From: Bacteroidales bacterium F22
Lineage (GTDB): Bacteria > Bacteroidota > Bacteroidia > Bacteroidales > Bacteroidaceae
Assembly: GCA_029541985.1 (NCBI GenBank)
Contig: CP095414.1
Span: 868,001-932,000 of the forward strand
Length of the DNA stretch: 64,000 nucleotides
Direction: 5' to 3'
Shown: piece after piece, positions 1 to 64,000 of the stretch
How positions within the stretch are numbered: position 1 is the first letter of the stretch
Layout: every line of letters starts with the position of its first letter
Notes under the pieces: model-generated
Seen by the model: only the letters and a program-made list of their open reading frames with translations
The model's database searches: none
What the model was told of the DNA's origin: nothing
Program-made: the position numbers and the translations under genes

Positions 1-2
1 CG

Positions 3-1115
3 ATTATCAATCCGCGGATGGTCAATGATGAGGTCAACTCGTTGATTAGTCTAGCACGCACGAGCGGACGGCACTATCTGCCACGCTGGGAGATTATGAA
101 TTCGTATTCAGGATGCATGATTGGTAATCCTGCGGTATCGGTATTGCTAGATGCCTATCAGAAGGGGATCAGACAATGGCCTATCGAGGAGGGCTATCGG
201 TATAGTGTCAATAGTGTGGAGAAATTTGGAAATGATTCGTCGGGATATACGCCGCGTAGTATATCTAAGACCTTGGAATATGCGTATAATGACTGGTGCG
301 TAGGCACTTTTGCCAATGCATTGGGGCACCTAGAGGATGCGCAGCGGTATGTCAAGAAGTCATTGGGTTACCGGACTATATGGGATGATAGTGTGCAATG
401 GTTCCGGGGGCGCAATGCAGATGGCTCGTGGGGGGAATGGGTCGATGAGACGTATCCCAAATTGTATTGTGTGGAGTCGAATCCGTTGCAGCAGGGGTGG
501 TTCGTGCCACATGATGTGTATGGATTCATGGATCTACTGGGCCATGAAGCGTTTACCAAGAAGTTGACGGCATTTTTCGACCACTCATCGGCTGATTTCT
601 TATGGAACGAGTATTACAATCATCCCAACGAACCGGTTCATCAGGTGCCGTTCATGTTTGCTTATACGGGCAATGCATGGCTCACTCAGAAATGGACTCG
701 TAAGATTTGTGAGGTGGCGTATGGAACGGACGTGATGGGGCTTTGTGGCAATGAGGATGTGGGACAGATGAGTGCATGGTTTGTCCTTGCATCGATGGGC
801 TTGCATCCGGTGAATCCAGGGGATAATATCTATATCTTGACGTCTCCCCTATTTGATGAGGTGACCATCACGCTGGATAAGGATTTCTATAAGGGGGATA
901 CCTTCAAAATAAAAACCATCAACAATTCACCTAAAAATGGGTATATCCAATCGGCATCACTCAATGGAAAGCCATTGGAGAGAGCATGGTTACGACATCA
1001 GGAAATTGTTAATGGCGGGGAATTAATACTTGTCATGGGGCCTATCCCAAACAAGGCGTTTGGCAGTCAGCAGTTACCTCCTTCGATGAATCGGACTCAT
1101 TGGGAGAAGGAGTAG
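3..1115 (+). CDS. GH92 alpha-mannosidase, C-terminal part (5' truncated)
   Basis: This is the C-terminal portion of a glycoside hydrolase family 92 enzyme. GH92 members are calcium-dependent exo-alpha-mannosidases that trim host or yeast mannans outside the cytoplasm. The reading frame is open to the window edge (IINPR precedes the first Met), so the real start and signal peptide lie upstream. Recognisable GH92 blocks are the 'LPRWEI..SYSGCMIGNPAVSVLLDAY' region near the visible start, 'NEPVHQVPFMFAYTG' about two-thirds along, and the strongly conserved 'GNEDVGQMSAW' followed by 'MGLHPVNPG'. The end is a beta-sandwich tail, as in full-length enzymes. It is convergent with panE, 13 bases away. 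Family assignment is firm; the exact linkage cleaved cannot be read from this part. Confidence 0.9.
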   Translation: MINPRMVNDEVNSLISLARTSGRHYLPRWEIMNSYSGCMIGNPAVSVLLDAYQKGIRQWPIEEGYRYSVNSVEKFGNDSSGYTPRSISKTLEYAYNDWCVGTFANALGHLEDAQRYVKKSLGYRTIWDDSVQWFRGRNADGSWGEWVDETYPKLYCVESNPLQQGWFVPHDVYGFMDLLGHEAFTKKLTAFFDHSSADFLWNEYYNHPNEPVHQVPFMFAYTGNAWLTQKWTRKICEVAYGTDVMGLCGNEDVGQMSAWFVLASMGLHPVNPGDNIYILTSPLFDEVTITLDKDFYKGDTFKIKTINNSPKNGYIQSASLNGKPLERAWLRHQEIVNGGELILVMGPIPNKAFGSQQLPPSMNRTHWEKE

Positions 1116-1128
1116 TTTGGACAATGGC

Positions 1129-2052
1129 TTAGGCTTCGAATTTCTTCGCTACTTCATGGTAGTGCGGCATGGCGACACCTTGTTTGTCTGCTAGAGCGAT
1201 GACGTCGAAGAGTTGTCCTTTGATTTCTGTCTGATTACCGGCAGCCATATCTTTTTGCATAGAGGCTGTGGAGTTGGGGTCCAACTTGGATAGCACATGT
1301 AAATTGTGCTTCAATAGACCACCTTCGACATGAATACCGAGGGACTTAGCGAGTGCTTCTGTCTCTGAAGAAAGCGCATAGAAGGTCTTATAGGCATCAT
1401 CAGTAGGATCTTGGACACGTTTCATCGTGCAGTCATAATAGAGTCCTGTCACAGCCATGGCTGAGATGAAAGACCATTTTACGAAGGTATCACGATTGAT
1501 GTCTTCTGAGATGGTTACTTTGATGCCGCTATTTTTTAGCACTTCGGCTACTTCTTGCATGCGGGTATTGACGAAATCATCTGCATGACGAGCTCCGTAT
1601 ACCATATGGAAAATCTGTCCCATCTGAGTAATCTCTCCTGGGGCTGACTTGAAACCAACGATATAGATGCAGCCATCGATGACACGGATGTTGTCAGGAA
1701 GTAAACTCGCTATCTTAGGACCTGTACCGTAGACATTGAGGATAGGAATCACGAGGGTATCGGCATGAGATGCTCGTTTGATCAAATCAATTATCGAATC
1801 GATAGAATATCCTTTGACACAGACGAAGATGACATCTGCTTGGCCTTCATAAGCTTCTGCTGAATAGGCTGGTATGCGTAATAAATGGTCTCCTTTGAGG
1901 TCTGATTTGTAGTGCAATCCTTGGTGTTGTAAGGTATTGAGATGGCTGTTACGCGCAATACATGTCACGTCTTCTCCGGCCAATGATAGCATAGCGGCGA
2001 TGCTCCCACCGACGCCTCCGGTGCCTGCTACGGCAAATTTCATTTTTTTCAT
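1129..2052 (-). CDS. panE: 2-dehydropantoate 2-reductase (ketopantoate reductase)
   Basis: Predicted NADPH-dependent reductase that turns 2-dehydropantoate into pantoate in pantothenate/CoA synthesis. The N-terminus carries a Rossmann dinucleotide motif GTGGVGG at about residues 10-16. The C-terminal half has the ApbA/PanE helical domain, with the 'NRDTFVKWSFISAM' stretch that contains the family's catalytic Lys. At 307 residues it has the usual family length. Two Met codons lie close together (MKKMKFAV); the second, nine bases in, is an equally good start. It is a single gene, convergent with the GH92 gene, with a TATCTTTG -7 box about 60 bases upstream. ApbA/PanE paralogues acting on other 2-keto acids exist, so substrate identity is inferred. 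Confidence 0.88.
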   Translation of the reverse strand: MKKMKFAVAGTGGVGGSIAAMLSLAGEDVTCIARNSHLNTLQHQGLHYKSDLKGDHLLRIPAYSAEAYEGQADVIFVCVKGYSIDSIIDLIKRASHADTLVIPILNVYGTGPKIASLLPDNIRVIDGCIYIVGFKSAPGEITQMGQIFHMVYGARHADDFVNTRMQEVAEVLKNSGIKVTISEDINRDTFVKWSFISAMAVTGLYYDCTMKRVQDPTDDAYKTFYALSSETEALAKSLGIHVEGGLLKHNLHVLSKLDPNSTASMQKDMAAGNQTEIKGQLFDVIALADKQGVAMPHYHEVAKKFEA

Positions 2053-2107
2053 TTGTTTCTGTTTTTAATAAGTGATTGTGTCTCGGTGTATCGATTTGGT
2101 CGTTTCA

Positions 2108-2115
2108 CAAAGATA
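2108..2115 (-). promoter_or_regulatory. Bacteroidota -7 box for panE
   Basis: On the minus strand this reads TATCTTTG, matching the TAnnTTTG -7 element used by the Bacteroidota primary sigma factor. It sits about 55 bases before the panE start. No clear TTG-type -33 element is visible upstream. Confidence 0.6.
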
Positions 2116-2168
2116 CGAATCTATTTTTTATTTTATTCGTTTCGTCATTCCTTTTTTCTGTCTTTTTC

Positions 2169-2540
2169 ACTTAATGGAAATGAAGCAGCGATGCTTTTCA
2201 CTATTGTGAAAATAAAGGGCTGTTTCTAAGGGCGTGTATGGACATGAGGTAAGGGCATGGTTCGTTTTGATTTTTGAGGGGCTAGAATGGGATTTATGAG
2301 GGGTTGATTCGCTTTTTGAACTGGAATTGCTAGTGCTTCAAAGGGTGTCTGAACAAGGACTTAAGACTTACTGCGGAAGAACTTCGTGTTCAAAAAAATG
2401 AATAGGAAGATTCTATGCGCTGACGAGGGGTCTTTAGTTATCGTTGGGTGGGGTCTTTATGTTAAAGGATAACACTCCTCCTATTCTATTGGTTGTCTAT
2501 TTAGCTTTATGTGGGCTTCATCTAGAGGTAATCCTTAATT
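2169..2540. repeat. Diverged intergenic element, copy A (~370 bp)
   Basis: The gene-free stretch between panE and proC contains a segment that aligns, nearly without gaps, to another gene-free stretch at 49136-49508 in the same orientation. Shared blocks occur in the same order and at almost the same spacing: ACTTAATG; a TTTTCAC-N4-GTGAAAA palindrome; ACTTAAG; ACTTCGTGTTC; CTGACGA; TGTTAAAGGATAACA; and AATCCTTAA at the end. The first ~50 and last ~190 bases are best conserved, and the middle is diverged. Stops occur in every frame, so it is not an obvious coding remnant. It could be a decayed mobile element, a dispersed non-coding repeat or a structured RNA; I do not recognise the family. Confidence 0.6.
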
Positions 2541-2544
2541 TCAT

Positions 2545-2566
2545 CCCTTTTATAAACTTAAAAGGG
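2545..2566. repeat. 8-bp-stem hairpin upstream of proC
   Basis: CCCTTTTA and TAAAAGGG form a perfect 8-bp inverted repeat around a 6-base loop, just after element copy A and about 22 bases before the proC -7 box. It may mark the end of a transcript from the element, or bind a regulator next to the proC promoter. No T-run of terminator quality follows it on either strand. Confidence 0.4.
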
Positions 2567-2588
2567 TTATTTATTTACAGGAAATATG

Positions 2589-2596
2589 TATCTTTG
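2589..2596 (+). promoter_or_regulatory. -7 box for proC
   Basis: TATCTTTG fits TAnnTTTG and lies 17 bases before the proC ATG, implying a very short 5' leader. The region about 20 bases upstream is T-rich (TTATTTATTT), but a canonical TTTG -33 element is not clear. Confidence 0.6.
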
Positions 2597-2613
2597 TTTT
2601 AAACATTATAATT

Positions 2614-3390
2614 ATGAGAACAATCGCTATTATAGGAGCTGGAAATATGGGCGGGTCTATCGCTCGTGGTCTTTATATGAGTGCACTCGGAAAGCAGTAT
2701 CAACTGGTGGTTTGCAACCGGAGTCAGGAGAAGTTGACGGCACTAAAATCGGCCTTGCCGACTATCAAGACTTGTACGGATAATCAGGAGGCTATTGAGG
2801 ATGCGGATATCATCATCTTTGCGGTCAAGCCGTGGCTGATGGAGAAGGTCATCACTAATCTCAAAATCAAAAAAGAGGCCGTAGTCGCTTCTGTAGCTGC
2901 AGGTATCGCTACCCAGACTTTGGCATCGTGGACTTCTGAGGAACAACCAATCATCCGATTGATGCCGAATACGGCGATTTCTCTGTTTGAAAGTATCACC
3001 CTACTGGCTACATATCATACGACTCAAGAGCATGTGGACGAGATGCTGGCTTTGTTTGACGAATTGGGGGTGGCTATCCTTATCGAAGAGGAGAAGATGG
3101 GAGCAGCTACGGCATTGGCTTCTTGTGGTATCGCTTATGCGATGAAGTATATCCAAGCGTCTATGCAGGCGGGTATCGAGATGGGAATTCCTGCTAAACA
3201 AGCTCAAATGATGTCTGCTCAATGTGTCAAAGGGGCGGCGGCTTTGTTGCTCAAAGAGGAGAATCATCCGTCAGCTGAAATCGACAAGGTGACCACTCCT
3301 GGTGGATTAACTATCAAGGGGGTAAACGAATTGGATCATAGGGGGTTTTCTTCTGCAATTATCAAAGCGATACTTGCTTCTAATAAATAA
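2614..3390 (+). CDS. proC: Pyrroline-5-carboxylate reductase
   Basis: Catalyses the last step of proline synthesis, NAD(P)H-dependent reduction of pyrroline-5-carboxylate. The N-terminus has the dinucleotide motif 'IIGAGNMGGSIARGL', followed by 'IIFAVKP' and 'MPNTA' blocks typical of ProC. The C-terminus holds the family signature in the form 'TTPGGLTIKGVNEL', within the helical dimer domain that forms the active site. The length of 258 is slightly short for the family but no domain is missing. It is transcribed alone from its own -7 box, ending before two hairpins and a tRNA on the other strand. Confidence 0.93.
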   Translation: MRTIAIIGAGNMGGSIARGLYMSALGKQYQLVVCNRSQEKLTALKSALPTIKTCTDNQEAIEDADIIIFAVKPWLMEKVITNLKIKKEAVVASVAAGIATQTLASWTSEEQPIIRLMPNTAISLFESITLLATYHTTQEHVDEMLALFDELGVAILIEEEKMGAATALASCGIAYAMKYIQASMQAGIEMGIPAKQAQMMSAQCVKGAAALLLKEENHPSAEIDKVTTPGGLTIKGVNELDHRGFSSAIIKAILASNK

Positions 3391-3407
3391 TCATATGGCT
3401 TTTGTGG

Positions 3408-3440
3408 GGGTAAAAAAAAGGTTACCTAGAACAGGTAACC
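3408..3440 (-). terminator. Intrinsic terminator of tRNA-Gln
   Basis: Read on the minus strand, GGTTACC-TGTTCTA-GGTAACC forms a perfect 7-bp stem with a 7-base loop, followed at once by eight T residues. It begins nine bases past the 3' end of the tRNA, so it is well placed to end that transcript. In the other direction it lacks a T-tract. Confidence 0.85.
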
Positions 3441-3448
3441 GATAAAAG

Positions 3449-3520
3449 TTAGGCTATCAAGACTCGAACTTGAAATGACAGAACCAGAATCTGTAGTGTT
3501 ACCAATTACACCATAGCCCA
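3449..3520 (-). tRNA. tRNA-Gln (CUG anticodon)
   Basis: A full cloverleaf can be drawn on the minus strand. It has a 7-bp acceptor stem (TGGGCTA/TAGCCTA, one G-T wobble), a D arm with GTAATTGGTAAC, an anticodon stem ACAGA/TCTGT with loop TTCTGGT (anticodon CTG), a 4-base variable loop, and a T arm TCAAG-TTCGAGT-CTTGA. The discriminator is A and the CCA end is not encoded. The CUG anticodon reads CAG glutamine codons. It stands alone between proC and rsfS, with its own -7 box and terminator. Confidence 0.93.
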
Positions 3521-3527
3521 ATATTAC

Positions 3528-3564
3528 AAGGATAGCAATCATAAAGATTATGCTATTCCTTTTT
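3528..3564 (+). terminator. Possible proC terminator hairpin
   Basis: AAGGATAGCA pairs with TGCTATTCCTT (one bulged T) and is followed by TTTTT on the plus strand. It could stop readthrough from proC, or instead be a structure in the 5' leader of the tRNA precursor, since the tRNA promoter lies just beyond it. Confidence 0.45.
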
Positions 3565-3572
3565 AGCGTGTG

Positions 3573-3580
3573 CAAAGATA
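3573..3580 (-). promoter_or_regulatory. -7 box for tRNA-Gln
   Basis: The minus strand reads TATCTTTG here, about 53 bases upstream of the mature tRNA 5' end. This would give a precursor leader of roughly 45 bases. Confidence 0.55.
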
Positions 3581-3687
3581 ATACTTCTTCTATTTTCCTC
3601 CAAAATATTTCCTGTCTTTTTTTACAAAAAAAGATTTACTTCTCGAACTAAGCTTCTGTTTGTATTGGGAATTAAAATTATTAATCA

Positions 3688-3695
3688 TATATTTG
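3688..3695 (+). promoter_or_regulatory. Promoter of the rsfS-ftsH-cdsA-holB cluster
   Basis: TATATTTG matches TAnnTTTG and is preceded by a TTG about 20 bases upstream (3665-3667). The rsfS start codon follows 24 bases downstream. No other promoter-like element is evident before ftsH, cdsA or holB. Confidence 0.65.
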
Positions 3696-3719
3696 TACTC
3701 TTGATTTTATATAAAAAAT

Positions 3720-4073
3720 ATGGGAAATAAATTAGTAAATAGCATAGTAGCAGGAATCCAAGAAAAAAAGGGAAAAGATATCACTATCGTCGATTTGACT
3801 TCGATTGCTGATGCTGCCTGCCAATATTTTGTCATTTGTGAGGCCAATTCGCCAAATCAAATGAGAGCACTCGTGGATAGTATTAAAGAAAAGGCATCGC
3901 TCATGGCGGGTGAAAAAGCATCGCACGTGGAGGGATTAAACCAATCGGAATGGGCGGCCATTGATTATGGGTATGTCATCGTACATCTATTTCTTCCAGA
4001 GGCTAGAGCTTTCTACCAACTGGAGAGTCTTTGGGCGGATGCTAAACTGACTCAAATCAAGAATCTAGACTAA
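3720..4073 (+). CDS. rsfS: Ribosomal silencing factor RsfS
   Basis: RsfS (DUF143/YbeB) binds ribosomal protein uL14 and keeps the large subunit from joining the small one, lowering translation in starved cells. The protein has the DUF143 pattern: 'IVDLTSIADAACQYFVICEANSPNQMRALVDSI' in the first half, then 'EGLNQSEWAAIDYGYVIVHLF' ending in 'AREFY'-like 'ARAFYQLESLWADA'. The length of 117 is normal. It leads a cluster in which ftsH follows after 42 bases; rsfS next to ftsH is common in Bacteroidales. The ATG lies 24 bases after a good -7 box, supporting the start. Confidence 0.92.
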   Translation: MGNKLVNSIVAGIQEKKGKDITIVDLTSIADAACQYFVICEANSPNQMRALVDSIKEKASLMAGEKASHVEGLNQSEWAAIDYGYVIVHLFLPEARAFYQLESLWADAKLTQIKNLD

Positions 4074-4115
4074 ATTTTTATCATTTACATATCAACTATT
4101 TTAGAAATTCATCAT

Positions 4116-6254
4116 ATGGATACAAAAAAGAACAAGACTCCCGATGAGAAGGGGTCTAATTCTCCGCTAAACATCAAGGGGATAAAAAGCCCTAAGTTTG
4201 GCTTATCATGGCTCTATTTAGCTATTATTGCGATAGGAATCGGACTTTATATAGCTAATGGCGATAGCTCTTTTAATCGTAAATTTAGTTACGATAAATT
4301 TCAAACTTTCGTCACAAACAATTATATCAAACAAGTTACTAGTTATGACGACAACACGATAGAAGCTATCGTGAACTCTGAAAATGTGGCTGATGTTTTT
4401 GAAAAGGATTCGACTAAAGTGGGACAGGTCCCTGTAATCACTACCGAAGGTCCTTCGAGGGAGGAATTGAGTAAATTTATCGACCAAGCGCAGGAGAAAG
4501 GGCAGTTCAACGGAACGGTTATTTATGAGAAGCGGTCGAACTTATTTGCAAATATCGCTTCTTGGATATTTCCTATCGGTTTGATGATTTTCTTATATGT
4601 CATGTATTCCCGTATGGGATCTGGCTCCTCTGGCGGTGTCGGTGGCGTATTTAGTGTAGGCAAGTCTAAAGCTAAATTGTATGACAAGAATACGAAGGTT
4701 AATATCTCGTTTAAAGATGTAGCGGGATTGGCTGAGGCGAAACAGGAAGTCGAAGAGATTGTCGAATTTTTGAAACAGCCTAAAAAATATACGGTCTTGG
4801 GCGGTAAGATTCCTAAGGGCGCTTTGCTTGTAGGCCCTCCGGGAACGGGTAAGACTTTGCTTGCCAAAGCAGTGGCTGGAGAGGCTGATGTGCCTTTCTT
4901 CTCTCTCGCAGGTTCTGATTTTGTCGAGATGTTTGTCGGTGTGGGTGCTTCACGTGTACGTGACTTATTCAAACAGGCTCAAGAGAAGGCACCATGTATC
5001 ATCTTTATCGATGAGATTGATGCTATCGGACGTGCTCGTGGCAAAGGTTCTCAGATGGGGGGTAATGACGAACGCGAAAATACCTTGAACCAGTTGTTGA
5101 CTGAGATGGATGGTTTCGGGACAAATAGTGGGGTCATCATCTTGGCAGCTACAAACCGGGCTGAAGTATTGGATTCGGCATTGCTTCGTGCGGGTCGTTT
5201 CGATAGACAGATTACAGTCGACTTGCCTGATTTGAATGAAAGAAAAGAGGTCTTCAAGGTGCACTTGAAACCGTTGAAGTTGTCTAAGTCTTTGGACTTG
5301 GATACCTTGGCTCGACAAACTCCGGGATTCTCGGGAGCGGATATCGCTAACGTATGTAATGAGGCGGCACTGATTGCGGCTCGTAATGATAAACAAGAGG
5401 TGGATGATGATGACTTTCACAATGCGGTGGACCGTATCGTGGGTGGCTTGGAGAAGAAAACAAGAATCACTACACGTGAGGAACTCAAACGTATTGCTCT
5501 TCACGAAGCGGGTCATGCTAGTCTTTCATGGTTGCTCGAATATGCTAACCCGCTTATCAAAGTGACTATCGTCCCTCGTGGACGGGCATTGGGTGCTGCA
5601 TGGTATTTACCTGAGGAGAGACAAATCACAACTAAGGAGCAGATGCTCGATGAGTTGTGTACCCTACTCGGTGGTCGTGCTGCTGAGGATTTGTTTACTG
5701 GACGTGTCTCGTCTGGAGCAATGAATGACTTGGAGAGAGTGACCAAACAGGCGTATAGCATGATTGCATACTTGGGTATGAGTGAGAAGTTACCTAACAT
5801 TTGCTATTATCAAAATGATGAGTATCGATTCGATAAACCATACGGTCCTAAGACGGCTGAATTGATTGATGCGGAGGTTCAACGACTTATCGCTGAACAG
5901 TATGCTCGTGCGAAAAATATCTTGGCGGAAAATAAGGATAAGCATCATCAATTGGCTGACTTATTGATGCAGGATGAGGTGATTTACACTAAGAGTGTGG
6001 AGCAGATATTTGGTAAGCGGAAATGGAAATCTCGCTCTGATGAGGTGCTGGAATTTCAGGAGGCTCAAGCAAAAAAGAATAAAGAAAAAGAGGCTGCTAA
6101 GAAAAAGACTGAACAGGTCATCGCAGACGAGGCAACTGAGAATCAGGTGGCTGAGAAACAGGTGACTGACACTGAAGTGGCTGAGGAGAAACAAGGGGAG
6201 CAAAAGGTTCCTGATAATACAACTCTTGGAGAGACTGACGCGACTAAGGCATAG
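4116..6254 (+). CDS. ftsH: ATP-dependent zinc metalloprotease FtsH
   Basis: Membrane-bound AAA+ protease that degrades misfolded and regulatory membrane or cytosolic proteins. It has two membrane segments (about residues 28-48 and 148-165) flanking a periplasmic domain. The AAA domain has Walker A GPPGTGKT at 240-247, Walker B '[11 protein letters not shown]' and the second region of homology 'RAGRFDRQI'. The protease domain has the zinc site HEAGH at 463-467, with the third ligand expected in '[11 protein letters not shown]'. The last ~65 residues are a highly charged E/K/T-rich tail that looks disordered and is longer than in E. coli FtsH. It is followed by cdsA, whose GTG start lies 36 bases on, suggesting co-transcription. 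Confidence 0.97.
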
Positions 6255-6290
6255 TCTCGGATATACGAACTTAGAATAATCAAATACATA

Positions 6291-7151
6291 GTGAAGAATA
6301 TTTTTGTACGAAGCATCACTGGACTCTTGTTTGTAGGGGCCATCGTGGGGTCACTCCTCTGGAAACCTGAGGCTTTTATGACCGTTTTTGCGTTGCTAAC
6401 CATCCTTACAGTTTATGAATTCTGTGGGTTGATGAGAAAAGAGAAAGAGGTGAAAATACCGGCCAAATTGGTTACGCTCGCTGGGTTCCTTCTTTTTATA
6501 GCACTTGCTGACCTTAAAATCGGACGCATCCCGGGGTTACTCTTCGTACCCTATCTCTTATTGCTCTTATTCTTGTTCGTTCGGGAATTGTATATCAAAC
6601 ATGATAACCCGATTCATAACTGGGCTTATATCTTATTTAGCCAGGTGTATGTGGCTTTGCCCTTCGCTTTGCTTAATATCCTTGCCTTCAGATTCAATGA
6701 GTCGACTCAGGTGATGGAATATACGCCTCAATGGCCACTGACGATTTTTATCTTCATCTGGCTCAATGATACTGGCGCATATATGGTGGGGAGCTTAATC
6801 GGTAAGCATCGCTTGTTTTACCGTATCTCTCCTAAGAAGTCTTGGGAAGGGGCTATCGGTGGTGGAATATTCGCACTGATTGCTGCGTTTGTCTTGTCAT
6901 TCTATTATCTAGAATATAATGTCTGGCAATGGCTCGGATTCGCTGTGGTCGTGGTGTTCGCTTCTATTTGGGGAGACTTAATCGAATCGCTCATCAAAAG
7001 ACATCTTGGGGTCAAGGATTCGGGTACAATTCTTCCTGGACATGGAGGGATGATGGACCGATTGGATAGTGCTTTGTTTGCTATTCCTTTTGGAACGATA
7101 TACCTATATCTGATTGACCAGGTTCCAATTATCTGGGCTAATCTTTTTTAA
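6291..7151 (+). CDS. cdsA: Phosphatidate cytidylyltransferase
   Basis: Integral membrane enzyme that makes CDP-diacylglycerol from phosphatidate and CTP, the branch point for bacterial phospholipids. Several hydrophobic segments fill the protein, and the C-terminus carries the CdsA signature: 'IKRHLGVKDSGTILPGHGGMMDRLDS'-type residues, with the K-D and PGHGG-DR-D positions intact, at about residues 238-262. Start is GTG, 36 bases after ftsH; no in-frame ATG fits better because the protein begins directly with the first membrane segment. CDP-diacylglycerol made here would feed pssA and psd, which lie about 44 kb away in this window. Confidence 0.95.
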   Translation: MKNIFVRSITGLLFVGAIVGSLLWKPEAFMTVFALLTILTVYEFCGLMRKEKEVKIPAKLVTLAGFLLFIALADLKIGRIPGLLFVPYLLLLLFLFVRELYIKHDNPIHNWAYILFSQVYVALPFALLNILAFRFNESTQVMEYTPQWPLTIFIFIWLNDTGAYMVGSLIGKHRLFYRISPKKSWEGAIGGGIFALIAAFVLSFYYLEYNVWQWLGFAVVVVFASIWGDLIESLIKRHLGVKDSGTILPGHGGMMDRLDSALFAIPFGTIYLYLIDQVPIIWANLF

Positions 7152-7181
7152 TATCAATTAATTCTCGTAAGTTTGTGATAG

Positions 7182-8312
7182 ATGTATTTTAAAGATATCA
7201 TAGGCCATCAGGCACTAAAAGACCAACTCATTCAAGAGGTTAATAACCATCGTGTGGCACATGCACAATTGTTTGCAGGTGCTGTGGGAGTGGGAAAATT
7301 GCCTATGGCAATTGCTTATGCAAGGTATCTTTGTTGCTCGAACAAACAAGCGGGTGATGCATGTGGACAGTGTCCTTCTTGTAAGATGATGGATAAACTG
7401 GTGCATCCTGATGTCCATTTCGTCTTCCCTATCGTCAAATCAACTAGCCCTAAACGGGAGAAATGTGATGATTATATCTTCGATTGGCGTAAACTGGTCT
7501 TGGAAAATCAGTATTTCGAACTCAAAGATTGGCTCACTTCTATGAAGGCGGGCAACAAGCAGGCGGTCATCTATACGGCTGAAGGGGATGAAATCAGACG
7601 TAAATTGTCACTCAAGTCTAGTGAAGGGGGATATAAGGTGGTTATCCTGTGGCTTCCGGAACGGATGCATGAGGCGTTTGCGAATAAGATATTGAAACTC
7701 CTTGAAGAACCGCCGGAAGAGACGGTAATCATCATGGTTAGTGATGATACTGAACCTATCATTCAGACGATTATCAGCCGCTTACAACAACGGCTATTCG
7801 ACCGCATCCCTGAGGATTTGTTGACTGCATATCTTGTGGAAAATAATCATTATGGTCAACAGATGGCTAGCCAATTTGCGCATATGGCCAAGGGAAGTGT
7901 CAATACAATGAGGCTGCTGATTGATCAGGATAGTGAACGGGTCGCGTATTTCCAGTCTTTTGTCAATCTGATGCGTCTGTGCTATGCACGAAAGATTCAT
8001 GAGATGAGAAGGTGGAGCAATGATACGGCTAAGAAATCCCGTGAGGATCAACTCCGTTTGATTCAATATTGCCAAGAGATGATTCGTGAGAATTTTATTT
8101 TTAATTTTCATGAGTCACAAATGAATTATATGACTGCCAACGAACAGCAGTTTAGTTCTAAATTTGCTCGTTTTGTAAACGAGAAGAATGTGTACCAAAT
8201 TATGCATGAGCTCGATGAAGTGGCTCATCATATCAAACATAATGTGAATGCTAAAATGGTTTTCTTTGATTTTTCATTGAAGATGATCGTCCTGCTGCAA
8301 AAGGGAGGATAA
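7182..8312 (+). CDS. holB: DNA polymerase III subunit delta'
   Basis: Clamp-loader subunit of the replicative polymerase, a AAA+ family member. The N-terminus 'FKDIIGHQALKDQL' and the P-loop-like 'GAVGVGKLPMAIAYA' match DnaX/HolB proteins; the GKL in place of GKT is typical of delta', which does not hydrolyse ATP. A cysteine cluster (C-C-...-CGQCPSC) about residues 47-64 forms the zinc module. 'KLLEEPPEETVIIMVSDD' and 'IISRLQQRLF' give the sensor and arginine regions. At 376 residues it is within the range of Bacteroidales HolB. It sits between cdsA and ricT with short gaps, consistent with one operon. Confidence 0.92.
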   Translation: MYFKDIIGHQALKDQLIQEVNNHRVAHAQLFAGAVGVGKLPMAIAYARYLCCSNKQAGDACGQCPSCKMMDKLVHPDVHFVFPIVKSTSPKREKCDDYIFDWRKLVLENQYFELKDWLTSMKAGNKQAVIYTAEGDEIRRKLSLKSSEGGYKVVILWLPERMHEAFANKILKLLEEPPEETVIIMVSDDTEPIIQTIISRLQQRLFDRIPEDLLTAYLVENNHYGQQMASQFAHMAKGSVNTMRLLIDQDSERVAYFQSFVNLMRLCYARKIHEMRRWSNDTAKKSREDQLRLIQYCQEMIRENFIFNFHESQMNYMTANEQQFSSKFARFVNEKNVYQIMHELDEVAHHIKHNVNAKMVFFDFSLKMIVLLQKGG

Positions 8313-8336
8313 TAGCAGACTTTAAGTATAACCTAT

Positions 8337-9875
8337 ATGGACAATAATGATATAATCATCCCTTCAACGGAAGAAATGAGATGCGGCAATGGTAACCAAT
8401 GTAGTGGTTGCTCATGTGGAGCTCGCAAGGAATTTACGCTGAACGATGGAAAACAAGGCCTATCCTCTAAGGGTGTGGGCGCTCAAGATATACAACTCAA
8501 TACTTATGACTATCTTGCTGATATTCCGGATGCTGGAAATACACAGAAGATGGTGGAGGTGCAGTTTAAAAATACGCGTAAAGGGTTTTATCTAAATAGT
8601 AGCAATATCCCTCTCCAAAAAGGGGATATCGTAGCTGTAGAGTCGCAACCGGGACATGATATCGGGCGCGTCACCTTGACTGGGCAGTTGGTTCCTCTTC
8701 AGATGAAGAAGGCTAACTTACGCAGTGATGCGGAGATTAAACGTATCTACAGAATCGCTAAACCGAATGACTTGGAGAAATACGAGGCGGCGAAAGCAAA
8801 GGAGCATGACACGATGATTCGGTCACGCAAAATCGCTAAGTCTTTGCTGCTGGAGATGAAAATCGGAGATGTAGAGTATCAAGGGGATGGCAATAAGGCT
8901 ATCTTCTACTATATCGCTGATGGACGTGTCGATTTCAGACAACTCATCAGGGTGCTGGCTGAGACATTCCGTATTCGTATCGAGATGAAACAAATCGGTG
9001 CTAGACAGGAGGCCGGACGTATCGGAGGTATCGGACCGTGTGGACGTGAATTGTGTTGCGCGACATGGATGACTAGTTTTGTCTCTGTATCGACCAATGC
9101 GGCTAGACATCAGGATATATCATTGAATCCTCAGCGGTTGGCAGGACAATGTGCTAAACTGAAATGTTGCCTCAATTACGAAGTCAATTGTTATGTCGAG
9201 GCACAGAAGAAAATGCCGTCTAGACAGATTGAATTGTATACGCAGGATATGACGTATTATTTCTTCAAAGCGGATCTATTGACGAATATGATTACTTATT
9301 CTACTGATAAGAGAATGCCTGCTAATCTAGTGACGATATCTGCGAGAAGAGCATTTGAAATTATCAATCTCAATAAGGCGAATAAAAATCCGCTTCAGTT
9401 ACAGGATGATACTTTCGTACCACCGACGAAGAAGTCGAGTGATTTACTTGATGAGACGGATTTGACGCGTTTTGATGGTAAGAACTCTCATCGAAATGCT
9501 AAGAGAAGGTCTTCGAAACGACCTCCTAGAACGAATACTAGAAGCAGAACAAATCCGAATCGTAGAGAGGGTGCGGCTGACCAACCTAGAGATAAGAATA
9601 GACGAGAAGGGTATCGGAAGAATAATCGACGTAGTGACGAGACTAAACCAGGGGAGAAAGCAATCAGACGGGGTGATGATTCACGCTCGAAAGAACCGCG
9701 TACGGATAGACCTCGAAACAATAATAGACGGAATAACCCACGTCGTAAGGAGGGAACGCCTAATGCTAATGGGGAGAGAACGCCTAGACCTCGAACAAAC
9801 AAACCTAAACCTACGGCTCCGAAAGGGGACAACCCACAAACTCCTAAACCTCAGGCTCCTAAGAAGGCTGAGTAG
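8337..9875 (+). CDS. ricT: RicT/PSP1-domain protein with long basic tail
   Basis: PSP1-superfamily protein related to Bacillus RicT (YaaT), part of an iron-sulfur RicA-RicF-RicT complex that affects RNase Y and phosphorelay activity; in Bacteroidota the role is unproven. The core spans about residues 70-320. It is cysteine-rich: an N-terminal 'CGNGNQCSGCSCG' cluster, then 'CGRELCC' and 'CAKLKCCLNYEVNC', good candidates for Fe-S ligands. Residues from about 375 to 512 form a low-complexity Arg/Asn/Pro/Lys tail with many RRxN and NRRx steps, likely disordered and nucleic-acid binding. gldH follows after 8 bases. Family call is firm; the partner proteins RicA and RicF are not in this window. Confidence 0.88.
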   Translation: MDNNDIIIPSTEEMRCGNGNQCSGCSCGARKEFTLNDGKQGLSSKGVGAQDIQLNTYDYLADIPDAGNTQKMVEVQFKNTRKGFYLNSSNIPLQKGDIVAVESQPGHDIGRVTLTGQLVPLQMKKANLRSDAEIKRIYRIAKPNDLEKYEAAKAKEHDTMIRSRKIAKSLLLEMKIGDVEYQGDGNKAIFYYIADGRVDFRQLIRVLAETFRIRIEMKQIGARQEAGRIGGIGPCGRELCCATWMTSFVSVSTNAARHQDISLNPQRLAGQCAKLKCCLNYEVNCYVEAQKKMPSRQIELYTQDMTYYFFKADLLTNMITYSTDKRMPANLVTISARRAFEIINLNKANKNPLQLQDDTFVPPTKKSSDLLDETDLTRFDGKNSHRNAKRRSSKRPPRTNTRSRTNPNRREGAADQPRDKNRREGYRKNNRRSDETKPGEKAIRRGDDSRSKEPRTDRPRNNNRRNNPRRKEGTPNANGERTPRPRTNKPKPTAPKGDNPQTPKPQAPKKAE

Positions 9876-9883
9876 ATATATTT

Positions 9884-10411
9884 ATGATACAGTTTAAAAG
9901 ATCTATCTTGTGCATGGTGCTGACAGTCATCGTACTGGCTTCGGTGTCGTGTGTCGATAGGTCTTTGTGCTATTTTCATTTTGAATCAATCCCTCATCCG
10001 TATCTCTGGACTGCAAAGGATAGCTTGTCTTTCGATTTTAATCCGTCTGACCAACAGATACTTGCCGAGCAGGCTCAACCGTCGCTGAAATGGACGGTGG
10101 AGGCAAATGCTTCTACTGATTTTGTTTTCAATACCCTTAGGGTGGAGATGACTCGTGTGGGGGATAGTATCTGCCTCAAAGATACGGTCAATATGCATGT
10201 TGTCACAGACAAGAAAGGGACCCCTATTCTACATTGGGGAGCACATAGTTATACTAGTGATGCGTATGATTTCCTTACGTGGAAAAGGGATACCATCAGA
10301 CGGGTGGTCATACGCCCTATCATTCCTGATAGCATCGCTTATGGAGGAAACCATTATTTAGGAATTACCGATATTGGGTTGTCCGTGCAGCGTCTATCCT
10401 CAAAAAGATAA
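9884..10411 (+). CDS. gldH: GldH-family lipoprotein
   Basis: Predicted outer-membrane or periplasmic lipoprotein of the GldH family, first known from gliding motility in Flavobacterium but widely kept in non-gliding Bacteroidales. The N-terminus is a lipoprotein signal: two basic residues, a hydrophobic run and 'ASVSC' with the lipid Cys at position 23. The remaining ~150 residues contain the GldH pattern, with a 'FNTLRVEMTRVGDSICLKDTV' region and the C-terminal 'HYLGITDIGLSV'. It overlaps by 8 bases' spacing the ricT operon and its 3' end overlaps the convergent rodA by 47 bases. No other gld gene is in the window, so a motility role is doubtful. Confidence 0.85.
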   Translation: MIQFKRSILCMVLTVIVLASVSCVDRSLCYFHFESIPHPYLWTAKDSLSFDFNPSDQQILAEQAQPSLKWTVEANASTDFVFNTLRVEMTRVGDSICLKDTVNMHVVTDKKGTPILHWGAHSYTSDAYDFLTWKRDTIRRVVIRPIIPDSIAYGGNHYLGITDIGLSVQRLSSKR

Positions 10412-11825
10412 ATAGTAATAGCGTAAATCCCCATAGTGATGAACCGCCATAGCTGAAGAAGGGTAATGGAATACCTATCACTGGGGTCAACCCTAATACC
10501 ATCCCTACATTGATGAACAAATGAAAGAGGAAGATGCTGAATACGGAATAACCGTATACGCGCCCGAAAGTCGTGGGCTGCCGCTCAGAGAGGTAGAGCA
10601 ACCGCAGGATAAAGGTCAGGTAGAGCAATAGAATGAGGCTCGAACCGAGAAAGCCTTGCTCTTCCCCTATCGTACAAAAAATAAAATCGGTGTCCTGTTC
10701 TGGCACATAATTGAGTTTGGTCTGGGTGCCGTTGAGGAATCCTTTACCAGTGAATCCGCCTGAACCAATGGCTATCTTACTTTGATTTACATTGTATCCT
10801 GCTTTCTTGATGTCTTCAATCATTCCCAAAAGAACTTTTATTCGTGTGCGCTGATGGTACTCCAAGACATCGGTAAAGACGTAGTTTGCTGAGTACAAAA
10901 AGCCGACTGAACCTAGTGTAAATAGGGCGACAAAAAAGAAGGGTAAGGCTCTTCGAGCAATCCATTGATAGAGGAGATAGATGGCTAGGGCTGCATCAAG
11001 AGTACCGATGGTATATACTTGATTGAAGGGGATTAGATAGATGGCTACGAGATAACTGGCTATCAATAACCCGATGCTGATGAGTCCTAGACGGATGGCT
11101 TTGTCGGATTTGATATGGTTCACGTACATCATCCCATAGGAGAAGAAGAGGATCAGTGTCAATACGGCATAGTAGCCGATGCTTGTGGTGCCTTCACAAA
11201 AGAGTTCTTCCTGAAAGCGTATCCCTATGACAAAATAGACGACGGCGGATACGCCGACAAATAGAATGGCTCCGGGCATCCCTTCTCGATAGAAGACCAG
11301 AAAGAAGGCTACATAGACGAGGGCAGAACCGGTCTCCTTCTGGGCAATAATTAAGAATAAGGGGAGCAGGATGGTTAGTAGGAGACGGATGCTGAATCGT
11401 GGTTTGGACATGTCAAAGCCGTAGCTATCGACCAAGCGGGAAAGGCAGAGGGCAGTTGCAAATTTGGCAAATTCGGCTGGCTGCAAACTGATGGGACCTA
11501 ACTGTAACCAGGAGTGTGACCCTTTCACGTCTTTAGCGATAAAGATAGTGGCTAATAGGAGGAGCATCATCCCGATATAAATGGGGAATGAAAAGAGTTC
11601 ATAGAACCGGTCCTCAATCATCAAGAGGATGAATCCTAGTCCTAAGGAACAGAATATCCAAATGAGCTGTTTACCAGTACGGCTATCGAAGCTGAAGAAG
11701 TCTATCTGACCAACTTCAAAACTGGCTCCACAGATGCTTAACCAACCGCATAGGATGAGCAATAAATACATACATATCGTTATCCAATCGACATGTCTCC
11801 ATACATTAACGTTCCGCGTTGCCAT
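10365..11825 (-). CDS. rodA: Rod-shape SEDS glycosyltransferase RodA
   Basis: SEDS-family peptidoglycan glycosyltransferase that works with PBP2 in the elongasome. About ten hydrophobic helices are visible. The conserved 'VPEQDTDFIFCTIGEEQGFLGS' region and, near the C-terminus, 'GIPLPFFSYGGSSLW' are SEDS signatures. I chose the Met at 11825 (MATRNVNVW...), which overlaps the mrdA end by 20 bases, over a Met 11 codons upstream; translational coupling to mrdA is likely. At 486 residues it is longer than E. coli RodA because of extra hydrophobic sequence in the middle, a feature I associate with Bacteroidales RodA. The 3' end overlaps gldH. Confidence 0.94.
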   Translation of the reverse strand: MATRNVNVWRHVDWITICMYLLLILCGWLSICGASFEVGQIDFFSFDSRTGKQLIWIFCSLGLGFILLMIEDRFYELFSFPIYIGMMLLLLATIFIAKDVKGSHSWLQLGPISLQPAEFAKFATALCLSRLVDSYGFDMSKPRFSIRLLLTILLPLFLIIAQKETGSALVYVAFFLVFYREGMPGAILFVGVSAVVYFVIGIRFQEELFCEGTTSIGYYAVLTLILFFSYGMMYVNHIKSDKAIRLGLISIGLLIASYLVAIYLIPFNQVYTIGTLDAALAIYLLYQWIARRALPFFFVALFTLGSVGFLYSANYVFTDVLEYHQRTRIKVLLGMIEDIKKAGYNVNQSKIAIGSGGFTGKGFLNGTQTKLNYVPEQDTDFIFCTIGEEQGFLGSSLILLLYLTFILRLLYLSERQPTTFGRVYGYSVFSIFLFHLFINVGMVLGLTPVIGIPLPFFSYGGSSLWGFTLLLFIFLRIDAARTTQYR

Positions 11826-13659
11826 AATAAATCTTTCTATTTCGTATATATTCTGCACGAGCTTTGCTCGCTTCTGATAGGGTTCCTGTCAAATATTGTT
11901 CCATAAGTAATGAGCCGATAGGCACTCCGAAGACGGCTCCATAGCCTCCATTTTCTACATAGACGGAGATGGCTATCTCAGGGTTTTCCTTGGGTGCAAA
12001 TCCCATGAATACAGAGTGGTCATGTCCCCTATTCTGAGCTGTTCCGGTCTTTCCACATACTTCGATGCCTGGAATGGCTCCGGCACGGCAGGTACCATTG
12101 AGAACTGCTTCGCGCATCCCATCTACAATATAATCATAGTTTTTGGTATCGATGGTGGTGCGATGCTTCTCTGTGTATTTCGAGTCTAAGGATTTGCCTT
12201 TGACTTCTTTCACTACGTGAGGTGTGTAGTAATAGCCGCGATTGGCTATCTGGGCACTTAAGTTGGCTATCTGCAAAGGGGTCAAGAGGATTTCTCCTTG
12301 GCCGATGGCGATACTGATGACGGTCAACCCATTCCAATGTCCTCGATAAATCTTATCGTAATAATCGGAATTGGGAATGAATCCTCGAGATTCACCTGGG
12401 ATGTCTATCCCGAGACGATAACCGAAGCCTTGAGAGACCATATGGTTCTTCCATACGGTGAGGGCTTTTTGTGAAGACCCGTATTTCTTATCTCCTATCA
12501 GGTGATAGAGTCCCCAGCAGAAGAAGGAGTTGCAACTGGTGGCAATAGCTGGAATAAGACTCAATGGTGAGGGGTGTGTGTGACAACCGACACGGAGGTT
12601 CTTATAGATAAAACCGTTATGACAAGGATATTTGGTGGTATATGGGTCTATGATGCCTTCTTGCAGATAAACTAATCCTTCAGCGGGTTTGAAGGTGGAC
12701 CCGGGAGGATAAGTTCCTTGGATAGATCGGTTGATGAGGGGTTTACGCACATTGCGATAGAGTTGACCCAAGTTCTTAGAACGGGCGCGTCCAACCATCA
12801 ATTCAGGAGAATACGTCGGTGAGGAAACCATACATAGGACTTCTCCTGTCTTGGGTTCTATCGCAACGATGGCACCGATCTTGTCTTTCATCAAGTACTC
12901 TCCTAGGGCTTGAACTTTGGCATCTATCGAGAGCACTAAATCACTTCCGGGCACGGGTTTAGTATCTTTCGTACCGTTTTTATAAGGGCCTTTGAGGCGT
13001 CCTCGGGCATCTCGAAGTAAGATTTCTACCCCTTTTTCACCCCTAAGAGATTTCTCATAGGAACGCTCGATTCCTTGTTTACCGATATAGTCGCCGCGAC
13101 GATAGTAATCGTCTTTCTTCAACTCCTTGGGTGACACTTCTGCGATGTCACCAAACAAGTGAGAGGCAATATTGTATTTGTATTGTCTAATGATCCGTTT
13201 ACTGATATAGAATCCGGGAAAACGAAATAGCTTCTCTTGAAATTCACCGATGTCTTGAGGAGATACCTGGGTCATGAAGAGCTGCTGGGTGTAGCGAGAA
13301 TACCCTGGATTTTTTCGGGGGTTGCGTATCCGAGTCATCTGCTCTTGGAAATAGGCTTTGGTGATATGCAAAGAGCGGCATAGCTCAAGGGTGTCGATAT
13401 TGTTTTCGGCTTCTTTGAGCACTACGGAAATATCGTATGCAGGTTGGTTATAGACTAGGAGTTCTCCGTTGCGGTCATACATCATCCCACGAGAAGGCGT
13501 GATGATATTGTGATAGAGGGCGTTGCTGTCTGCATACTTCTTGTAGTCTTGACTGACTATCTGCAGATTAAAAAGACGAATGATATAGATTAGGACGATA
13601 GCTACTGCTATGCCTCCTATTACAAATCGTCGTTTTTCAAATCTATAATCTTTTGCCAT
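11806..13659 (-). CDS. mrdA: Penicillin-binding protein 2
   Basis: Transpeptidase of the elongasome, partner of RodA. A single N-terminal membrane anchor (about residues 12-30) is followed by the PBP dimer/pedestal domain and the transpeptidase domain. The catalytic motifs are all present: SxxK in 'PPGSTFKPAEG' (Ser about 321), SxN in 'ATSCNSFF', and KTG in 'VCGKTGTAQN'. The length of 617 is normal. It lies downstream of mreD (58-base gap) and upstream of rodA (overlap), completing the mreBCD-mrdA-rodA set. Confidence 0.95.
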   Translation of the reverse strand: MAKDYRFEKRRFVIGGIAVAIVLIYIIRLFNLQIVSQDYKKYADSNALYHNIITPSRGMMYDRNGELLVYNQPAYDISVVLKEAENNIDTLELCRSLHITKAYFQEQMTRIRNPRKNPGYSRYTQQLFMTQVSPQDIGEFQEKLFRFPGFYISKRIIRQYKYNIASHLFGDIAEVSPKELKKDDYYRRGDYIGKQGIERSYEKSLRGEKGVEILLRDARGRLKGPYKNGTKDTKPVPGSDLVLSIDAKVQALGEYLMKDKIGAIVAIEPKTGEVLCMVSSPTYSPELMVGRARSKNLGQLYRNVRKPLINRSIQGTYPPGSTFKPAEGLVYLQEGIIDPYTTKYPCHNGFIYKNLRVGCHTHPSPLSLIPAIATSCNSFFCWGLYHLIGDKKYGSSQKALTVWKNHMVSQGFGYRLGIDIPGESRGFIPNSDYYDKIYRGHWNGLTVISIAIGQGEILLTPLQIANLSAQIANRGYYYTPHVVKEVKGKSLDSKYTEKHRTTIDTKNYDYIVDGMREAVLNGTCRAGAIPGIEVCGKTGTAQNRGHDHSVFMGFAPKENPEIAISVYVENGGYGAVFGVPIGSLLMEQYLTGTLSEASKARAEYIRNRKIYYGNAER

Positions 13660-13717
13660 GGATAGTTTTAATAGGGATAGATAGTGTATCTATCATGAGG
13701 AAATGGAGTAATATAAT

Positions 13718-14221
13718 CTAGATGTCTAGTGACCAGTGAAATATATAAAGCAGCCCAAATGTCAGTAGTCCACTAGCTAACACGTCTCGTAGGTAGATGC
13801 CTATCGTAAATTGTCCCATCTGCCCTACTCCAAGGAGAACGAGGACAAACAGAAAGATGGAGATGATGAGGTATTCGACGAAACTAGAGAGTCCCATGTT
13901 CTTGGAAGAGGGTACATAGGCGTCTACTTCTTCGAAGGTGGTACATAGTTTCAATAACCGCGGACGAACGAAACTGAGTAGTAAGGTGGCTGAGGTATAA
14001 ATCCCTGGGGTATTGCTGATCATATCGAGAAATAGCCCTGCAAAAAATCCCCATAGGAGGAGTTGATTGCGCCCAACGTCAGTAGGAAGGGTTAAGATGA
14101 AATAGATAAAGATGTAGGGTGTGGCTACTCCCCATAAGGCTATATGCGAAAAGACTAGTCCTTGTAACAATACAAAGAAAAACATCTTTAACAGTTGTTT
14201 GAGGAATAGAGGCAGACGCAT
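13718..14221 (-). CDS. mreD: Rod-shape-determining protein MreD
   Basis: Small integral membrane component of the cell-elongation machinery, linking MreC and MreB to wall synthesis. About five hydrophobic segments are visible in 167 residues, and the 'LLLWGFFAGLFLDMISNTPGIYTSATLLLSFVRP' stretch matches the MreD pattern (W-GF-GLF-D.....G..A). It follows mreC by 22 bases and precedes mrdA. Sequence conservation of MreD is low, so the call depends partly on position. Confidence 0.9.
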   Translation of the reverse strand: MRLPLFLKQLLKMFFFVLLQGLVFSHIALWGVATPYIFIYFILTLPTDVGRNQLLLWGFFAGLFLDMISNTPGIYTSATLLLSFVRPRLLKLCTTFEEVDAYVPSSKNMGLSSFVEYLIISIFLFVLVLLGVGQMGQFTIGIYLRDVLASGLLTFGLLYIFHWSLDI

Positions 14222-14243
14222 ATACTTAGTTTCTTTTTTCGAT

Positions 14244-15077
14244 TTATTCTATAGACGATTCTAACGCTTTGATTTCTTTAGTATCATATCGCCCGAGGAC
14301 AATGATATGGTTCAATATGGCAAAGTTACAACTTAGTTTGACGGTCAGTATGATGGATAAACCATCTACAGAACGGTCTATCTGGTTCACGGTACCGATA
14401 TTACAAGATTCGGGAAAAATACTCGAATAACCACTGGTGACGATGCTGTCTCCTAGTTCGACTTGTGTGTGAAGTGGGAGGTCGTATAATTTAGCTGTAC
14501 GACTGCTCTTGCCATCCCAACGCAAGATACCGAAGTAGTCGGTGCGTTTGACTTTGCAACTGATATTCGATTTGATATTGAGTATCGGAAGAACGATGGA
14601 GAAGTGCTTACCGGTCTTATAGACTACGCCTACAACTCCACCAGGACCCATCACGGCCATCTCATCTCTTACGCCATCGACAGAACCACGATTGATGGTT
14701 AGAAAATTCTGACTCTGAGTCAGGTTGTTGTTGATTACCTTGGCGGCAATGATGGTGTCCTTAGAAGATATAGGAGAATTCTCTGCGACGGAGGCTAATA
14801 ATGTCGAATCGATTGTACTAGCTGATAGCTTCTCTAATTTGGAATGTAATAGCATATTTTGCTCTAGAAGAATCTTATTTTCCTCTTGCAAATGCAAATA
14901 TCCTGTGACTCCAGATGATACTTCATATAATTTACCTGTCACATGGTTTGCTGACGTGAAAAACAGCCCCTCATGGTATCGATTAAATCGAACCATGAGC
15001 AAGAGAGCCACTAGTTCTAATAATAAGAATAAGAACCAGTGGTTATTGCGTATGAGGAACTGTATTAAATGTCGCAT
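14244..15077 (-). CDS. mreC: Rod-shape-determining protein MreC
   Basis: Bitopic membrane protein that scaffolds PBP2/RodA with MreB. An N-terminal membrane segment (about residues 13-28) is followed by a coiled coil (roughly 60-85, 'LQEENKILLEQNMLLHSKLEKL') and a beta-rich periplasmic domain. That domain has 'QSQNFLTINRGSVDGVRDEMAVMGPGGVVGVV', which is diagnostic of MreC. The start is 10 bases from the mreB stop, consistent with tight coupling. Confidence 0.94.
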   Translation of the reverse strand: MRHLIQFLIRNNHWFLFLLLELVALLLMVRFNRYHEGLFFTSANHVTGKLYEVSSGVTGYLHLQEENKILLEQNMLLHSKLEKLSASTIDSTLLASVAENSPISSKDTIIAAKVINNNLTQSQNFLTINRGSVDGVRDEMAVMGPGGVVGVVYKTGKHFSIVLPILNIKSNISCKVKRTDYFGILRWDGKSSRTAKLYDLPLHTQVELGDSIVTSGYSSIFPESCNIGTVNQIDRSVDGLSIILTVKLSCNFAILNHIIVLGRYDTKEIKALESSIE

Positions 15078-15086
15078 AGAAAGTGG

Positions 15087-16106
15087 TTATCGCATCAAGA
15101 ATGAGAATTTATCTACATTCTTAAGGGCTACTCCTGTTCCTCGAGCTACACAGAGTAGCGGTTCGTCGGCAACATGAAATGGGATATTTATCTTGTCTTG
15201 CATTCGTTTGTCAAGACCACGCATCAATGCACCTCCACCTGCTAGGTAGATTCCGTTACTTACGATATCGGCATAGAGTTCTGGTGGAGTGTTCTCAAGA
15301 GCACTCAATACTGCTGTTTCTATCTTTGCAATTGATTTGTCTAGGCAATGTGCTATCTCTTGATAACAAACTGGAACGGTCATCGGTAAGGCAGTGATTC
15401 GATTTGGACCATGCACGATATAGTCTTCAGGAGCATCTTCGAGTTCTGTGAGGGCTGCCCCTACATGAATCTTAATACGCTCTGCCATACGCTCTGACAC
15501 TTTCACATTGTGCTGACGACTCATGTATTGCTGAATGTCAGCAGTAAAATCATCTCCGGCTATTCGAATGGAACTGTTACATACGATTCCTCCTAGGGAG
15601 ATGACTGCAATCTCTGTAGAACCACCACCGATATCAACAATCATGTTGCCTTCAGGGGCTTCTACATCTAGACCGATACCTATCGCTGCTGCCATAGGTT
15701 CGAACAATAGATAGACATCACGTCCACCAGCATGCTCTGCGGAGTCACGCACAGCTCGAAGCTCTACCTCGGTAGAACCTGATGGGACACCGATAACCAT
15801 CTTCAAAGAAGGTGAAAAGAGATGTCCACGAGTGCTGACTTTCTTAATCAAACCACGCATCATCTGCTCACATGCATAGAAGTCGGCGATAACGCCGTCA
15901 CGAAGGGGACGAATGGTTCGAATGTTTTCGTTTGTTTTTTCGTGCATCTTCTTTGCACGGTCACCTACCGCTATCATCTTTTCAGTTCGACGGTCGAGGG
16001 CAACTACAGATGGTTCGTCTACTGCAATCTTACCATCATAGATGATGATGGTATTTGCAGTTCCGAGGTCCATTGCTATTTCTTGTGTGAAGGAAAATAA
16101 TCCCAT
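15087..16106 (-). CDS. mreB: Rod-shape actin homologue MreB
   Basis: Cytoplasmic actin-like ATPase that directs elongation. It begins 'FTQEIAMDLGTANTIIIYDGKIAVDEPSVVA', the MreB phosphate-1 region. It also has the 'IVDIGGGSTEIAVISLGGI' phosphate-2 motif and 'GIYLAGGGALMRGLD' adenosine motif. The length of 339 is standard. The gene starts 11 bases after purH, so transcription is probably driven by the promoter before purH, coupling nucleotide synthesis and cell-shape genes as in other Bacteroidales. Confidence 0.97.
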   Translation of the reverse strand: MGLFSFTQEIAMDLGTANTIIIYDGKIAVDEPSVVALDRRTEKMIAVGDRAKKMHEKTNENIRTIRPLRDGVIADFYACEQMMRGLIKKVSTRGHLFSPSLKMVIGVPSGSTEVELRAVRDSAEHAGGRDVYLLFEPMAAAIGIGLDVEAPEGNMIVDIGGGSTEIAVISLGGIVCNSSIRIAGDDFTADIQQYMSRQHNVKVSERMAERIKIHVGAALTELEDAPEDYIVHGPNRITALPMTVPVCYQEIAHCLDKSIAKIETAVLSALENTPPELYADIVSNGIYLAGGGALMRGLDKRMQDKINIPFHVADEPLLCVARGTGVALKNVDKFSFLMR

Positions 16107-16117
16107 AAATTCTGTTT

Positions 16118-17641
16118 TTAATGTTTGAAATGACGGCGTCCTGTCAATACCATTGACATGTTATGCGCATCACAATAATCAAATGATAATTGGTCTTTGA
16201 TTGATCCGCCTGGTTGAATCACTGCTGTGATTCCTTCTTTGTCTGCGATTTCTACACAGTCAGGGAATGGGAAGAAAGCATCAGAGGCCATCACTGCTCC
16301 ATGAAGGTCGAAACCAAACGATTTGGCTTTTTCTATGGCTTGCTTCAATGCATCCACACGGGAAGTTTGACCTACGCCACTTGCAAAGAGTTGATGTCCT
16401 TTGGCCAATACGATTGCATTACTCTTGCTGTGTTTCACAAGGGTATTTGCAAAAAGCATGTCATCGATTTCTTCTGCCGTTGGTGCCTTTTTAGTAACAA
16501 CTTGGAGTTCTTCTTTGGTTTCTTTTGCTACATCGCGGTCTTGAACCAATACGCCATTGAGCATACTTCTAAATTGCTTAGTCGTATGTACGCCGTCTTT
16601 TTGAATCAAGATGATGCGATTCTTCTTCTTTGACAATACAGCTAATGCTTCGTCATCATAACTAGGAGCAATAATCACTTCGAAGAATAATTTATGAATC
16701 TCTTCGGCAGTGACTAAATCCACTGGACGATTCGTTATAAGCACACCACCAAATGCAGAGATTGGATCTCCGGCTAAAGCGTCTTTCCAGGCTTCAAGAA
16801 GTGTAGGACGGGTAGCAACACCACAAGCATTGTTGTGTTTCATTACGACGAAACTGCTAGCTGGTAACTCTCCTATCAATTCTATGGCGGCATTGATGTC
16901 TAATAAATTATTGTATGAGATTTCTTTTCCGTGAATCTGGTCAAAAACAGTATCAAGTGAACCGTAAAAAGCTCCTTTCTGATGTGGATTCTCACCATAA
17001 CGGAGGGATTTCTTATCGTTGTATGATGCACGAAATGCACTCTCTTCATCTGCTGAGAAGTAATTGAAGATTGCTGTATCGTAATGTGAAGATACGGCAA
17101 ATGCTTCTTTAGCTAACCATCTGCGCTCTTCTAATGTGGTACTGGCCTCATCTTTAGATAGCATCTCAAGAAGGGGTGCGTATTGTGCTTTGGAAGCTAC
17201 AATGGCTACGTCTTTGTAATTCTTTGCTGCAGCACGTATCAATGAGATACCACCTATATCAATCTTTTCTATAATTGCACTTTCGTCTGCACCACTGGCT
17301 ACAGTATCTTCGAAAGGGTATAAATCTACAATAACTAAATCAATCTCGGGAATAGCGTATTCCTTTAATTGGGCATCGTCTTGTGCGGAGTCTCTACGAC
17401 TCAAAATACCTCCAAAGACTTTTGGGTGAAGAGTCTTCACTCGCCCTCCTAAAATAGAAGGATATGAGGTTAAATCTTCAACTGCATCGCAAGGAATGCC
17501 TAATGATTCAATAAACTGACGAGTACCCCCTGTTGAGAGTAGCTTAACGCCTTCTTCATGTAATTTGGTAATGATTTCATCCAAACCATCTTTGTGGTAA
17601 ACGGATACAAGAGCTGTCTTAATTTGTTTCTTTACTGACAT
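16118..17641 (-). CDS. purH: Bifunctional AICAR formyltransferase / IMP cyclohydrolase
   Basis: Catalyses the last two steps of de novo purine synthesis, giving IMP. The N-terminal MGS-like cyclohydrolase domain (about residues 6-145) includes 'GVKLLSTGGTRQFIESLGI' and 'GGRVKTLHPKVFGGIL'. The C-terminal transformylase has 'LRYGENPHQKGAFYG' and the catalytic Lys-His pair in 'VVMKHNNACGVA', plus 'VIQPGGSIKD' near the end. It is first in the purH-mreBCD-mrdA-rodA run, with a TATCTTTG box 48-55 bases upstream of the start. Confidence 0.97.
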   Translation of the reverse strand: MSVKKQIKTALVSVYHKDGLDEIITKLHEEGVKLLSTGGTRQFIESLGIPCDAVEDLTSYPSILGGRVKTLHPKVFGGILSRRDSAQDDAQLKEYAIPEIDLVIVDLYPFEDTVASGADESAIIEKIDIGGISLIRAAAKNYKDVAIVASKAQYAPLLEMLSKDEASTTLEERRWLAKEAFAVSSHYDTAIFNYFSADEESAFRASYNDKKSLRYGENPHQKGAFYGSLDTVFDQIHGKEISYNNLLDINAAIELIGELPASSFVVMKHNNACGVATRPTLLEAWKDALAGDPISAFGGVLITNRPVDLVTAEEIHKLFFEVIIAPSYDDEALAVLSKKKNRIILIQKDGVHTTKQFRSMLNGVLVQDRDVAKETKEELQVVTKKAPTAEEIDDMLFANTLVKHSKSNAIVLAKGHQLFASGVGQTSRVDALKQAIEKAKSFGFDLHGAVMASDAFFPFPDCVEIADKEGITAVIQPGGSIKDQLSFDYCDAHNMSMVLTGRRHFKH

Positions 17642-17688
17642 GTCTTTTTAGCTTATTTGATTAAGTGAAGTTGCAATAAAACTCAATG

Positions 17689-17696
17689 CAAAGATA
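17689..17696 (-). promoter_or_regulatory. -7 box for purH-mre cluster
   Basis: The minus strand reads TATCTTTG about 48 bases before the purH ATG. Since gaps between purH, mreB, mreC, mreD, mrdA and rodA are 11-58 bases or overlaps, this is the likely main promoter of all six. Confidence 0.6.
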
Positions 17697-17787
17697 CAAA
17701 CTATTTCTGGAATAACTTAGAAATCACCTCAATAAGGTTTGGTCATAAACTGCTTTTATTGTCAATAAAAGTAAAGTGTAGGGACAC

Positions 17788-17818
17788 AAAAAAAGATAGC
17801 AGGCAAAAGCCTGCTATC
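17788..17818 (-). terminator. Intrinsic terminator of kdgK-eda
   Basis: GATAGCAGGC and GCCTGCTATC form a perfect 10-bp stem around a 4-base loop; on the minus strand seven T residues follow. It lies 42 bases past the eda stop codon and insulates the purH promoter from the kdg operon. Confidence 0.92.
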
Positions 17819-17859
17819 TCACACTAACTTACAATCTTAAAATGATTGCTGAAAAACAA

Positions 17860-18528
17860 CTATTTATTATATACAAACCAATTAACCGATTGTTTACAGA
17901 TATTGGATATTTCATCCCAATTCTGTGCTTCGATAAGTGCTTTTGGAAATAGTTTGGAACCCATGCCGACACAAAGTACCCCACTCTTAGCCCAAGCAGA
18001 GAGGTTCTCTTCTGTAGGAGATACTCCCCCGGTAACCATGAGTTGACTCCATGGCATAGGTGCTAGGATGCCTTTTACAAAACCAGGACCACCTACGGCA
18101 CCTGCAGGGAATAATTTACATAAATCACAACCTACTTCTTGCGCAAAGCCGACTTCGGATACACTGCCACATCCTGGAGTGTATGGTATAAGACGACGGT
18201 TACAGACTTTGGCTATCTCTGGGTTGAACAATGGGCCAACAACAAAATTGGCACCCAATTGGATATACATGGCGGCGGTCGCAGGATCTACGATAGAACC
18301 AATGCCCAGAATCATCTCTGGACAGGCTTCTTGAGCCCACTTCACTAGAGGACCAAATACCTCTTGCGCAAAATCACCTCTATTGGTGAATTCAAAAACT
18401 CGAATACCACCTGCATAGCAAGCACGAAGCACTTGTTTGCTCGTTTCCAAATCACTATTATAAAAAACAGGGACTACACCCGTACGCTCAAGAGCGCTTA
18501 AAAAACTTATCTTATTAAATCTAGCCAT
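17860..18528 (-). CDS. eda: KDPG / 4-hydroxy-2-oxoglutarate aldolase
   Basis: Class I aldolase that splits 2-keto-3-deoxy-6-phosphogluconate into pyruvate and glyceraldehyde-3-phosphate. The (beta/alpha)8 protein shows '[12 protein letters not shown]', '[23 protein letters not shown]', and the Schiff-base Lys in '[14 protein letters not shown]', followed by 'VTGGVSP'. I start at the Met of MARFNKISF (222 residues, near the family length). The longer frame would add 21 residues that read back into the kdgK spacer. It follows kdgK by 34 bases, so kinase and aldolase are made together. Confidence 0.93.
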
Positions 18529-18562
18529 AGCTATTATCTCTTTTATATATGTATATTTGATC

Positions 18563-19588
18563 TTATCTCTGTACGCGACCTGAGGCGTCACCTCCTGCTA
18601 AAGCTTCTACTTCTTCTATTGAGACGAGATTGGAGTCTCCATGAATTGTGTGTTTAAGCGCAGAGGCTGCAACTGCAAATTCGAGAGCGGCACCTTGGGT
18701 CTCTTTGACTAATAGACCGTGTATCAATCCGCCTGCAAAACTGTCTCCACCACCGACGCGATCGATGATTGGGTCGATATCATAACGTTTTGATAAATAG
18801 AAGTCTTTACCATTGTAAATCATGGCTTTCCATCCGTTATGTGTGGCTGAAAAGGATTCACGTAGAGTAGATACGACATAAGTAAAGTCAAACTCGTCAC
18901 GCATTTGCTTGAAGATTCCTTTATATCCTTCTGCACCTGTTTCACCTGCTTCTACATTGGCCTCAGGAACGAAACCAAGACATAGGGCAGCATCTTCTTC
19001 ATTGCCTATGCATACATCTACGTATTTCATCAAGGGACGCATCACCTTTTGAGCTTGGGCAGAAGTCCATAGTTTCTTGCGGAAATTTAAATCAACGGAT
19101 ACGGTTACGTTGTGTCGTTTGGCTGCCTCACAAGCTAGCTTAGTCAATTCGGCCGCGTCTGAGGATAGGGCTGGAGTGATGCCTGACCAATGAAACCAGT
19201 CGGCTCCTTCCATTATCTGGTCAAAATCAAAGTCTGAAGCTTTAGCCTCTGAGATGGCAGAGTTAGCTCGGTCATAGATGACTTTACTTGGACGCATACT
19301 TGCACCTGATTCTAAATAATAGATACCCAAGCGGTCGCCACCACGTACTATATAATCGGTCTTGACTCCATAGCGACGTAAGTGATTGACTGCGGCTTGC
19401 CCTATCTCATGTGCAGGCACACGAGATACAAAATAAGCATCATGACCATAATTTGCACAACTAAGAGCGACATTGGCTTCGCCTCCACCATAAACGACAT
19501 TAAGATTTTCTGCTTGGACAAATCTAGTCTGTCCTTGTGGAGACAATCTAAGCATGATTTCTCCAAGAGTTACTATTTTCTTTTTCAT
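18563..19588 (-). CDS. kdgK: 2-keto-3-deoxygluconate kinase (PfkB family)
   Basis: Phosphorylates 2-keto-3-deoxygluconate to KDPG, the step before the aldolase encoded next. It is a ribokinase-fold protein with '[16 protein letters not shown]' near the N-terminus and the C-terminal PfkB signature as '[18 protein letters not shown]', whose Asp is the catalytic base. The length of 341 is normal. The specificity is inferred from coupling to eda and from the divergent LacI-type regulator; PfkB kinases as a class act on many sugars. The transcript probably starts at the TATATTTG box about 100 bases upstream. Confidence 0.9.
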
Positions 19589-19909
19589 TGATTTGTTAAC
19601 TAGTATATTGGTTTATTATTTGCTTTTCATCGGGCTAACTGATGAGTAAAACTTATATATGTCAACTCATTCGCCTTGTGTGTGCGAACACAAATATACA
19701 ATCTTTTGAACAACTAACAAGCAAAAAGACTCCAAAATCGAAAAAAGAGACAAAAAAAGTACTTTTTTAAGAGTACAATACCTCCAAAGGAGCAAAATAG
19801 TGTATCTTTGGCTATCAGATTGTTGTGATTTGATATCGAATGCTCATCATATAAATATGGTACATCAAAAACAATCGACACATTATATATAAAGACCTAT
19901 TGAAATAAA
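19589..19909. promoter_or_regulatory. Divergent kdgK / lacI-type regulatory region
   Basis: This 321-bp gene-free stretch separates the kdgK-eda operon from the regulator-GH97-esterase operon. It holds opposite -7 boxes: TATATTTG on the minus strand (19691-19698) and TATCTTTG on the plus strand (19803-19810). Between them is a perfect 16-bp palindrome AAAAAAGTACTTTTTT (19753-19768), and a short CTCC-AAA-GGAG repeat (19782-19792). The palindrome is a plausible operator for the neighbouring LacI-type protein, though it lacks the central CG of many LacI sites. Confidence 0.55.
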
Positions 19910-20974
19910 ATGGCTAATACAACAAAAATAAGAATCAAGGATATAGCTAAGATGGCTGGCGTATCAGCTGGAACAGTGGATAGAGTTCTTCACAAGCGTC
20001 CCAATGTATCTCCTGAGAGTAAAAAAAAGGTTGAAAAAATACTTGAAGAGATTGATTATATGCCGAACCGCAATGCAAGTGCATTGGCTCGAAACAAACC
20101 CCTTGTCATCGTCGCATTTATTCCTCAACACAATTCGGGGAATTACTGGGAAGATATTGTGCTGGGGATGGAACAAGGTAAAGAACAGTATACTGATTTT
20201 GGTGCAGAGCTTAAAATCATGACTTATGACCCATATAATTTCTATACATTCACTCAACGAGCACAAGAAATATTAGATGCACAACCCAATGGGGTCATCA
20301 TAGCCCCTACGCATGCTGAGTATAATAAGATACTCATCGACCAATTGAGTGAGGCTAACATCCCATTTGTATATATCGATTCGGAATACAAAGAAAAAGC
20401 ACCGCTCTCCTTTTTTGGACAAAACCCAACGGAAAGTGGACATTTTGCTGCTCATATGATGATGCTCTTGAATCCTAATAAGAAACCATTGCTTATCTTT
20501 CGTAAGATTGCTGAAGGAGTACTTGGCTCGAATCAACAGTTCTACCGTCAAACTGGATTTGAAGAATATATGAAGCATCATCATCCCGAAGTGGCTATTC
20601 ATATCTTGGACCTGCATGCTATGAAACCACAAGAGGATGAGCAGATGCTTGATGCCTTTTTTGATGCACATCCTGAAGCGGAAGCGGGTATCTTGTTCAA
20701 TTCAATTGCCTATATCGTTGCTGGGTATATCAAAAAGAAGAATAAAGACCATTTCCATCTCATTGGTTATGACTTGCTTAAAGAAAATGTACGCTATCTC
20801 AAGGAAGGGGCAATTGATTTTCTAATTGCTCAGAATCCTCAAGAACAGGGGTATCGCTGTGTGAAGACGCTCGCTGACTATGTGCTCTTCCATACAGAGG
20901 TGGACCAGACTAATTATGTACCTATTCATTTAGTCTCGGCTGAAACAATCGATAGCTATCTGAACTATAACTAA
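19910..20974 (+). CDS. LacI-family regulator of the KDG locus
   Basis: Transcription factor with an N-terminal LacI helix-turn-helix ('IKDIAKMAGVSAGTVDRVLHKRPNVS', about residues 8-33), a hinge helix ('NASALAR') and a periplasmic-binding-protein-like effector domain. Its position, divergent from kdgK-eda and first in an operon with a GH97 glycosidase and a secreted esterase, suggests it senses a sugar-acid intermediate such as KDG and controls both sides. LacI-type KdgR regulators have been described in Bacteroidota, but I cannot prove orthology from sequence alone. The length of 354 is typical. Confidence 0.85.
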   Translation: MANTTKIRIKDIAKMAGVSAGTVDRVLHKRPNVSPESKKKVEKILEEIDYMPNRNASALARNKPLVIVAFIPQHNSGNYWEDIVLGMEQGKEQYTDFGAELKIMTYDPYNFYTFTQRAQEILDAQPNGVIIAPTHAEYNKILIDQLSEANIPFVYIDSEYKEKAPLSFFGQNPTESGHFAAHMMMLLNPNKKPLLIFRKIAEGVLGSNQQFYRQTGFEEYMKHHHPEVAIHILDLHAMKPQEDEQMLDAFFDAHPEAEAGILFNSIAYIVAGYIKKKNKDHFHLIGYDLLKENVRYLKEGAIDFLIAQNPQEQGYRCVKTLADYVLFHTEVDQTNYVPIHLVSAETIDSYLNYN

Positions 20975-20994
20975 AATACTTAAAACTAATTACC

Positions 20995-22980
20995 ATGAAA
21001 AAATTACTTCTTCCGTTGCTCCTTGTCTTTGCGATGCAGGCTGCTGCTCAACGCCATTTGATTCTGAAATCGCCCGACGGAAAGACGACGGCCAAAATCT
21101 CTGTAGGAAAGACCATCACGTATGCTCTCTATCAAGATGAGATACAAGTTCTAGAGGATTCACCGATTGCGATGACACTCTCTGAGGGGGAAACGTGGGG
21201 AGTCAATTCACGACTTAGAAAGACAAGGCATCATACGGTAGACAACGAGATAGTCTCTCCATTTTATAAAAAAAACAAGGTGCATGACTATTTCAATGAT
21301 TTAGTTCTTTCTTTTAGGGGTTCGTGGTCATTGGAATTCAGAGCTTACAATGATGGAGTGGCTTACCGCTTCGTATCCGCACGCAAAAAGCCATTTACTA
21401 TCAAAAGTGAAGAGGTTACGTATCGATTCGTCGGAGATCAATCGGCATTTGTACCTTACGTGAGAACGAGTCAAGGGGACTCCCGTCCTTTCTTCAATTC
21501 TTTTGAAAATACGTATACGACAGGTAAACTGTCTACTTTGGATTCTACTAGGATGGCTTTCTTACCATTGATCGTAAATGCTCCTCAGAATAAGAGACTT
21601 TGCATCTCGGAATCGGACTTGAAGGATTATCCTGGCACATACATGGAGACGGTACCGGGACATAATGAACTGACTTCAGTGATGGCACCTTATCCCAAAA
21701 CCACGGTCATCGCAGGACATAACAACCTGCAGGAGGTGGTCACAGCAAGGGAGAATTTTATCGCTAAAGTTAATGCCCCACGTTCTTTCCCATGGCGAAT
21801 GACTATCATCGCTCGTGAAGATAAAGACATTGCTAATAGTGATATGACGTATCTGTTAGCTGCTCCCAGTAAGTTAGAGGATATCTCATGGATTAAACCG
21901 GGCAAAGTAATCTGGGATTGGTGGAATGACTGGAATATCAAAGGTGTAGATTTTGTAGCCGGAGTAAACAACGATACGTATAAATACTACATTGATTTCG
22001 CACATCGAAATGGACTCGAATACATCATTTTGGATGAGGGATGGGCTGTGAACCTAAAGTGTGACTTATTTCAAGTAGTTGATGATATCGACTTGAAAGA
22101 GTTGATTGACTATGGTAAAAAACGCCAAGTTGGTGTGGTGCTATGGGCAGGATATAAAGCTTTTGAAAAGGAGATGGATAAGGTTTGTAAGCATTATAGC
22201 GAAATGGGCATCAAAGGGTTCAAGGTCGATTTTATGGATCGAGATGACCAAGTAATGATTCAATCTTTGGAGAAGATGGCTCAAGTAGCAGCAAAATATA
22301 AATTGTTCCTCGACCTGCATGGAGTTTGCAAGCCAGCAGGACTCAATCGTACTTATCCTAACTTACTGAATTTTGAAGGGGTATTTGGGATGGAACAACT
22401 AAAATGGCATCCCCGAGAGGGATTAGATATGGTTGCTTATGATGCTGCACTGCCATTCCTACGTCAAGTGGCTGGCCCTATGGATTATACACAAGGGGCG
22501 ATGAGAAATGCGATTCAAAAGAATTATTATCCTTGCAATTCTGAACCGATGAGCCAAGGTACTCGCATGCATCAACTTGCTGAATACGTGGTCTTCTTCT
22601 CTCCTTTTAGCATGCTGTGTGATGCACCGAGTAATTACGAATCTGAAAAAGAAAGTGTAGCCTTCATCGCTAACATCCCTACTGTATGGGATGAGACTAT
22701 CACCTTAGAGGGGACAGTTGGCTCATATATCGTCACCGCTTGTAGGAAAGGACATACTTGGTATGTCGGCGGAATCAATAATTGGGAGGCTCGAGACCTA
22801 AAGATAGATTTATCAGTTCTTGGTATCTCGCCTAAAGAGGGTATACTCTACAAAGATGGGATGAATGCTCACCGTATCGGTAGTGACTTCAAGAAACTCA
22901 ATTACCGTCTTGCAGACTCTGCCCTATTGCCTATCCACATGGCTCCTGGCGGAGGTTTTGTGTATATCATTGAACAATAA
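20995..22980 (+). CDS. GH97 family alpha-glycosidase
   Basis: Exported glycoside hydrolase of family 97 (the SusB family). A signal peptide covers residues 1-19 (MKKLLLPLLL...AAA-Q). Then come an N-terminal beta-super-sandwich, the catalytic barrel with 'WDWWNDW', 'LEYIILDEGW' and 'GFKVDFMDRDDQ', and a C-terminal beta domain. GH97 contains inverting alpha-glucosidases and retaining alpha-galactosidases. The retaining members use an Asp at the barrel position occupied here by Asp412 in KVDF, so a retaining, alpha-galactosidase-like mechanism is suggested. It follows the regulator by 20 bases. Its true substrate is unknown; the KDG context hints at a pectin- or hemicellulose-derived side chain. 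Confidence 0.9.
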   Translation: MKKLLLPLLLVFAMQAAAQRHLILKSPDGKTTAKISVGKTITYALYQDEIQVLEDSPIAMTLSEGETWGVNSRLRKTRHHTVDNEIVSPFYKKNKVHDYFNDLVLSFRGSWSLEFRAYNDGVAYRFVSARKKPFTIKSEEVTYRFVGDQSAFVPYVRTSQGDSRPFFNSFENTYTTGKLSTLDSTRMAFLPLIVNAPQNKRLCISESDLKDYPGTYMETVPGHNELTSVMAPYPKTTVIAGHNNLQEVVTARENFIAKVNAPRSFPWRMTIIAREDKDIANSDMTYLLAAPSKLEDISWIKPGKVIWDWWNDWNIKGVDFVAGVNNDTYKYYIDFAHRNGLEYIILDEGWAVNLKCDLFQVVDDIDLKELIDYGKKRQVGVVLWAGYKAFEKEMDKVCKHYSEMGIKGFKVDFMDRDDQVMIQSLEKMAQVAAKYKLFLDLHGVCKPAGLNRTYPNLLNFEGVFGMEQLKWHPREGLDMVAYDAALPFLRQVAGPMDYTQGAMRNAIQKNYYPCNSEPMSQGTRMHQLAEYVVFFSPFSMLCDAPSNYESEKESVAFIANIPTVWDETITLEGTVGSYIVTACRKGHTWYVGGINNWEARDLKIDLSVLGISPKEGILYKDGMNAHRIGSDFKKLNYRLADSALLPIHMAPGGGFVYIIEQ

Positions 22981-23050
22981 AATCGAACTAGAACAATGTA
23001 CATTGCTCTCTCGAAACAATAACTTTTCTATTCAGTAAACAATAAGTAAT

Positions 23051-24061
23051 ATGATTAATCAACGATTTATTTCTAAAACAAAAGCTGTGCTTTGTCTCTT
23101 TTACCTCTGTGCTATGGCAGGTTACACCATGGCTGCTCAAAATGAGGTGACTGTGCCTGAAACAGATTCTAAAAAACAAAAAGAAATGACTGCTTTGCTT
23201 CCTTCAGTTCTACGTGGTAAAATAGCAACTCCAGATGTGACCTTTCATTTGTGGACCAATCAGAAGCCAGAATCTAATGGAATTACAGAACCACTAACCT
23301 GTTCTGCCTCAAAAGATGGGGTAGTAAGATTGCAAAATATAGCAGACGCAGCTATTTATGTATACAGCCCAGAAAAAACAGTTAATACACAATGTTGTGT
23401 CTTAATCTGCCCAGGAGGAGGATATGCTATCGAAGCCATAGACCACGAGGGAGCAAAATATGCTCAGTTTCTCACAGCTCATGGAATTACTGCTGCTGTA
23501 TTGCAATACCGATTACCTAATCATCATAAGAATGTCCCTCTTGCAGATGCACTAGAAGCCATGCGTACTCTTCGAGGGCATGCAGCACAATTGGGAATTG
23601 ATACCCACAAGATTGGAGTTTGCGGTTTCTCTGCAGGTGGACATCTTGCCTCGACTCTTGGAACACACTACCGTGAGGGTGGAGAGGGCTGCAGACCTGA
23701 TTTCATGTTGCTTATGTATCCTGTGATTGCTTCTGACCCTGCGATTACTCATGCGGGTACTTTCAGAAATTTACTTCCTCTAGATGCTACTAAATCAGAT
23801 CGTATAGCATTTTCTAATGATAGACATGTAGATGCACAGACTCCTCCCACTTTCTTGTTGCTCGGAAATGACGACACGACAGTAAACCCTCAAAATAGTA
23901 TCCGCTTCTATGAGGCTTTAGTTAAGAATCATGTGCATGCTGGAATACATATCTTCTCTAAGGGAGGACATGGATTCGGGATGAAGAAGACAGGACTGAA
24001 CTTAGACCGCTGGCCTGAGATGACTGTGGAATGGTTGAGAGAAAATGAATTTATCAAATAG
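23051..24061 (+). CDS. Secreted alpha/beta-hydrolase esterase
   Basis: Predicted exported esterase of the BD-FAE/acetyl-xylan-esterase-like group. A signal sequence spans roughly residues 1-32 ('VLCLFYLCAMAGYTMAA'). The fold shows the oxyanion motif 'VLICPGGGYAIEAIDHEG', the nucleophile elbow 'GFSAGGHLAST' (Ser about 194), 'FLLLGNDDTTVNP' with the acid, and the final catalytic His in 'FSKGGHGFGM'. It is last in the regulator-GH97-esterase run, 70 bases after GH97. The likely job is to remove acetyl or other ester groups from plant polysaccharide fragments so that glycosidases can act; the exact ester is inferred only. Confidence 0.85.
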   Translation: MINQRFISKTKAVLCLFYLCAMAGYTMAAQNEVTVPETDSKKQKEMTALLPSVLRGKIATPDVTFHLWTNQKPESNGITEPLTCSASKDGVVRLQNIADAAIYVYSPEKTVNTQCCVLICPGGGYAIEAIDHEGAKYAQFLTAHGITAAVLQYRLPNHHKNVPLADALEAMRTLRGHAAQLGIDTHKIGVCGFSAGGHLASTLGTHYREGGEGCRPDFMLLMYPVIASDPAITHAGTFRNLLPLDATKSDRIAFSNDRHVDAQTPPTFLLLGNDDTTVNPQNSIRFYEALVKNHVHAGIHIFSKGGHGFGMKKTGLNLDRWPEMTVEWLRENEFIK

Positions 24062-24103
24062 ACTCTTGCTAAGAGAATATATTTACAGATACAACGAGAA
24101 ATA

Positions 24104-24595
24104 ATGAATAGACTCGACATACTTTTTAGAGAAATGATTTCCTTTGACTTTGGAAGTGCTGAACGTATTCAGCACTTCACCAAAGTGCATAGTTTCGCAC
24201 GAATCATAGGATTGGAAGAAGAACTTAATACAAATACTCAAGAGATTCTCGAAGCAGCTGCTTATGTACACGATATAGGCATCAAGATTGCTGAGGAGAA
24301 ATATGGCACAAGTAACGGACAGTTGCAAGAACGATTGGGCCCAGATGAAGCTAGAAAACTCTTGACGAAAGTCGGATATGAGGAGGAAGCAATCGAACGA
24401 ATCACTTTCTTAGTGGGACATCATCATACTTATTCCCATATCGATGGTATAGATTATCAAATCCTGGTTGAAGCTGATTTCTTGGTCAACCTCTATGAAC
24501 GGGGTTCTGGTGCTAAGGAAATAGCATCAGTCAGAAAAAAACTATTCAAGACGAAATCGGGATTGACACTTTTGGATAGTATGTTCGCACTTTAA
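24104..24595 (+). CDS. HD-domain phosphohydrolase
   Basis: Small metal-dependent HD-domain protein. The ligand pattern is visible: His in 'FTKVHSFARIIG', the HD pair in 'AAYVHDIGIK', further His residues in 'LVGHHHTYSHIDG', and an Asp in 'LVEADFLVNLYE'. HD proteins of this size hydrolyse nucleotides or other phosphates; the substrate here is unknown. It follows the esterase by 42 bases and may share its transcript, but the function looks unrelated. It is convergent with the glycosyltransferase gene. Confidence 0.85.
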   Translation: MNRLDILFREMISFDFGSAERIQHFTKVHSFARIIGLEEELNTNTQEILEAAAYVHDIGIKIAEEKYGTSNGQLQERLGPDEARKLLTKVGYEEEAIERITFLVGHHHTYSHIDGIDYQILVEADFLVNLYERGSGAKEIASVRKKLFKTKSGLTLLDSMFAL

Positions 24596-24603
24596 AGCTT
24601 AGA

Positions 24604-25641
24604 CTAAAATCGAGGCTTCTTAAAAAGGACACAGAAAGGTTTATGGGTGGACTTATCTTGCTCCAAAGTAGATGGTTTGCGCTCGGGGGTATAATGGATC
24701 CTCATATATCGGGCATCCTTACGAGCTTGAAAGACCGCATGGAAACTTTTCCATTGGAATTTTAAGAGAAAGAAGCAAGCAGCTATGTAATCCAAAACCC
24801 AACGCCAACGCATCACTCTTTTGTAGGATGCCTGAGATAAGTTCTTGTATAACATCAACTGATTGTTGCGGAAGTTGAGATAGACTTTGCGTGAAGAGCC
24901 ATAAGGTAAAGATCCTCCGCCCCAGTGATATACGACACTCTGGGGAATACATGCAATAGTATAACCTGCACTCGTTAATCGCCAACAAAGGTCTATCTCT
25001 TCCATGTGAGCAAAGAAATTAGTATCAAATCCTCCTTGTTCGTGGAAACGGGTAGTCCTGATAAGCATACATGCCCCACTCGCCCAGTCACACTGAATAG
25101 GCGTATCATACTGTCCGTGGTCTGTCTCTACTGCTGTAAAGACACGACCTCGACAATATGGATAGCCTAAGTAATCTATAAATCCACCACAAGCCCCTGC
25201 ATGCTCAAAACGTGAATGGTCCCTATCGCTACATATCTTAGGTTGCACGGCAGCACAATCTGGGTTTGCCTCGAGATGTTCAATCAAAGGTTCTAAGAAA
25301 TGAGGAGTGACGGCGACATCACTATTTAATAATAATAGATAATCAGTCTCTAACTCATCTTGAAGCCGAGCCAATCCTCTATTGTATCCTTCGGCAAAAC
25401 CATAATTCTCAGCCAACTTAATGAGCTGAACTTGTGGGAATTGACTTTCGACCAAAGCACAAGACTCATCAGTCGAACCATTATCTACCACATATACTGA
25501 ACTATCTATCGATGATTCAGCATCTAGCGTACTCGCATCATTCATACCCTTATCAGCAAGGGTGTATTTTAGCAGTGTAGGAAGATATTTCTTTAGTAAA
25601 GAAACTCCATTCCAATTGAGTATGACAATGGCTACCTTCAT
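24604..25641 (-). CDS. Family 2 glycosyltransferase
   Basis: GT-A fold transferase. It has 'VAIVILNWNGVSLLKKYLPTLL' at the start, 'VVDNGSTDESCALVESQFP', and the metal-binding DxD-type 'LLLNSDVAVTPHFLE'. A C-terminal region with 'DWASGACMLIRTTRFHEQGGFDTNFFAHMEEIDLCWR' (the ED/W motif of GT2 enzymes) follows. It resembles rhamnosyltransferase-like GT2 proteins used in surface polysaccharide assembly. An insert of acidic, Ser-rich residues lies around 38-50. It starts 4 bases after mtaB ends and is probably co-transcribed with it. Donor and acceptor are unknown. Confidence 0.9.
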   Translation of the reverse strand: MKVAIVILNWNGVSLLKKYLPTLLKYTLADKGMNDASTLDAESSIDSSVYVVDNGSTDESCALVESQFPQVQLIKLAENYGFAEGYNRGLARLQDELETDYLLLLNSDVAVTPHFLEPLIEHLEANPDCAAVQPKICSDRDHSRFEHAGACGGFIDYLGYPYCRGRVFTAVETDHGQYDTPIQCDWASGACMLIRTTRFHEQGGFDTNFFAHMEEIDLCWRLTSAGYTIACIPQSVVYHWGGGSLPYGSSRKVYLNFRNNQLMLYKNLSQASYKRVMRWRWVLDYIAACFFLLKFQWKSFHAVFQARKDARYMRIHYTPERKPSTLEQDKSTHKPFCVLFKKPRF

Positions 25642-25645
25642 ATCG

Positions 25646-26983
25646 TTAACAGCTTATGATTTCACCTTTAAGACTATGATTATCTGCAGTCAATTCTCCT
25701 AAGCGAACATGAACCAAATGATTATCCAATGCATCTTTTGTAGGGACTTCCACTCGGATATAGTTCTCTGTAAATCCATGCATCATGTCATCGCCTTTGC
25801 TATTATGTTCCAGCAGGATAGGCATCTCCTGTCCGATAAACTGTTTGTAAAAAGCAATCCGTTTCTCTTCACTAACCTCCAGCAGAACTTTACTTCGCTG
25901 CTGCTTCTCTTGAGGAGAAACCTTATATTCTATACGTAAGGCACTAGTACCAGGACGTTCTGAATAACTAAATACATGAAGTTGTGAGATATCCAATCCT
26001 TTGATAAAGGAAACTGCTTGGTCGAAATACGCTGAAGTCTCACCACGAGTGCCGACAATGACGTCCACTCCGATAAAACAATGAGGGATGAGTTCTTTGA
26101 TAAGTGCTATACGACTCGCGAAAAGAGCGGTATCATAACGACGATGCATCAATGACAACACTTCATCACAACCTGACTGCAAAGGGATATGGAAATGCGG
26201 CATGAAACGCTTTGACTTAGCACAGAAACGAATAATATCCTCATTGAGAAGATTGGGTTCGATACTAGAGATACGATATCTTTCGATTCCCTCCACTTCA
26301 TCCAATGCTTTGATTAGTTGTAAGAAATCATCTCCAGTAGAACGTCCAAAGTCACCTATATTTACTCCTGTCAATACGATTTCTTTACCACCTTGAGCAG
26401 CAACTTCCTCAGCTTGCTTGACTAACGAAGCAATCGTTCCGTTTCGGCTTTTGCCGCGAGCTAAAGGAATCGTACAATAAGTACAATAATAATCACATCC
26501 ATCTTGTACCTTGAGGAAATAACGCGTACGGTCTCCACGAGAACAGCTAGGAATAAAGTGTGTGATATCTTTGAGTTTGCTATAAAGTAATTCGGTAGAT
26601 TCATCTCCTGAATTTCGCTTGTGCAAATCGCCCAAATGGTCTATCAATTGGTCTTTCTGGTCAGCACCCAATACAAGGTCAACTCCGGGAAGAGAAGCTA
26701 CTTGCTCTGGTTTCAATTGAGCATAACAACCCGTTACAGCAATAAATGCATGAGGATTACGTCTACGCAGTTTACTAATAGCTTGACGGCACTTTTTGTC
26801 TGCAACCTCTGTTACAGAGCACGTGTTGACTACGATTAAATCAGCTTCTTCTCCTGACTTTACTGTTCTAAATCCGACTTCTCTTAAGGACTGTCCTATG
26901 GTGGATGTTTCTGCAAAATTCAATTTGCATCCAAGGGTATAATACAGTGCCTTTTTGTCCTGAAATACACTCTTATCAATCAT
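25646..26983 (-). CDS. mtaB: tRNA t6A37 methylthiotransferase MtaB
   Basis: Radical-SAM methylthiotransferase that converts t6A at tRNA position 37 to ms2t6A. The UPF0004 domain begins 'YYTLGCKLNFAETSTIGQ' and has its cluster Cys residues, including 'VNTCSVT' and 'GCYAQ'. The radical-SAM core carries the CxxxCxxC in 'CDYYCTYCTIPLARG', and a TRAM-like domain ends the protein. The 'LGCKLN' start is the MtaB variant rather than MiaB or RimO. The substrate modification t6A depends on TsaE, also encoded in this window. Promoter TACCTTTG lies about 30 bases upstream, back to back with that of the acyl-CoA synthetase. Confidence 0.93.
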   Translation of the reverse strand: MIDKSVFQDKKALYYTLGCKLNFAETSTIGQSLREVGFRTVKSGEEADLIVVNTCSVTEVADKKCRQAISKLRRRNPHAFIAVTGCYAQLKPEQVASLPGVDLVLGADQKDQLIDHLGDLHKRNSGDESTELLYSKLKDITHFIPSCSRGDRTRYFLKVQDGCDYYCTYCTIPLARGKSRNGTIASLVKQAEEVAAQGGKEIVLTGVNIGDFGRSTGDDFLQLIKALDEVEGIERYRISSIEPNLLNEDIIRFCAKSKRFMPHFHIPLQSGCDEVLSLMHRRYDTALFASRIALIKELIPHCFIGVDVIVGTRGETSAYFDQAVSFIKGLDISQLHVFSYSERPGTSALRIEYKVSPQEKQQRSKVLLEVSEEKRIAFYKQFIGQEMPILLEHNSKGDDMMHGFTENYIRVEVPTKDALDNHLVHVRLGELTADNHSLKGEIISC

Positions 26984-27013
26984 AATGTATGCTTTTTCTT
27001 TTTTTTATGGCAG

Positions 27014-27021
27014 CAAAGGTA
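27014..27021 (-). promoter_or_regulatory. -7 box for mtaB
   Basis: The minus strand reads TACCTTTG about 30 bases before the mtaB ATG. It lies back to back with the plus-strand box at 27043-27050, giving a compact divergent promoter region. Confidence 0.55.
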
Positions 27022-27042
27022 GCGTATTTATTAAGAAAAACC

Positions 27043-27050
27043 TACTTTTG
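27043..27050 (+). promoter_or_regulatory. -7 box for the acyl-CoA synthetase gene
   Basis: TACTTTTG fits TAnnTTTG and lies 36 bases before the start codon. Upstream DNA between it and the mtaB box is A-rich. Confidence 0.55.
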
Positions 27051-27086
27051 CACAACATACAAAAATAAGTGCATTAAAATAGCGCA

Positions 27087-28778
27087 ATGATTAAAGAAAA
27101 TTTCATCAAATTATACGAGAGTAGTTTTCGAGACAATTGGGAATTACCTTGCTATACTGATTGGGGAACTCCAGTCAGTTATACCTATGGTGAAGTAGCT
27201 AATGAAATAGCAAAACTTCATCTTTTATTTCATGAATTAGGTTTCAAGCGTGGCACAAAAATCGCTTTACTTGGAAAAAATAACGCTAGATGGTGCATAG
27301 CCTACATGGCAACAATCACCTATGGAGCAGTTGTCGTACCTATCCTACAAGACTTTCCCCCAGCTGATGTACATCATATTATCACTCACTCTGAAGCAAA
27401 ATTACTATTCGCTTCTGAAAGCCTTTGGCAGCAGTTAGATGTGAATCATATGCCAAACCTCAAAGGAGTACTCGCCTTCGAAGAATACAAGCCACTGTTT
27501 GACAAGACTGATAACTTATTGACAGATTTTCAAGAGAATATAGAAAGTATAATCCTAGAGAAATACCCTCAAGGATACCAACAGACAGATCTCAACTACA
27601 CAAATCTAGGAAATGAAAAAGTAATGCTCCTTAACTACACATCTGGAACAACTGGATTCAGTAAAGGCGTGATGCTTACAGGAAATAATTTGGCCGGAAA
27701 TGTCACTTTCGGTATCCGGACAGAATTACTCATTCGTGGTGACCGTATTTTATCTTTCCTACCTCTTGCCCATGCCTATGGATGTGCTTTTGACTTCCTC
27801 ACCGCTACTGCAGTGGGAGCTCATGTCACCCTGTTAGGTAAAGTTCCCTCACCAAACACCCTACTCAAAGCCTTTGCTGAAGTCAAACCATCATTGATCC
27901 TTTCTGTCCCTTTGGTCATAGAAAAGATTTATAAAAATGTAATTGTCCCATTACTCAAGAAACGAACCATGCGCTGGGCACTCAGTGTCCCTATGCTTGA
28001 TGCACAGATTTACGCACAGATTCGTAAGAAACTGGTCGATGCGATGGGTGGTGAATTTAAAGAAATCATCATCGGTGGAGCGGCTATGAATCCCGAAGTG
28101 GAACAATTTTTCTATCGAATAAAATTCCCATTTACTATAGGATATGGTATGACCGAATGTGGCCCCCTCATCAGTTATTCTCCTTGGAATGAATTCAAAG
28201 CCTCATCTTCAGGTAAGATTCTAGATATTATGCAAGTTAGAATCGACAGTGATGATCCCTATACGAAACTAGGAGAGATTCAAGTATATGGAGAGAATGT
28301 GATGGATGGCTATTACAAAAATGAGGAAGCAACTAAAGAAGTATTTACTGAAGACAACTGGTTCAAGACTGGCGACTTAGGAACTATCGATGTCTACGGG
28401 AATATATACATTCGTGGTCGTAGTAAAACCATGATTCTCACAGCCAGCGGACAAAATATCTTCCCTGAAGAGATTGAGAGTCGACTAAATAACATGCCTT
28501 TCGTACATGAGAGTTTGATTGTCGAACGCAAAGGAAAGTTAGTGGCCTTAGTTCATCCAGACATGGACCTTTTGAAATCTGTAAATCAAGACAGTGCGGA
28601 CAATGTGCTTCAGTTGATGAATGACAACCTTAAAGAATTGAACCGTCAAGTAGCCAACTATGAACGTATCTCACGCATCGAAGTTATGAAAGATGAGTTT
28701 GAAAAAACGCCTAAGAAAAGTATCAAGCGTTTTCAATATGAAGAAGGATATGTTCCTAAGAAAGAAAAAAGACACTAA
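27087..28778 (+). CDS. Long-chain acyl-CoA synthetase (AMP-forming)
   Basis: ANL-superfamily ligase that activates fatty acids through an acyl-adenylate. It shows the P-loop 'LNYTSGTTGFSKGVM', the A5 region 'TIGYGMTECGPLIS', the A7/A8 region 'WFKTGDLGTIDVYGNIYIRGRSK', and the C-terminal Lys in 'FEKTPKKSIKRFQYE'. At 563 residues it lacks the extra N-terminal part of some FadD proteins. It is a single gene with its own promoter, convergent with the TRIC channel gene (9-base gap). Chain-length preference cannot be read from the sequence. Confidence 0.92.
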   Translation: MIKENFIKLYESSFRDNWELPCYTDWGTPVSYTYGEVANEIAKLHLLFHELGFKRGTKIALLGKNNARWCIAYMATITYGAVVVPILQDFPPADVHHIITHSEAKLLFASESLWQQLDVNHMPNLKGVLAFEEYKPLFDKTDNLLTDFQENIESIILEKYPQGYQQTDLNYTNLGNEKVMLLNYTSGTTGFSKGVMLTGNNLAGNVTFGIRTELLIRGDRILSFLPLAHAYGCAFDFLTATAVGAHVTLLGKVPSPNTLLKAFAEVKPSLILSVPLVIEKIYKNVIVPLLKKRTMRWALSVPMLDAQIYAQIRKKLVDAMGGEFKEIIIGGAAMNPEVEQFFYRIKFPFTIGYGMTECGPLISYSPWNEFKASSSGKILDIMQVRIDSDDPYTKLGEIQVYGENVMDGYYKNEEATKEVFTEDNWFKTGDLGTIDVYGNIYIRGRSKTMILTASGQNIFPEEIESRLNNMPFVHESLIVERKGKLVALVHPDMDLLKSVNQDSADNVLQLMNDNLKELNRQVANYERISRIEVMKDEFEKTPKKSIKRFQYEEGYVPKKEKRH

Positions 28779-28787
28779 ACAAAAGAT

Positions 28788-29558
28788 TTAGTTCTCCTCT
28801 TCTTTCTTAGCATCAGATTCTACATCGGTAGAAACATCAGGCATTTCATCGGTAGAGGCATCAAGATCAGGATGATTTAGGTCTTTACTTTGAGACTTTA
28901 TCCCTTTTCTCTTTTTCCCTCTTGTTAATAAGATTTCGTCACCGATATCCTCATGGTTTGGTAATATAGATAAGCACCATTGGTATTTGACAGCCAGTAC
29001 CCGTGTAGCAAATACGGTGATACCACAAACCAATTCGCAGACGCCAACGGGGAGACCGAAATAAGATAATCCCCACCAGACAAGTCCTCCGTTGATACAA
29101 GCTATTGCATAAATTTCTTTGTGAAAGATAAGTGGAATCTCATTGATGAGCACATCACGTATCACTCCACCAGCGGCACCACCCAAACAGCCCATGCCGA
29201 TGGCTACCCAAAAAGGATACCCCATATCTAAGGATTTCTCCATTCCCACAATGGTAAATAAAGCCAATCCTAATGTATCGAAGAAAAAGAACGTATTGTT
29301 CAGATGCACGAGTAAACGGCTAAAAAGACGGACCCATAAGACGGAAAGAAGAGTCAGCGTGATATATAATGGACTAGCCAACCAGAAGGCAGGGACGCCA
29401 AGGAGTAGATCCCTAATTGTACCTCCACCGCAAGCGGTAGCAAACCCCACAACGATAGCTCCAAACCAATCAAATCTCTTGGCAGAAGCTAAACGGATAC
29501 CAGATATCGCAAAGGCTATCGTTCCGAGAATCTCTATTATTTCGACAAAGCTGAGCAT
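28788..29558 (-). CDS. TRIC-type cation channel (UPF0126)
   Basis: Small membrane protein of the trimeric intracellular cation channel family (UPF0126, YadS-like), thought to conduct monovalent cations. Two homologous three-helix units are visible. Each holds a G-rich loop followed by IRD: 'GGGTIRDLLLGVPAFW' and 'GGAAGGVIRDVLINEIPLIF'. A seventh helix follows, then a charged Asp/Ser/Lys tail of about 55 residues that is probably cytoplasmic and disordered. The gene stands alone between convergent and divergent neighbours. Confidence 0.9.
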   Translation of the reverse strand: MLSFVEIIEILGTIAFAISGIRLASAKRFDWFGAIVVGFATACGGGTIRDLLLGVPAFWLASPLYITLTLLSVLWVRLFSRLLVHLNNTFFFFDTLGLALFTIVGMEKSLDMGYPFWVAIGMGCLGGAAGGVIRDVLINEIPLIFHKEIYAIACINGGLVWWGLSYFGLPVGVCELVCGITVFATRVLAVKYQWCLSILPNHEDIGDEILLTRGKKRKGIKSQSKDLNHPDLDASTDEMPDVSTDVESDAKKEEEN

Positions 29559-29621
29559 TTATTCTTCTTTTTTTGCAAAGTAAGCAATATTTCTCGAGAT
29601 TTGTGTATTTTTACAACCAAT

Positions 29622-32204
29622 ATGAAGATGAAAAGATTGATTTTACTAATAACCGCAATCGTTTTATATAGCGGTATAGATACCTTCGCTCAAGGAGCTG
29701 CAGTTAGATGGATTTCAGGAGTGGTAAAAGATGCGACCACCAATGAGAAACTATCTTTCATAACTGTGCAATATGAAGGAACAGGAGTAGGAAACATTAC
29801 CGACAATGGAGGTAATTATAAGATAGAACGTCGTGCAGGTAAGAAATGGGAGCAACTAACTTTTTCTGCTGTTGGATACCGTACAGAAGTAATCAAGTTA
29901 TCTCCCAATCAGCGTATTTTAAATGTCGATTTAGTTCCTGACAACATCCAGTTATCAGAAGTGATTATCAAACCAAAAAACGAACGCTATCGTAGAAAAG
30001 ATAATCCCGCAGTTGCGCTGATGAAAAAGGTAATCAAACACAAGCGAGGTCAGATGCTCGATGAGAAAGCATACTATTCTTTCAATAAATATCAGCGGAT
30101 GAAGACCTCACTCAATGACATTACTCCTCAGCGATTAGCAAGTCCTCTCTTTAAGAAATATAAGTTTCTACGAGATCAGGTAGAGACCTCAACCTCAACC
30201 GATAAAAAAATTCTTCCGCTGTCCTTACTGGAAACGGTACAAAAAGTACTGTACAGAAAAGATCCAGAAAAGAAACAAACCATCACTCTAGGTCAGAAAT
30301 CAGATGGCTTGCAAGACTTCTTCTATACTGGAAATTCATTCAGCACCATCATCAGTGATGTATTTGCTGACATCAATATCTATGATAATAACATCCGATT
30401 ATTGCAGAGACGTTTTGTCAGTCCCATCTCAGACAACGCAGTCACATTCTACAAATATTATATCATGGATACCCTGCGTATCGACCAAGACAGTTGTATC
30501 CATTTATCATTTGTACCCTACAATTCACAAGACTTTGGGTTCACAGGGCATTTGTATGTATTGAAAGATTCGACCTATGCAGTGAAACGATGTACGATGA
30601 ATCTGCCTATCAAGACAGGAGTCAACTTCATCGAGCATATGGATATCAAACAAGATTACTTCCAACAGCCCAATGGCTTATGGGCATTGAAAGAAGACGA
30701 GATGACCGCTTCATTATCACTCGATGACCGCTGGCAAGGAGTAGAAGTTCGGCGGACAACGACATATAGCGATTACAACTTTGACCCCATACCAAAATCT
30801 TCATGGAAAGATACACAACTCAAGGAAGTCATGGTACAAGGAGCTAAATACAAAGATGACCAGTTCTGGACTACCCACCGTATAGCTCCCCTAAGTAAAT
30901 CAGAGAAGAATATGGGCAGATTTGAAGAGCAGATCAGACGTACTCCTCAATTTGGACTAGTCATGTTTGGAATGAAACTCCTTGTAGAAAATTATATCGA
31001 AACAGGAAACAAAAAACAACCAAGTAAATTTGATATTGGACCGGTGAGTTCGATGATTAGTGGAAACGAAGTCGAAGGAACTAGATTACGCCTCGGAGGA
31101 AACAGTACCCCTGCATTGGATGACCGTCTATTTGTTAGTGGTTATGCCGCTTATGGACTTACAGACAAGAAAATAAAATACTCAGGAAGAGTGCAATATT
31201 CATTCCATGACTGTAATGAATTTTTCTGGGAACTCCCTGAACATTATATCGCTCTGAATTATATGTACGACGTACAATCCCCACAACAGAAATGGGCTGA
31301 ACCTCGTGACGAAAGTATCTTTGCATCAATCAACACCTCCCCTGTAGACCAATTGAGTTATGTCAAAGATGCCCAAGCCATCTACAAATGGGAATCAGAA
31401 ACAGGATTCTCATACAACATCATGGGAAGATGGCGCAATGATAGAGCAGCCGGAGCATTGCACTATATAAAGAATGATGCTGTCGGCACAGAGTTATCTG
31501 ATTTCACCACTTCAGAACTCGAACTCAAATTACGCTATGCACCCGATGAGAAATTGATGCTAACCAAAGAACGACGTAAACCAATTCAGCACGATGCCCC
31601 TATCTTCACCCTAAGTCATTCACATAGCTTCAAGGGGATTTTAGGCAGTGATTATAAGACAGACCGAACCAACCTAAATATAGAATCTCGTTTTTGGTTA
31701 GGCAGATGGGGACGTATAGACGTACTCCTAGGTGCTGGTGCAGAATGGAACAAAGTCCCATTCCCCCTATTAGACATGCCACCAACCAATGCCGATTATT
31801 CCACACAAAAAGGGAACTTCGATTTGGCTAACAACATGGAATTCTTAAGTGACCGATATGCATCAGTGATGGTCTATTACGACCCAAATGGACGATTTTT
31901 GAATCGTATTCCCCTACTCAAACGATTAAAATGGAGAGAAATCTTCACCTTCAAAAGCTATTGGGGAGACCTTACCGACAAAAATAATCCGTACAAATCA
32001 CCAGACTTATTTAACTTTCCAGTCAGAGATGGTGAAGTATCAAGCTTCATACTCGATCCCAACAGACCATATATGGAAGCAAGTGTAGGTATCTATAATA
32101 TTTTTAAACTTTTAAAAATAGAATACGTGCATCGTTTTTCGTATCTTGACAATCCGAACATAAGTAAAAATGGTGTTCGTTTCGCTATTCAATTACAGTT
32201 CTAA
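29622..32204 (+). CDS. DUF5686 / carboxypeptidase-regulatory-like outer-membrane protein
   Basis: Large exported protein typical of Bacteroidota. A signal peptide starts at MKMKRLILLITAIVLYSG; I prefer this Met to one seven codons upstream because it gives a clean signal. Residues ~28-105 form a CarboxypepD_reg-like beta-sandwich ('ISGVVKDATTNEKLSFITVQYEGTG...'), as found at the N-terminus of TonB-dependent receptors. The rest is the DUF5686 region, with alternating aromatic strands and a final Phe ('RFAIQLQF'), which suggests an outer-membrane beta barrel. No TonB box or plug is evident. Function unknown. Confidence 0.85.
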   Translation: MKMKRLILLITAIVLYSGIDTFAQGAAVRWISGVVKDATTNEKLSFITVQYEGTGVGNITDNGGNYKIERRAGKKWEQLTFSAVGYRTEVIKLSPNQRILNVDLVPDNIQLSEVIIKPKNERYRRKDNPAVALMKKVIKHKRGQMLDEKAYYSFNKYQRMKTSLNDITPQRLASPLFKKYKFLRDQVETSTSTDKKILPLSLLETVQKVLYRKDPEKKQTITLGQKSDGLQDFFYTGNSFSTIISDVFADINIYDNNIRLLQRRFVSPISDNAVTFYKYYIMDTLRIDQDSCIHLSFVPYNSQDFGFTGHLYVLKDSTYAVKRCTMNLPIKTGVNFIEHMDIKQDYFQQPNGLWALKEDEMTASLSLDDRWQGVEVRRTTTYSDYNFDPIPKSSWKDTQLKEVMVQGAKYKDDQFWTTHRIAPLSKSEKNMGRFEEQIRRTPQFGLVMFGMKLLVENYIETGNKKQPSKFDIGPVSSMISGNEVEGTRLRLGGNSTPALDDRLFVSGYAAYGLTDKKIKYSGRVQYSFHDCNEFFWELPEHYIALNYMYDVQSPQQKWAEPRDESIFASINTSPVDQLSYVKDAQAIYKWESETGFSYNIMGRWRNDRAAGALHYIKNDAVGTELSDFTTSELELKLRYAPDEKLMLTKERRKPIQHDAPIFTLSHSHSFKGILGSDYKTDRTNLNIESRFWLGRWGRIDVLLGAGAEWNKVPFPLLDMPPTNADYSTQKGNFDLANNMEFLSDRYASVMVYYDPNGRFLNRIPLLKRLKWREIFTFKSYWGDLTDKNNPYKSPDLFNFPVRDGEVSSFILDPNRPYMEASVGIYNIFKLLKIEYVHRFSYLDNPNISKNGVRFAIQLQF

Positions 32205-32216
32205 AATAGATTCATT

Positions 32217-33491
32217 ATGTCTCAACCTTTGGCTGAAAGACTTAGACCAAAATCACTCGATGGCTATATAGGCCAACAACATCTCGTAGGTCCCAATGCG
32301 GTACTCAGACAGATGATTGATGCCAAACGCATCAAATCATTTATCCTTTGGGGCCCTCCTGGTGTAGGCAAAACGACATTGGCTCAAATCATTGCAGCCC
32401 AACTCAATACCCCTTTTTACACACTCAGTGCTGTTACGAGTGGTGTAAAAGACGTGCGTGAAGTAATAGAGAAAGCTCGACGTAATCGTTTCTTTGACTC
32501 ACCAAGCCCTATCTTATTTATCGATGAGATACACCGGTTTTCTAAGTCACAGCAAGACTCCTTACTCGGCGCCGTAGAGACAGGAACAGTCACATTAATC
32601 GGTGCAACGACAGAAAACCCTTCATTTGAGATTATTCGTCCCCTCCTATCCCGCTGTCAATTGTACACCCTCAAACCGTTAGAGAACGAAGACTTACTCT
32701 CCTTACTCCACAGTGCCATCACTACAGACATTATCCTCAAGGAAAAGCAATTTCAGATAGACCAGACAGAAGCAATCCTCCGCTTTTCAGGAGGTGATGC
32801 CCGTAAGTTATTAAACATACTGGAGTTATTATCAGAATCCGCACAACAGAATACAGTAATCATCAATGACCAGATAGTCACAGAACGGTTGCAACAAAAT
32901 CCAATGGCCTATGACAAAGGAGGAGAGATGCATTATGATATCGTATCCGCCTTTATAAAATCCATCCGTGGAAGCGACCCCGACGGAGCGATTTATTGGT
33001 TAGCCCGTATGATAGAAGGAGGTGAAGACCCTAGCTTCATCGCTCGTCGATTAGTCATATCCGCTTCGGAAGACATTGGATTAGCAAATCCAAATGCCAT
33101 GCTCATCGCCAACACTTGTTACGAGACAGTTCTCAAGATAGGGTGGCCTGAAGGGCGCATCCCCCTAGCAGAAGCAACCATATATCTAGCCACTAGTCCG
33201 AAGAGTAATAGTGCATACCTAGCCATCAATCAAGCCATTGCCTTAGTAAAAGAGACAGGAAACCTTCCAGTACCTATGCATCTACGCAATGCCCCAACCA
33301 AGATGATGAAAGAATTAGGTTACGGTGCCGATTATAAATACAGCCACAACTACCCCAACAATTTTGTTCAACAGCAATTTCTGCCCGACAATCTGAAAAC
33401 GATGCGTCTTTGGATTCCTCAATCGAACCCACAAGAACAAAAGCAGAAAGAACGAATGAATGAGTGGTGGAGCGGCTACAAGCAGGAATAA
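32217..33491 (+). CDS. rarA: Replication-associated recombination protein A
   Basis: AAA+ ATPase (RarA/MgsA, WRNIP1 homologue) acting at stalled replication forks. The N-terminus 'LAERLRPKSLDGYIGQQHLVG' leads to Walker A GPPGVGKT, Walker B 'ILFIDEIHRFSKSQQD' and 'GATTENPSFEI'. The MgsA C-terminal domain shows 'KSIRGSDPDGAIYWLARMIEGGEDP' and 'HLRNAPTKMMKELGYG'. It begins 12 bases after the DUF5686 gene. The coding strand is unusually C-rich compared with most plus-strand genes in the window. Confidence 0.95.
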   Translation: MSQPLAERLRPKSLDGYIGQQHLVGPNAVLRQMIDAKRIKSFILWGPPGVGKTTLAQIIAAQLNTPFYTLSAVTSGVKDVREVIEKARRNRFFDSPSPILFIDEIHRFSKSQQDSLLGAVETGTVTLIGATTENPSFEIIRPLLSRCQLYTLKPLENEDLLSLLHSAITTDIILKEKQFQIDQTEAILRFSGGDARKLLNILELLSESAQQNTVIINDQIVTERLQQNPMAYDKGGEMHYDIVSAFIKSIRGSDPDGAIYWLARMIEGGEDPSFIARRLVISASEDIGLANPNAMLIANTCYETVLKIGWPEGRIPLAEATIYLATSPKSNSAYLAINQAIALVKETGNLPVPMHLRNAPTKMMKELGYGADYKYSHNYPNNFVQQQFLPDNLKTMRLWIPQSNPQEQKQKERMNEWWSGYKQE

Positions 33492-33538
33492 TCTACCCAC
33501 CTGATACTCGAATTAATGGAACAAAGAAAAAAAGCATA

Positions 33539-34498
33539 ATGAAAAAGAAAGCAGTTATATTAGAAGGAACATCCTATAATCATGATGATTTATCATGGGC
33601 AACATTAGAAACAATCTGTGACCTCAAGATTTATCAGCATACGACTCAAGACCAAGTCCTAGAACGTTCTAAAGGTTTCGAAATCGTCATCACCAATAAG
33701 ATGGTGTTTACAGACGAGATGATGAACCAATTACCCGAATTGAAATATATAGGTGTAGGTGCCACCGGTTACAATGTTATCGATTTGAAAGCAGCCAAAG
33801 CACATGGCATCATTGTCAGTAACATACCTGCATACAGTACCGATTCAGTGGCACAACTTACATTTGCTCATATACTAAATATCTATAGTCAAGTAGGACT
33901 ACACAACGAACTAATCAACCAAGGAGAATGGCAAAAACGTGGTGAATTTAGTTTCATCCAAGGAAGCATCTTCGAATTGGCAAATAAGAAGATAGGCATC
34001 ATAGGGTATGGAAGCATCGGCCAAGCAGTAGCAGCGATAGCACATGCCTTCAAGATGCAAGTATGTGTATACAGCAGCAAAAAGGCATCCGATTTACCTA
34101 GTTGGGTCACTAAGATGTCTCTAGATAGTTTATTTAGCTACTGTGATATCATATCCCTTCATTGTCCGATGACCCCTGAAACCGAGAAGATGGTTAGCTA
34201 TTCTAGATTAGTCAAGATGAAATCCTCTTCAATCCTAATCAACACAAGCAGAGGAGGCCTCATCGATGAGCCAGCATTGGCACAAGCACTAAACAATCAA
34301 CTACTCTATGCCTATGCCGCAGACGTGATGACACACGAGCCTCCAACGAAAGAGAACCCATTACTCCAAGCACGAAACTGTTATCTAACCCCTCACATTG
34401 GTTGGGCGACAAAAGAAGCAAGAGCCCGACTTATCACCATCCTGAGCAATAACATTCAGAGTTATATAAATGGCAACCCAATAAATGTAGTAAATTAA
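33539..34498 (+). CDS. D-2-hydroxyacid dehydrogenase
   Basis: NAD-dependent dehydrogenase of the hydroxypyruvate/glycerate reductase type. The Rossmann motif is 'IGIIGYGSIGQAVAAIA'. Catalytic residues are an Arg in 'LINTSRGGLIDEPALAQAL', a Glu in 'DVMTHEPP' and a His in 'LTPHIGWAT'. The chosen start, MKKKAVILEG, gives 319 residues; the longer open frame overlaps rarA and adds no recognisable sequence. It is followed by a strong bidirectional terminator shared with rfbB. The preferred substrate is not evident. Confidence 0.9.
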   Translation: MKKKAVILEGTSYNHDDLSWATLETICDLKIYQHTTQDQVLERSKGFEIVITNKMVFTDEMMNQLPELKYIGVGATGYNVIDLKAAKAHGIIVSNIPAYSTDSVAQLTFAHILNIYSQVGLHNELINQGEWQKRGEFSFIQGSIFELANKKIGIIGYGSIGQAVAAIAHAFKMQVCVYSSKKASDLPSWVTKMSLDSLFSYCDIISLHCPMTPETEKMVSYSRLVKMKSSSILINTSRGGLIDEPALAQALNNQLLYAYAADVMTHEPPTKENPLLQARNCYLTPHIGWATKEARARLITILSNNIQSYINGNPINVVN

Positions 34499-34521
34499 GT
34501 CAAATCAACCATTCAACCCAT

Positions 34522-34569
34522 AAAAAAAGCTCTCAGGGAGAATCATAATTCTACCCTGAGAGCTTTTTC
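34522..34569. terminator. Bidirectional intrinsic terminator
   Basis: AGCTCTCAGGG and CCCTGAGAGCT form a perfect 11-bp stem, extended inward by AGAAT/ATTCT with one bulge. An A-run lies on the left and a T-run on the right, so it works for both the dehydrogenase (plus) and rfbB (minus) transcripts. Confidence 0.92.
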
Positions 34570-34583
34570 TATACAAATCATAT

Positions 34584-35648
34584 CTATCGATTAGAATACA
34601 TTCCTTTGTAATAATTCTCATATTCTCCAGAAGTAATTCTATCCATCCATTCTTGATGTTCAAGATACCATCTCACAGTCTCTTCGATCCCTTCTTCAAA
34701 CTGCAAACTAGGTTCCCAACCCAATTCATTTTTAAGTTTGTTACTATCAATAGCATAGCGCAAGTCATGACCCGCCCTATCTGTCACATAAGTAATCAAT
34801 CGCTCAGAAGATCCAGGAGCAAAGCCCAACAAACGATCCACCGTCTTGACAATAATCTTAATCAAGTCAATATTCTTCCATTCATTGAAACCACCGATAT
34901 TATAAGTCTCCGCTATCTTCCCTTTATGGAAGATTAAGTCTATAGCACGAGCATGGTCTACTACATACAACCAATCACGAACATTCAGTCCCTTGCCATA
35001 TACAGGAAGTGGCTTCTGATGACGAATATTGTTGATGAATAGAGGTATCAATTTCTCAGGAAATTGATAAGGACCATAGTTATTAGAACAATTAGTTACG
35101 ATAGTAGGCAATCCATACGTATCATGGAACGCTCTAACAAAATGGTCACTACTAGCCTTACTAGCAGAATAAGGAGAATGAGGATCGTAGCTAGTCTTTT
35201 CGGTAAAGAAAGTACCCTCTTGGTTCAACGAACCATACACCTCGTCAGTAGAGATATGATAGAAGCGTTTATCTTCAAAATGATCATCCCAACAAACCTT
35301 AGCCGCCTGCAATAAAGAAAGAGTCCCCATCACATTCGTCTGTGCAAATGTAAACGGATCTTTGATACTGCGGTCCACATGACTTTCAGCCGCAAGATGA
35401 ATCACTCCATCAATAGCATACTCTTTAAATAAGTTGAGTACCGTATCGAAGTCGCAAATATCAGCCTTGACAAAGGTATAATTAGGACTGTCTTCTATAT
35501 CTTCTAGATTAGCCAGATTGCCAGCATAGGTCAACTTATCCAGATTAATAATATGATAATCAGGGTATTTATTTACAAATAACCTGACCACATGGCTACC
35601 GATAAAACCAGCACCACCAGTAATAAGTATATTTCTTACGAATTTCAT
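34584..35648 (-). CDS. rfbB: dTDP-glucose 4,6-dehydratase
   Basis: Second enzyme of dTDP-L-rhamnose (and related deoxysugar) synthesis. It is an extended SDR with the NAD motif 'ITGGAGFIGSH', 'HLAAESHVDRSI', catalytic 'STDEVYG' and the Tyr-Lys pair 'YSASKASSDH', and 'NNYGPYQFPEKLIPL'. I start at MKFVRNILIT, seven codons into the open frame, which places the Rossmann strand at the usual distance. It follows rfbA by 64 bases. The third and fourth pathway genes (rfbC, rfbD) are not in this window. Confidence 0.95.
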   Translation of the reverse strand: MKFVRNILITGGAGFIGSHVVRLFVNKYPDYHIINLDKLTYAGNLANLEDIEDSPNYTFVKADICDFDTVLNLFKEYAIDGVIHLAAESHVDRSIKDPFTFAQTNVMGTLSLLQAAKVCWDDHFEDKRFYHISTDEVYGSLNQEGTFFTEKTSYDPHSPYSASKASSDHFVRAFHDTYGLPTIVTNCSNNYGPYQFPEKLIPLFINNIRHQKPLPVYGKGLNVRDWLYVVDHARAIDLIFHKGKIAETYNIGGFNEWKNIDLIKIIVKTVDRLLGFAPGSSERLITYVTDRAGHDLRYAIDSNKLKNELGWEPSLQFEEGIEETVRWYLEHQEWMDRITSGEYENYYKGMYSNR

Positions 35649-35712
35649 ATCGTTATATATAATATTCATTCAGCATAGGTCAGAGCCCATCTGAAAACAA
35701 TGTATTTACAGA

Positions 35713-36597
35713 TTATAGATGTTTGGTCTGAATCAAGTGTTTGAGATACTGACCATATTGATTTTTCATCATCGGTTCAGCAAGTAACAATACCTTATCA
35801 TCATCAATCCATCCGTTATTATAAGCAATTTCCTCCAGACAAGCGATTTTCAATCCTTGTCGTTTCTCCAAGACCTCTATGAATGTAGAAGCCTCAGATA
35901 AAGAATCATGAGTTCCAGTATCCAACCAAGCAAATCCTCTACCCAAGGCTCTGACAAGCAATTGACCACGGTCAAGATAAGTCTGATTCACCGTAGTAAT
36001 CTCTAGCTCACCACGTGCAGAAGGTTTAATCTGAGCAGCAATATCCACGACACTATTCGGATAGAAATAGAGTCCCACCACAGCATAATTTGATTTAGGA
36101 GATACCGGCTTCTCTTCTATCGACAGACAATGCCCATCAGCAGAGAACTCAGCCACGCCATAGCGTTGCGGGTCACTGACCCAATAACCAAATACAGTAG
36201 CTTTATTGAGATTTTTCACATCCTCGACAGCAAGCGAAAGAGCTTCAGTGAACCCCTGCCCATAAAAGATATTATCCCCCAAGATAAGACACACATCATC
36301 CGTACCTATAAAGTCACGTCCGATGATAAACGCCTGAGCTAATCCATCAGGAGAAGGCTGTTCCGCATAAGATATACGTACCCCATAATCCGAACCATCC
36401 CCAAGTAATCGCTCAAAAGAAGGCAAGTCAAAAGGAGTGGAAATCACGAGTATATCCCTTATCCCTGCAAGCATAAGCACAGATATAGGATAATAAATCA
36501 TCGGTTTATCAAACACAGGGAGCAGCTGTTTGCTTACTCCCTTTGTGATTGGATACAACCGGGTACCAGACCCGCCTGCTAAAACGATACCCTTCAT
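35713..36597 (-). CDS. rfbA: Glucose-1-phosphate thymidylyltransferase
   Basis: Makes dTDP-glucose from glucose-1-phosphate and dTTP. The N-terminal signature '[35 protein letters not shown]' is present, with '[13 protein letters not shown]', '[20 protein letters not shown]' and '[10 protein letters not shown]'. It is full length at 294. It starts 3 bases after pepD ends and is probably translated from the same transcript. The product feeds rfbB next door and ultimately surface glycans, for which the nearby GT2 and flippase-like genes may be relevant. Confidence 0.95.
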
Positions 36598-36600
36598 AGA

Positions 36601-38058
36601 TTACTTCGTAGGAGTCTGAGCCAATGTAGCGACTAAGAATTCCCAGAAACGAGTAACAGAAGGGATATTAGCTCTTTCGTCAGGAGAGTGAGGAGAGCGC
36701 AATGTAGGACCGAAACTAATCATATCCAACCCTGGTTTATTCGCTCCGATGATACCACACTCAAGTCCAGCATGAATCACTTTGACAGCAGGTTCAGTGC
36801 CAAATTGGTCTTCATAACTCTTCTTCATTGCAGCCAATATAGGAGACTCCACATTAGGATCCCAGCCACTATAGCTACCTGAAAATTCAACCTTAAATCC
36901 AGCCATACTGAAACAGCTCTCTAAACTAGTCGAAAGATACTCTTTCATGCTTTCGCTAGAACTACGAGCCAATATCTGGACACTACCTTTCCCGTCTGCC
37001 AATTCGACAATAGCAAGATTGCTAGAAGTCTCCACAGTATCAGGAATAGTAGGGATCATACGAGTGACGCCATTTTGACAAGCAAATACCGCATCTACGA
37101 AATTATCTTGAATCTCAGCAGGCACCTGTTGAGCAGCATGAGCCACAGTACTTACAGTCAAAGAAATAGGAGTTTCGATTGACCCAAATTCTTCATTAAA
37201 TAGATTCTCGCAATAAGCAGCTAAATCAATAATTTCTTGTTCGTTGCCTGCAGGAACAGAAAGCACCACCTCACATTCACGAGGAATCGCATTGCGCATG
37301 TTACCGCCTACCCAACTAACCAATCGAGCCTCATAAGTAGCGATTGCTTCACGAATCATACGAACCATTAATTTGTTAGCATTGGCACGTCCAGAATTGA
37401 TTTCCATACCAGAGTGTCCACCACGAAGTCCTTTGAGCGTCAATTTCAAAGAGACATCCTCTTCTTCAGTAGCCTCTGGTTTGTATTCTATAGATGCAGT
37501 AACATCCACACCACCAGCACAACCGATATACAATTCCCCTTCATCTTCAGAATCAAGGTTAAGTAAGATTTCGCCTTTTGTCTCATCAGGTTCTAGACCA
37601 AAAGCGCCGAACATACCCGTTTCTTCATCAGTAGTAAACAACGCTTCGATAGGACCATGAGGCATCTCTTTATCCTCAAGTACAGCCATAATAGCAGCCA
37701 CACCAAGTCCATTATCAGCTCCAAGAGTGGTTCCTTTAGCTTTGAGCCAATCACCATCAATAACAGTCTGTATAGGATCTTTTTCGAAGTCATGTTCCAC
37801 ATCATTATTTTTCTGAGGAACCATGTCCATGTGAGACTGTAGGATGACTCCTTTACGATTTTCCATACCAGGAGTAGCTGGTTTACGAATAATGACATTA
37901 CCCGTTTTATCTATCAATGATTCAAGTCCTAGATTTTCACCAAATGAGACTAAGAATTTTGAAATAGGTCCCATAAATCCAGATGGACGAGGGATTTGAT
38001 TTAACTTATGAAAGTTCCCCCACACACATTTGGGGCTAAGGTCTAGAATTTGTTTCAT
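36601..38058 (-). CDS. pepD: Aminoacyl-histidine dipeptidase
   Basis: Cytosolic M20C-family dinuclear zinc dipeptidase with broad specificity (PepD, carnosinase-type). Metal-site motifs are visible: 'ILQSHMDMVPQ' (His and Asp), 'TTLGADNGLGVAA' (bridging Asp), 'TTDEETGMFGA' (catalytic Glu plus ligand), and the C-terminal 'HAGLECGIIG' and 'SPHSPDERANI'. The length of 485 fits. It lies between the flippase-like gene (20-base gap) and rfbA. Confidence 0.94.
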   Translation of the reverse strand: MKQILDLSPKCVWGNFHKLNQIPRPSGFMGPISKFLVSFGENLGLESLIDKTGNVIIRKPATPGMENRKGVILQSHMDMVPQKNNDVEHDFEKDPIQTVIDGDWLKAKGTTLGADNGLGVAAIMAVLEDKEMPHGPIEALFTTDEETGMFGAFGLEPDETKGEILLNLDSEDEGELYIGCAGGVDVTASIEYKPEATEEEDVSLKLTLKGLRGGHSGMEINSGRANANKLMVRMIREAIATYEARLVSWVGGNMRNAIPRECEVVLSVPAGNEQEIIDLAAYCENLFNEEFGSIETPISLTVSTVAHAAQQVPAEIQDNFVDAVFACQNGVTRMIPTIPDTVETSSNLAIVELADGKGSVQILARSSSESMKEYLSTSLESCFSMAGFKVEFSGSYSGWDPNVESPILAAMKKSYEDQFGTEPAVKVIHAGLECGIIGANKPGLDMISFGPTLRSPHSPDERANIPSVTRFWEFLVATLAQTPTK

Positions 38059-38078
38059 ATTCTTTTCTTCGTTAAAAA

Positions 38079-39086
38079 TTAATGTTTATGATTTCCAACA
38101 AATTTACTGTTTTTTCTTCGGAATTGCAAAGCTATCAGGCTAAATATTCCAAGTACTATCACGAGTAGCGTCTGCAAGCCATGCACGATAAGTGCAAAAG
38201 CAGCAGCATCCACGCTATCCACCCCGTAGAGGACAAGTCCTGATATGACTGCAAAATGCCAAGGGCCAGCGCCATTTGGAGTAGGGACTAATACCGCGAA
38301 ACTACCGGCCACAAAGAGCAAAAGAGCAGCTCCCATGCCAAGTGAAGCAGTAAAGGAGAAGCAATAGAAAGTAAGACTAAAATGAAAGAAATAACAAGCC
38401 CAGATACCGATAGTATAGAGTATATAAAGCGATTTATTCTCGACACGTCCCACGCTCAATAAGCCATCTCTCATCTGAAAAAGAATCCGTCGAATCTTTT
38501 GCCCCAAGCCTAGTCGATGAAAAACGAAATAGCTCAGCGAAAGGAAAGCAAATATCCCCACGATAAGCAAAAATAATTTACTTCCTGAGAAAAGCGAACT
38601 GACGTGTTTGACTGTAAGACCAGTTTGATCCAAGAAAGACATAAGCGTATCAAATTGGAAAAAGATAGAAGCCAAGACAAAAGCCAACGAACAAATCATA
38701 TCGATGATTCGTTCCGTCACTACCGTACCAAAAGAAGCACTTAAAGGGATATTGTCAGACCGTTTCAATACGCCACAACGAGTCACCTCCCCCGCCCTAG
38801 GAACGACTAAATTGGTTGCGTAAGACAAAAAGATAGCATCGATACACCGTTCGTTTCGTGGATGATACCCCATAGGATCGAGCGTCAGTTTCCACCGAAG
38901 TCCTCTCAGCACATGGGCCAAAATGCCGAAGCTAAGGGAAAAAAGCATCCACCAGGGATTCATCTTATGCATGAAAATATCCCCCGCTCGAAGGAAATCA
39001 AAGTCTCTATAGACCCAAAATAAAACAAAAGCTCCTAAAACAATAGGAAGGACAATTTTTATTGATGTTTGAACTACTTTTTTCAA
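38079..39086 (-). CDS. Flippase-like membrane protein (UPF0104 / LPG synthase TM domain)
   Basis: Integral membrane protein of the UPF0104 family, homologous to the membrane half of lysylphosphatidylglycerol synthase. About eight hydrophobic segments are visible, with the family motifs 'HVLRGLRWKLTL', 'NLVVPRAGEVTRCGVLKR', 'GTVVTERIIDM' and 'LVPTPNGAGPWHFAVI' (PxPGGxG-like). The aminoacyl-transferase domain is absent, so it is probably a lipid or polyprenyl-linked substrate transporter. It heads the pepD-rfbA-rfbB run. Its -7 box faces the rsmA promoter. Confidence 0.85.
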   Translation of the reverse strand: MKKVVQTSIKIVLPIVLGAFVLFWVYRDFDFLRAGDIFMHKMNPWWMLFSLSFGILAHVLRGLRWKLTLDPMGYHPRNERCIDAIFLSYATNLVVPRAGEVTRCGVLKRSDNIPLSASFGTVVTERIIDMICSLAFVLASIFFQFDTLMSFLDQTGLTVKHVSSLFSGSKLFLLIVGIFAFLSLSYFVFHRLGLGQKIRRILFQMRDGLLSVGRVENKSLYILYTIGIWACYFFHFSLTFYCFSFTASLGMGAALLLFVAGSFAVLVPTPNGAGPWHFAVISGLVLYGVDSVDAAAFALIVHGLQTLLVIVLGIFSLIALQFRRKNSKFVGNHKH

Positions 39087-39095
39087 CTTATTTTA

Positions 39096-39103
39096 TATCT
39101 TTG
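39096..39103 (+). promoter_or_regulatory. -7 box for rsmA
   Basis: TATCTTTG, about 75 bases before the rsmA ATG. The opposing minus-strand box starts only 8 bases further right, so the two promoters overlap completely. Confidence 0.6.
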
Positions 39104-39110
39104 TACAAGG

Positions 39111-39118
39111 CAAAGATA
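39111..39118 (-). promoter_or_regulatory. -7 box for flippase-like gene
   Basis: The minus strand reads TATCTTTG about 25 bases before the flippase-like ATG. Polymerase bound here would cover the rsmA promoter. Confidence 0.6.
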
Positions 39119-39177
39119 GTCTTTTTGGCATCATTTGCAATAAATTAGAATCATAAAGATAGGCAAAGAAATTTAAC

Positions 39178-40011
39178 ATGCGTAGAGTAAAGCCCAAGAA
39201 GTTCCTCGGTCAACACTTTTTAAATGACCTCAAAGTAGCACAGTATATAGCTGACACAGTAGATGCTGTCCCAGAACTTCCGATATTAGAGGTTGGACCA
39301 GGCATGGGGGTTTTAACCCAATATTTAGTCACAAAGAAGCGCCAGCTGAAAGTAGTCGAATTGGATTTTGAATCGGTCGACTATTTACGTGAGAATTATC
39401 CAAAGTTGGAAGATGACATCATAGAAGATGATTTTCTCAAGATGCACATCGACCATTTATTTGACGGCAAACCGTTCGTTTTGACTGGCAATTATCCCTA
39501 TAATATTTCAAGTCAGATTTTCTTTAAAATGCTTGATAACAAGGATCAGATTCCTTGTTGTACAGGGATGATACAGAAAGAAGTCGCTGAGCGTATTGCT
39601 TCAGGACCTGGCAGCAAGAAATATGGAATCATCAGTGTGCTGATACAAGCATGGTATGATGTAGAATATCTCCTCACCGTGCCGCCCACCGTGTTTAACC
39701 CTCCACCGAAAGTAGAGAGTGCAGTGATACGTATGACACGCAATGAGGTAACCGATTTAGGATGTAATCCCGTCTTATTTAAGAATATCGTCAAGACGAC
39801 TTTTAATCAACGCAGGAAGACGCTTCGAAATTCGATTAAGCCCATTCTTGGCAAAGGGGATGAACTCGTCGATGATGAATTGTTCAACAAAAGGCCAGAA
39901 CAGTTGAGTGTCAAGCAATTTATTGACCTCACGAATAGTGTAGAAAAAGCACTCGCCAAACAAACAAAAAGAGCGCAGGATAAAGCTGCTCAAGAGATAG
40001 AAGAAGAGTAG
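39178..40011 (+). CDS. rsmA: 16S rRNA A1518/A1519 dimethyltransferase
   Basis: KsgA/RsmA dimethylates two adjacent adenosines near the 3' end of 16S rRNA during small-subunit assembly. SAM-binding motif I is 'ILEVGPGMGVLTQYL'. The catalytic motif IV is 'LTGNYPYNISSQIFF' (NxPY), and 'VPPTVFNPPPKVESAVIRM' is diagnostic. 'TTFNQRRKTLRNSI' marks the C-terminal helical part. The last ~20 residues are a charged tail. It is followed by mgtE after 60 bases. Confidence 0.96.
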   Translation: MRRVKPKKFLGQHFLNDLKVAQYIADTVDAVPELPILEVGPGMGVLTQYLVTKKRQLKVVELDFESVDYLRENYPKLEDDIIEDDFLKMHIDHLFDGKPFVLTGNYPYNISSQIFFKMLDNKDQIPCCTGMIQKEVAERIASGPGSKKYGIISVLIQAWYDVEYLLTVPPTVFNPPPKVESAVIRMTRNEVTDLGCNPVLFKNIVKTTFNQRRKTLRNSIKPILGKGDELVDDELFNKRPEQLSVKQFIDLTNSVEKALAKQTKRAQDKAAQEIEEE

Positions 40012-40071
40012 AGAGCATCATTCTCAAACAAAAGAATTGATGCTGACATATATAGTAAACGACTACAACAG

Positions 40072-41421
40072 ATGGAAGTTGTCAACCTAGAATATTTAAA
40101 TCATCTACGAGATTTAATATTAGCAGACGAAAATGACCAAATCAAAGAGATGTTGGCCAATTTGCACCCTGCTGATATTGCTGAAGTAATAGACGAGCTA
40201 AATCTCGAAGATGCAATCAAGATATATCGGTCACTAGACAATGAGCTAGCGGCAGATGTACTCATAGAGATGGATGAAGATGACCGGAATAAATTATTAA
40301 ATTCCCTCTCATCCGAAACGATTGCGCGTCGATTTGTAGACCATATGGATACGGATGATGCTGTTGAGATTATCCGTGAAATGGACGAAGAGAAACAAGA
40401 TGAGGTCTTGTCTCAACTCGAAGATTTCGAACAAGCTGGAGATATTGTCGAACTCCTTAAATATCATGAAGATACCGCCGGAGGTCATATGCAGACTGAG
40501 ATGGTGGTGGTCAATGAGAATTGGAGTATGCCTGAATGCGTCAAAGAGATGCGTGTACAAGCTGAGAACTTGGAACATTTATACTATGTCTATGTAGTGG
40601 ACAATGAAGAACGATTGCAAGGTATTTTTCCGCTGAAGAGCATGATTACTTCGCCATCAGTTTCTAAGGTGAAGCATGTCATGACTCGCGATGCCAAGGC
40701 AGTAGATACCGACACCCCAATAGAAGATGTCATCACTGCCATCGAAAAATATGACTTAGTAGCTGTCCCCGTGGTCGATGCCATAGGACGACTGGTAGGA
40801 CAGATTACAGTAGATGATGTGATGGATGAAGCCCGTGAGATTTCGGAGAAAGATTACCAAATGGCTTCTGGTCTTTCACAAGATGTAGAAGGAGATGACA
40901 GTGTACTTCGCCAGACTCAAGCCAGACTCCCATGGTTACTCATCGGGATGCTTGGTGGAATCAGTAACTCATGGATATTAGATGGATATAACAATGTCCT
41001 ACTAGCACATCCTGAGATGGCACTATTTATTCCTCTGATTGGAGGTACTGGTGGAAATGTAGGTACCCAATCATCGGCTATTATCGTACAGGGATTAGCT
41101 AATAAATCATTAGATGCCTCTGACGTATGGAAGCAGCTAGCGAAAGAAGCTGTAGTAGCACTAATCAATGCGACAATTATCTCATTGCTTATATACATCT
41201 ATACATTCTTCAGATTTGGACCGATGGAAACTATGACTTATTCAGTACCAATCAGTCTGTTCTCTGTCGTCATGTTTGCCTCAATATTTGGAACACTTGT
41301 TCCGATGCTACTAGAAAAAATCAAAGTGGATCCTGCCATAGCTACAGGGCCATTTATTGCGATAACAAATGACATCATAGGTATGATGCTTTATATGGGA
41401 GTGACGACACTTTTGTCCTAA
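40072..41421 (+). CDS. mgtE: Magnesium transporter MgtE
   Basis: Mg2+ channel/transporter of the inner membrane, gated by cytosolic magnesium. The N-terminal helical domain has the repeated 'LADVLIEMDEDDR' type sequence, followed by two CBS domains (about residues 135-255). Five C-terminal membrane helices include 'PWLLIGMLGGISNSWIL' and the pore-region 'GGTGGNVGTQSSAIIVQGLA'. The length of 449 is normal. Pairing with rsmA is common in Bacteroidales. I see no Mg-responsive leader in the short upstream gap. Confidence 0.95.
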   Translation: MEVVNLEYLNHLRDLILADENDQIKEMLANLHPADIAEVIDELNLEDAIKIYRSLDNELAADVLIEMDEDDRNKLLNSLSSETIARRFVDHMDTDDAVEIIREMDEEKQDEVLSQLEDFEQAGDIVELLKYHEDTAGGHMQTEMVVVNENWSMPECVKEMRVQAENLEHLYYVYVVDNEERLQGIFPLKSMITSPSVSKVKHVMTRDAKAVDTDTPIEDVITAIEKYDLVAVPVVDAIGRLVGQITVDDVMDEAREISEKDYQMASGLSQDVEGDDSVLRQTQARLPWLLIGMLGGISNSWILDGYNNVLLAHPEMALFIPLIGGTGGNVGTQSSAIIVQGLANKSLDASDVWKQLAKEAVVALINATIISLLIYIYTFFRFGPMETMTYSVPISLFSVVMFASIFGTLVPMLLEKIKVDPAIATGPFIAITNDIIGMMLYMGVTTLLS

Positions 41422-41463
41422 CTCTATGGAACCTTAAGTTTAATTCTTAATTAATGGACTATT

Positions 41464-43503
41464 ATGGATTCAGAAATGACTAACCAAGAGCAAGAAATTA
41501 AAAAGTCATCTGCAGTTACTAGTGCAGAGGACATTGCCAACTTGGGTACAGCTGATGCTTCAACAGCTAACGAAGAGAAAAAAGAAGCAAAAGTAACAAA
41601 TCTGGAAGAAGCAGTTAAAGCTGATCAAGTAGAAGCGACGGAAGCTCCAGCAGAAGCAAAGACAGAAGCAGAAGCTACTGTTGACACTTCTCAGCAGGAG
41701 AACCCAGTCACTCTTGACACTGTAAAAAGTCCGAAGAAGAAGAGCTTTGACCATGAGTTTACAAGTAGACAAAATGTCCTTGCTTATATGGAGCGCGCTT
41801 GGGAAGAGAAGAAGGTGCTTAACCGTAGCGAAACGGAGAGACTGAAACAAATCTTTTTCAAATTGTCTCAGACAGAACTGGAAGAGACTAAGAAAGCGTT
41901 TATCGAAGCAGGAAAAGATGTAGAGAAATTTCTACCGACTCCTGATGCTATCGATGAGCGTATGAAGGAGCTCCGTGGTCTTTTCAAGAAAAGAAGAGAA
42001 GAACACACACAAGAGGTCAGCAAAATCAAGGAAGAGAACTTAGCTAAAAAATTAGGGTTCATCTCTCGATTGAAAGAAATTGTGACTTCTGAGGATGATA
42101 TCAACAAATACTACAACGAAGTAAAAGAGATCCAAAGAACATGGAATGAGCTTAGACTTATTCCAGAACAAAAGACTACTGAATTGTGGAAACAATACCA
42201 TAAGGAAGTAGAGAAATTCTATGATAGATTAAGAATCAATCATGAATATCGGGATTATGACTTCAAAAAGAATAGAGTCATCAAGGAGAAACTCTGCGAA
42301 GTAGCAGAAGGACTTCTCAATGAACCTGACATCGTATCTGCATTTCACCAACTTCAAAATCTTCACCAAGAATATAGAGAAGCAGGACCTGTAGAGAAAG
42401 ATATTCGTGAGACGCTATGGCAACGATTCAAGGCGGCATCTACCGAAATTAATAAGAGACATCAAGAGCACTTCGAGAAACTAAGAGAAAAAGAAAATCA
42501 CAATTTGGATGAGAAGACAGTCATCTGCGAAATCGTAGAACAATATGACTTGACCGAATTGAAAAGTTTCTCGGACTGGGATAGAGCAACCAAAGAAGTT
42601 CTTGCTTTGCAAGCCAAATGGAAGAAAATCGGTTATGCTCCACAAAAGATGAACAACAAGATCTTCGAGCGGTTCCGCAAAGCTTGTGATATTTTCTTCG
42701 AGACGAAAGCAAAATTCTTCAAGGAAATCAAGAAGACAATGAATGAGAACTTAGCTAAGAAGCGCGAATTGTGTGAAAAAGCAGAGGCCCTCAAAGACAA
42801 TACTGATTGGGAAGAAACAGCTGAAAAACTTATCCAATTGCAAAAAGACTGGAAAGCGATCGGACCGATTCCTCGTAAACATTCAGATAGCTTATGGAAG
42901 CGATTCCTTGAGGCTTGTGATAGTTTCTTTGCTAAGAAGAAAGAAGCGAAACCAAGCAAACTAGATATTGAGAGAAAGAACCTGAAGGCTAAAAAGATGC
43001 TTATCGCTGAACTCCGTGAACTTACAGATGCAGTTCCAGTAGATGAACTTCGCGATATCATCAATGCCAAACTCGATGAATGGAAAACATTGGGGCATGT
43101 ACCTTACAGAGATAAAGATAAGATATTCAAGCAATTTCATGATGAGATAGATCGCTTGATGGATATCACTGGTGGTACAGGTCGAGGTGGAAGAAAAAGA
43201 GACCATGCACCTAGCAATTACTACAACCAAAATGCTGGTGGTGGAGAGCGAAGTAAGTTGGTACGCGATGCTGAGAAGAAACGTGGTGAGATTAGTACAT
43301 TTGAAAATAATCTAGGCTTCTTCAAATCAGCTAAAAGTAGTAACAATCCTATCGTAGAGGAAATGCTAAAGAATGTGGACAAACTCAAGAAAGAATTGGC
43401 AACCATTCTAGATAAGATTAAAGAGATTGATAACCCTACTCCAAAAGTAGAAGAAGAACAATCTCAAGCTACTACCGAAGAGACTCCTATTGTAGAGGAG
43501 TAA
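41464..43503 (+). CDS. DUF349 repeat protein
   Basis: Cytoplasmic helical protein of unknown function, common in Bacteroidota. The first ~95 residues are an acidic, Ala/Glu/Thr-rich low-complexity stretch. After that come several DUF349 repeats of about 70 residues, each with a W and patterns such as 'WNELRLIPEQKTTELWKQYHKEVEKFYDRL' and 'WKAIGPIPRKHSDSLWKRFLEACDSFF'. A coiled coil and a second acidic tail end the protein. Distant relation to bacterial DUF349 proteins such as E. coli YgaU-unrelated YdgA-type families cannot be resolved here. It is followed by a strong terminator. Confidence 0.88.
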   Translation: MDSEMTNQEQEIKKSSAVTSAEDIANLGTADASTANEEKKEAKVTNLEEAVKADQVEATEAPAEAKTEAEATVDTSQQENPVTLDTVKSPKKKSFDHEFTSRQNVLAYMERAWEEKKVLNRSETERLKQIFFKLSQTELEETKKAFIEAGKDVEKFLPTPDAIDERMKELRGLFKKRREEHTQEVSKIKEENLAKKLGFISRLKEIVTSEDDINKYYNEVKEIQRTWNELRLIPEQKTTELWKQYHKEVEKFYDRLRINHEYRDYDFKKNRVIKEKLCEVAEGLLNEPDIVSAFHQLQNLHQEYREAGPVEKDIRETLWQRFKAASTEINKRHQEHFEKLREKENHNLDEKTVICEIVEQYDLTELKSFSDWDRATKEVLALQAKWKKIGYAPQKMNNKIFERFRKACDIFFETKAKFFKEIKKTMNENLAKKRELCEKAEALKDNTDWEETAEKLIQLQKDWKAIGPIPRKHSDSLWKRFLEACDSFFAKKKEAKPSKLDIERKNLKAKKMLIAELRELTDAVPVDELRDIINAKLDEWKTLGHVPYRDKDKIFKQFHDEIDRLMDITGGTGRGGRKRDHAPSNYYNQNAGGGERSKLVRDAEKKRGEISTFENNLGFFKSAKSSNNPIVEEMLKNVDKLKKELATILDKIKEIDNPTPKVEEEQSQATTEETPIVEE

Positions 43504-43536
43504 TAATGAGCATATAAAGAATCATACCTATATAAT

Positions 43537-43573
43537 AAAGCGTGCATTATCATAATGATAATGCACGCTTTTT
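43537..43573. terminator. Bidirectional intrinsic terminator
   Basis: CGTGCATTATCA and TGATAATGCACG make a perfect 12-bp stem with a 3-base loop, extended by AAAG/CTTT. It lies between the convergent DUF349 and rsgA genes, with a T-run on the plus side and a shorter one on the minus side. Confidence 0.9.
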
Positions 43574-43594
43574 ATATTATGAAGTCAAAAGGTC

Positions 43595-44554
43595 CTATCC
43601 TCCTCGGTATTTTGATTCATCTTCATCTTCCAACATAGATAGATAAGAGATATATCGAGAACGAGCTACCTCACCCTTTTCCAATGCTGCGAGTACTGCA
43701 CACCCAGGTTCATGCTGATGCGTACAGTTATTGAATTTGCAATCTGCTGACAACTCGAAGAATTCACGGAAATAATGAGCGATTTCTCCTTCTTTCATGT
43801 CAAAAGTACCGAAACCTTTGATTCCTGGAGTATCTATTATATACCCTGAAGAATCAGGCAACAAAAACATCTCACTAAAAGTAGTCGTATGCATCCCTGT
43901 CTTGTGCGCTTCGGAGATCTCTGCCGTACGAGCTTCCGCCTGAGGAAGTAAAAGGTTGATTAACGTCGATTTACCGACTCCACTATGTCCGGAGAAAAGT
44001 GAAATCTTATCATGCATCAAAGTCAATAGACGTTCCACACCTTCACCTGTAGTAGCTGATAACTTGTAACAAGGATATCCTATGGCAGTATATAAGGAGA
44101 CTAAATCGTCAAGACGGTTCATGTCAGCCTCATCATAGAGGTCCACCTTATTGAAAAGGATAGTTACAGGCACATCATATGCCTCTGCACTAGCCAAGAA
44201 TCTATCGATAAAAGTAGTCGATGTGACAGGATAGTTCACTGTTGCTAATAAGAAACAGACATCTAGATTGGCAGCTAAGATATGAGACTGCTTACTGAGA
44301 TTAGAAGAGCGACGAACAATGAAATTCTTTCGTTGTTCGATTTCACAAATCAATCCTGTACCTTCTGCGTTGGCGATGAAATCGACATGGTCACCTACGG
44401 CTATTGGACTGGTACTCTTGATACCACGCAATCGGAAATTACCTTTGACTTTACAGTCTACGACATCTCCTGATGCACTTTTCACTTGATACCAGCTACC
44501 CGTATTACGAATAACTAATCCACTTCGTTTATCTTCTTGTTTACCTGAGGCCAT
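43595..44554 (-). CDS. rsgA: Ribosome-assembly GTPase RsgA
   Basis: Circularly permuted GTPase that checks late 30S maturation. An N-terminal OB fold is followed by the permuted G motifs in the order G4 '[10 protein letters not shown]', G1 '[16 protein letters not shown]' and G3 'DTPGIKGF'. A C-terminal zinc module with '[16 protein letters not shown]' closes the protein. The length is 319. It begins 10 bases after frr, forming a two-gene ribosome-related unit that is common in Bacteroidales. Confidence 0.95.
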
Positions 44555-44564
44555 AGAGTGCTTA

Positions 44565-45125
44565 TTAGACAGACATTATCTCTTTAGACTTCGCAGTATA
44601 CAAGTCATCCACCTTCTTGATGTAGACGTCATGTACTTTCTGTAAGCTATCTTCACCATCCTTCTGTGCATCTTCTGCCAATCCATCTTTGACCATTTTT
44701 TTCAACTGGTCGATAGCATCACGACGTGCATTGCGGACACTGACTTTGGCATGTTCTGCTTCTGATTTACATTGCTTAGTTAATTCTTTACGTCTATCCT
44801 CTGTCAATGCAGGGATACCAAGACGAATCACTTCACCATTATTTTCTGGAGTAATCCCTAGATCGGAGTTGATAATAGCTGTCTCAATAGGTTGAAACAT
44901 GTTCTTATCCCATGGTTTGATGACGATAGAACGTGCATCTGGGACAGAGATTGCAGATACATTGTTTAGAGGAACCACAGAGCCATAACTTTCGACCTTG
45001 ATTCCATCTAACAATCTAGTACTAGCACGACCTGCACGAATATGTGACAAGGTATCTTCAAGATGCATAATAGACATCTCCATCATCTCTTCAGCATTGC
45101 TGATTACTTCTTTTACTTCAATCAT
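44565..45125 (-). CDS. frr: Ribosome recycling factor
   Basis: RRF, with EF-G, splits post-termination ribosomes. The 186-residue protein has the full two-domain pattern: '[47 protein letters not shown]' in the hinge/beta domain and '[26 protein letters not shown]' in the helical domain. It is followed by rsgA. The TATCTTTG box in the gap to pyrH suggests it can be transcribed separately from pyrH. Confidence 0.97.
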
Positions 45126-45197
45126 TTTCTTCTATTTTTATTTTCTAGTTTTGCTTTTTAGTTGTTTTCTTTTGCTTTAGAAATCGATACACAAGGG

Positions 45198-45205
45198 CAA
45201 AGATA
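45198..45205 (-). promoter_or_regulatory. -7 box for frr-rsgA
   Basis: The minus strand reads TATCTTTG about 73 bases before the frr ATG, in the 94-base gap after pyrH. The -33 region would lie inside the end of pyrH. Confidence 0.55.
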
Positions 45206-45219
45206 CTATTTTTCGTAGA

Positions 45220-45930
45220 TTACGGATGAACAACAGTCCCTATATTCTCTCCCAAAATGACCTTTTCAAGATTGCCCACTGTATCCATATCAAAGACCAC
45301 GATAGGTAAGTTATTCTCACGACACATCACAGTAGCAGTCAAATCCATCACTTTGAGTCCTCTACTAAGCACCTCATCGTAACTAATCGAATCGAATTTG
45401 GTTGCTGTAGGGTCTTTCTCCGGGTCAGCAGTATAGATTCCATCCACACGAGTACCTTTGAACATCGCATCTGCCTCTATCTCGATTCCTCTAAGAGAAG
45501 AACCAGTATCTGTGGTGAAATAAGGATTACCTGTACCAGCAGACATGATGACTACGTGTCCCTTTTCGAGCAACTCTACGGCTTTCCACTTATTGTAAAA
45601 TTCCCCTATAGGTTCCATACGTATAGCCGTGAGTACCTGAGTAGGCACTCCAGCTGCAGTCAATTCACTGCTAAGGGCCAAGCTATTGATGACAGTGGCC
45701 AACATCCCCATCTGATCTCCTTTGACACGATCAAATCCCTTGCTCGCACCACTTAGTCCACGGAAGATATTACCGCCACCGATGACGATACCAATCTGCA
45801 CCCCTTGGTCGTGCACAGCCTTGATTTGTACTGCATATTCTGCAAGTCGTTTCTCATCAAGACCATATTGTTTATCACCCATCAGACTTTCTCCACTTAA
45901 TTTGAGAAGGATTCTTTTATACTTCACCAT
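45220..45930 (-). CDS. pyrH: UMP kinase
   Basis: Phosphorylates UMP to UDP in pyrimidine synthesis. It is of the bacterial amino-acid-kinase fold: 'RILLKLSGESLMG' at the start, 'GIVIGGGNIFRG', 'DQMGMLATVINSLAL', 'AGTGNPYFTTDTGSSLRGIEIEADAMFKGT' and 'NLEKVILGENIGTVV' at the end. The length of 236 is standard. It is upstream of frr as in many bacteria, with a 94-base gap that contains a second promoter. Confidence 0.97.
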   Translation of the reverse strand: MVKYKRILLKLSGESLMGDKQYGLDEKRLAEYAVQIKAVHDQGVQIGIVIGGGNIFRGLSGASKGFDRVKGDQMGMLATVINSLALSSELTAAGVPTQVLTAIRMEPIGEFYNKWKAVELLEKGHVVIMSAGTGNPYFTTDTGSSLRGIEIEADAMFKGTRVDGIYTADPEKDPTATKFDSISYDEVLSRGLKVMDLTATVMCRENNLPIVVFDMDTVGNLEKVILGENIGTVVHP

Positions 45931-45980
45931 CTTTTTTTCGTTTTATATTTGTTCAAATAATTATCTTCGTTATTAAATCG

Positions 45981-46748
45981 CTAGATTTTATATTTCACCT
46001 CTTTAAAGGCATAGCGCCGAGTACATGATTGGTCATCTTCAATCAGTAAGAAACCCTGCCTATCGACATCTACTATTTTTCCTTGAAAGGCCCCTTTATC
46101 ATCGATGTAAGTAGCCATTTCATTTAATCTATATAAGTCCTTCTTATAGCGCTGTATGATCGATTCACTATCGTAAGTCTTCACATACGCATCATAATCA
46201 GTTTTGAATCGAATCAAGATATGATTCAATATCTCATTTTGATTGATGGCTCTGTGAGTGATTTGCTTCAACGAAATAGGATTGGGTGCATCGCCATTGA
46301 AAAATCGCTGATGCAAGTTGATGCCTATACCGACCACTGCCACTTCAAATACAGCGCCTTCCAATTCTGTCTCGATGAGGATACCCGCTATCTTTTTATC
46401 ATGCCAATAAATATCATTTGGCCATTTGATTCTAAACCCATCATCGAATGTATCGAGTTCTTCCTTGACTGCCAAAGCGACAATCTGAGAGAGTACGAAC
46501 TGATCTCTAATCGCAATAGGGCGTGGATTAATCAAAAAGCTAAACAGCAAATTCTCTCCCCAGTTGGATTCCCATCCTTGAGAAGTCCGTTGCCCTCTTC
46601 CTTTGGATTGATACTTAGCAGATACCGTCATCAAATCAGATACGATTTGCTGCTTGTGATACAAATCAAATAAATAGGCATTGGTCGAATCTACTTCTGA
46701 CAATTCGACAAGAGAATATTGAAAATCTTCTTTTTCATCTGGTTCCAT
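45981..46748 (-). CDS. birA: Biotin-[acetyl-CoA-carboxylase] ligase
   Basis: Attaches biotin to biotin-dependent carboxylases. The catalytic domain begins 'LSEVDSTNAYLFDL' and has the biotinyl-AMP loop in 'SKGRGQRTSQGWES', 'RIKWPNDIYWHDKKIAGILIE' and 'GIGINLHQ'. A small C-terminal SH3-like part follows. There is no N-terminal DNA-binding domain, so this is a group I ligase without the repressor role of E. coli BirA. It follows yraN by 45 bases. Confidence 0.94.
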   Translation of the reverse strand: MEPDEKEDFQYSLVELSEVDSTNAYLFDLYHKQQIVSDLMTVSAKYQSKGRGQRTSQGWESNWGENLLFSFLINPRPIAIRDQFVLSQIVALAVKEELDTFDDGFRIKWPNDIYWHDKKIAGILIETELEGAVFEVAVVGIGINLHQRFFNGDAPNPISLKQITHRAINQNEILNHILIRFKTDYDAYVKTYDSESIIQRYKKDLYRLNEMATYIDDKGAFQGKIVDVDRQGFLLIEDDQSCTRRYAFKEVKYKI

Positions 46749-46793
46749 CGTTCATCGGGATTTAGTGTAATATCATTTAGTGAAACGCCATCT

Positions 46794-47153
46794 CTATGGT
46801 TCAAACGCATTTTCAAAATGGGTCACCTTCATATCATTCGCTGCTTTCCCTACGACAGTAACGATATCGAATCGAATGTCACAATCAAGATGGAAAAGTT
46901 GTATATAGACATTTGCAGCACGCAACAAGCGATGGACCTTCTGCTGATTCACAGCCGTCACTGCCGCTATTAAATCTTCGTCAGAGCGGGTCTTTACTTC
47001 CACAAAGACGACCGTATGCTCAGAACTCATCACCAAGTCAATCTCTAGATGTCGGTAGCGCCAATTACGGTCTCGTAACACATATCCTTTGTCCATAAGG
47101 TATGAAAGTGCTAGATCTTCACCTATTTTCCCCAACTCATTATGTGCTGCCAT
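46794..47153 (-). CDS. YraN family protein (UPF0102)
   Basis: Small protein with a Holliday-junction-resolvase/endonuclease-like fold. The pattern 'NELGKIGEDLALSYLMDKGYVLRDRNWRYRHLEIDLVM' followed by 'VVFVEVKTRS' (E-x-K) and 'QQKVHRLLRAANVYI' matches UPF0102, with Asp/Glu/Lys positions of the nuclease fold kept. No cellular function is established for the family. It leads yraN-birA on the minus strand, divergent from asnB. Confidence 0.9.
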   Translation of the reverse strand: MAAHNELGKIGEDLALSYLMDKGYVLRDRNWRYRHLEIDLVMSSEHTVVFVEVKTRSDEDLIAAVTAVNQQKVHRLLRAANVYIQLFHLDCDIRFDIVTVVGKAANDMKVTHFENAFEP

Positions 47154-47238
47154 AGCGCAAAAATAATCAATTTATAACTAAATGCAGTATAATTGGAACA
47201 GAAAACCCGTTTTTGTTTTGTAATAAATAAAATTTCTT

Positions 47239-47246
47239 TATATTTG
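47239..47246 (+). promoter_or_regulatory. Promoter of the asnB leader
   Basis: TATATTTG (-7) is preceded by TTTTG at 47216-47220, 18 bases upstream, close to the -33/-7 spacing of Bacteroidota promoters. Transcription would start near 47253, giving about 13 bases before the leader ORF. Confidence 0.65.
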
Positions 47247-47265
47247 CTTCATACAACAATAGAAT

Positions 47266-47334
47266 ATGATGTATTACTTTAACTACAATAATAATAATAT
47301 CAATAATTTGCCTAAACAAAAACGGGTGAGTTAG
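47266..47334 (+). CDS. Asn-rich leader peptide of asnB (22 codons)
   Basis: This short ORF lies 77 bases before asnB. It encodes 22 residues beginning MMYYFNY and then NNNN-I-NN, so seven of 22 codons are for asparagine, six of them within eight consecutive codons. It ends KQKRVS and a TAG stop. The stop codon overlaps the 5' arm of a potential antiterminator, and a perfect intrinsic terminator follows. This is the standard layout of leader peptides that control amino-acid genes by ribosome stalling, here matched to the product of the downstream gene, asparagine synthetase. No Shine-Dalgarno sequence is evident, which is usual in Bacteroidota. Translation is inferred. Confidence 0.8.
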   Translation: MMYYFNYNNNNINNLPKQKRVS

Positions 47335-47365
47335 TATTGTTATATATATACTAGACAAGCTCGCC
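47325..47365 (+). promoter_or_regulatory. Antiterminator of the asnB attenuator
   Basis: GGTGAGTT (47325-47332) can pair with AGCTCGCC (47358-47365), with two G-T wobbles. An inner stem TAGTAT/ATACTA stacks onto it. The right arm is also the left arm of the terminator, so the two structures exclude each other. The left arm overlaps the leader stop codon: a ribosome that finishes the leader would block it, and one stalled at the Asn codons would leave it free. Confidence 0.7.
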
Positions 47366-47386
47366 TAATCAGCGAGCTTTTTTTTT
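47357..47386 (+). terminator. Attenuator terminator upstream of asnB
   Basis: AAGCTCGC and GCGAGCTT form a perfect 8-bp stem with a 7-base loop, merging into a run of nine T residues. It ends 25 bases before the asnB start, inside the transcript leader, so it can only act as a conditional stop for asnB itself. Confidence 0.9.
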
Positions 47387-47411
47387 GAAACAACTATTAA
47401 ACTAAATGATT

Positions 47412-49106
47412 ATGTGCGGATTAGTTACCATTTTCGAAATTAAAGAGATGAGTCAAGAGTGGAGGTCAAAAACACTCAACATGAGTCGTAAGATACGACA
47501 CCGTGGACCGGATTGGTCAGGCATTTATTGTGGTAACTCAGCCATATTAGCCCATGAACGATTGGCCATTGTCGACCCCTTCTCAGGAAAACAACCCTTT
47601 GTGTCTTCAGACAAACGATTTGTGATGGCTGTCAACGGGGAGATCTACAACCATGCGGCCTTGCGTGAACGATATCAAGGGTCTTATGATTTTCAAACCC
47701 AATCGGACTGTGAAGTAATCATCCCCTTATTTCTCGACAAAGGTCCTGATTGTATCGAGGATTTGTCTGGTATCTTTGCTTTCTCAATCTATGACGTAGA
47801 AAATGACCGCTATTTCACCGCACGTGATGAGATGGGGGTCATTCCTTTATATATGGGTGAGGATGAAGATGGCACTCGCTATTTTGCGAGTGAACTAAAG
47901 GCACTTGAAGGATACTGTGAATCGTATGAGGTATTTCCTCCGGGATGCTATTTCGATAGTGAGACAAAGAAGATAACGAAATGGTACAAGCGTGCATGGC
48001 AAGACTATGATACCGTCAAAGATAATGTATCAGATGAGAAGGTATTGCGCGAGGCTCTTGAGAGTTCTGTGAAAAAACAACTGATGTCTGATGTCCCTTA
48101 TGGGGTATTACTCTCTGGAGGATTGGATAGTTCATTGATTAGCGCTATCACTCAGAAATATGCACAGATGCGTATCGAATCAAATGACACTGACGCTGCG
48201 TGGTGGCCTAGACTACACTCGTTCGCTGTCGGACTAGAGGGTTCACCTGACTTGGCCAAAGCAAAAGAAGTGGCAGATACCATCGGCACTGTACATCACG
48301 AAGTGACATTTACTGTCCAGGAAGGTATCGATGCCTTGTCTGATGTGATTTACCATATCGAGACTTATGATATCACTACCGTGAGAGCTTCTACTCCGAT
48401 GTTTCTCCTAGCGAGATATATCAAGAGTATGGGTATCAAGATGGTTCTTAGTGGCGAAGGAGCTGATGAATTATTTGGCGGATACCTGTATTTCCACAAG
48501 GCGCCCGACGCAAAGAGTTTCCACGATGAAACTGTGCGCAAATTGGACCGCCTATATATGTATGACTGCCTGAGAGCCAACAAATCACTCGCTGCATGGG
48601 GTATAGAGGGACGTGTACCATTTCTTGACAAAGAATTTATGGATACTGCGATGACACTTAATCCAAAAGACAAGATGTGTCCTGATAGCAAAATGGAGAA
48701 ACATATCTTGCGCCATGCCTTTGAGTCTTCAGAAACTGATGCTACTGAGGGCATCCTTCCTAACGATGTGCTATGGCGTCAGAAAGAACAGTTTAGTGAT
48801 GGAGTCGGTTACAACTGGATAGATTCCCTCAGAGACTATACAGAACAACAAGTTTCAGATAAGATGATGAAACGAGCAAAAGAAAAATTTCCAATCAACA
48901 CCCCTCAGAACAAAGAGGAATATTGCTATAGGACTATTTTTGCTAGCCACTTCCCAAGCAATAGTGCAGCGCTTACTGTGCCATCAGTTCCTTCAGTAGC
49001 TTGTTCTTCGGAGATTGCCCTCGAATGGGATGCTAAATTTAAAGAGATGAACGAGCCTTCGGGTCGTGCTATCTCTAGCGTACACAATGATGCGTATAGG
49101 AAGTAA
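47412..49106 (+). CDS. asnB: Asparagine synthetase B (glutamine-hydrolysing)
   Basis: Makes asparagine from aspartate, ATP and glutamine. I start at the second Met (MCGLVTIF), because the N-terminal Cys after Met removal is the glutaminase nucleophile; the Met two codons earlier would bury it. The glutaminase domain has 'RHRGPDWSGIY', 'AHERLAIVDP' and 'NGEIYNH'. The synthetase domain has the PP-loop 'LLSGGLDSSLISAI' and 'GIKMVLSGEGADELFGGY'. The length of 564 is normal. It is monocistronic, with a leader-peptide attenuator upstream and the dispersed element copy B downstream. Confidence 0.97.
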   Translation: MCGLVTIFEIKEMSQEWRSKTLNMSRKIRHRGPDWSGIYCGNSAILAHERLAIVDPFSGKQPFVSSDKRFVMAVNGEIYNHAALRERYQGSYDFQTQSDCEVIIPLFLDKGPDCIEDLSGIFAFSIYDVENDRYFTARDEMGVIPLYMGEDEDGTRYFASELKALEGYCESYEVFPPGCYFDSETKKITKWYKRAWQDYDTVKDNVSDEKVLREALESSVKKQLMSDVPYGVLLSGGLDSSLISAITQKYAQMRIESNDTDAAWWPRLHSFAVGLEGSPDLAKAKEVADTIGTVHHEVTFTVQEGIDALSDVIYHIETYDITTVRASTPMFLLARYIKSMGIKMVLSGEGADELFGGYLYFHKAPDAKSFHDETVRKLDRLYMYDCLRANKSLAAWGIEGRVPFLDKEFMDTAMTLNPKDKMCPDSKMEKHILRHAFESSETDATEGILPNDVLWRQKEQFSDGVGYNWIDSLRDYTEQQVSDKMMKRAKEKFPINTPQNKEEYCYRTIFASHFPSNSAALTVPSVPSVACSSEIALEWDAKFKEMNEPSGRAISSVHNDAYRK

Positions 49107-49135
49107 TTGCTACTGATTACTTTTATCATTCATTT

Positions 49136-49508
49136 ACTTAATGCACCTTTTGGAATCTGCATTTTCACCATAGTGAAATAGCAGCGGCCAAAAGGTGCTT
49201 CTATCTCGAATGCTCCTTAGTACTGACTTCAAGCCAATGGTTTGATGCCCTGAAACAGCCTTTAAATGGCTCTTCATATTTTATTGCACAGATAGATACC
49301 TTATTGTGGAGTGTCGTTCCAGTAAGACTTAAGTCGTAGGACGGTTGCACTTCATGTTCCATTTATTGAACACGAAGACTTACCTCACTGACGACGGGAG
49401 AACTAGATACTGATGCAAAGGGTATCTTGTTAAATGATAACATCTCCTGACGAAAAAAGATAAATAGTTCATCAGTCAGTAACTGACGACAAGAGAGAAT
49501 CCTTAAAA
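49136..49508. repeat. Diverged intergenic element, copy B (~370 bp)
   Basis: This fills most of the 570-base gene-free stretch after asnB and is the partner of copy A at 2169-2540. Conserved blocks keep the same order and near-constant offset: ACTTAATG, TTTTCAC-N4-GTGAAAT, ACTTAAG, ACTTCATGTTC, CTGACGA, TGTTAAATGATAACA, AATCCTTAA. It has additional hairpins of its own: GCACCTTTTGG/CCAAAAGGTGC (49143-49153 with 49188-49198) and CTTCATGTTC/GAACACGAAG (one mismatch). Beyond 49508 the gap shows only A/T-rich DNA and the promoter of the next gene. Confidence 0.6.
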
Positions 49509-49643
49509 GAAAATTGTTATAGGAGGATATATAGCTAAAGAGTTCCCCACTTGAGAGAAAATAGCTTCATAGAGATGGTCAATGAATCGCTCCATATATC
49601 ACGAATTAATGGATTGATTTTTGCATATTTTGAGAAATTACAT

Positions 49644-49651
49644 TAAATTTG
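49644..49651 (+). promoter_or_regulatory. Promoter of the small RHH-like gene and tadA
   Basis: TAAATTTG (-7) with TTTG at 49620-49623, 20 bases upstream, is a near-ideal Bacteroidota promoter. The start codon follows 25 bases downstream. Confidence 0.65.
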
Positions 49652-49676
49652 TAAACAAAAATAGATAGCTTGGTCA

Positions 49677-49886
49677 ATGAATAAGAAGGATAACAAATCA
49701 AACAATCGTACCCATCAACTCACCTGTATGCTCACAGAAGAGGAAATGAATGCTATCAATAGTTATCTTCGACATTATCATATCAAAAACAAATCTAATT
49801 GGGTAAGACATACGCTTATCAAATCGATCATCGCTCATCAAGAGATGGACCACCCTACCCTGTTCGATGAATTTGAGATGAGATAA
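49677..49886 (+). CDS. Small ribbon-helix-helix-like protein
   Basis: This 69-residue protein has a basic, Asn-rich N-terminus, then 'HQLTCMLTEEEMNAINSYLRHY' and 'NKSNWVRHTLIKSIIAH'. A short strand followed by two helices, the second with the S-x-W-V/I-R pattern, resembles the ribbon-helix-helix (Arc/MetJ/CopG) fold used for DNA binding. An acidic tail ends 'LFDEFEMR'. It has its own strong promoter, lies between element copy B and tadA (54-base gap), and has no toxin-like partner. It could be a small regulator; no specific family is recognised. Confidence 0.65.
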   Translation: MNKKDNKSNNRTHQLTCMLTEEEMNAINSYLRHYHIKNKSNWVRHTLIKSIIAHQEMDHPTLFDEFEMR

Positions 49887-49940
49887 GTATCTAAGAATCG
49901 ACAAAAGAAAAAAAAGATTGTCAACTATAACTATCATATA

Positions 49941-50381
49941 ATGCAATTAGATGACCAATATTTCATGCGGATAGCACTACAAGAAGCGCAAAAAGCCTAT
50001 GACTTAGGAGAGGTTCCAGTAGGTGCTGTCATTGTAGCTAATCAGCAAATTATTGCTAAAGGACATAATCTCACTGAGAGATTGTGCGATGTAACTGCCC
50101 ATGCGGAGATTCAAGCAATCACTGCTGCTGCCAATTATTTCGGTGCAAAGTATCTGCCTGAATGTAGTTTGTATGTGACTTTAGAGCCTTGTGTGATGTG
50201 CGCTGGAGCGATTGCTTGGGCACAGATGGGATCACTCATTTTCGGAAGTAGAGATGCCAAGCGAGGATATCAACAATTAGCCCCTCGTGCGTTGCATCCC
50301 AAGACAATAGTGAGAACAGGTATCATGGCTGAGGAAATAAGTGCTATGATGAAGTCTTTCTTCAGAAACAAAAGGAGATAG
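49941..50381 (+). CDS. tadA: tRNA-specific adenosine deaminase
   Basis: Converts A34 to inosine in tRNA-Arg(ACG), allowing one tRNA to read three arginine codons. The deaminase zinc site is intact: 'CDVTAHAEIQAI' (H-A-E with catalytic Glu) and 'LEPCVMCAGAIAWAQM' (PCxxC). The N-terminus 'MRIALQEAQKAYDLGEVPVGAVIV' and C-terminal 'SFFRNKR' match TadA. The length of 146 is typical. It follows the small RHH-like gene and is convergent with the DUF4834 gene. Confidence 0.95.
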   Translation: MQLDDQYFMRIALQEAQKAYDLGEVPVGAVIVANQQIIAKGHNLTERLCDVTAHAEIQAITAAANYFGAKYLPECSLYVTLEPCVMCAGAIAWAQMGSLIFGSRDAKRGYQQLAPRALHPKTIVRTGIMAEEISAMMKSFFRNKRR

Positions 50382-50390
50382 TTCGATAGT

Positions 50391-50678
50391 CTAATCTTCA
50401 TCTATTTCTTCAAATTCGACATAATCTCCTTCATCAGAACCGAATACTTTGTGGTGTGATTCGCTAGATTTTGCGTATCTCGACTGCTCTTGTTGATTTT
50501 GTTGTCCTTGACTATTGGAGGTGGTTCCAGATCGGTATGATTCTCCTCCACCAAAAGACGATTTTCTTTTAGTCCCAAAGAACAATCTGAAGAGGCCACT
50601 CAGAAGAGAGACGCCAAGTAGAAGAACGAATATGATAATTAATCCTATGATGAAAAGTAAACCGCTAAAAAAAGCCAT
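50391..50678 (-). CDS. DUF4834 family membrane protein
   Basis: Small Bacteroidota-specific protein with one strongly hydrophobic N-terminal segment (about residues 3-33) followed by a basic stretch and a Gln/Ser-rich then acidic tail ('GDYVEFEEIDED'). This layout matches DUF4834 proteins. No function is known. It is transcribed alone, convergent with tadA and 86 bases downstream of pssA. Confidence 0.78.
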   Translation of the reverse strand: MAFFSGLLFIIGLIIIFVLLLGVSLLSGLFRLFFGTKRKSSFGGGESYRSGTTSNSQGQQNQQEQSRYAKSSESHHKVFGSDEGDYVEFEEIDED

Positions 50679-50764
50679 ATCTTGTTATTTTAAAAATTAG
50701 TGACACTATCCTATCTCTACATAGGTAATTCAAATCCTATGCCAACTAAGAGATAAAAGAATTA

Positions 50765-51481
50765 TTATCTCCTAAAATTACGAAATAAGGATAGAAGGAT
50801 ATAGAAGCAAATAGCAAGAGCAATGCCTGATAGGTTATGCATCAACCCGAGAATAAGCACACAGCCGACGATTAAGACGACTCGATATTCATTGCCTTTG
50901 AGGGTCCATTTCTTGAACTTCAAAGAGAGCATAGGAACGGATGCATTGAGCATATAACAGCTCAGAAAGAGAAGAACCAAGAGTAAATAAGGAGACCACG
51001 TAATTGTCTGCATACGACTACCTTCGCCGACGATGAGGGAACCCCAAAACAAAGCATTTGCAGGAGTAGGAATACCGATAAATTCTTCGGTCTGTCGTTC
51101 ATCCAAATTGAATATGGCCAATCGTAAAGCACTAAAAACAGCTATTAAATAGGCTAAGAAAGGGATATAGAAGGAGAAGTCAGATAAGATAGGACCTAGA
51201 TACAAATGTTTCAGATAGAAATAGAGAATCGTCGCTGGAGCCATACCGAAAGTGATCAGATCAGCTAGCGAGTCTAGTTCTTTTCCTACTGGTGATTGCA
51301 CACCTAGCAAACGTGCGGACATCCCATCGAAGAAGTCAAAAAAAGCACCTAGACAGATGAATCCTAAAGCACCCAAAGCATGTCCTGACATCGCAAGGAC
51401 GACGGCTACACAGCCTGAAAATAGATTCAAACTAGTGATGGTATTTGGGACGAAACGAAAAGTTTGTTTGGTTGATGACAT
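50765..51481 (-). CDS. pssA: CDP-diacylglycerol-serine O-phosphatidyltransferase
   Basis: Membrane enzyme that makes phosphatidylserine from CDP-diacylglycerol and serine. The CDP-alcohol phosphotransferase signature is complete: D-G-x2-A-R-x8-G-x3-D-x3-D within 'FFDGMSARLLGVQSPVGKELDSLAD'. About seven hydrophobic segments are present in 238 residues. It lies 15 bases downstream of psd, so the two consecutive steps to phosphatidylethanolamine are encoded together. Confidence 0.94.
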   Translation of the reverse strand: MSSTKQTFRFVPNTITSLNLFSGCVAVVLAMSGHALGALGFICLGAFFDFFDGMSARLLGVQSPVGKELDSLADLITFGMAPATILYFYLKHLYLGPILSDFSFYIPFLAYLIAVFSALRLAIFNLDERQTEEFIGIPTPANALFWGSLIVGEGSRMQTITWSPYLLLVLLFLSCYMLNASVPMLSLKFKKWTLKGNEYRVVLIVGCVLILGLMHNLSGIALAICFYILLSLFRNFRR

Positions 51482-51496
51482 ATCTATCGATTTATA

Positions 51497-52201
51497 CTAT
51501 GATTCTGAAATTGAATCTACGAGTTCTGCTATCAGTGTCTGGCTACCTGTAGTCAAATCGCCCACTTTCACACATGGTTTAGCGGATAGCGGAAGATAGA
51601 CATCGACACGAGAGCCGAATTTGATAAATCCTAATTGTTCGTTTACACAAGCGGGTTCACCTTTCTCTGCATAGGTGACAACGCGTCGAGCTACAGCACC
51701 TGCTATTTGTTTGGCTAGTACTTCTTGACCAGAAGCCGTACGTACGACGACGAGTGATCGCTCATTGTCTGTACTCGCTTTAGGCAAGAAGGCCTTGAGG
51801 TATTTCCCGTCTTTATGTTCTACATGCACGACTTCTCCATTGCATGGATACCAGTTGGCATGTACATTGGTGATGCTCATGAAGATTGAAATCATCAGAC
51901 GTTTATCCTTGAAATATTCTTGTTCTACTGTCTCTTCGATGACGACGACACGGCCATCAGCGGGAGCAATTATCTTATTCAGAGCATCAGTGATGATGGG
52001 ACGTTTGGGACAACGGAAAAAATTGACTACCAATAAGAATAATAAAAAGGAGAAGACACCTAGTATTGCCGAAGAGACAATGCAGGGGAAAAAGCGGTAG
52101 ACCAAGGCATTGACTACGGCCAATAATAAGAAAACAGTTAAGATAATGTGATGACCCTCTCGATGCAAACGCATTTGCTTCATCTTCTGAATCTTATTCA
52201 T
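51497..52201 (-). CDS. psd: Phosphatidylserine decarboxylase
   Basis: Converts phosphatidylserine to phosphatidylethanolamine with a pyruvoyl group made by self-cleavage. I start at MNKIQKMKQMRLHREGH (234 residues); the open frame runs 21 codons further but with no family match. Two N-terminal membrane segments precede the catalytic part with 'PADGRVVVIEE', 'ISIFMSITNVHANWYP' and the self-cleavage site 'GFIKFGSRVDVYLP' (Gly-Ser). This is the short Psd form. It precedes pssA on the same transcript, with a promoter about 80 bases upstream. Confidence 0.94.
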   Translation of the reverse strand: MNKIQKMKQMRLHREGHHIILTVFLLLAVVNALVYRFFPCIVSSAILGVFSFLLFLLVVNFFRCPKRPIITDALNKIIAPADGRVVVIEETVEQEYFKDKRLMISIFMSITNVHANWYPCNGEVVHVEHKDGKYLKAFLPKASTDNERSLVVVRTASGQEVLAKQIAGAVARRVVTYAEKGEPACVNEQLGFIKFGSRVDVYLPLSAKPCVKVGDLTTGSQTLIAELVDSISES

Positions 52202-52280
52202 AGTTTTTTTTCTTTGTTTATTTTTTTGAGAACGCTGTAACTCCCTACTGATAGGAACTAGCATCTCGTGATTATGAGGA

Positions 52281-52288
52281 CAAATATA
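52281..52288 (-). promoter_or_regulatory. Promoter of psd-pssA
   Basis: The minus strand reads TATATTTG, with a TTTG (complement of 52309-52312) 20 bases upstream as the -33 element. It is back to back with the dnaE promoter. Confidence 0.65.
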
Positions 52289-52351
52289 GTGATGTTTTGA
52301 ATCAAGTGCAAATGATAAAAGATAAAACTTGTCATTTATGATGATGATTCG

Positions 52352-52359
52352 TATCTTTG
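52352..52359 (+). promoter_or_regulatory. Promoter of dnaE
   Basis: TATCTTTG with TTG at 52329-52331, 20 bases upstream. The dnaE ATG lies about 65 bases downstream. Confidence 0.65.
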
Positions 52360-52423
52360 AACGCCTTACAAGAAAGAGGGTTTATTATTCATAATCATAA
52401 GTTTATCTCGTAAATATTTCAAA

Positions 52424-55400
52424 ATGCAAGATTTTGTACATCTCCATGTCCATTCACAATATTCCTTATTGGATGGACAAGCTAGTGTCTCTGCACTAGT
52501 TGACAAGGCCATCAAAGATGGTATGCCAGGAATAGCTCTTACTGACCATGGAAACATGTTTGGTATCAAAGATTTATTCAATTACTGCAAAAAGAAAAAC
52601 AAGGGACGTGACGTGCCGTTTGTCCCTATCTTTGGCTGTGAGATGTATTGTGCTCACGAGTCATTGAATATCAAAAAAGGACGAGAAAATAGATCGGGAT
52701 GGCATCTTATCGTCTTGGCTAAAAACAAGGTGGGATACAAGAATCTAATCAAATTGGTTTCCAAGTCCTACACCCGTGGATTCTATGGCCGTCCGCGAAC
52801 TGACAAAGAGGAATTAGAAAAATATAAAGAGGGACTAATCATTAGTTCGGCATGTCTCGGAGGGGAAATCCCTCAAAAGGTTATGGCGGGCAACGCTGAA
52901 GCGGCTGAAGAAGCAGCAAAATGGTTCAAAAGTATCTGGGGCGATGATTTTTATCTTGAGATTCAGCGTCATCCGGCGACAAAGCCTCAGGCTAATAAGC
53001 GAACGTATGAGGAACAGAAGTTAGTGAATCCGGTAATCATCGATATCGCTCGACGAAATGGCATCAAATTTATATGTACCAATGATGTTCATTTCGTAGA
53101 TGAGGAAAATGCTGAAGCGCATGACCGATTGATTTGTCTGAGCACGGGAAAGGATTTGGATGATCCAAATAGAATGCATTATACCATGCAGGAATGGATG
53201 AAGACGACGGAAGAGATGAACAATCTCTTTAGTGACCTTCCTGAAGCCCTTGCCAACACGATGGAGGTCATCGCCAAAGTGGAACAGTATGATATTGACC
53301 ACGGGCCGATTATGCCTACGTTTGCTATCCCAGAATCTTTCGGTACTGAGGAGTTGTATAGACAGCAGTTCTCGGAGAAGGAGCTGTTTGATGAGTTTAC
53401 TCAGGATGAAAAAGGAAATGTGGTCTTGTCGCAAGAGGAGGCTGAGAAGAAGATTCAGGCACTCGGGGGCATCAACAAGCTGTATCGACTCAAGTTGGAA
53501 GCTGATTATCTTAAGGAGTTGACTTTTGAGGGGGCTAAGATTTTTTATCCTAACATAGATAAGGAGACGGAAGAACGATTGATATTCGAACTTCATGTCA
53601 TGAAGACGATGGGTTTCCCGGGGTATTTCTTAATCGTACAGGATTTCATCGCGGCAGGTCGAAAGATGGGGGTATCCATCGGTCCTGGGCGTGGCTCAGC
53701 GGCGGGTTCAGCTGTGGCGTATTGTTTACAGATTACCAAAATTGACCCTATAAAATACGACTTGCTGTTTGAGCGTTTCCTAAACCCGGACCGTATCTCA
53801 CTTCCTGATATTGATATCGATTTGGATGATGATGGACGGAGCTTAGTATTGCAGTGGGTCACCGAGAAATATGGTGAAGAGAAAGTAGCTCATATCATTA
53901 CTTATGGTACGATGGCTTCGAAATCAGCCATCAAGGATGTGGCTCGTGTGGAGAATTTACCGCTGCCTGAATCGAATCGCTTGTGTTCACTAATCCCGGA
54001 TAAGATTCCGGATAAGAAGGTCAATCTGCGTACGGCTATTGAATATGTACCAGAATTGCGTATGGCGGAGAATAGCCAAGACCCTAAGGTTCGGAATACC
54101 ATCAAGTATGCTAAGATGCTGGAGGGAAACGTACGAAATGTAGGGGTACATGCCTGTGGAGTCATCATCTGTCGTGATGATATCACGGATTGGGTACCGG
54201 TGAGTACGGCTATGGATAAGAAGACGGGGGAACGAATCAACGTCACTCAGTATGAAGGACGAGTCATCGAGGAGACGGGACTAATCAAGATGGACTTCTT
54301 GGGACTTAAGAACTTATCTATCATCAAAGAGGCGATTGCTAATATCAAGTTGTCACAAGGCATAGATATTGATATTGACAATATCCCGATCGATGATGAC
54401 TTGACGTATAAATTATATAGCGACGGACGAACTATCGGTACTTTCCAGTTTGAGTCTCCGGGGATGCAGAAGTACTTACGCGAATTGCAACCGACTACTT
54501 TTGAGGATTTGATTGCGATGAATGCGCTATACCGTCCGGGACCTATGGATAATATCCCTAGTTTCATCAAGCGTAAACATGGCTTGGAGAAGATTACTTA
54601 TGATATTCCTATCATGGAGAAATACCTCAAGGAGACCTATGGTATCACGGTGTATCAGGAGCAAGTCATGCTTCTTTCACGTCTGCTGGCTAACTTCACG
54701 CGTGGAGAATCTGATGGACTTCGTAAGGCTATGGGTAAGAAATTGAGAGAGAAATTGGATGCGATGAAACCTAAGTTTATCAAGGGAGGAGTATCTAATG
54801 GACACAAACCGGAAGTCCTCGAAAAGATATGGACGGATTGGGAGAAGTTCGCATCGTATGCCTTCAATAAATCGCATGCTACTTGTTATTCTTGGGTGGC
54901 TTATCAGACAGCGTATCTCAAGGCGCACTATCCTGCTGAATTTATGGCTGCGTGTATGTCACGCTCTTTGAGTGATATCACTACGGTTACGAAGTTGATG
55001 GATGAGTGCAAGGCCATGAATATCAATGTATTGGGACCGGATGTAAATGAGTCGCAAGGACGATTTTCTGTCAACAAAAAAGGCGATATTCGTTTCGGTA
55101 TGTCGGCTATCAAGGGTGTAGGAGAGAGTGCTGTGGCTAGTTTGATCAAGGAAAGAGAGAAATCGGGTAATTTTACGGATTTGTATGATTTCATCGAACG
55201 GGTGAATCTCTCGTCTTGCAATAAGCGAAATATAGAGTGCTTGGTCTTGTCGGGAGCTTTTGATAGTTTCGACGAGGTGAAAAGAGAACAGTTTTTTGAA
55301 CATAATGAGAAAGGGGAGACTTTCTTGGAGTCGTTCGTTCGATATGGCCAGCGCTATCAAATGGATAAACAGGAGGCGACTAACTCGCTGTTTGGACAGG

Positions 55401-56107
55401 ATATGGTTGAGATATCGAGACCTAATGTGCCTTTGTTTAGCGCATGGAGTGACTTGGAAAAACTCAATAAGGAGAAAGAATTGGTCGGTATTTATCTGTC
55501 TGCCCATCCGCTCGATAGGTACAGAATCGTATTGGATTTCGTTTGCAATACGAAGATGACGGAAGTGGATGACTTGTCTAATAGAAGAGAAGGAGAAGAG
55601 TTGGTCATGGGGGGCATCATAACCAATGTGAGAGAGGGATTCACTAAGATGAAAAATAAACCTTATGGAATCGTACGCATTGAAGATTATAGTGGCTCTG
55701 GGGAATTGGCTCTTTTTGGTAATAACTGGGCTAACTTCAAGGGCTACATGAGTACTGTCGGGGCACAAGTTGTTATCAATGCAACGATACAACAGAATCC
55801 TTGGAATCCTGACAAACTGGATATGAGTCTTACTAAAGTGCGTTATTTGTCAGATATAGGGGATGACGTATTGGAAAAAATCACGATTCGTATTCCGCTC
55901 TTGAAATTGAGCGATGTCATGATTACAGAACTCTATGAACTGATCACCAAAGAACAGGGCAACACGTCTGTACACTTCGAAATAGTGGAGAATCAAGAAC
56001 GGCCTAGACGACTGGAACTGGTTAGCAAAAAGATAAGATGCCGCATAACCCAAGATTTATTACAATATATTAATAAGACGGAGGCATTAAGTTTCCATAT
56101 TAATTGA
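52424..56107 (+). CDS. dnaE: DNA polymerase III alpha subunit
   Basis: Catalytic subunit of the replicative polymerase. The N-terminal PHP domain reads 'DFVHLHVHSQYSLLDGQ' and 'ALTDHGNMFG'. The palm has 'GPGRGSAAGSAVAYCL' and the metal-binding acidic motif 'PDIDIDLDDDGR' from about residue 461. Fingers include 'GLIKMDFLGLKNL' and 'YRPGPMDNIPSFIKRKHG'. Helix-hairpin-helix and OB-fold regions follow ('FGMSAIKGVGESAV', 'GIVRIEDYSGSGELALFG'). At 1227 residues it is a DnaE1-type enzyme, slightly longer than the E. coli protein. Several long opposite-strand frames inside it are shadows. Confidence 0.97.
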   Translation: MQDFVHLHVHSQYSLLDGQASVSALVDKAIKDGMPGIALTDHGNMFGIKDLFNYCKKKNKGRDVPFVPIFGCEMYCAHESLNIKKGRENRSGWHLIVLAKNKVGYKNLIKLVSKSYTRGFYGRPRTDKEELEKYKEGLIISSACLGGEIPQKVMAGNAEAAEEAAKWFKSIWGDDFYLEIQRHPATKPQANKRTYEEQKLVNPVIIDIARRNGIKFICTNDVHFVDEENAEAHDRLICLSTGKDLDDPNRMHYTMQEWMKTTEEMNNLFSDLPEALANTMEVIAKVEQYDIDHGPIMPTFAIPESFGTEELYRQQFSEKELFDEFTQDEKGNVVLSQEEAEKKIQALGGINKLYRLKLEADYLKELTFEGAKIFYPNIDKETEERLIFELHVMKTMGFPGYFLIVQDFIAAGRKMGVSIGPGRGSAAGSAVAYCLQITKIDPIKYDLLFERFLNPDRISLPDIDIDLDDDGRSLVLQWVTEKYGEEKVAHIITYGTMASKSAIKDVARVENLPLPESNRLCSLIPDKIPDKKVNLRTAIEYVPELRMAENSQDPKVRNTIKYAKMLEGNVRNVGVHACGVIICRDDITDWVPVSTAMDKKTGERINVTQYEGRVIEETGLIKMDFLGLKNLSIIKEAIANIKLSQGIDIDIDNIPIDDDLTYKLYSDGRTIGTFQFESPGMQKYLRELQPTTFEDLIAMNALYRPGPMDNIPSFIKRKHGLEKITYDIPIMEKYLKETYGITVYQEQVMLLSRLLANFTRGESDGLRKAMGKKLREKLDAMKPKFIKGGVSNGHKPEVLEKIWTDWEKFASYAFNKSHATCYSWVAYQTAYLKAHYPAEFMAACMSRSLSDITTVTKLMDECKAMNINVLGPDVNESQGRFSVNKKGDIRFGMSAIKGVGESAVASLIKEREKSGNFTDLYDFIERVNLSSCNKRNIECLVLSGAFDSFDEVKREQFFEHNEKGETFLESFVRYGQRYQMDKQEATNSLFGQDMVEISRPNVPLFSAWSDLEKLNKEKELVGIYLSAHPLDRYRIVLDFVCNTKMTEVDDLSNRREGEELVMGGIITNVREGFTKMKNKPYGIVRIEDYSGSGELALFGNNWANFKGYMSTVGAQVVINATIQQNPWNPDKLDMSLTKVRYLSDIGDDVLEKITIRIPLLKLSDVMITELYELITKEQGNTSVHFEIVENQERPRRLELVSKKIRCRITQDLLQYINKTEALSFHIN

Positions 56108-56115
56108 TATATTTG
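56108..56115 (+). promoter_or_regulatory. -7 box for trxA
   Basis: TATATTTG directly abuts the dnaE stop codon and lies about 100 bases before trxA, implying a leader of roughly 90 bases. A -33 element is not obvious. Confidence 0.5.
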
Positions 56116-56214
56116 TAGGTATATCTTTTCTTCTTGAAACAAGATATGCATTTCGGCACACTGTTTGTGAATAGATAAGAGAAATAATATAACAACATAT
56201 TAAAAATTAAAATT

Positions 56215-56529
56215 ATGGCATTAGAAATTACAGATGCAAATCTAAAAACGGTCTTAGCAGAGAACAAAGTTGTAGTAGTTGATTTTTGGGCTGAATGGTG
56301 CGGACCTTGTAAGATGGTCGGACCTGTTGTCGAAGAAATTGCAAACGACTATAAAGGTAAAGCTGCTATCGGTAAATGTAATGTTGACGATAACACTGAA
56401 ACTCCTTCTGAATTTGGTATTCGTAACATCCCTACTCTTCTTTTCTTCAAAGATGGAAAATTAGTTGACAAGATGGTCGGAGCTAACCAAAAAGCAGCAA
56501 TCGTTGCTAAGTTGGAGAACTTGTTGTAG
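56215..56529 (+). CDS. trxA: Thioredoxin
   Basis: Cytoplasmic disulfide reductase of 104 residues. It has 'VVVVDFWAEWCGPCKMVGPVVEEIA' with the WCGPC active site at about residues 29-33, and the cis-Pro loop 'GIRNIPTLLFFKDGK'. No signal peptide is present. It is followed by a 110-residue acidic protein after 65 bases, a pairing I cannot explain by function. Confidence 0.96.
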   Translation: MALEITDANLKTVLAENKVVVVDFWAEWCGPCKMVGPVVEEIANDYKGKAAIGKCNVDDNTETPSEFGIRNIPTLLFFKDGKLVDKMVGANQKAAIVAKLENLL

Positions 56530-56594
56530 ACTGCCAATAAATACATAGACCATTCATTTCCTTCGGGAAATAGTATTCATTTAAATTCATAATT

Positions 56595-56927
56595 ATGAAA
56601 GCAACCGATTTCTTAGATGACAAAATCGACGAAGAACAAACGATTCATTTTATCAAAGGATATATTCCACAAGAGCTTCAAGAGAAGTATGATGATGACA
56701 CGTTGACTTATATCATCGATCTTATCGATGAGTATTATATTGAAAGTGGAATCTTGGAGTCTAAACCTGACGAAAATGGCTTCGTTGAATTAGATTTGGA
56801 AAAAATCGCTAAATATGTCGTCAAAGAGTCTAAGAAAGACCCGATGCAAGAGAATTTTATTGAAGATGAAGTTTTGTTGGTCATTCAGGCTGAACTAGAA
56901 TATTCAGACCAATTGTCTCAAGAATAA
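56595..56927 (+). CDS. Acidic conserved hypothetical protein
   Basis: This 110-residue, strongly acidic protein has no signal peptide or membrane segment. It contains 'ATDFLDDKIDEEQTIHFIKGYIPQELQEKYDDDTLTYIIDLIDEYYIESG' and later 'LDLEKIAKYVVKESKKDP', suggesting mostly helical structure. I do not recognise a named domain. It lies downstream of trxA in the same direction and is convergent with the Imm17-like gene. Codon use is like that of its neighbours, so it is probably a lineage-specific resident gene. Confidence 0.75.
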   Translation: MKATDFLDDKIDEEQTIHFIKGYIPQELQEKYDDDTLTYIIDLIDEYYIESGILESKPDENGFVELDLEKIAKYVVKESKKDPMQENFIEDEVLLVIQAELEYSDQLSQE

Positions 56928-56935
56928 GGACTACG

Positions 56936-57175
56936 TCAAGCTAAAAGAGCTCGAGTCTCTAGAAAAAAATAGACAGCAAATACGATACAGCATCCACCTA
57001 GGATGGCATACAAGTATCGTAGTTGCTGTCTATTTAGTTTATAAAAGTAATTGCGGATATGGGGAGAGGTAAAAAACCAATCCACATTTTTTAGTGACAT
57101 GTATAGCATGCCAATACCACCTAGTAGGAGGAATCCTTGAATGATATAATTAAAAAGATATGCTTCGGCTGCCAT
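56936..57175 (-). CDS. Imm17-like small membrane protein
   Basis: This 79-residue protein has two hydrophobic helices (about 8-27 and 54-73), separated by 'NVDWFFTSPHIRNYFYKLNRQQLRYLYAILGG'. The 'DWFF.S......' and 'R..Y..LG' positions resemble immunity protein 17, a small family named from polymorphic-toxin loci but often found alone in Bacteroidota chromosomes. No toxin gene is nearby. Its start overlaps the end of tsaE by 26 bases, pointing to translational coupling and a housekeeping role. The family call is by memory of the pattern. Confidence 0.6.
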   Translation of the reverse strand: MAAEAYLFNYIIQGFLLLGGIGMLYMSLKNVDWFFTSPHIRNYFYKLNRQQLRYLYAILGGCCIVFAVYFFLETRALLA

Positions 57176-57560
57176 CTGGTCGTTCTTTTATATGGACGCG
57201 CAGTACATCATCTGGCAATAAAGATTCGACGAGCTCTGGCCATTCGATGAAACAGTATCCGTCTCCATAAAAATATTCTTCATAACCCATATCATAGACT
57301 TCTTCTAGCTTCTTGATGCGATAGAAATCAAAATGGTAAATCGTTGTTTCTGAAGCGAGGTATTCATTGACTATGGCAAAGGTGGGAGAATTGATTACAT
57401 CAGTGACTCCTAAATGCTTACAGATAGCTTGGATGAAGGTGGTCTTGCCTGTACCCATCTCTCCATAAAAAGCAATCACACGGCTCTCACCTATCGCGGT
57501 GATAAACTGAGCGGCTACTGCTGAAATTTCTTCTAGATTGTTTATTATTAATTCGTGCAT
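57150..57560 (-). CDS. tsaE: tRNA t6A biosynthesis ATPase TsaE
   Basis: P-loop ATPase of the TsaBDE complex, needed to make threonylcarbamoyl-adenosine at tRNA position 37. Walker A is 'FYGEMGTGKTTFIQAI'. 'VINSPTFAIVNEY' and 'IYHFDFYRIKKLEEVYDMGYEEYF' follow, then 'CFIEWPELVESLLP', all diagnostic of YjeE/TsaE. I start at MHELIINNLEEI (136 residues); the frame is open 27 codons further but would run into the upstream gene. t6A is the substrate of MtaB encoded at 25.6 kb. Confidence 0.94.
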   Translation of the reverse strand: MHELIINNLEEISAVAAQFITAIGESRVIAFYGEMGTGKTTFIQAICKHLGVTDVINSPTFAIVNEYLASETTIYHFDFYRIKKLEEVYDMGYEEYFYGDGYCFIEWPELVESLLPDDVLRVHIKERPDGSRSISF

Positions 57561-57597
57561 ACTTAATCGTATATAGGGTAAATAATAGCGGATAGTT

Positions 57598-58020
57598 TTA
57601 TGAGATCTTTCGACGTTCGTTGACGATAAGCAGAACTTCATCTTTCATCGCATCGGGCATCTCTATACTTCGGAGAGTCAACGAACGCACCCAACCGGGT
57701 ACATCGGTTTCGTCCATCGTATAGAATACTTCACGAAATTCTTCTGCTTGGTCTTCTGTATAGGAGTCTGATGGCATCCCTCTATAACGATCCAACTCTT
57801 CATCGTCGTAATACTCTACATCTTTACTTACTGCAGCGAGCAAACTGTCTTGTTCGCAGATTTCAAATTGTCCGCAGCACTCTGCTTCGGGCTCTACTAC
57901 TTCTGGCATCTTTTCGATTTCACCACTGTCTATTTTCTTCTGTAGCTTGGAATTTCTGATTCCACCGGCTATTAGAGCGATAATCCCTAAGACGACAAGA
58001 GCGATTACTAATATCCACAT
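57598..58020 (-). CDS. Membrane-anchored conserved hypothetical protein
   Basis: This 140-residue protein has an N-terminal membrane segment (MWILVIALVVLGIIALIAGG) and a following acidic cytoplasmic part. That part includes a 'CCGQFEICEQDSL' motif with three Cys, a 'YYDDEELDRYRGMPSDSY' stretch, and a C-terminal 'VPGWVRSLTLRSIEMPDAMKDEVLLI' block. I recognise it as a protein found beside aroA/tsaE in Bacteroidales but know no function. It lies 9 bases after aroA and 37 before tsaE, so it is part of the aroA-tsaE-Imm17-like run. Confidence 0.75.
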   Translation of the reverse strand: MWILVIALVVLGIIALIAGGIRNSKLQKKIDSGEIEKMPEVVEPEAECCGQFEICEQDSLLAAVSKDVEYYDDEELDRYRGMPSDSYTEDQAEEFREVFYTMDETDVPGWVRSLTLRSIEMPDAMKDEVLLIVNERRKIS

Positions 58021-58029
58021 AATTCTTTT

Positions 58030-59292
58030 TTATCCTTTAATGTTAAATCCCAATGTTGCTAGATGTTCCCAATATTGAGGGTATGATTTACTGACTACTT
58101 CCATATTGGCTATCTTTATGGTTCCTCTACGCATCGCGATAGGAGCAAATGCCATGGCCATACGATGGTCATGATAGGTCTCTATAATAGGGTCTTCCAC
58201 TTGTTCGCAATGACCACCTGCCCAATACAATTCGGAGTTGTCTTTTTGACCTACTTCATAGCCTAATTTGCTTAATTCTTTGATGAGGGCTTCGATACGG
58301 TCGGTTTCTTTTATCTTCAAGGATTGTAAACCGGTGAAGCAAAAAGGAATATCGAGTAAGCAACAGGTCACAACTAATGTCTGTGCCATGTCGGGGATGT
58401 CTAACAGATTTGCATCCATGAAACTGACTTTCTCTTCTATTTTGGAAAGAATCATGGTATCTCCGTCTTGCTCTGATTTTACACCTAATTTAGTGAATAT
58501 ATCGATAATCTTAGCATCTCCTTGCAAGGAAATAGCGTGTAAGTTCGGCAACCGAATAACGGCGTCTTTATCTGAAGTCAATGCCATCATCTCATACCAA
58601 TAAGAGGCGGCACTCCAATCACTTTCGATTAAGTAAGGACAAGAGGTGTAACCGGTAGGGGCAATATGTAAAGTCTGGGCTTCGGGATGCTCGACAACAG
58701 CTCCAAAATGACGCATCAAATCTGCAGTCATCAGGATATAAGGCATAGAGACGACTTTACCAAGGAGATGGAGGTTGAGCCCTTTCTTTAACATAGGGGC
58801 TATCATCATCAATGCGGAGATATACTGAGAACTGACTTGTCCGCTGATGCCGACAATCGAGCCGGTGAGCTCTGTTCCTTCTATCTCTAAGGGAGGATAA
58901 CCGGGTTTGTCTACATATCGTATCTTAGCTCCTAGTTGAGTCAAAGCATCGACAAGTATCTTTATAGGACGTTCACACATTCGTGCCGTCCCTGTAATCA
59001 AATGTTTTCCTGGAGTGATGCTTAGATAAGCAGTCATGAAGCGCATAGCAGTGCCTGCAGCCTTTACATCTACTTGTTTCAAATCACTTAGAAAAGCACT
59101 GACGATGACATCGGTATCATCACAAATCGATAGGTTGGATAATGTATTTTCACTACCTGACAATGCATTGATTATTAATGCACGATTACTGATGCTCTTA
59201 GAAGCAGGCAACACATACTGTCCATAGAGCTTTTTAGGAGCTGTGATAGTACAAGTACCGGCATGAGGTATTTCGACTACATTTTTATTCAT
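58030..59292 (-). CDS. aroA: 3-phosphoshikimate 1-carboxyvinyltransferase (EPSP synthase)
   Basis: Shikimate-pathway enzyme forming EPSP from shikimate-3-phosphate and PEP. Visible motifs are 'LPASKSISNRALIINALS', 'GTAMRFMTAYL', 'SSQYISALMMIAP', 'SDWSAASYWYEM' and 'LKIKETDRIEALIKELSKLG', with 'YHDHRMAMAFAPIA' near the end. I start at MNKNVVEIPH (420 residues); a Met 17 codons earlier would place the start upstream of the -7 box. It heads the minus-strand run to tsaE. Confidence 0.94.
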   Translation of the reverse strand: MNKNVVEIPHAGTCTITAPKKLYGQYVLPASKSISNRALIINALSGSENTLSNLSICDDTDVIVSAFLSDLKQVDVKAAGTAMRFMTAYLSITPGKHLITGTARMCERPIKILVDALTQLGAKIRYVDKPGYPPLEIEGTELTGSIVGISGQVSSQYISALMMIAPMLKKGLNLHLLGKVVSMPYILMTADLMRHFGAVVEHPEAQTLHIAPTGYTSCPYLIESDWSAASYWYEMMALTSDKDAVIRLPNLHAISLQGDAKIIDIFTKLGVKSEQDGDTMILSKIEEKVSFMDANLLDIPDMAQTLVVTCCLLDIPFCFTGLQSLKIKETDRIEALIKELSKLGYEVGQKDNSELYWAGGHCEQVEDPIIETYHDHRMAMAFAPIAMRRGTIKIANMEVVSKSYPQYWEHLATLGFNIKG

Positions 59293-59314
59293 ACATTTTA
59301 TTCTTTTCTTGTTA

Positions 59315-59322
59315 CAAAGATA
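59315..59322 (-). promoter_or_regulatory. -7 box for aroA run
   Basis: The minus strand reads TATCTTTG 23 bases before the chosen aroA ATG. Its location inside the longer open frame argues for the shorter aroA start. Confidence 0.6.
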
Positions 59323-59377
59323 GCGAAAAAGAGATGAAAACACACGCTAATCTAGTGCCTTTTCAATTCGCATTTAG

Positions 59378-59385
59378 TATATTTG
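59378..59385 (+). promoter_or_regulatory. -7 box for SIMPL gene
   Basis: TATATTTG lies 40 bases before the start of the SIMPL-domain gene, back to back with the aroA promoter. No good -33 element is visible. Confidence 0.55.
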
Positions 59386-59424
59386 TGGGTATAGGAGTTA
59401 AATTACTAACCAAAAAGAATAATT

Positions 59425-60129
59425 ATGAAGAATTGGATTAGAGAATCAGTCATATTGGCTTTGGGAATAACCATCGGTGCTTTTCTCTTGCAGGTGGGAA
59501 TCGAACATTACATCGCTCGTGAACGAATCGTGACGGTTAAAGGTTTGGCGACTAAAGAAGTCAAAGCAAATAAAGTGACATGGCCTATTTCTTATCAGCT
59601 CATGGGCAATAGTGTACAAGAACTGTATACCAAAATCGAATCTATGAATCAGACGATTACTGCATTTCTCAAAGAAAGCGGTATCGAGACTGATGAGATA
59701 GCTATAGCTGCTCCTAAGATTGAAGATACTCAGGCTAATTATTATGGCAATAAATCTCCGATGTATCGCTACAAAACGTCTGCAGTGATTACTGTATCTA
59801 GCCAACGAGTAGATTTGGTACGTAAACTGATTGCCAAACAAACTGAACTTCTAAAAAAGGGTATCCCTATCAATAGTGGAAATAGCTATGAGAATCGGAT
59901 TGAATATGAATATACCACACTCAATGCGATTAAGCCTGCCATGATTGAAGAGGCAACTAAGAATGCACGGAAGTCTGCAGAACAGTTTGCCAAAGATAGT
60001 CAGAGTAAATTGGGCAAAATAAGAACGGCCAATCAAGGTCAATTTAGTATTTATGACCGTGATAGCTATACGCCCTACATCAAAACAATTAGGGTAGTGA
60101 GTACCATACAGTATTATCTTGATAACTAG
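59425..60129 (+). CDS. SIMPL-domain (DUF541) exported protein
   Basis: This 234-residue protein has an N-terminal signal/anchor ('SVILALGITIGAFLLQVGI', about residues 8-26) and one SIMPL/DUF541 domain. The domain contains 'RIVTVKGLATKEVKANKVTWPISYQLMGN', 'ETDEIAIAAPKIEDT' and 'SAVITVSSQRVDLVRKL'. Family members are periplasmic or surface proteins linked to stress resistance, without a defined biochemical role. It is monocistronic and convergent with umuC. Confidence 0.87.
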   Translation: MKNWIRESVILALGITIGAFLLQVGIEHYIARERIVTVKGLATKEVKANKVTWPISYQLMGNSVQELYTKIESMNQTITAFLKESGIETDEIAIAAPKIEDTQANYYGNKSPMYRYKTSAVITVSSQRVDLVRKLIAKQTELLKKGIPINSGNSYENRIEYEYTTLNAIKPAMIEEATKNARKSAEQFAKDSQSKLGKIRTANQGQFSIYDRDSYTPYIKTIRVVSTIQYYLDN

Positions 60130-60216
60130 AAAGATATAGCTTTTGAAATCTTTTTGGAAGATAAGATGTTCAAGAGAGAGGAATCAGATAGGGATGCCAA
60201 AGAATATCGCGAGATA

Positions 60217-61509
60217 TTATTTGGCATTTACTTGTATTATCTCTTTTAGATTTGTCGTGAAACGGGCCGATTTATAGTCTTCTTTTAATCGCCATTTGAC
60301 TGCTTGTTCGTTTGCTGTGTTGGTATTTCTATCCATTTTCTGTACGGCGAGATGTACGGTATCATCTCCGTTCTTGCGGTTTATTTCATCCATCACTTGA
60401 GAGATTTTATTAAGCTTCTTGGTGTCTTTTTGGTTAAAGAGAGAGAGTTGTATCGCTTCATCAGAAGAGATATTTTGTAGGATAACCCCACTCTTTTTAT
60501 AAAGATATCCTTCACGAAAGATCATCCGTAGAGCTTGAAGAGCGGCCTCGACGATTTGTACTGAATCACTTACAGGGGAACTCAATTTGAGGCTTTGGCT
60601 CGTGGTGTATTGAGGTAAGTCTTCTCTGAAACGATTTGTGTAGATAAATACGGTAATCATGCTGGCTACAGAATGTTGTTTGCGTAGTTTGGAAGCTCCC
60701 CGAGAAGCAAAATAGGCTACGCTCTCTGCCAATTCGTCATACGTAGAGACCATCTCACCAAAAGAGCGGGAAGTACAAATCGATTTTCGGGCTCTGGAGT
60801 CTTCTCGCTCAATACAGGGAGTACCTTTCAATTCTAACCATAAACGGACACCGACTATAGTTAGTTTACTTTGTATCCATGACTTGGAACGAAGTGTCAA
60901 ATCATAAGCCGTCATGATGCCTAGTGCTTTTAATTTCGTCACATTTCTTCGACCAATGCCCCACACATCACTTATGTCAGTCAGTTTCAATGCTTTGAGG
61001 CGCTTCTCATCATTGTCTATCACACAGGTTCCTTTATAACCTGGATACTTTTTGGCAAAATGACCTGCTATCTTGGCGAGTGTCTTTGTTGGTGCTACGC
61101 CTATGCCTACTGCGATGCCTGTGGATTTTACCACTACACGGGATAACTGTCGGGCATAGCTTTCTAAATCGATTAAGTCAAATCCGGAAAGGTCTAAGAA
61201 AGCTTCATCGATGGAGTATATCTCGATATCGGGACTCATATCAGTCAATAGTTGCATCACGCGATTGGACATGTCGCCATAGAGGGTATAGTTGGAGGAA
61301 AAAACGGCTATATCATGCTGCTTAATCATCTCTTGTATCTGATAAAGAGGGACACCTCGATGGATTCCTAACTGCTTACATTCATTGCTCAAGGCTACGA
61401 CACAGCCATCGTTGTTGCTTAGAACCAACACGGGCTTGTCTCGTAAATCGGGCCGAAAGACTCGTTCACAAGAGACATAAAAATTGTTACAGTCAACTAA
61501 TGCATACAT
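60217..61509 (-). CDS. umuC: Y-family DNA polymerase V catalytic subunit
   Basis: Translesion polymerase. The N-terminus 'MYALVDCNNFYVSCERVFRPDLRDKPVLVLSNNDGC' and the catalytic 'EIYSIDEAFLDLSG' are diagnostic. The helix-hairpin-helix region 'ISDVWGIGRRNVTKLKALGI' and the little-finger domain follow. At 430 residues it matches UmuC rather than DinB. It is preceded by umuD (49-base gap), and the pair is expected to be induced on DNA damage. Confidence 0.95.
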   Translation of the reverse strand: MYALVDCNNFYVSCERVFRPDLRDKPVLVLSNNDGCVVALSNECKQLGIHRGVPLYQIQEMIKQHDIAVFSSNYTLYGDMSNRVMQLLTDMSPDIEIYSIDEAFLDLSGFDLIDLESYARQLSRVVVKSTGIAVGIGVAPTKTLAKIAGHFAKKYPGYKGTCVIDNDEKRLKALKLTDISDVWGIGRRNVTKLKALGIMTAYDLTLRSKSWIQSKLTIVGVRLWLELKGTPCIEREDSRARKSICTSRSFGEMVSTYDELAESVAYFASRGASKLRKQHSVASMITVFIYTNRFREDLPQYTTSQSLKLSSPVSDSVQIVEAALQALRMIFREGYLYKKSGVILQNISSDEAIQLSLFNQKDTKKLNKISQVMDEINRKNGDDTVHLAVQKMDRNTNTANEQAVKWRLKEDYKSARFTTNLKEIIQVNAK

Positions 61510-61558
61510 ATTTATGAAATCTAAGAAATAGTTGAATAAAGTAAATGAGAAAAGCCTG

Positions 61559-61984
61559 TCAACGTCTTTTCTTAATGGTATAAGTCACGATTCCCCAAAC
61601 GATAAATTCGTTGTCTGGAGTCACCTTGATGGGCTTGAAGTGATTATTGGCTGGCCGTAGCCATATCACTTCATCATCTATCTCGATATATTTGAGTGTA
61701 AATTCTCCATCTAAAAAGCAGACGGCTAAATCACCATCACGGGGTTCAAGTGACTTATCAATCACGAGTAAATCTCCTTCATAGATTTGTGCATCAATCA
61801 TAGAGTCTCCTACTACACGACCGTAAAAGGTTGATGCTGGATTATGAATCAGTTCTTGATTCAAGTCTATGGCTAGTTGCATATAGTCTTGTGCCGGAGA
61901 AGGGAATCCTGCTCGAATACCTTCATCAGCAAAGGGAATAGGCAGCGAAGTCGATTGGTCTATTTTATGTATTTCTATACTCAT
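61559..61984 (-). CDS. umuD: UmuD-type self-cleaving S24 protein
   Basis: Accessory subunit of polymerase V, activated by RecA-stimulated self-cleavage. A cleavage site of the Ala/Cys-Gly type is seen in 'GIRAGFPSPAQDY'. The catalytic Ser is in 'VVGDSMIDAQIYEGDLLVID' and the Lys in 'GEFTLKYIE'. I start at MSIEIHKIDQ (141 residues, normal length); the longer frame begins at a TTG within the -7 box. umuC follows. The -7 box and the adjoining inverted repeat lie just upstream and may carry its damage-responsive control. Confidence 0.93.
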   Translation of the reverse strand: MSIEIHKIDQSTSLPIPFADEGIRAGFPSPAQDYMQLAIDLNQELIHNPASTFYGRVVGDSMIDAQIYEGDLLVIDKSLEPRDGDLAVCFLDGEFTLKYIEIDDEVIWLRPANNHFKPIKVTPDNEFIVWGIVTYTIKKRR

Positions 61985-62005
61985 GTACTCACTTTTTTTA
62001 CTCTC

Positions 62006-62043
62006 CAAAGATAACTATATTCCTATCGATTTCCTTATCTTTG
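62006..62043. promoter_or_regulatory. Divergent umuD / B3-B4 promoters with 9-bp inverted repeat
   Basis: The minus strand has TATCTTTG at 62006-62013 (for umuD) and the plus strand TATCTTTG at 62036-62043 (for the B3/B4 gene). Each is extended by one base, so CAAAGATAA and TTATCTTTG form a perfect 9-bp inverted repeat with a 20-base spacer. The repeat may simply reflect two -7 boxes, or may bind a dimeric regulator. Confidence 0.6.
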
Positions 62044-62082
62044 TCATAAAATAACAATTCATTGATTTGCGACTTCTTGCTT

Positions 62083-62757
62083 ATGAAAAAAGAAATTTAT
62101 CTATCTTCTGAGATCAAAAACAAATGCCCTTTGTTCCGCGGAGTAGCTATTACGGCTAATGTGACAAACTCTTCTTTCTGTGATTCGTTGTGGAAACAGA
62201 TCACTGCATTTACGACTCAATTGTGTGATACAGAAACAACAGAATCAATCAAGATGCATCAGACTATTGCAGCGACACGATCGGCTTACAAGGCTTGTGG
62301 CAAGCAACCTAGTCGCTACCGTCCTTCTAGTGAGGCTCTACGTCGTAGAATACTTAGGGGGATGGACCTCTATCAGATTGATACGCTTGTAGATGTCATC
62401 AATTTAGTCTCATTGGTGACAGGACATAGTATCGGAGGGTTTGATGGTGATAAGATTCAAGGGGATACTATCACTCTGGGGATTGGTCGTGAGGGAGAAG
62501 ATTATCAAGCCATAGGACGTGGCTCACTAAATATCTCTAAGATGCCTGTATATAGGGATTCTATTGGGGGATTCGGTACACCGACAAGTGACCATGAACG
62601 AACAAAGATAGATTTAGATACGACACATGTATTGATTATTATCAATGGTTATGATGGTGATTTGAGTCATCTTGATGAGGCCATTACACTCACGAAATCG
62701 TTATTAACTGACTATGCTCAAGCTACAGATTTTGAGGTCTGGCATTTTGGAGAATAA
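62083..62757 (+). CDS. B3/B4 tRNA-binding-domain protein
   Basis: This 224-residue cytosolic protein resembles the B3/B4 editing domain of phenylalanyl-tRNA synthetase beta chains. It has 'KQPSRYRPSSEALRRRILRG', 'DTLVDVINLVSLVTGHSIGGFDGDKIQGDTITLGIGREGE' and 'TTHVLIIINGYDGD'. Free-standing B3/B4 proteins are thought to act on mischarged tRNA or free amino-acid esters, but few are tested. Start MKKEIYLSSE is chosen over one seven codons upstream. It is divergent from umuD. Confidence 0.85.
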   Translation: MKKEIYLSSEIKNKCPLFRGVAITANVTNSSFCDSLWKQITAFTTQLCDTETTESIKMHQTIAATRSAYKACGKQPSRYRPSSEALRRRILRGMDLYQIDTLVDVINLVSLVTGHSIGGFDGDKIQGDTITLGIGREGEDYQAIGRGSLNISKMPVYRDSIGGFGTPTSDHERTKIDLDTTHVLIIINGYDGDLSHLDEAITLTKSLLTDYAQATDFEVWHFGE

Positions 62758-62787
62758 GAGGATATAAACAAGGAACTTGAAACAAAC

Positions 62788-62824
62788 AATGGAGAAGAAA
62801 AGAAAGCTTTTTTCTCCATTTTCT
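62788..62824 (+). terminator. Weak intrinsic terminator after the B3/B4 gene
   Basis: AATGGAGAA pairs with TTCTCCATT (9 bp) around an A-rich loop, followed by TTTTC. The T-run is short, so termination may be partial. Confidence 0.5.
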
Positions 62825-62870
62825 GTTCCTAAACATCCTCTCGAAGTTAGGCTATACTAGTTTGTTTCGA

Positions 62871-62878
62871 TATCTTTG
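62871..62878 (+). promoter_or_regulatory. -7 box for the glutamine-synthetase-like gene
   Basis: TATCTTTG lies 37 bases before the start codon. A -33 element is not clear. Confidence 0.55.
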
Positions 62879-62915
62879 AGAGATGAAACTAATTTAGAAC
62901 CTATATTTTAATGCT

Positions 62916-64000
62916 ATGAACCATTCTTTTCAACCAACTACGGAGTTGGAACAAATACTACAAAAGCCAGCTGCTCAGTTTACACGTAGGGATATTATGG
63001 ACGTAATGAACGAACACGACATTCGATTGCTTAATTTTAGATATGCTGGAGGAGATGGCAAACTCAAATTATTAAATTTTGCCCCTTCCAATCAAGCACA
63101 CCTAGAGAGTATCCTCACCTTTGGAGAACGAGTAGATGGGTCTAGCTTATTCCAACATATAGATAATGCATCAAGCGATTTATATGTCATCCCATTGTAC
63201 CGTACGGCTTTTATGGATCCTTTCACTGAGCAACCGACGCTTAGTATCTTCTGTACTTTCTTTACTGCTGATGGGACTCCACTCCAAAGTGCTCCTCAAT
63301 ATATTATGCAAAAAGCTTATGAGGAACTGCAAAAACGAACAGGTTATCAATTTAAGATGCTGGCTGAACTCGAATATTATATCCGAGGTCCTAAAGATGA
63401 AGTATTCAAGGGAACGGACCAAAAAGGGTATCATGCAAGTGCCCCATTTGCGAAATATGAACATATACGACAGGCTGCTCTTGATACCTTAGTTCGCTGT
63501 GGAGGTAAAGTCAAATATGGGCACTCGGAGGTGGGTACCTTCTATACTCATAATTATCTCTATGAACAACATGAGATTGAATTTCTTCCTGAAGAACCAG
63601 AACTAGCTATCTTTCACCTTTTATTGGCCAAATGGATACTCCGAATGTATTGTAAACAGGAAGAATTGACCGTTAGTTGGGCGCCTAAGATTTGTGAAGG
63701 AAAAGCTGGTAGTGGACTTCATTTCCACATGCAATTGGAAAAAGAAAATCAAAATAAGATGCTTGAAAATGGAGAACTTTCAGATGATGCACGTCGTGTC
63801 ATCGCAGGCATCATGGATATGGCAGATGTGCTCACCGCTTTTGGCAATACTATTCCGACTAGTTATCTCCGTTTGGTTCCAGGACAAGAAGCTCCAACTT
63901 ACATTTGTTGGGGATACCGCAACCGATCTGCACTTGTCCGAGTTCCACTAGGATGGACGACAAAAAAGGACATGGCAAAGCTAGCCAATCCTATGGAGAC
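62916..64000 (+). CDS. Glutamine-synthetase-family protein (3' truncated)
   Basis: The frame runs from an ATG to the window edge (361 codons seen). It begins MNHSFQPTTELEQIL and shows glutamine-synthetase catalytic motifs: 'KICEGKAGSGLHFHMQL' (metal and glutamate site, equivalent to GSGMHxHxS) and 'TSYLRLVPGQEAPTYICWGYRNRSALVRVP' (ATP/ammonium region). An N-terminal beta-grasp part with 'DIMDVMNEHDIRLLNFRYAGGDGKLKLLNFAP' precedes these. The family is clear. Whether it makes glutamine or acts as a gamma-glutamyl ligase on another amine cannot be settled from the partial sequence. Confidence 0.88.
   Translation, partial: MNHSFQPTTELEQILQKPAAQFTRRDIMDVMNEHDIRLLNFRYAGGDGKLKLLNFAPSNQAHLESILTFGERVDGSSLFQHIDNASSDLYVIPLYRTAFMDPFTEQPTLSIFCTFFTADGTPLQSAPQYIMQKAYEELQKRTGYQFKMLAELEYYIRGPKDEVFKGTDQKGYHASAPFAKYEHIRQAALDTLVRCGGKVKYGHSEVGTFYTHNYLYEQHEIEFLPEEPELAIFHLLLAKWILRMYCKQEELTVSWAPKICEGKAGSGLHFHMQLEKENQNKMLENGELSDDARRVIAGIMDMADVLTAFGNTIPTSYLRLVPGQEAPTYICWGYRNRSALVRVPLGWTTKKDMAKLANPME

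Follow-up and report, generated by a model that had tools for sequence, protein, structure and literature searches.

Dispersed palindromic elements of fixed geometry in a Bacteroidaceae-like genome as possible nucleoprotein-assembly sites

Two long intergenic gaps in the window analyzed here (64,000 nucleotides, positions 868,001 to 932,000 of contig CP095414.1 of Bacteroidales bacterium F22) raise the question of why the same parts should recur in the same order at two places among unrelated housekeeping genes. Copy A (2169-2540, plus strand) lies between panE/apbA (1129-2052, minus) and proC (2614-3390, plus), and copy B (49136-49508, plus strand) sits after an asparagine synthase gene (47406-49106, plus). 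A tRNA-Gln (ctg) gene is found at 3448-3520 (minus), just past proC and near copy A. The first-pass annotation had reported seven blocks shared by the two copies at a nearly constant offset, and we found all seven at the reported coordinates and in the reported order. Boxes 1 and 5 lie 265 bp apart in copy A and 266 bp apart in copy B, one net base of difference that bears out the constant offset, and the limits of the element agree as well, with a 5' ACTTAAT at 2169 and 49136 and a 3' AATCCTTAA at 2530 and 49498. The local alignment of the two copies scores 74, far above shuffled sequence (1,000 dinucleotide-preserving shuffles: mean 26, maximum 45).

A search with either copy by blastn gave a dozen more places in the genome, and the further copies that the first-pass annotation had proposed to look for proved to form a genome-wide family; the outcome named in advance as counting against the element, a lack of copies elsewhere, thus did not arise. 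A sequence-only profile built on 20 copies (R1) matches 24 full-length noncoding elements of ~370 bp in this 2.89-Mb Bacteroidaceae-like genome, with E values from 1e-55 to 1e-15; copies A and B are two of these (genome 870171-870532, E=5e-50, and 917137-917499, E=1e-52, respectively). Four of the 24, at 752, 1319, 2321, and 2145 kb, lie outside the training set of R1, and an earlier 15-copy profile recovered five unseen copies, none of which scored below 94 bits. Two further models, a structured one for the element core (R2) and one for a shorter class (R3), contribute 11 more places, one of which (395 kb, E=1e-13) was unseen in training, so that ~11 shorter or degenerate relatives bring the total to 35 sites. 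The short class is gapless, with the consensus ACTAAGACTTAAGTCTTACTTTGCTAACAACGGGGCTTAACAT-N-AGTAAGACTTAAGTCTTACTTTGGTAACGACGGGTCGTTAC, and is made of the same words as the long element. Its palindromic arrays, at 1010.6 (L124), 2682.9 (L125), 287.3 (L122), 172.7 (L121), and 1625.4 kb (L128) of the genome, have CTTAAG centers 44 bp (4 x 11) apart; they lie in between the 24 long copies and respect the same minimum distance. The array-like sequence GGTAACGATAGGTCGTTAC adjoins each of two 5-kb regions (L126/L127, 2500.8 kb; L129/L130, 2237.2 kb) that are 99.7% identical, lack long reading frames, and are probably rRNA operons. The weak R2 matches beside this repeat, at 2237 and 2501 kb, were counted as weak members only.

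The family was found in no other searched genome and is private to one lineage. Under a strict filter, with only three to seven candidates scored per genome, there were no convincing relatives in the family (399 genomes), the order (198), or the phylum (248), where the best matches were partial and reached 19 to 27 bits. Plasmid and phage records contained no convincing relative of the element either, and a search of viral contigs with one 18-base word yielded nothing convincing. The host is the lone member of its genus among the genomes from the search for relatives, and the nearest named relatives of its ProC, from Bacteroides and Mediterranea, are 56% identical.

The anatomy of the family is most easily followed in the orientation of copy A, with the start of box 1 taken as 0. 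In most copies ACTTAAT stands ~25 bp ahead of box 1 (2169-2175, plus strand, in copy A). Box 1 is TTTTCAC-N4-GTGAAAA, centered at 8.5, with 60% Watson-Crick cells in the dyad scan against a mean of 27%; in copy A it is TTTTCACTATTGTGAAAA (2195-2212; genome 870195-870212), and in copy B (49162-49179) it lies within a longer imperfect palindrome, GCACCTTTTGG...CCAAAAGGTGC, detected as a 56-bp reverse self-match. A weakly conserved stretch containing GGCTTAAAATGGC and TTGAAC follows. The copy at 612.8 kb (L083) carries in this stretch an extra 20-bp near-perfect hairpin, AGAGTCCGTATAATCATTGT, that is absent from the other copies, and its total length is unchanged. Box 2, centered at 167.5, is the loop-free 18-bp palindrome GTAAGACTTAAGTCTTAC, represented by AGGACTTAAGACTTAC in copy A (2356-2371) and AAGACTTAAGTCGTAG in copy B (49324-49339). 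Box 3 is a hairpin, ACTTCGTGTTC/GAACACGAAGT, centered at 200.5; copy A has ACTTCGTGTTCAA with an imperfect inverted partner (2381-2410), and copy B has ACTTCATGTTC...TTGAACACGAAG (49349-49378). Box 4, GTAACGACGGGTCGTTAC in the family and centered at 233.5, is degenerate in both copy A (2420-2437) and copy B (49388-49405). Box 5, TGTTAA-N4-TAACA, is centered at 272 and reads TGTTAAAGGATAACA in copy A (2460-2474) and TGTTAAATGATAACA in copy B (49428-49442). The 3' end, AATC(C/T)TTAA, is conserved 70 to 80 bp beyond box 5 (2530-2538 and 49498-49506, plus strand).

These parts are held in a rigid arrangement. The distance between boxes 1 and 5 is 264 to 266 bp in 23 of the 24 copies and 257 bp in the remaining one. 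The dyad centers fall at 8.5, 167.5, 178.5, 200.5, 222.5 (weak), 233.5, and 272, and the inner ones are symmetric around 200.5, at 22 and 33 bp, with spacings of 11 bp or its multiples that define an 11-bp lattice. In single copies, long palindromes that are perfect or nearly so occur at differing lattice centers, examples being one of 21 bp (center 167.5), one of 20 bp (178.5), and one of 25 bp (200.5); template switching without selection could be the source of such hairpins in individual copies.

The sequence itself has diverged enormously. Pairwise identity between copies averages 43.8% and reaches 51% at most, and the kinship of the copies is star-like, with no close pairs and no young copy. 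In the 152 least conserved columns identity is 27.8%, compared with 27.1% in unrelated flanks. Unconserved columns at random identity, combined with the retention of almost no insertions or deletions, are hard to square with neutral decay. A sequence free to drift within a geometry that is held points to selection on the geometry. The claim that the element is dispersed and shaped by constraint, not by random decay, is thus borne out by the 24 full-length copies, their saturated unconserved columns, and their fixed length.

The copies also keep their distance from one another around the chromosome. Among the 24 the minimum gap is 36.2 kb and the mean gap is 120 kb (P about 3e-4); adding the six strong short-class members lowers the minimum to 31.8 kb (P about 9e-6), and for all 35 sites, weak members included, it is 32 kb (P about 7e-8). 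The outcome was similar under slot-based nulls, in which sites could fall only into slots as dense as the intergenic gaps that measure 300 bp or more, or 400 bp or more. Exhaustive scanning with the profile, of 384 kb and also of 380 kb within the largest gaps, where hidden copies had been expected, revealed no overlooked full-length copies; those gaps are real, because the 380 kb yielded only the known degenerate copy at 1506 kb. Such over-dispersion may be explained by selection for spread-out sites or by an old mobile element that was immune to insertion near its own copies. We also considered mirror symmetry about the position of dnaA, where four mirrored pairs fall within 1.5 kb (axis frequency, 0.004) and the two largest gaps are centered on 0 and on half the genome. 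This symmetry was rejected: it depends on the weak members and is lost when the 24 strong copies are taken by themselves, and GC skew places the replication axis near 1.9 to 2.0 and 0.3 Mb. In the 20-kb stretches sampled for GC skew, the sign changes near 1.9 to 2.0 Mb and at about 0.3 Mb, away from the dnaA gene at 0.4 kb; dnaA is probably not located at the replication origin in this genome.

Several explanations have to be weighed against this combination of drift, rigid geometry, and spacing. A coding remnant was rejected, since every copy has at least two stops in each of the six frames (averaging 7 to 10), in keeping with the original report that no open frame is present. A family of small RNAs with a defined fold, or of regulatory leaders that are transcribed, would account for the fixed order of parts, the intergenic location, and the covariation of the hairpins: center 200.5 with boxes 4 and 5 shows 61 two-sided changes, compared with 37.5±4.7 in shuffles (none of 500 as high) and 23 to 36 in slid controls, and center 178.5 shows 33 cells, compared with 22.4±3.6 in shuffles. 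The hairpins at these two centers are, however, mutually exclusive and yet both covary, and box 2 leaves no room for a loop. The imperfect cells of the three main dyads comprise 49 G.T and 59 A.C, and this lack of a G.U excess, which RNA would favor, gives the palindromes the look of a DNA-level feature, even though the minor dyad at 178.5 leans to G.T (35 versus 19 A.C), which keeps the comparison short of decisive. Nor is the orientation of the copies to neighboring genes constant. Rfam at gathering score matched nothing in the window except a tRNA, and a permissive search of 12 loci placed on the elements only sub-threshold matches, mostly miRNA models over perfect hairpins, so that Rfam was uninformative and an RNA gene was set aside. 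About 0.9 kb from one copy, positions 2686-2883 (minus) of locus L097 give a sub-threshold match to the Bacteroides sRNA BTnc060 (96 bits, below the gathering score of 228.9). The evidence favors a symmetry of double-stranded DNA, whether binding sites or cruciforms, over one of RNA; the structured RNA that the first-pass annotation had offered as an option was not supported, and we regard any RNA-level function as improbable. We give slightly less credence still to control or termination elements of adjacent genes akin to REP/BIME. The palindromes are intergenic, and 9 of the 24 copies lie between convergent genes, often right after a stop codon. Ten others, however, lie between tandem genes and three or four, copy A among them, between divergent genes, a diversity of flanking pairs that argues against a single local regulatory role. 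Local control would also leave the 30-kb exclusion and the rigid 265-bp spacing unexplained. The orientation of the copies was unbiased with respect both to gene direction and to the direction of replication deduced from GC skew.

The main alternative is that the copies are relics of an old nonautonomous, MITE-like mobile element with target immunity near existing copies, later kept or slowly eroded. Mobility of this kind would suit a dispersed, intergenic, lineage-private family with star-like kinship and a conserved CTTAA-like motif at both ends, and insertion immunity would yield the minimum gap. Against it, the elements lack target duplications (direct repeats between the ends versus shuffled pairings, P=0.22), the end-to-end inverted similarity is marginal over shuffled pairings (P=0.049), and the flanking proteins that were read include no transposase next to a copy. 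Transposon ends were accordingly set aside, and the earlier statement that the element matches no known transposon stands, there being no target duplication, convincing terminal inverted repeat, or transposase frame. No copy is young, and the decay of 152 columns to random identity should have brought many length changes, whereas the spacing is fixed. We therefore consider a mobile relic unlikely, although distinctly more plausible than a role as RNA or in the control of adjacent genes.

Comparison with known systems sharpens what is peculiar to this family. The REP/BIME and ERIC repeats of enterobacteria are likewise dispersed, intergenic, palindromic, and present in many copies per genome, and REPs keep high sequence identity. 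The REP unit is described as 20 to 40 bp long (PMC3733652), whereas the elements here are ~370 bp long, contain several dyads at fixed spacing, are 44% identical, are not clustered, and are never less than 30 kb apart. The BrickBuilt elements of Porphyromonas gingivalis, described as MITEs with a tandem minisatellite, are another noncoding dispersed element of the Bacteroidales (PMC4596501). Unlike them, the elements described here show neither target duplications nor a tandem array of the minisatellite kind, and nothing at their ends amounts to a convincing inverted repeat.

Palindromes found genome-wide are also typical of NBS (Noc), SlmA sites, matS (MatP), and parS (ParB), all of which have a dedicated protein that binds them and are linked to the organization of the chromosome. 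Those are single sites of about 13 to 16 bp, whereas the elements here are 370-bp multidyad arrays whose binding role we infer. The arms of box 1, TTTCAC/GTGAAA, are those of parS with four extra bases between them; compared with parS itself (TGTTTCACGTGAAACA), box 1 has this 4-bp insertion and a variable C in the arm. Sampling of about 1.5 Mb turned up neither a parS with fewer than two mismatches nor a GERR-type ParB frame, and a ParB/parS system was rejected on this sample. Exact TTTCAC-N4-GTGAAA was confined to the elements in the same sample of about 1.5 Mb. The 11-bp lattice of repeated words recalls parC, the plasmid partition site whose 11-bp repeats are bound by ParR, but the units here are inverted palindromes, chromosomal, and present at more than 24 places.

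The explanation that we prefer, tentatively and with somewhat less than even confidence, is that the elements are dispersed DNA sites for nucleoprotein assembly, possibly for chromosome organization. Under this explanation, several palindromic dyads that bind protein or form cruciforms would keep a constant helical phase over about 370 bp, and proteins on the phased dyads would build one nucleoprotein complex per element. Dozens of such sites, at least ~30 kb apart, would probably act at the scale of the chromosome, for instance in nucleoid architecture, in topology, or in segregation, and not in the control of neighboring genes. Points against it are the unbiased orientation of the copies, the long hairpins of individual copies that template switching could have produced, the lack of the family in any relative searched, and the inclusion of weak members in the stronger over-dispersion figure, the 24 strong copies by themselves giving P about 3e-4. 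For the chromosome-scale role, it is the geometry, the spacing, and the lack of a common gene context that suggest this role. That the family constitutes a new architectural system, in which more than 30 multidyad scaffolds of fixed geometry, at least ~30 kb apart, would organize or segregate the chromosome of this lineage through complexes built by a presumed binding protein, is conceivable, if on balance rather unlikely.

Dispersed palindromic repeats in bacteria are usually seen as mobile debris or local terminators. The drifting sequence, fixed geometry, and chromosome-wide distance-keeping of this family point instead to a selected chromosome-scale role. Chromosome organization has, to our knowledge, been little studied in the Bacteroidales, and the ~35 concrete coordinates provided here can now be used for experiments on it.
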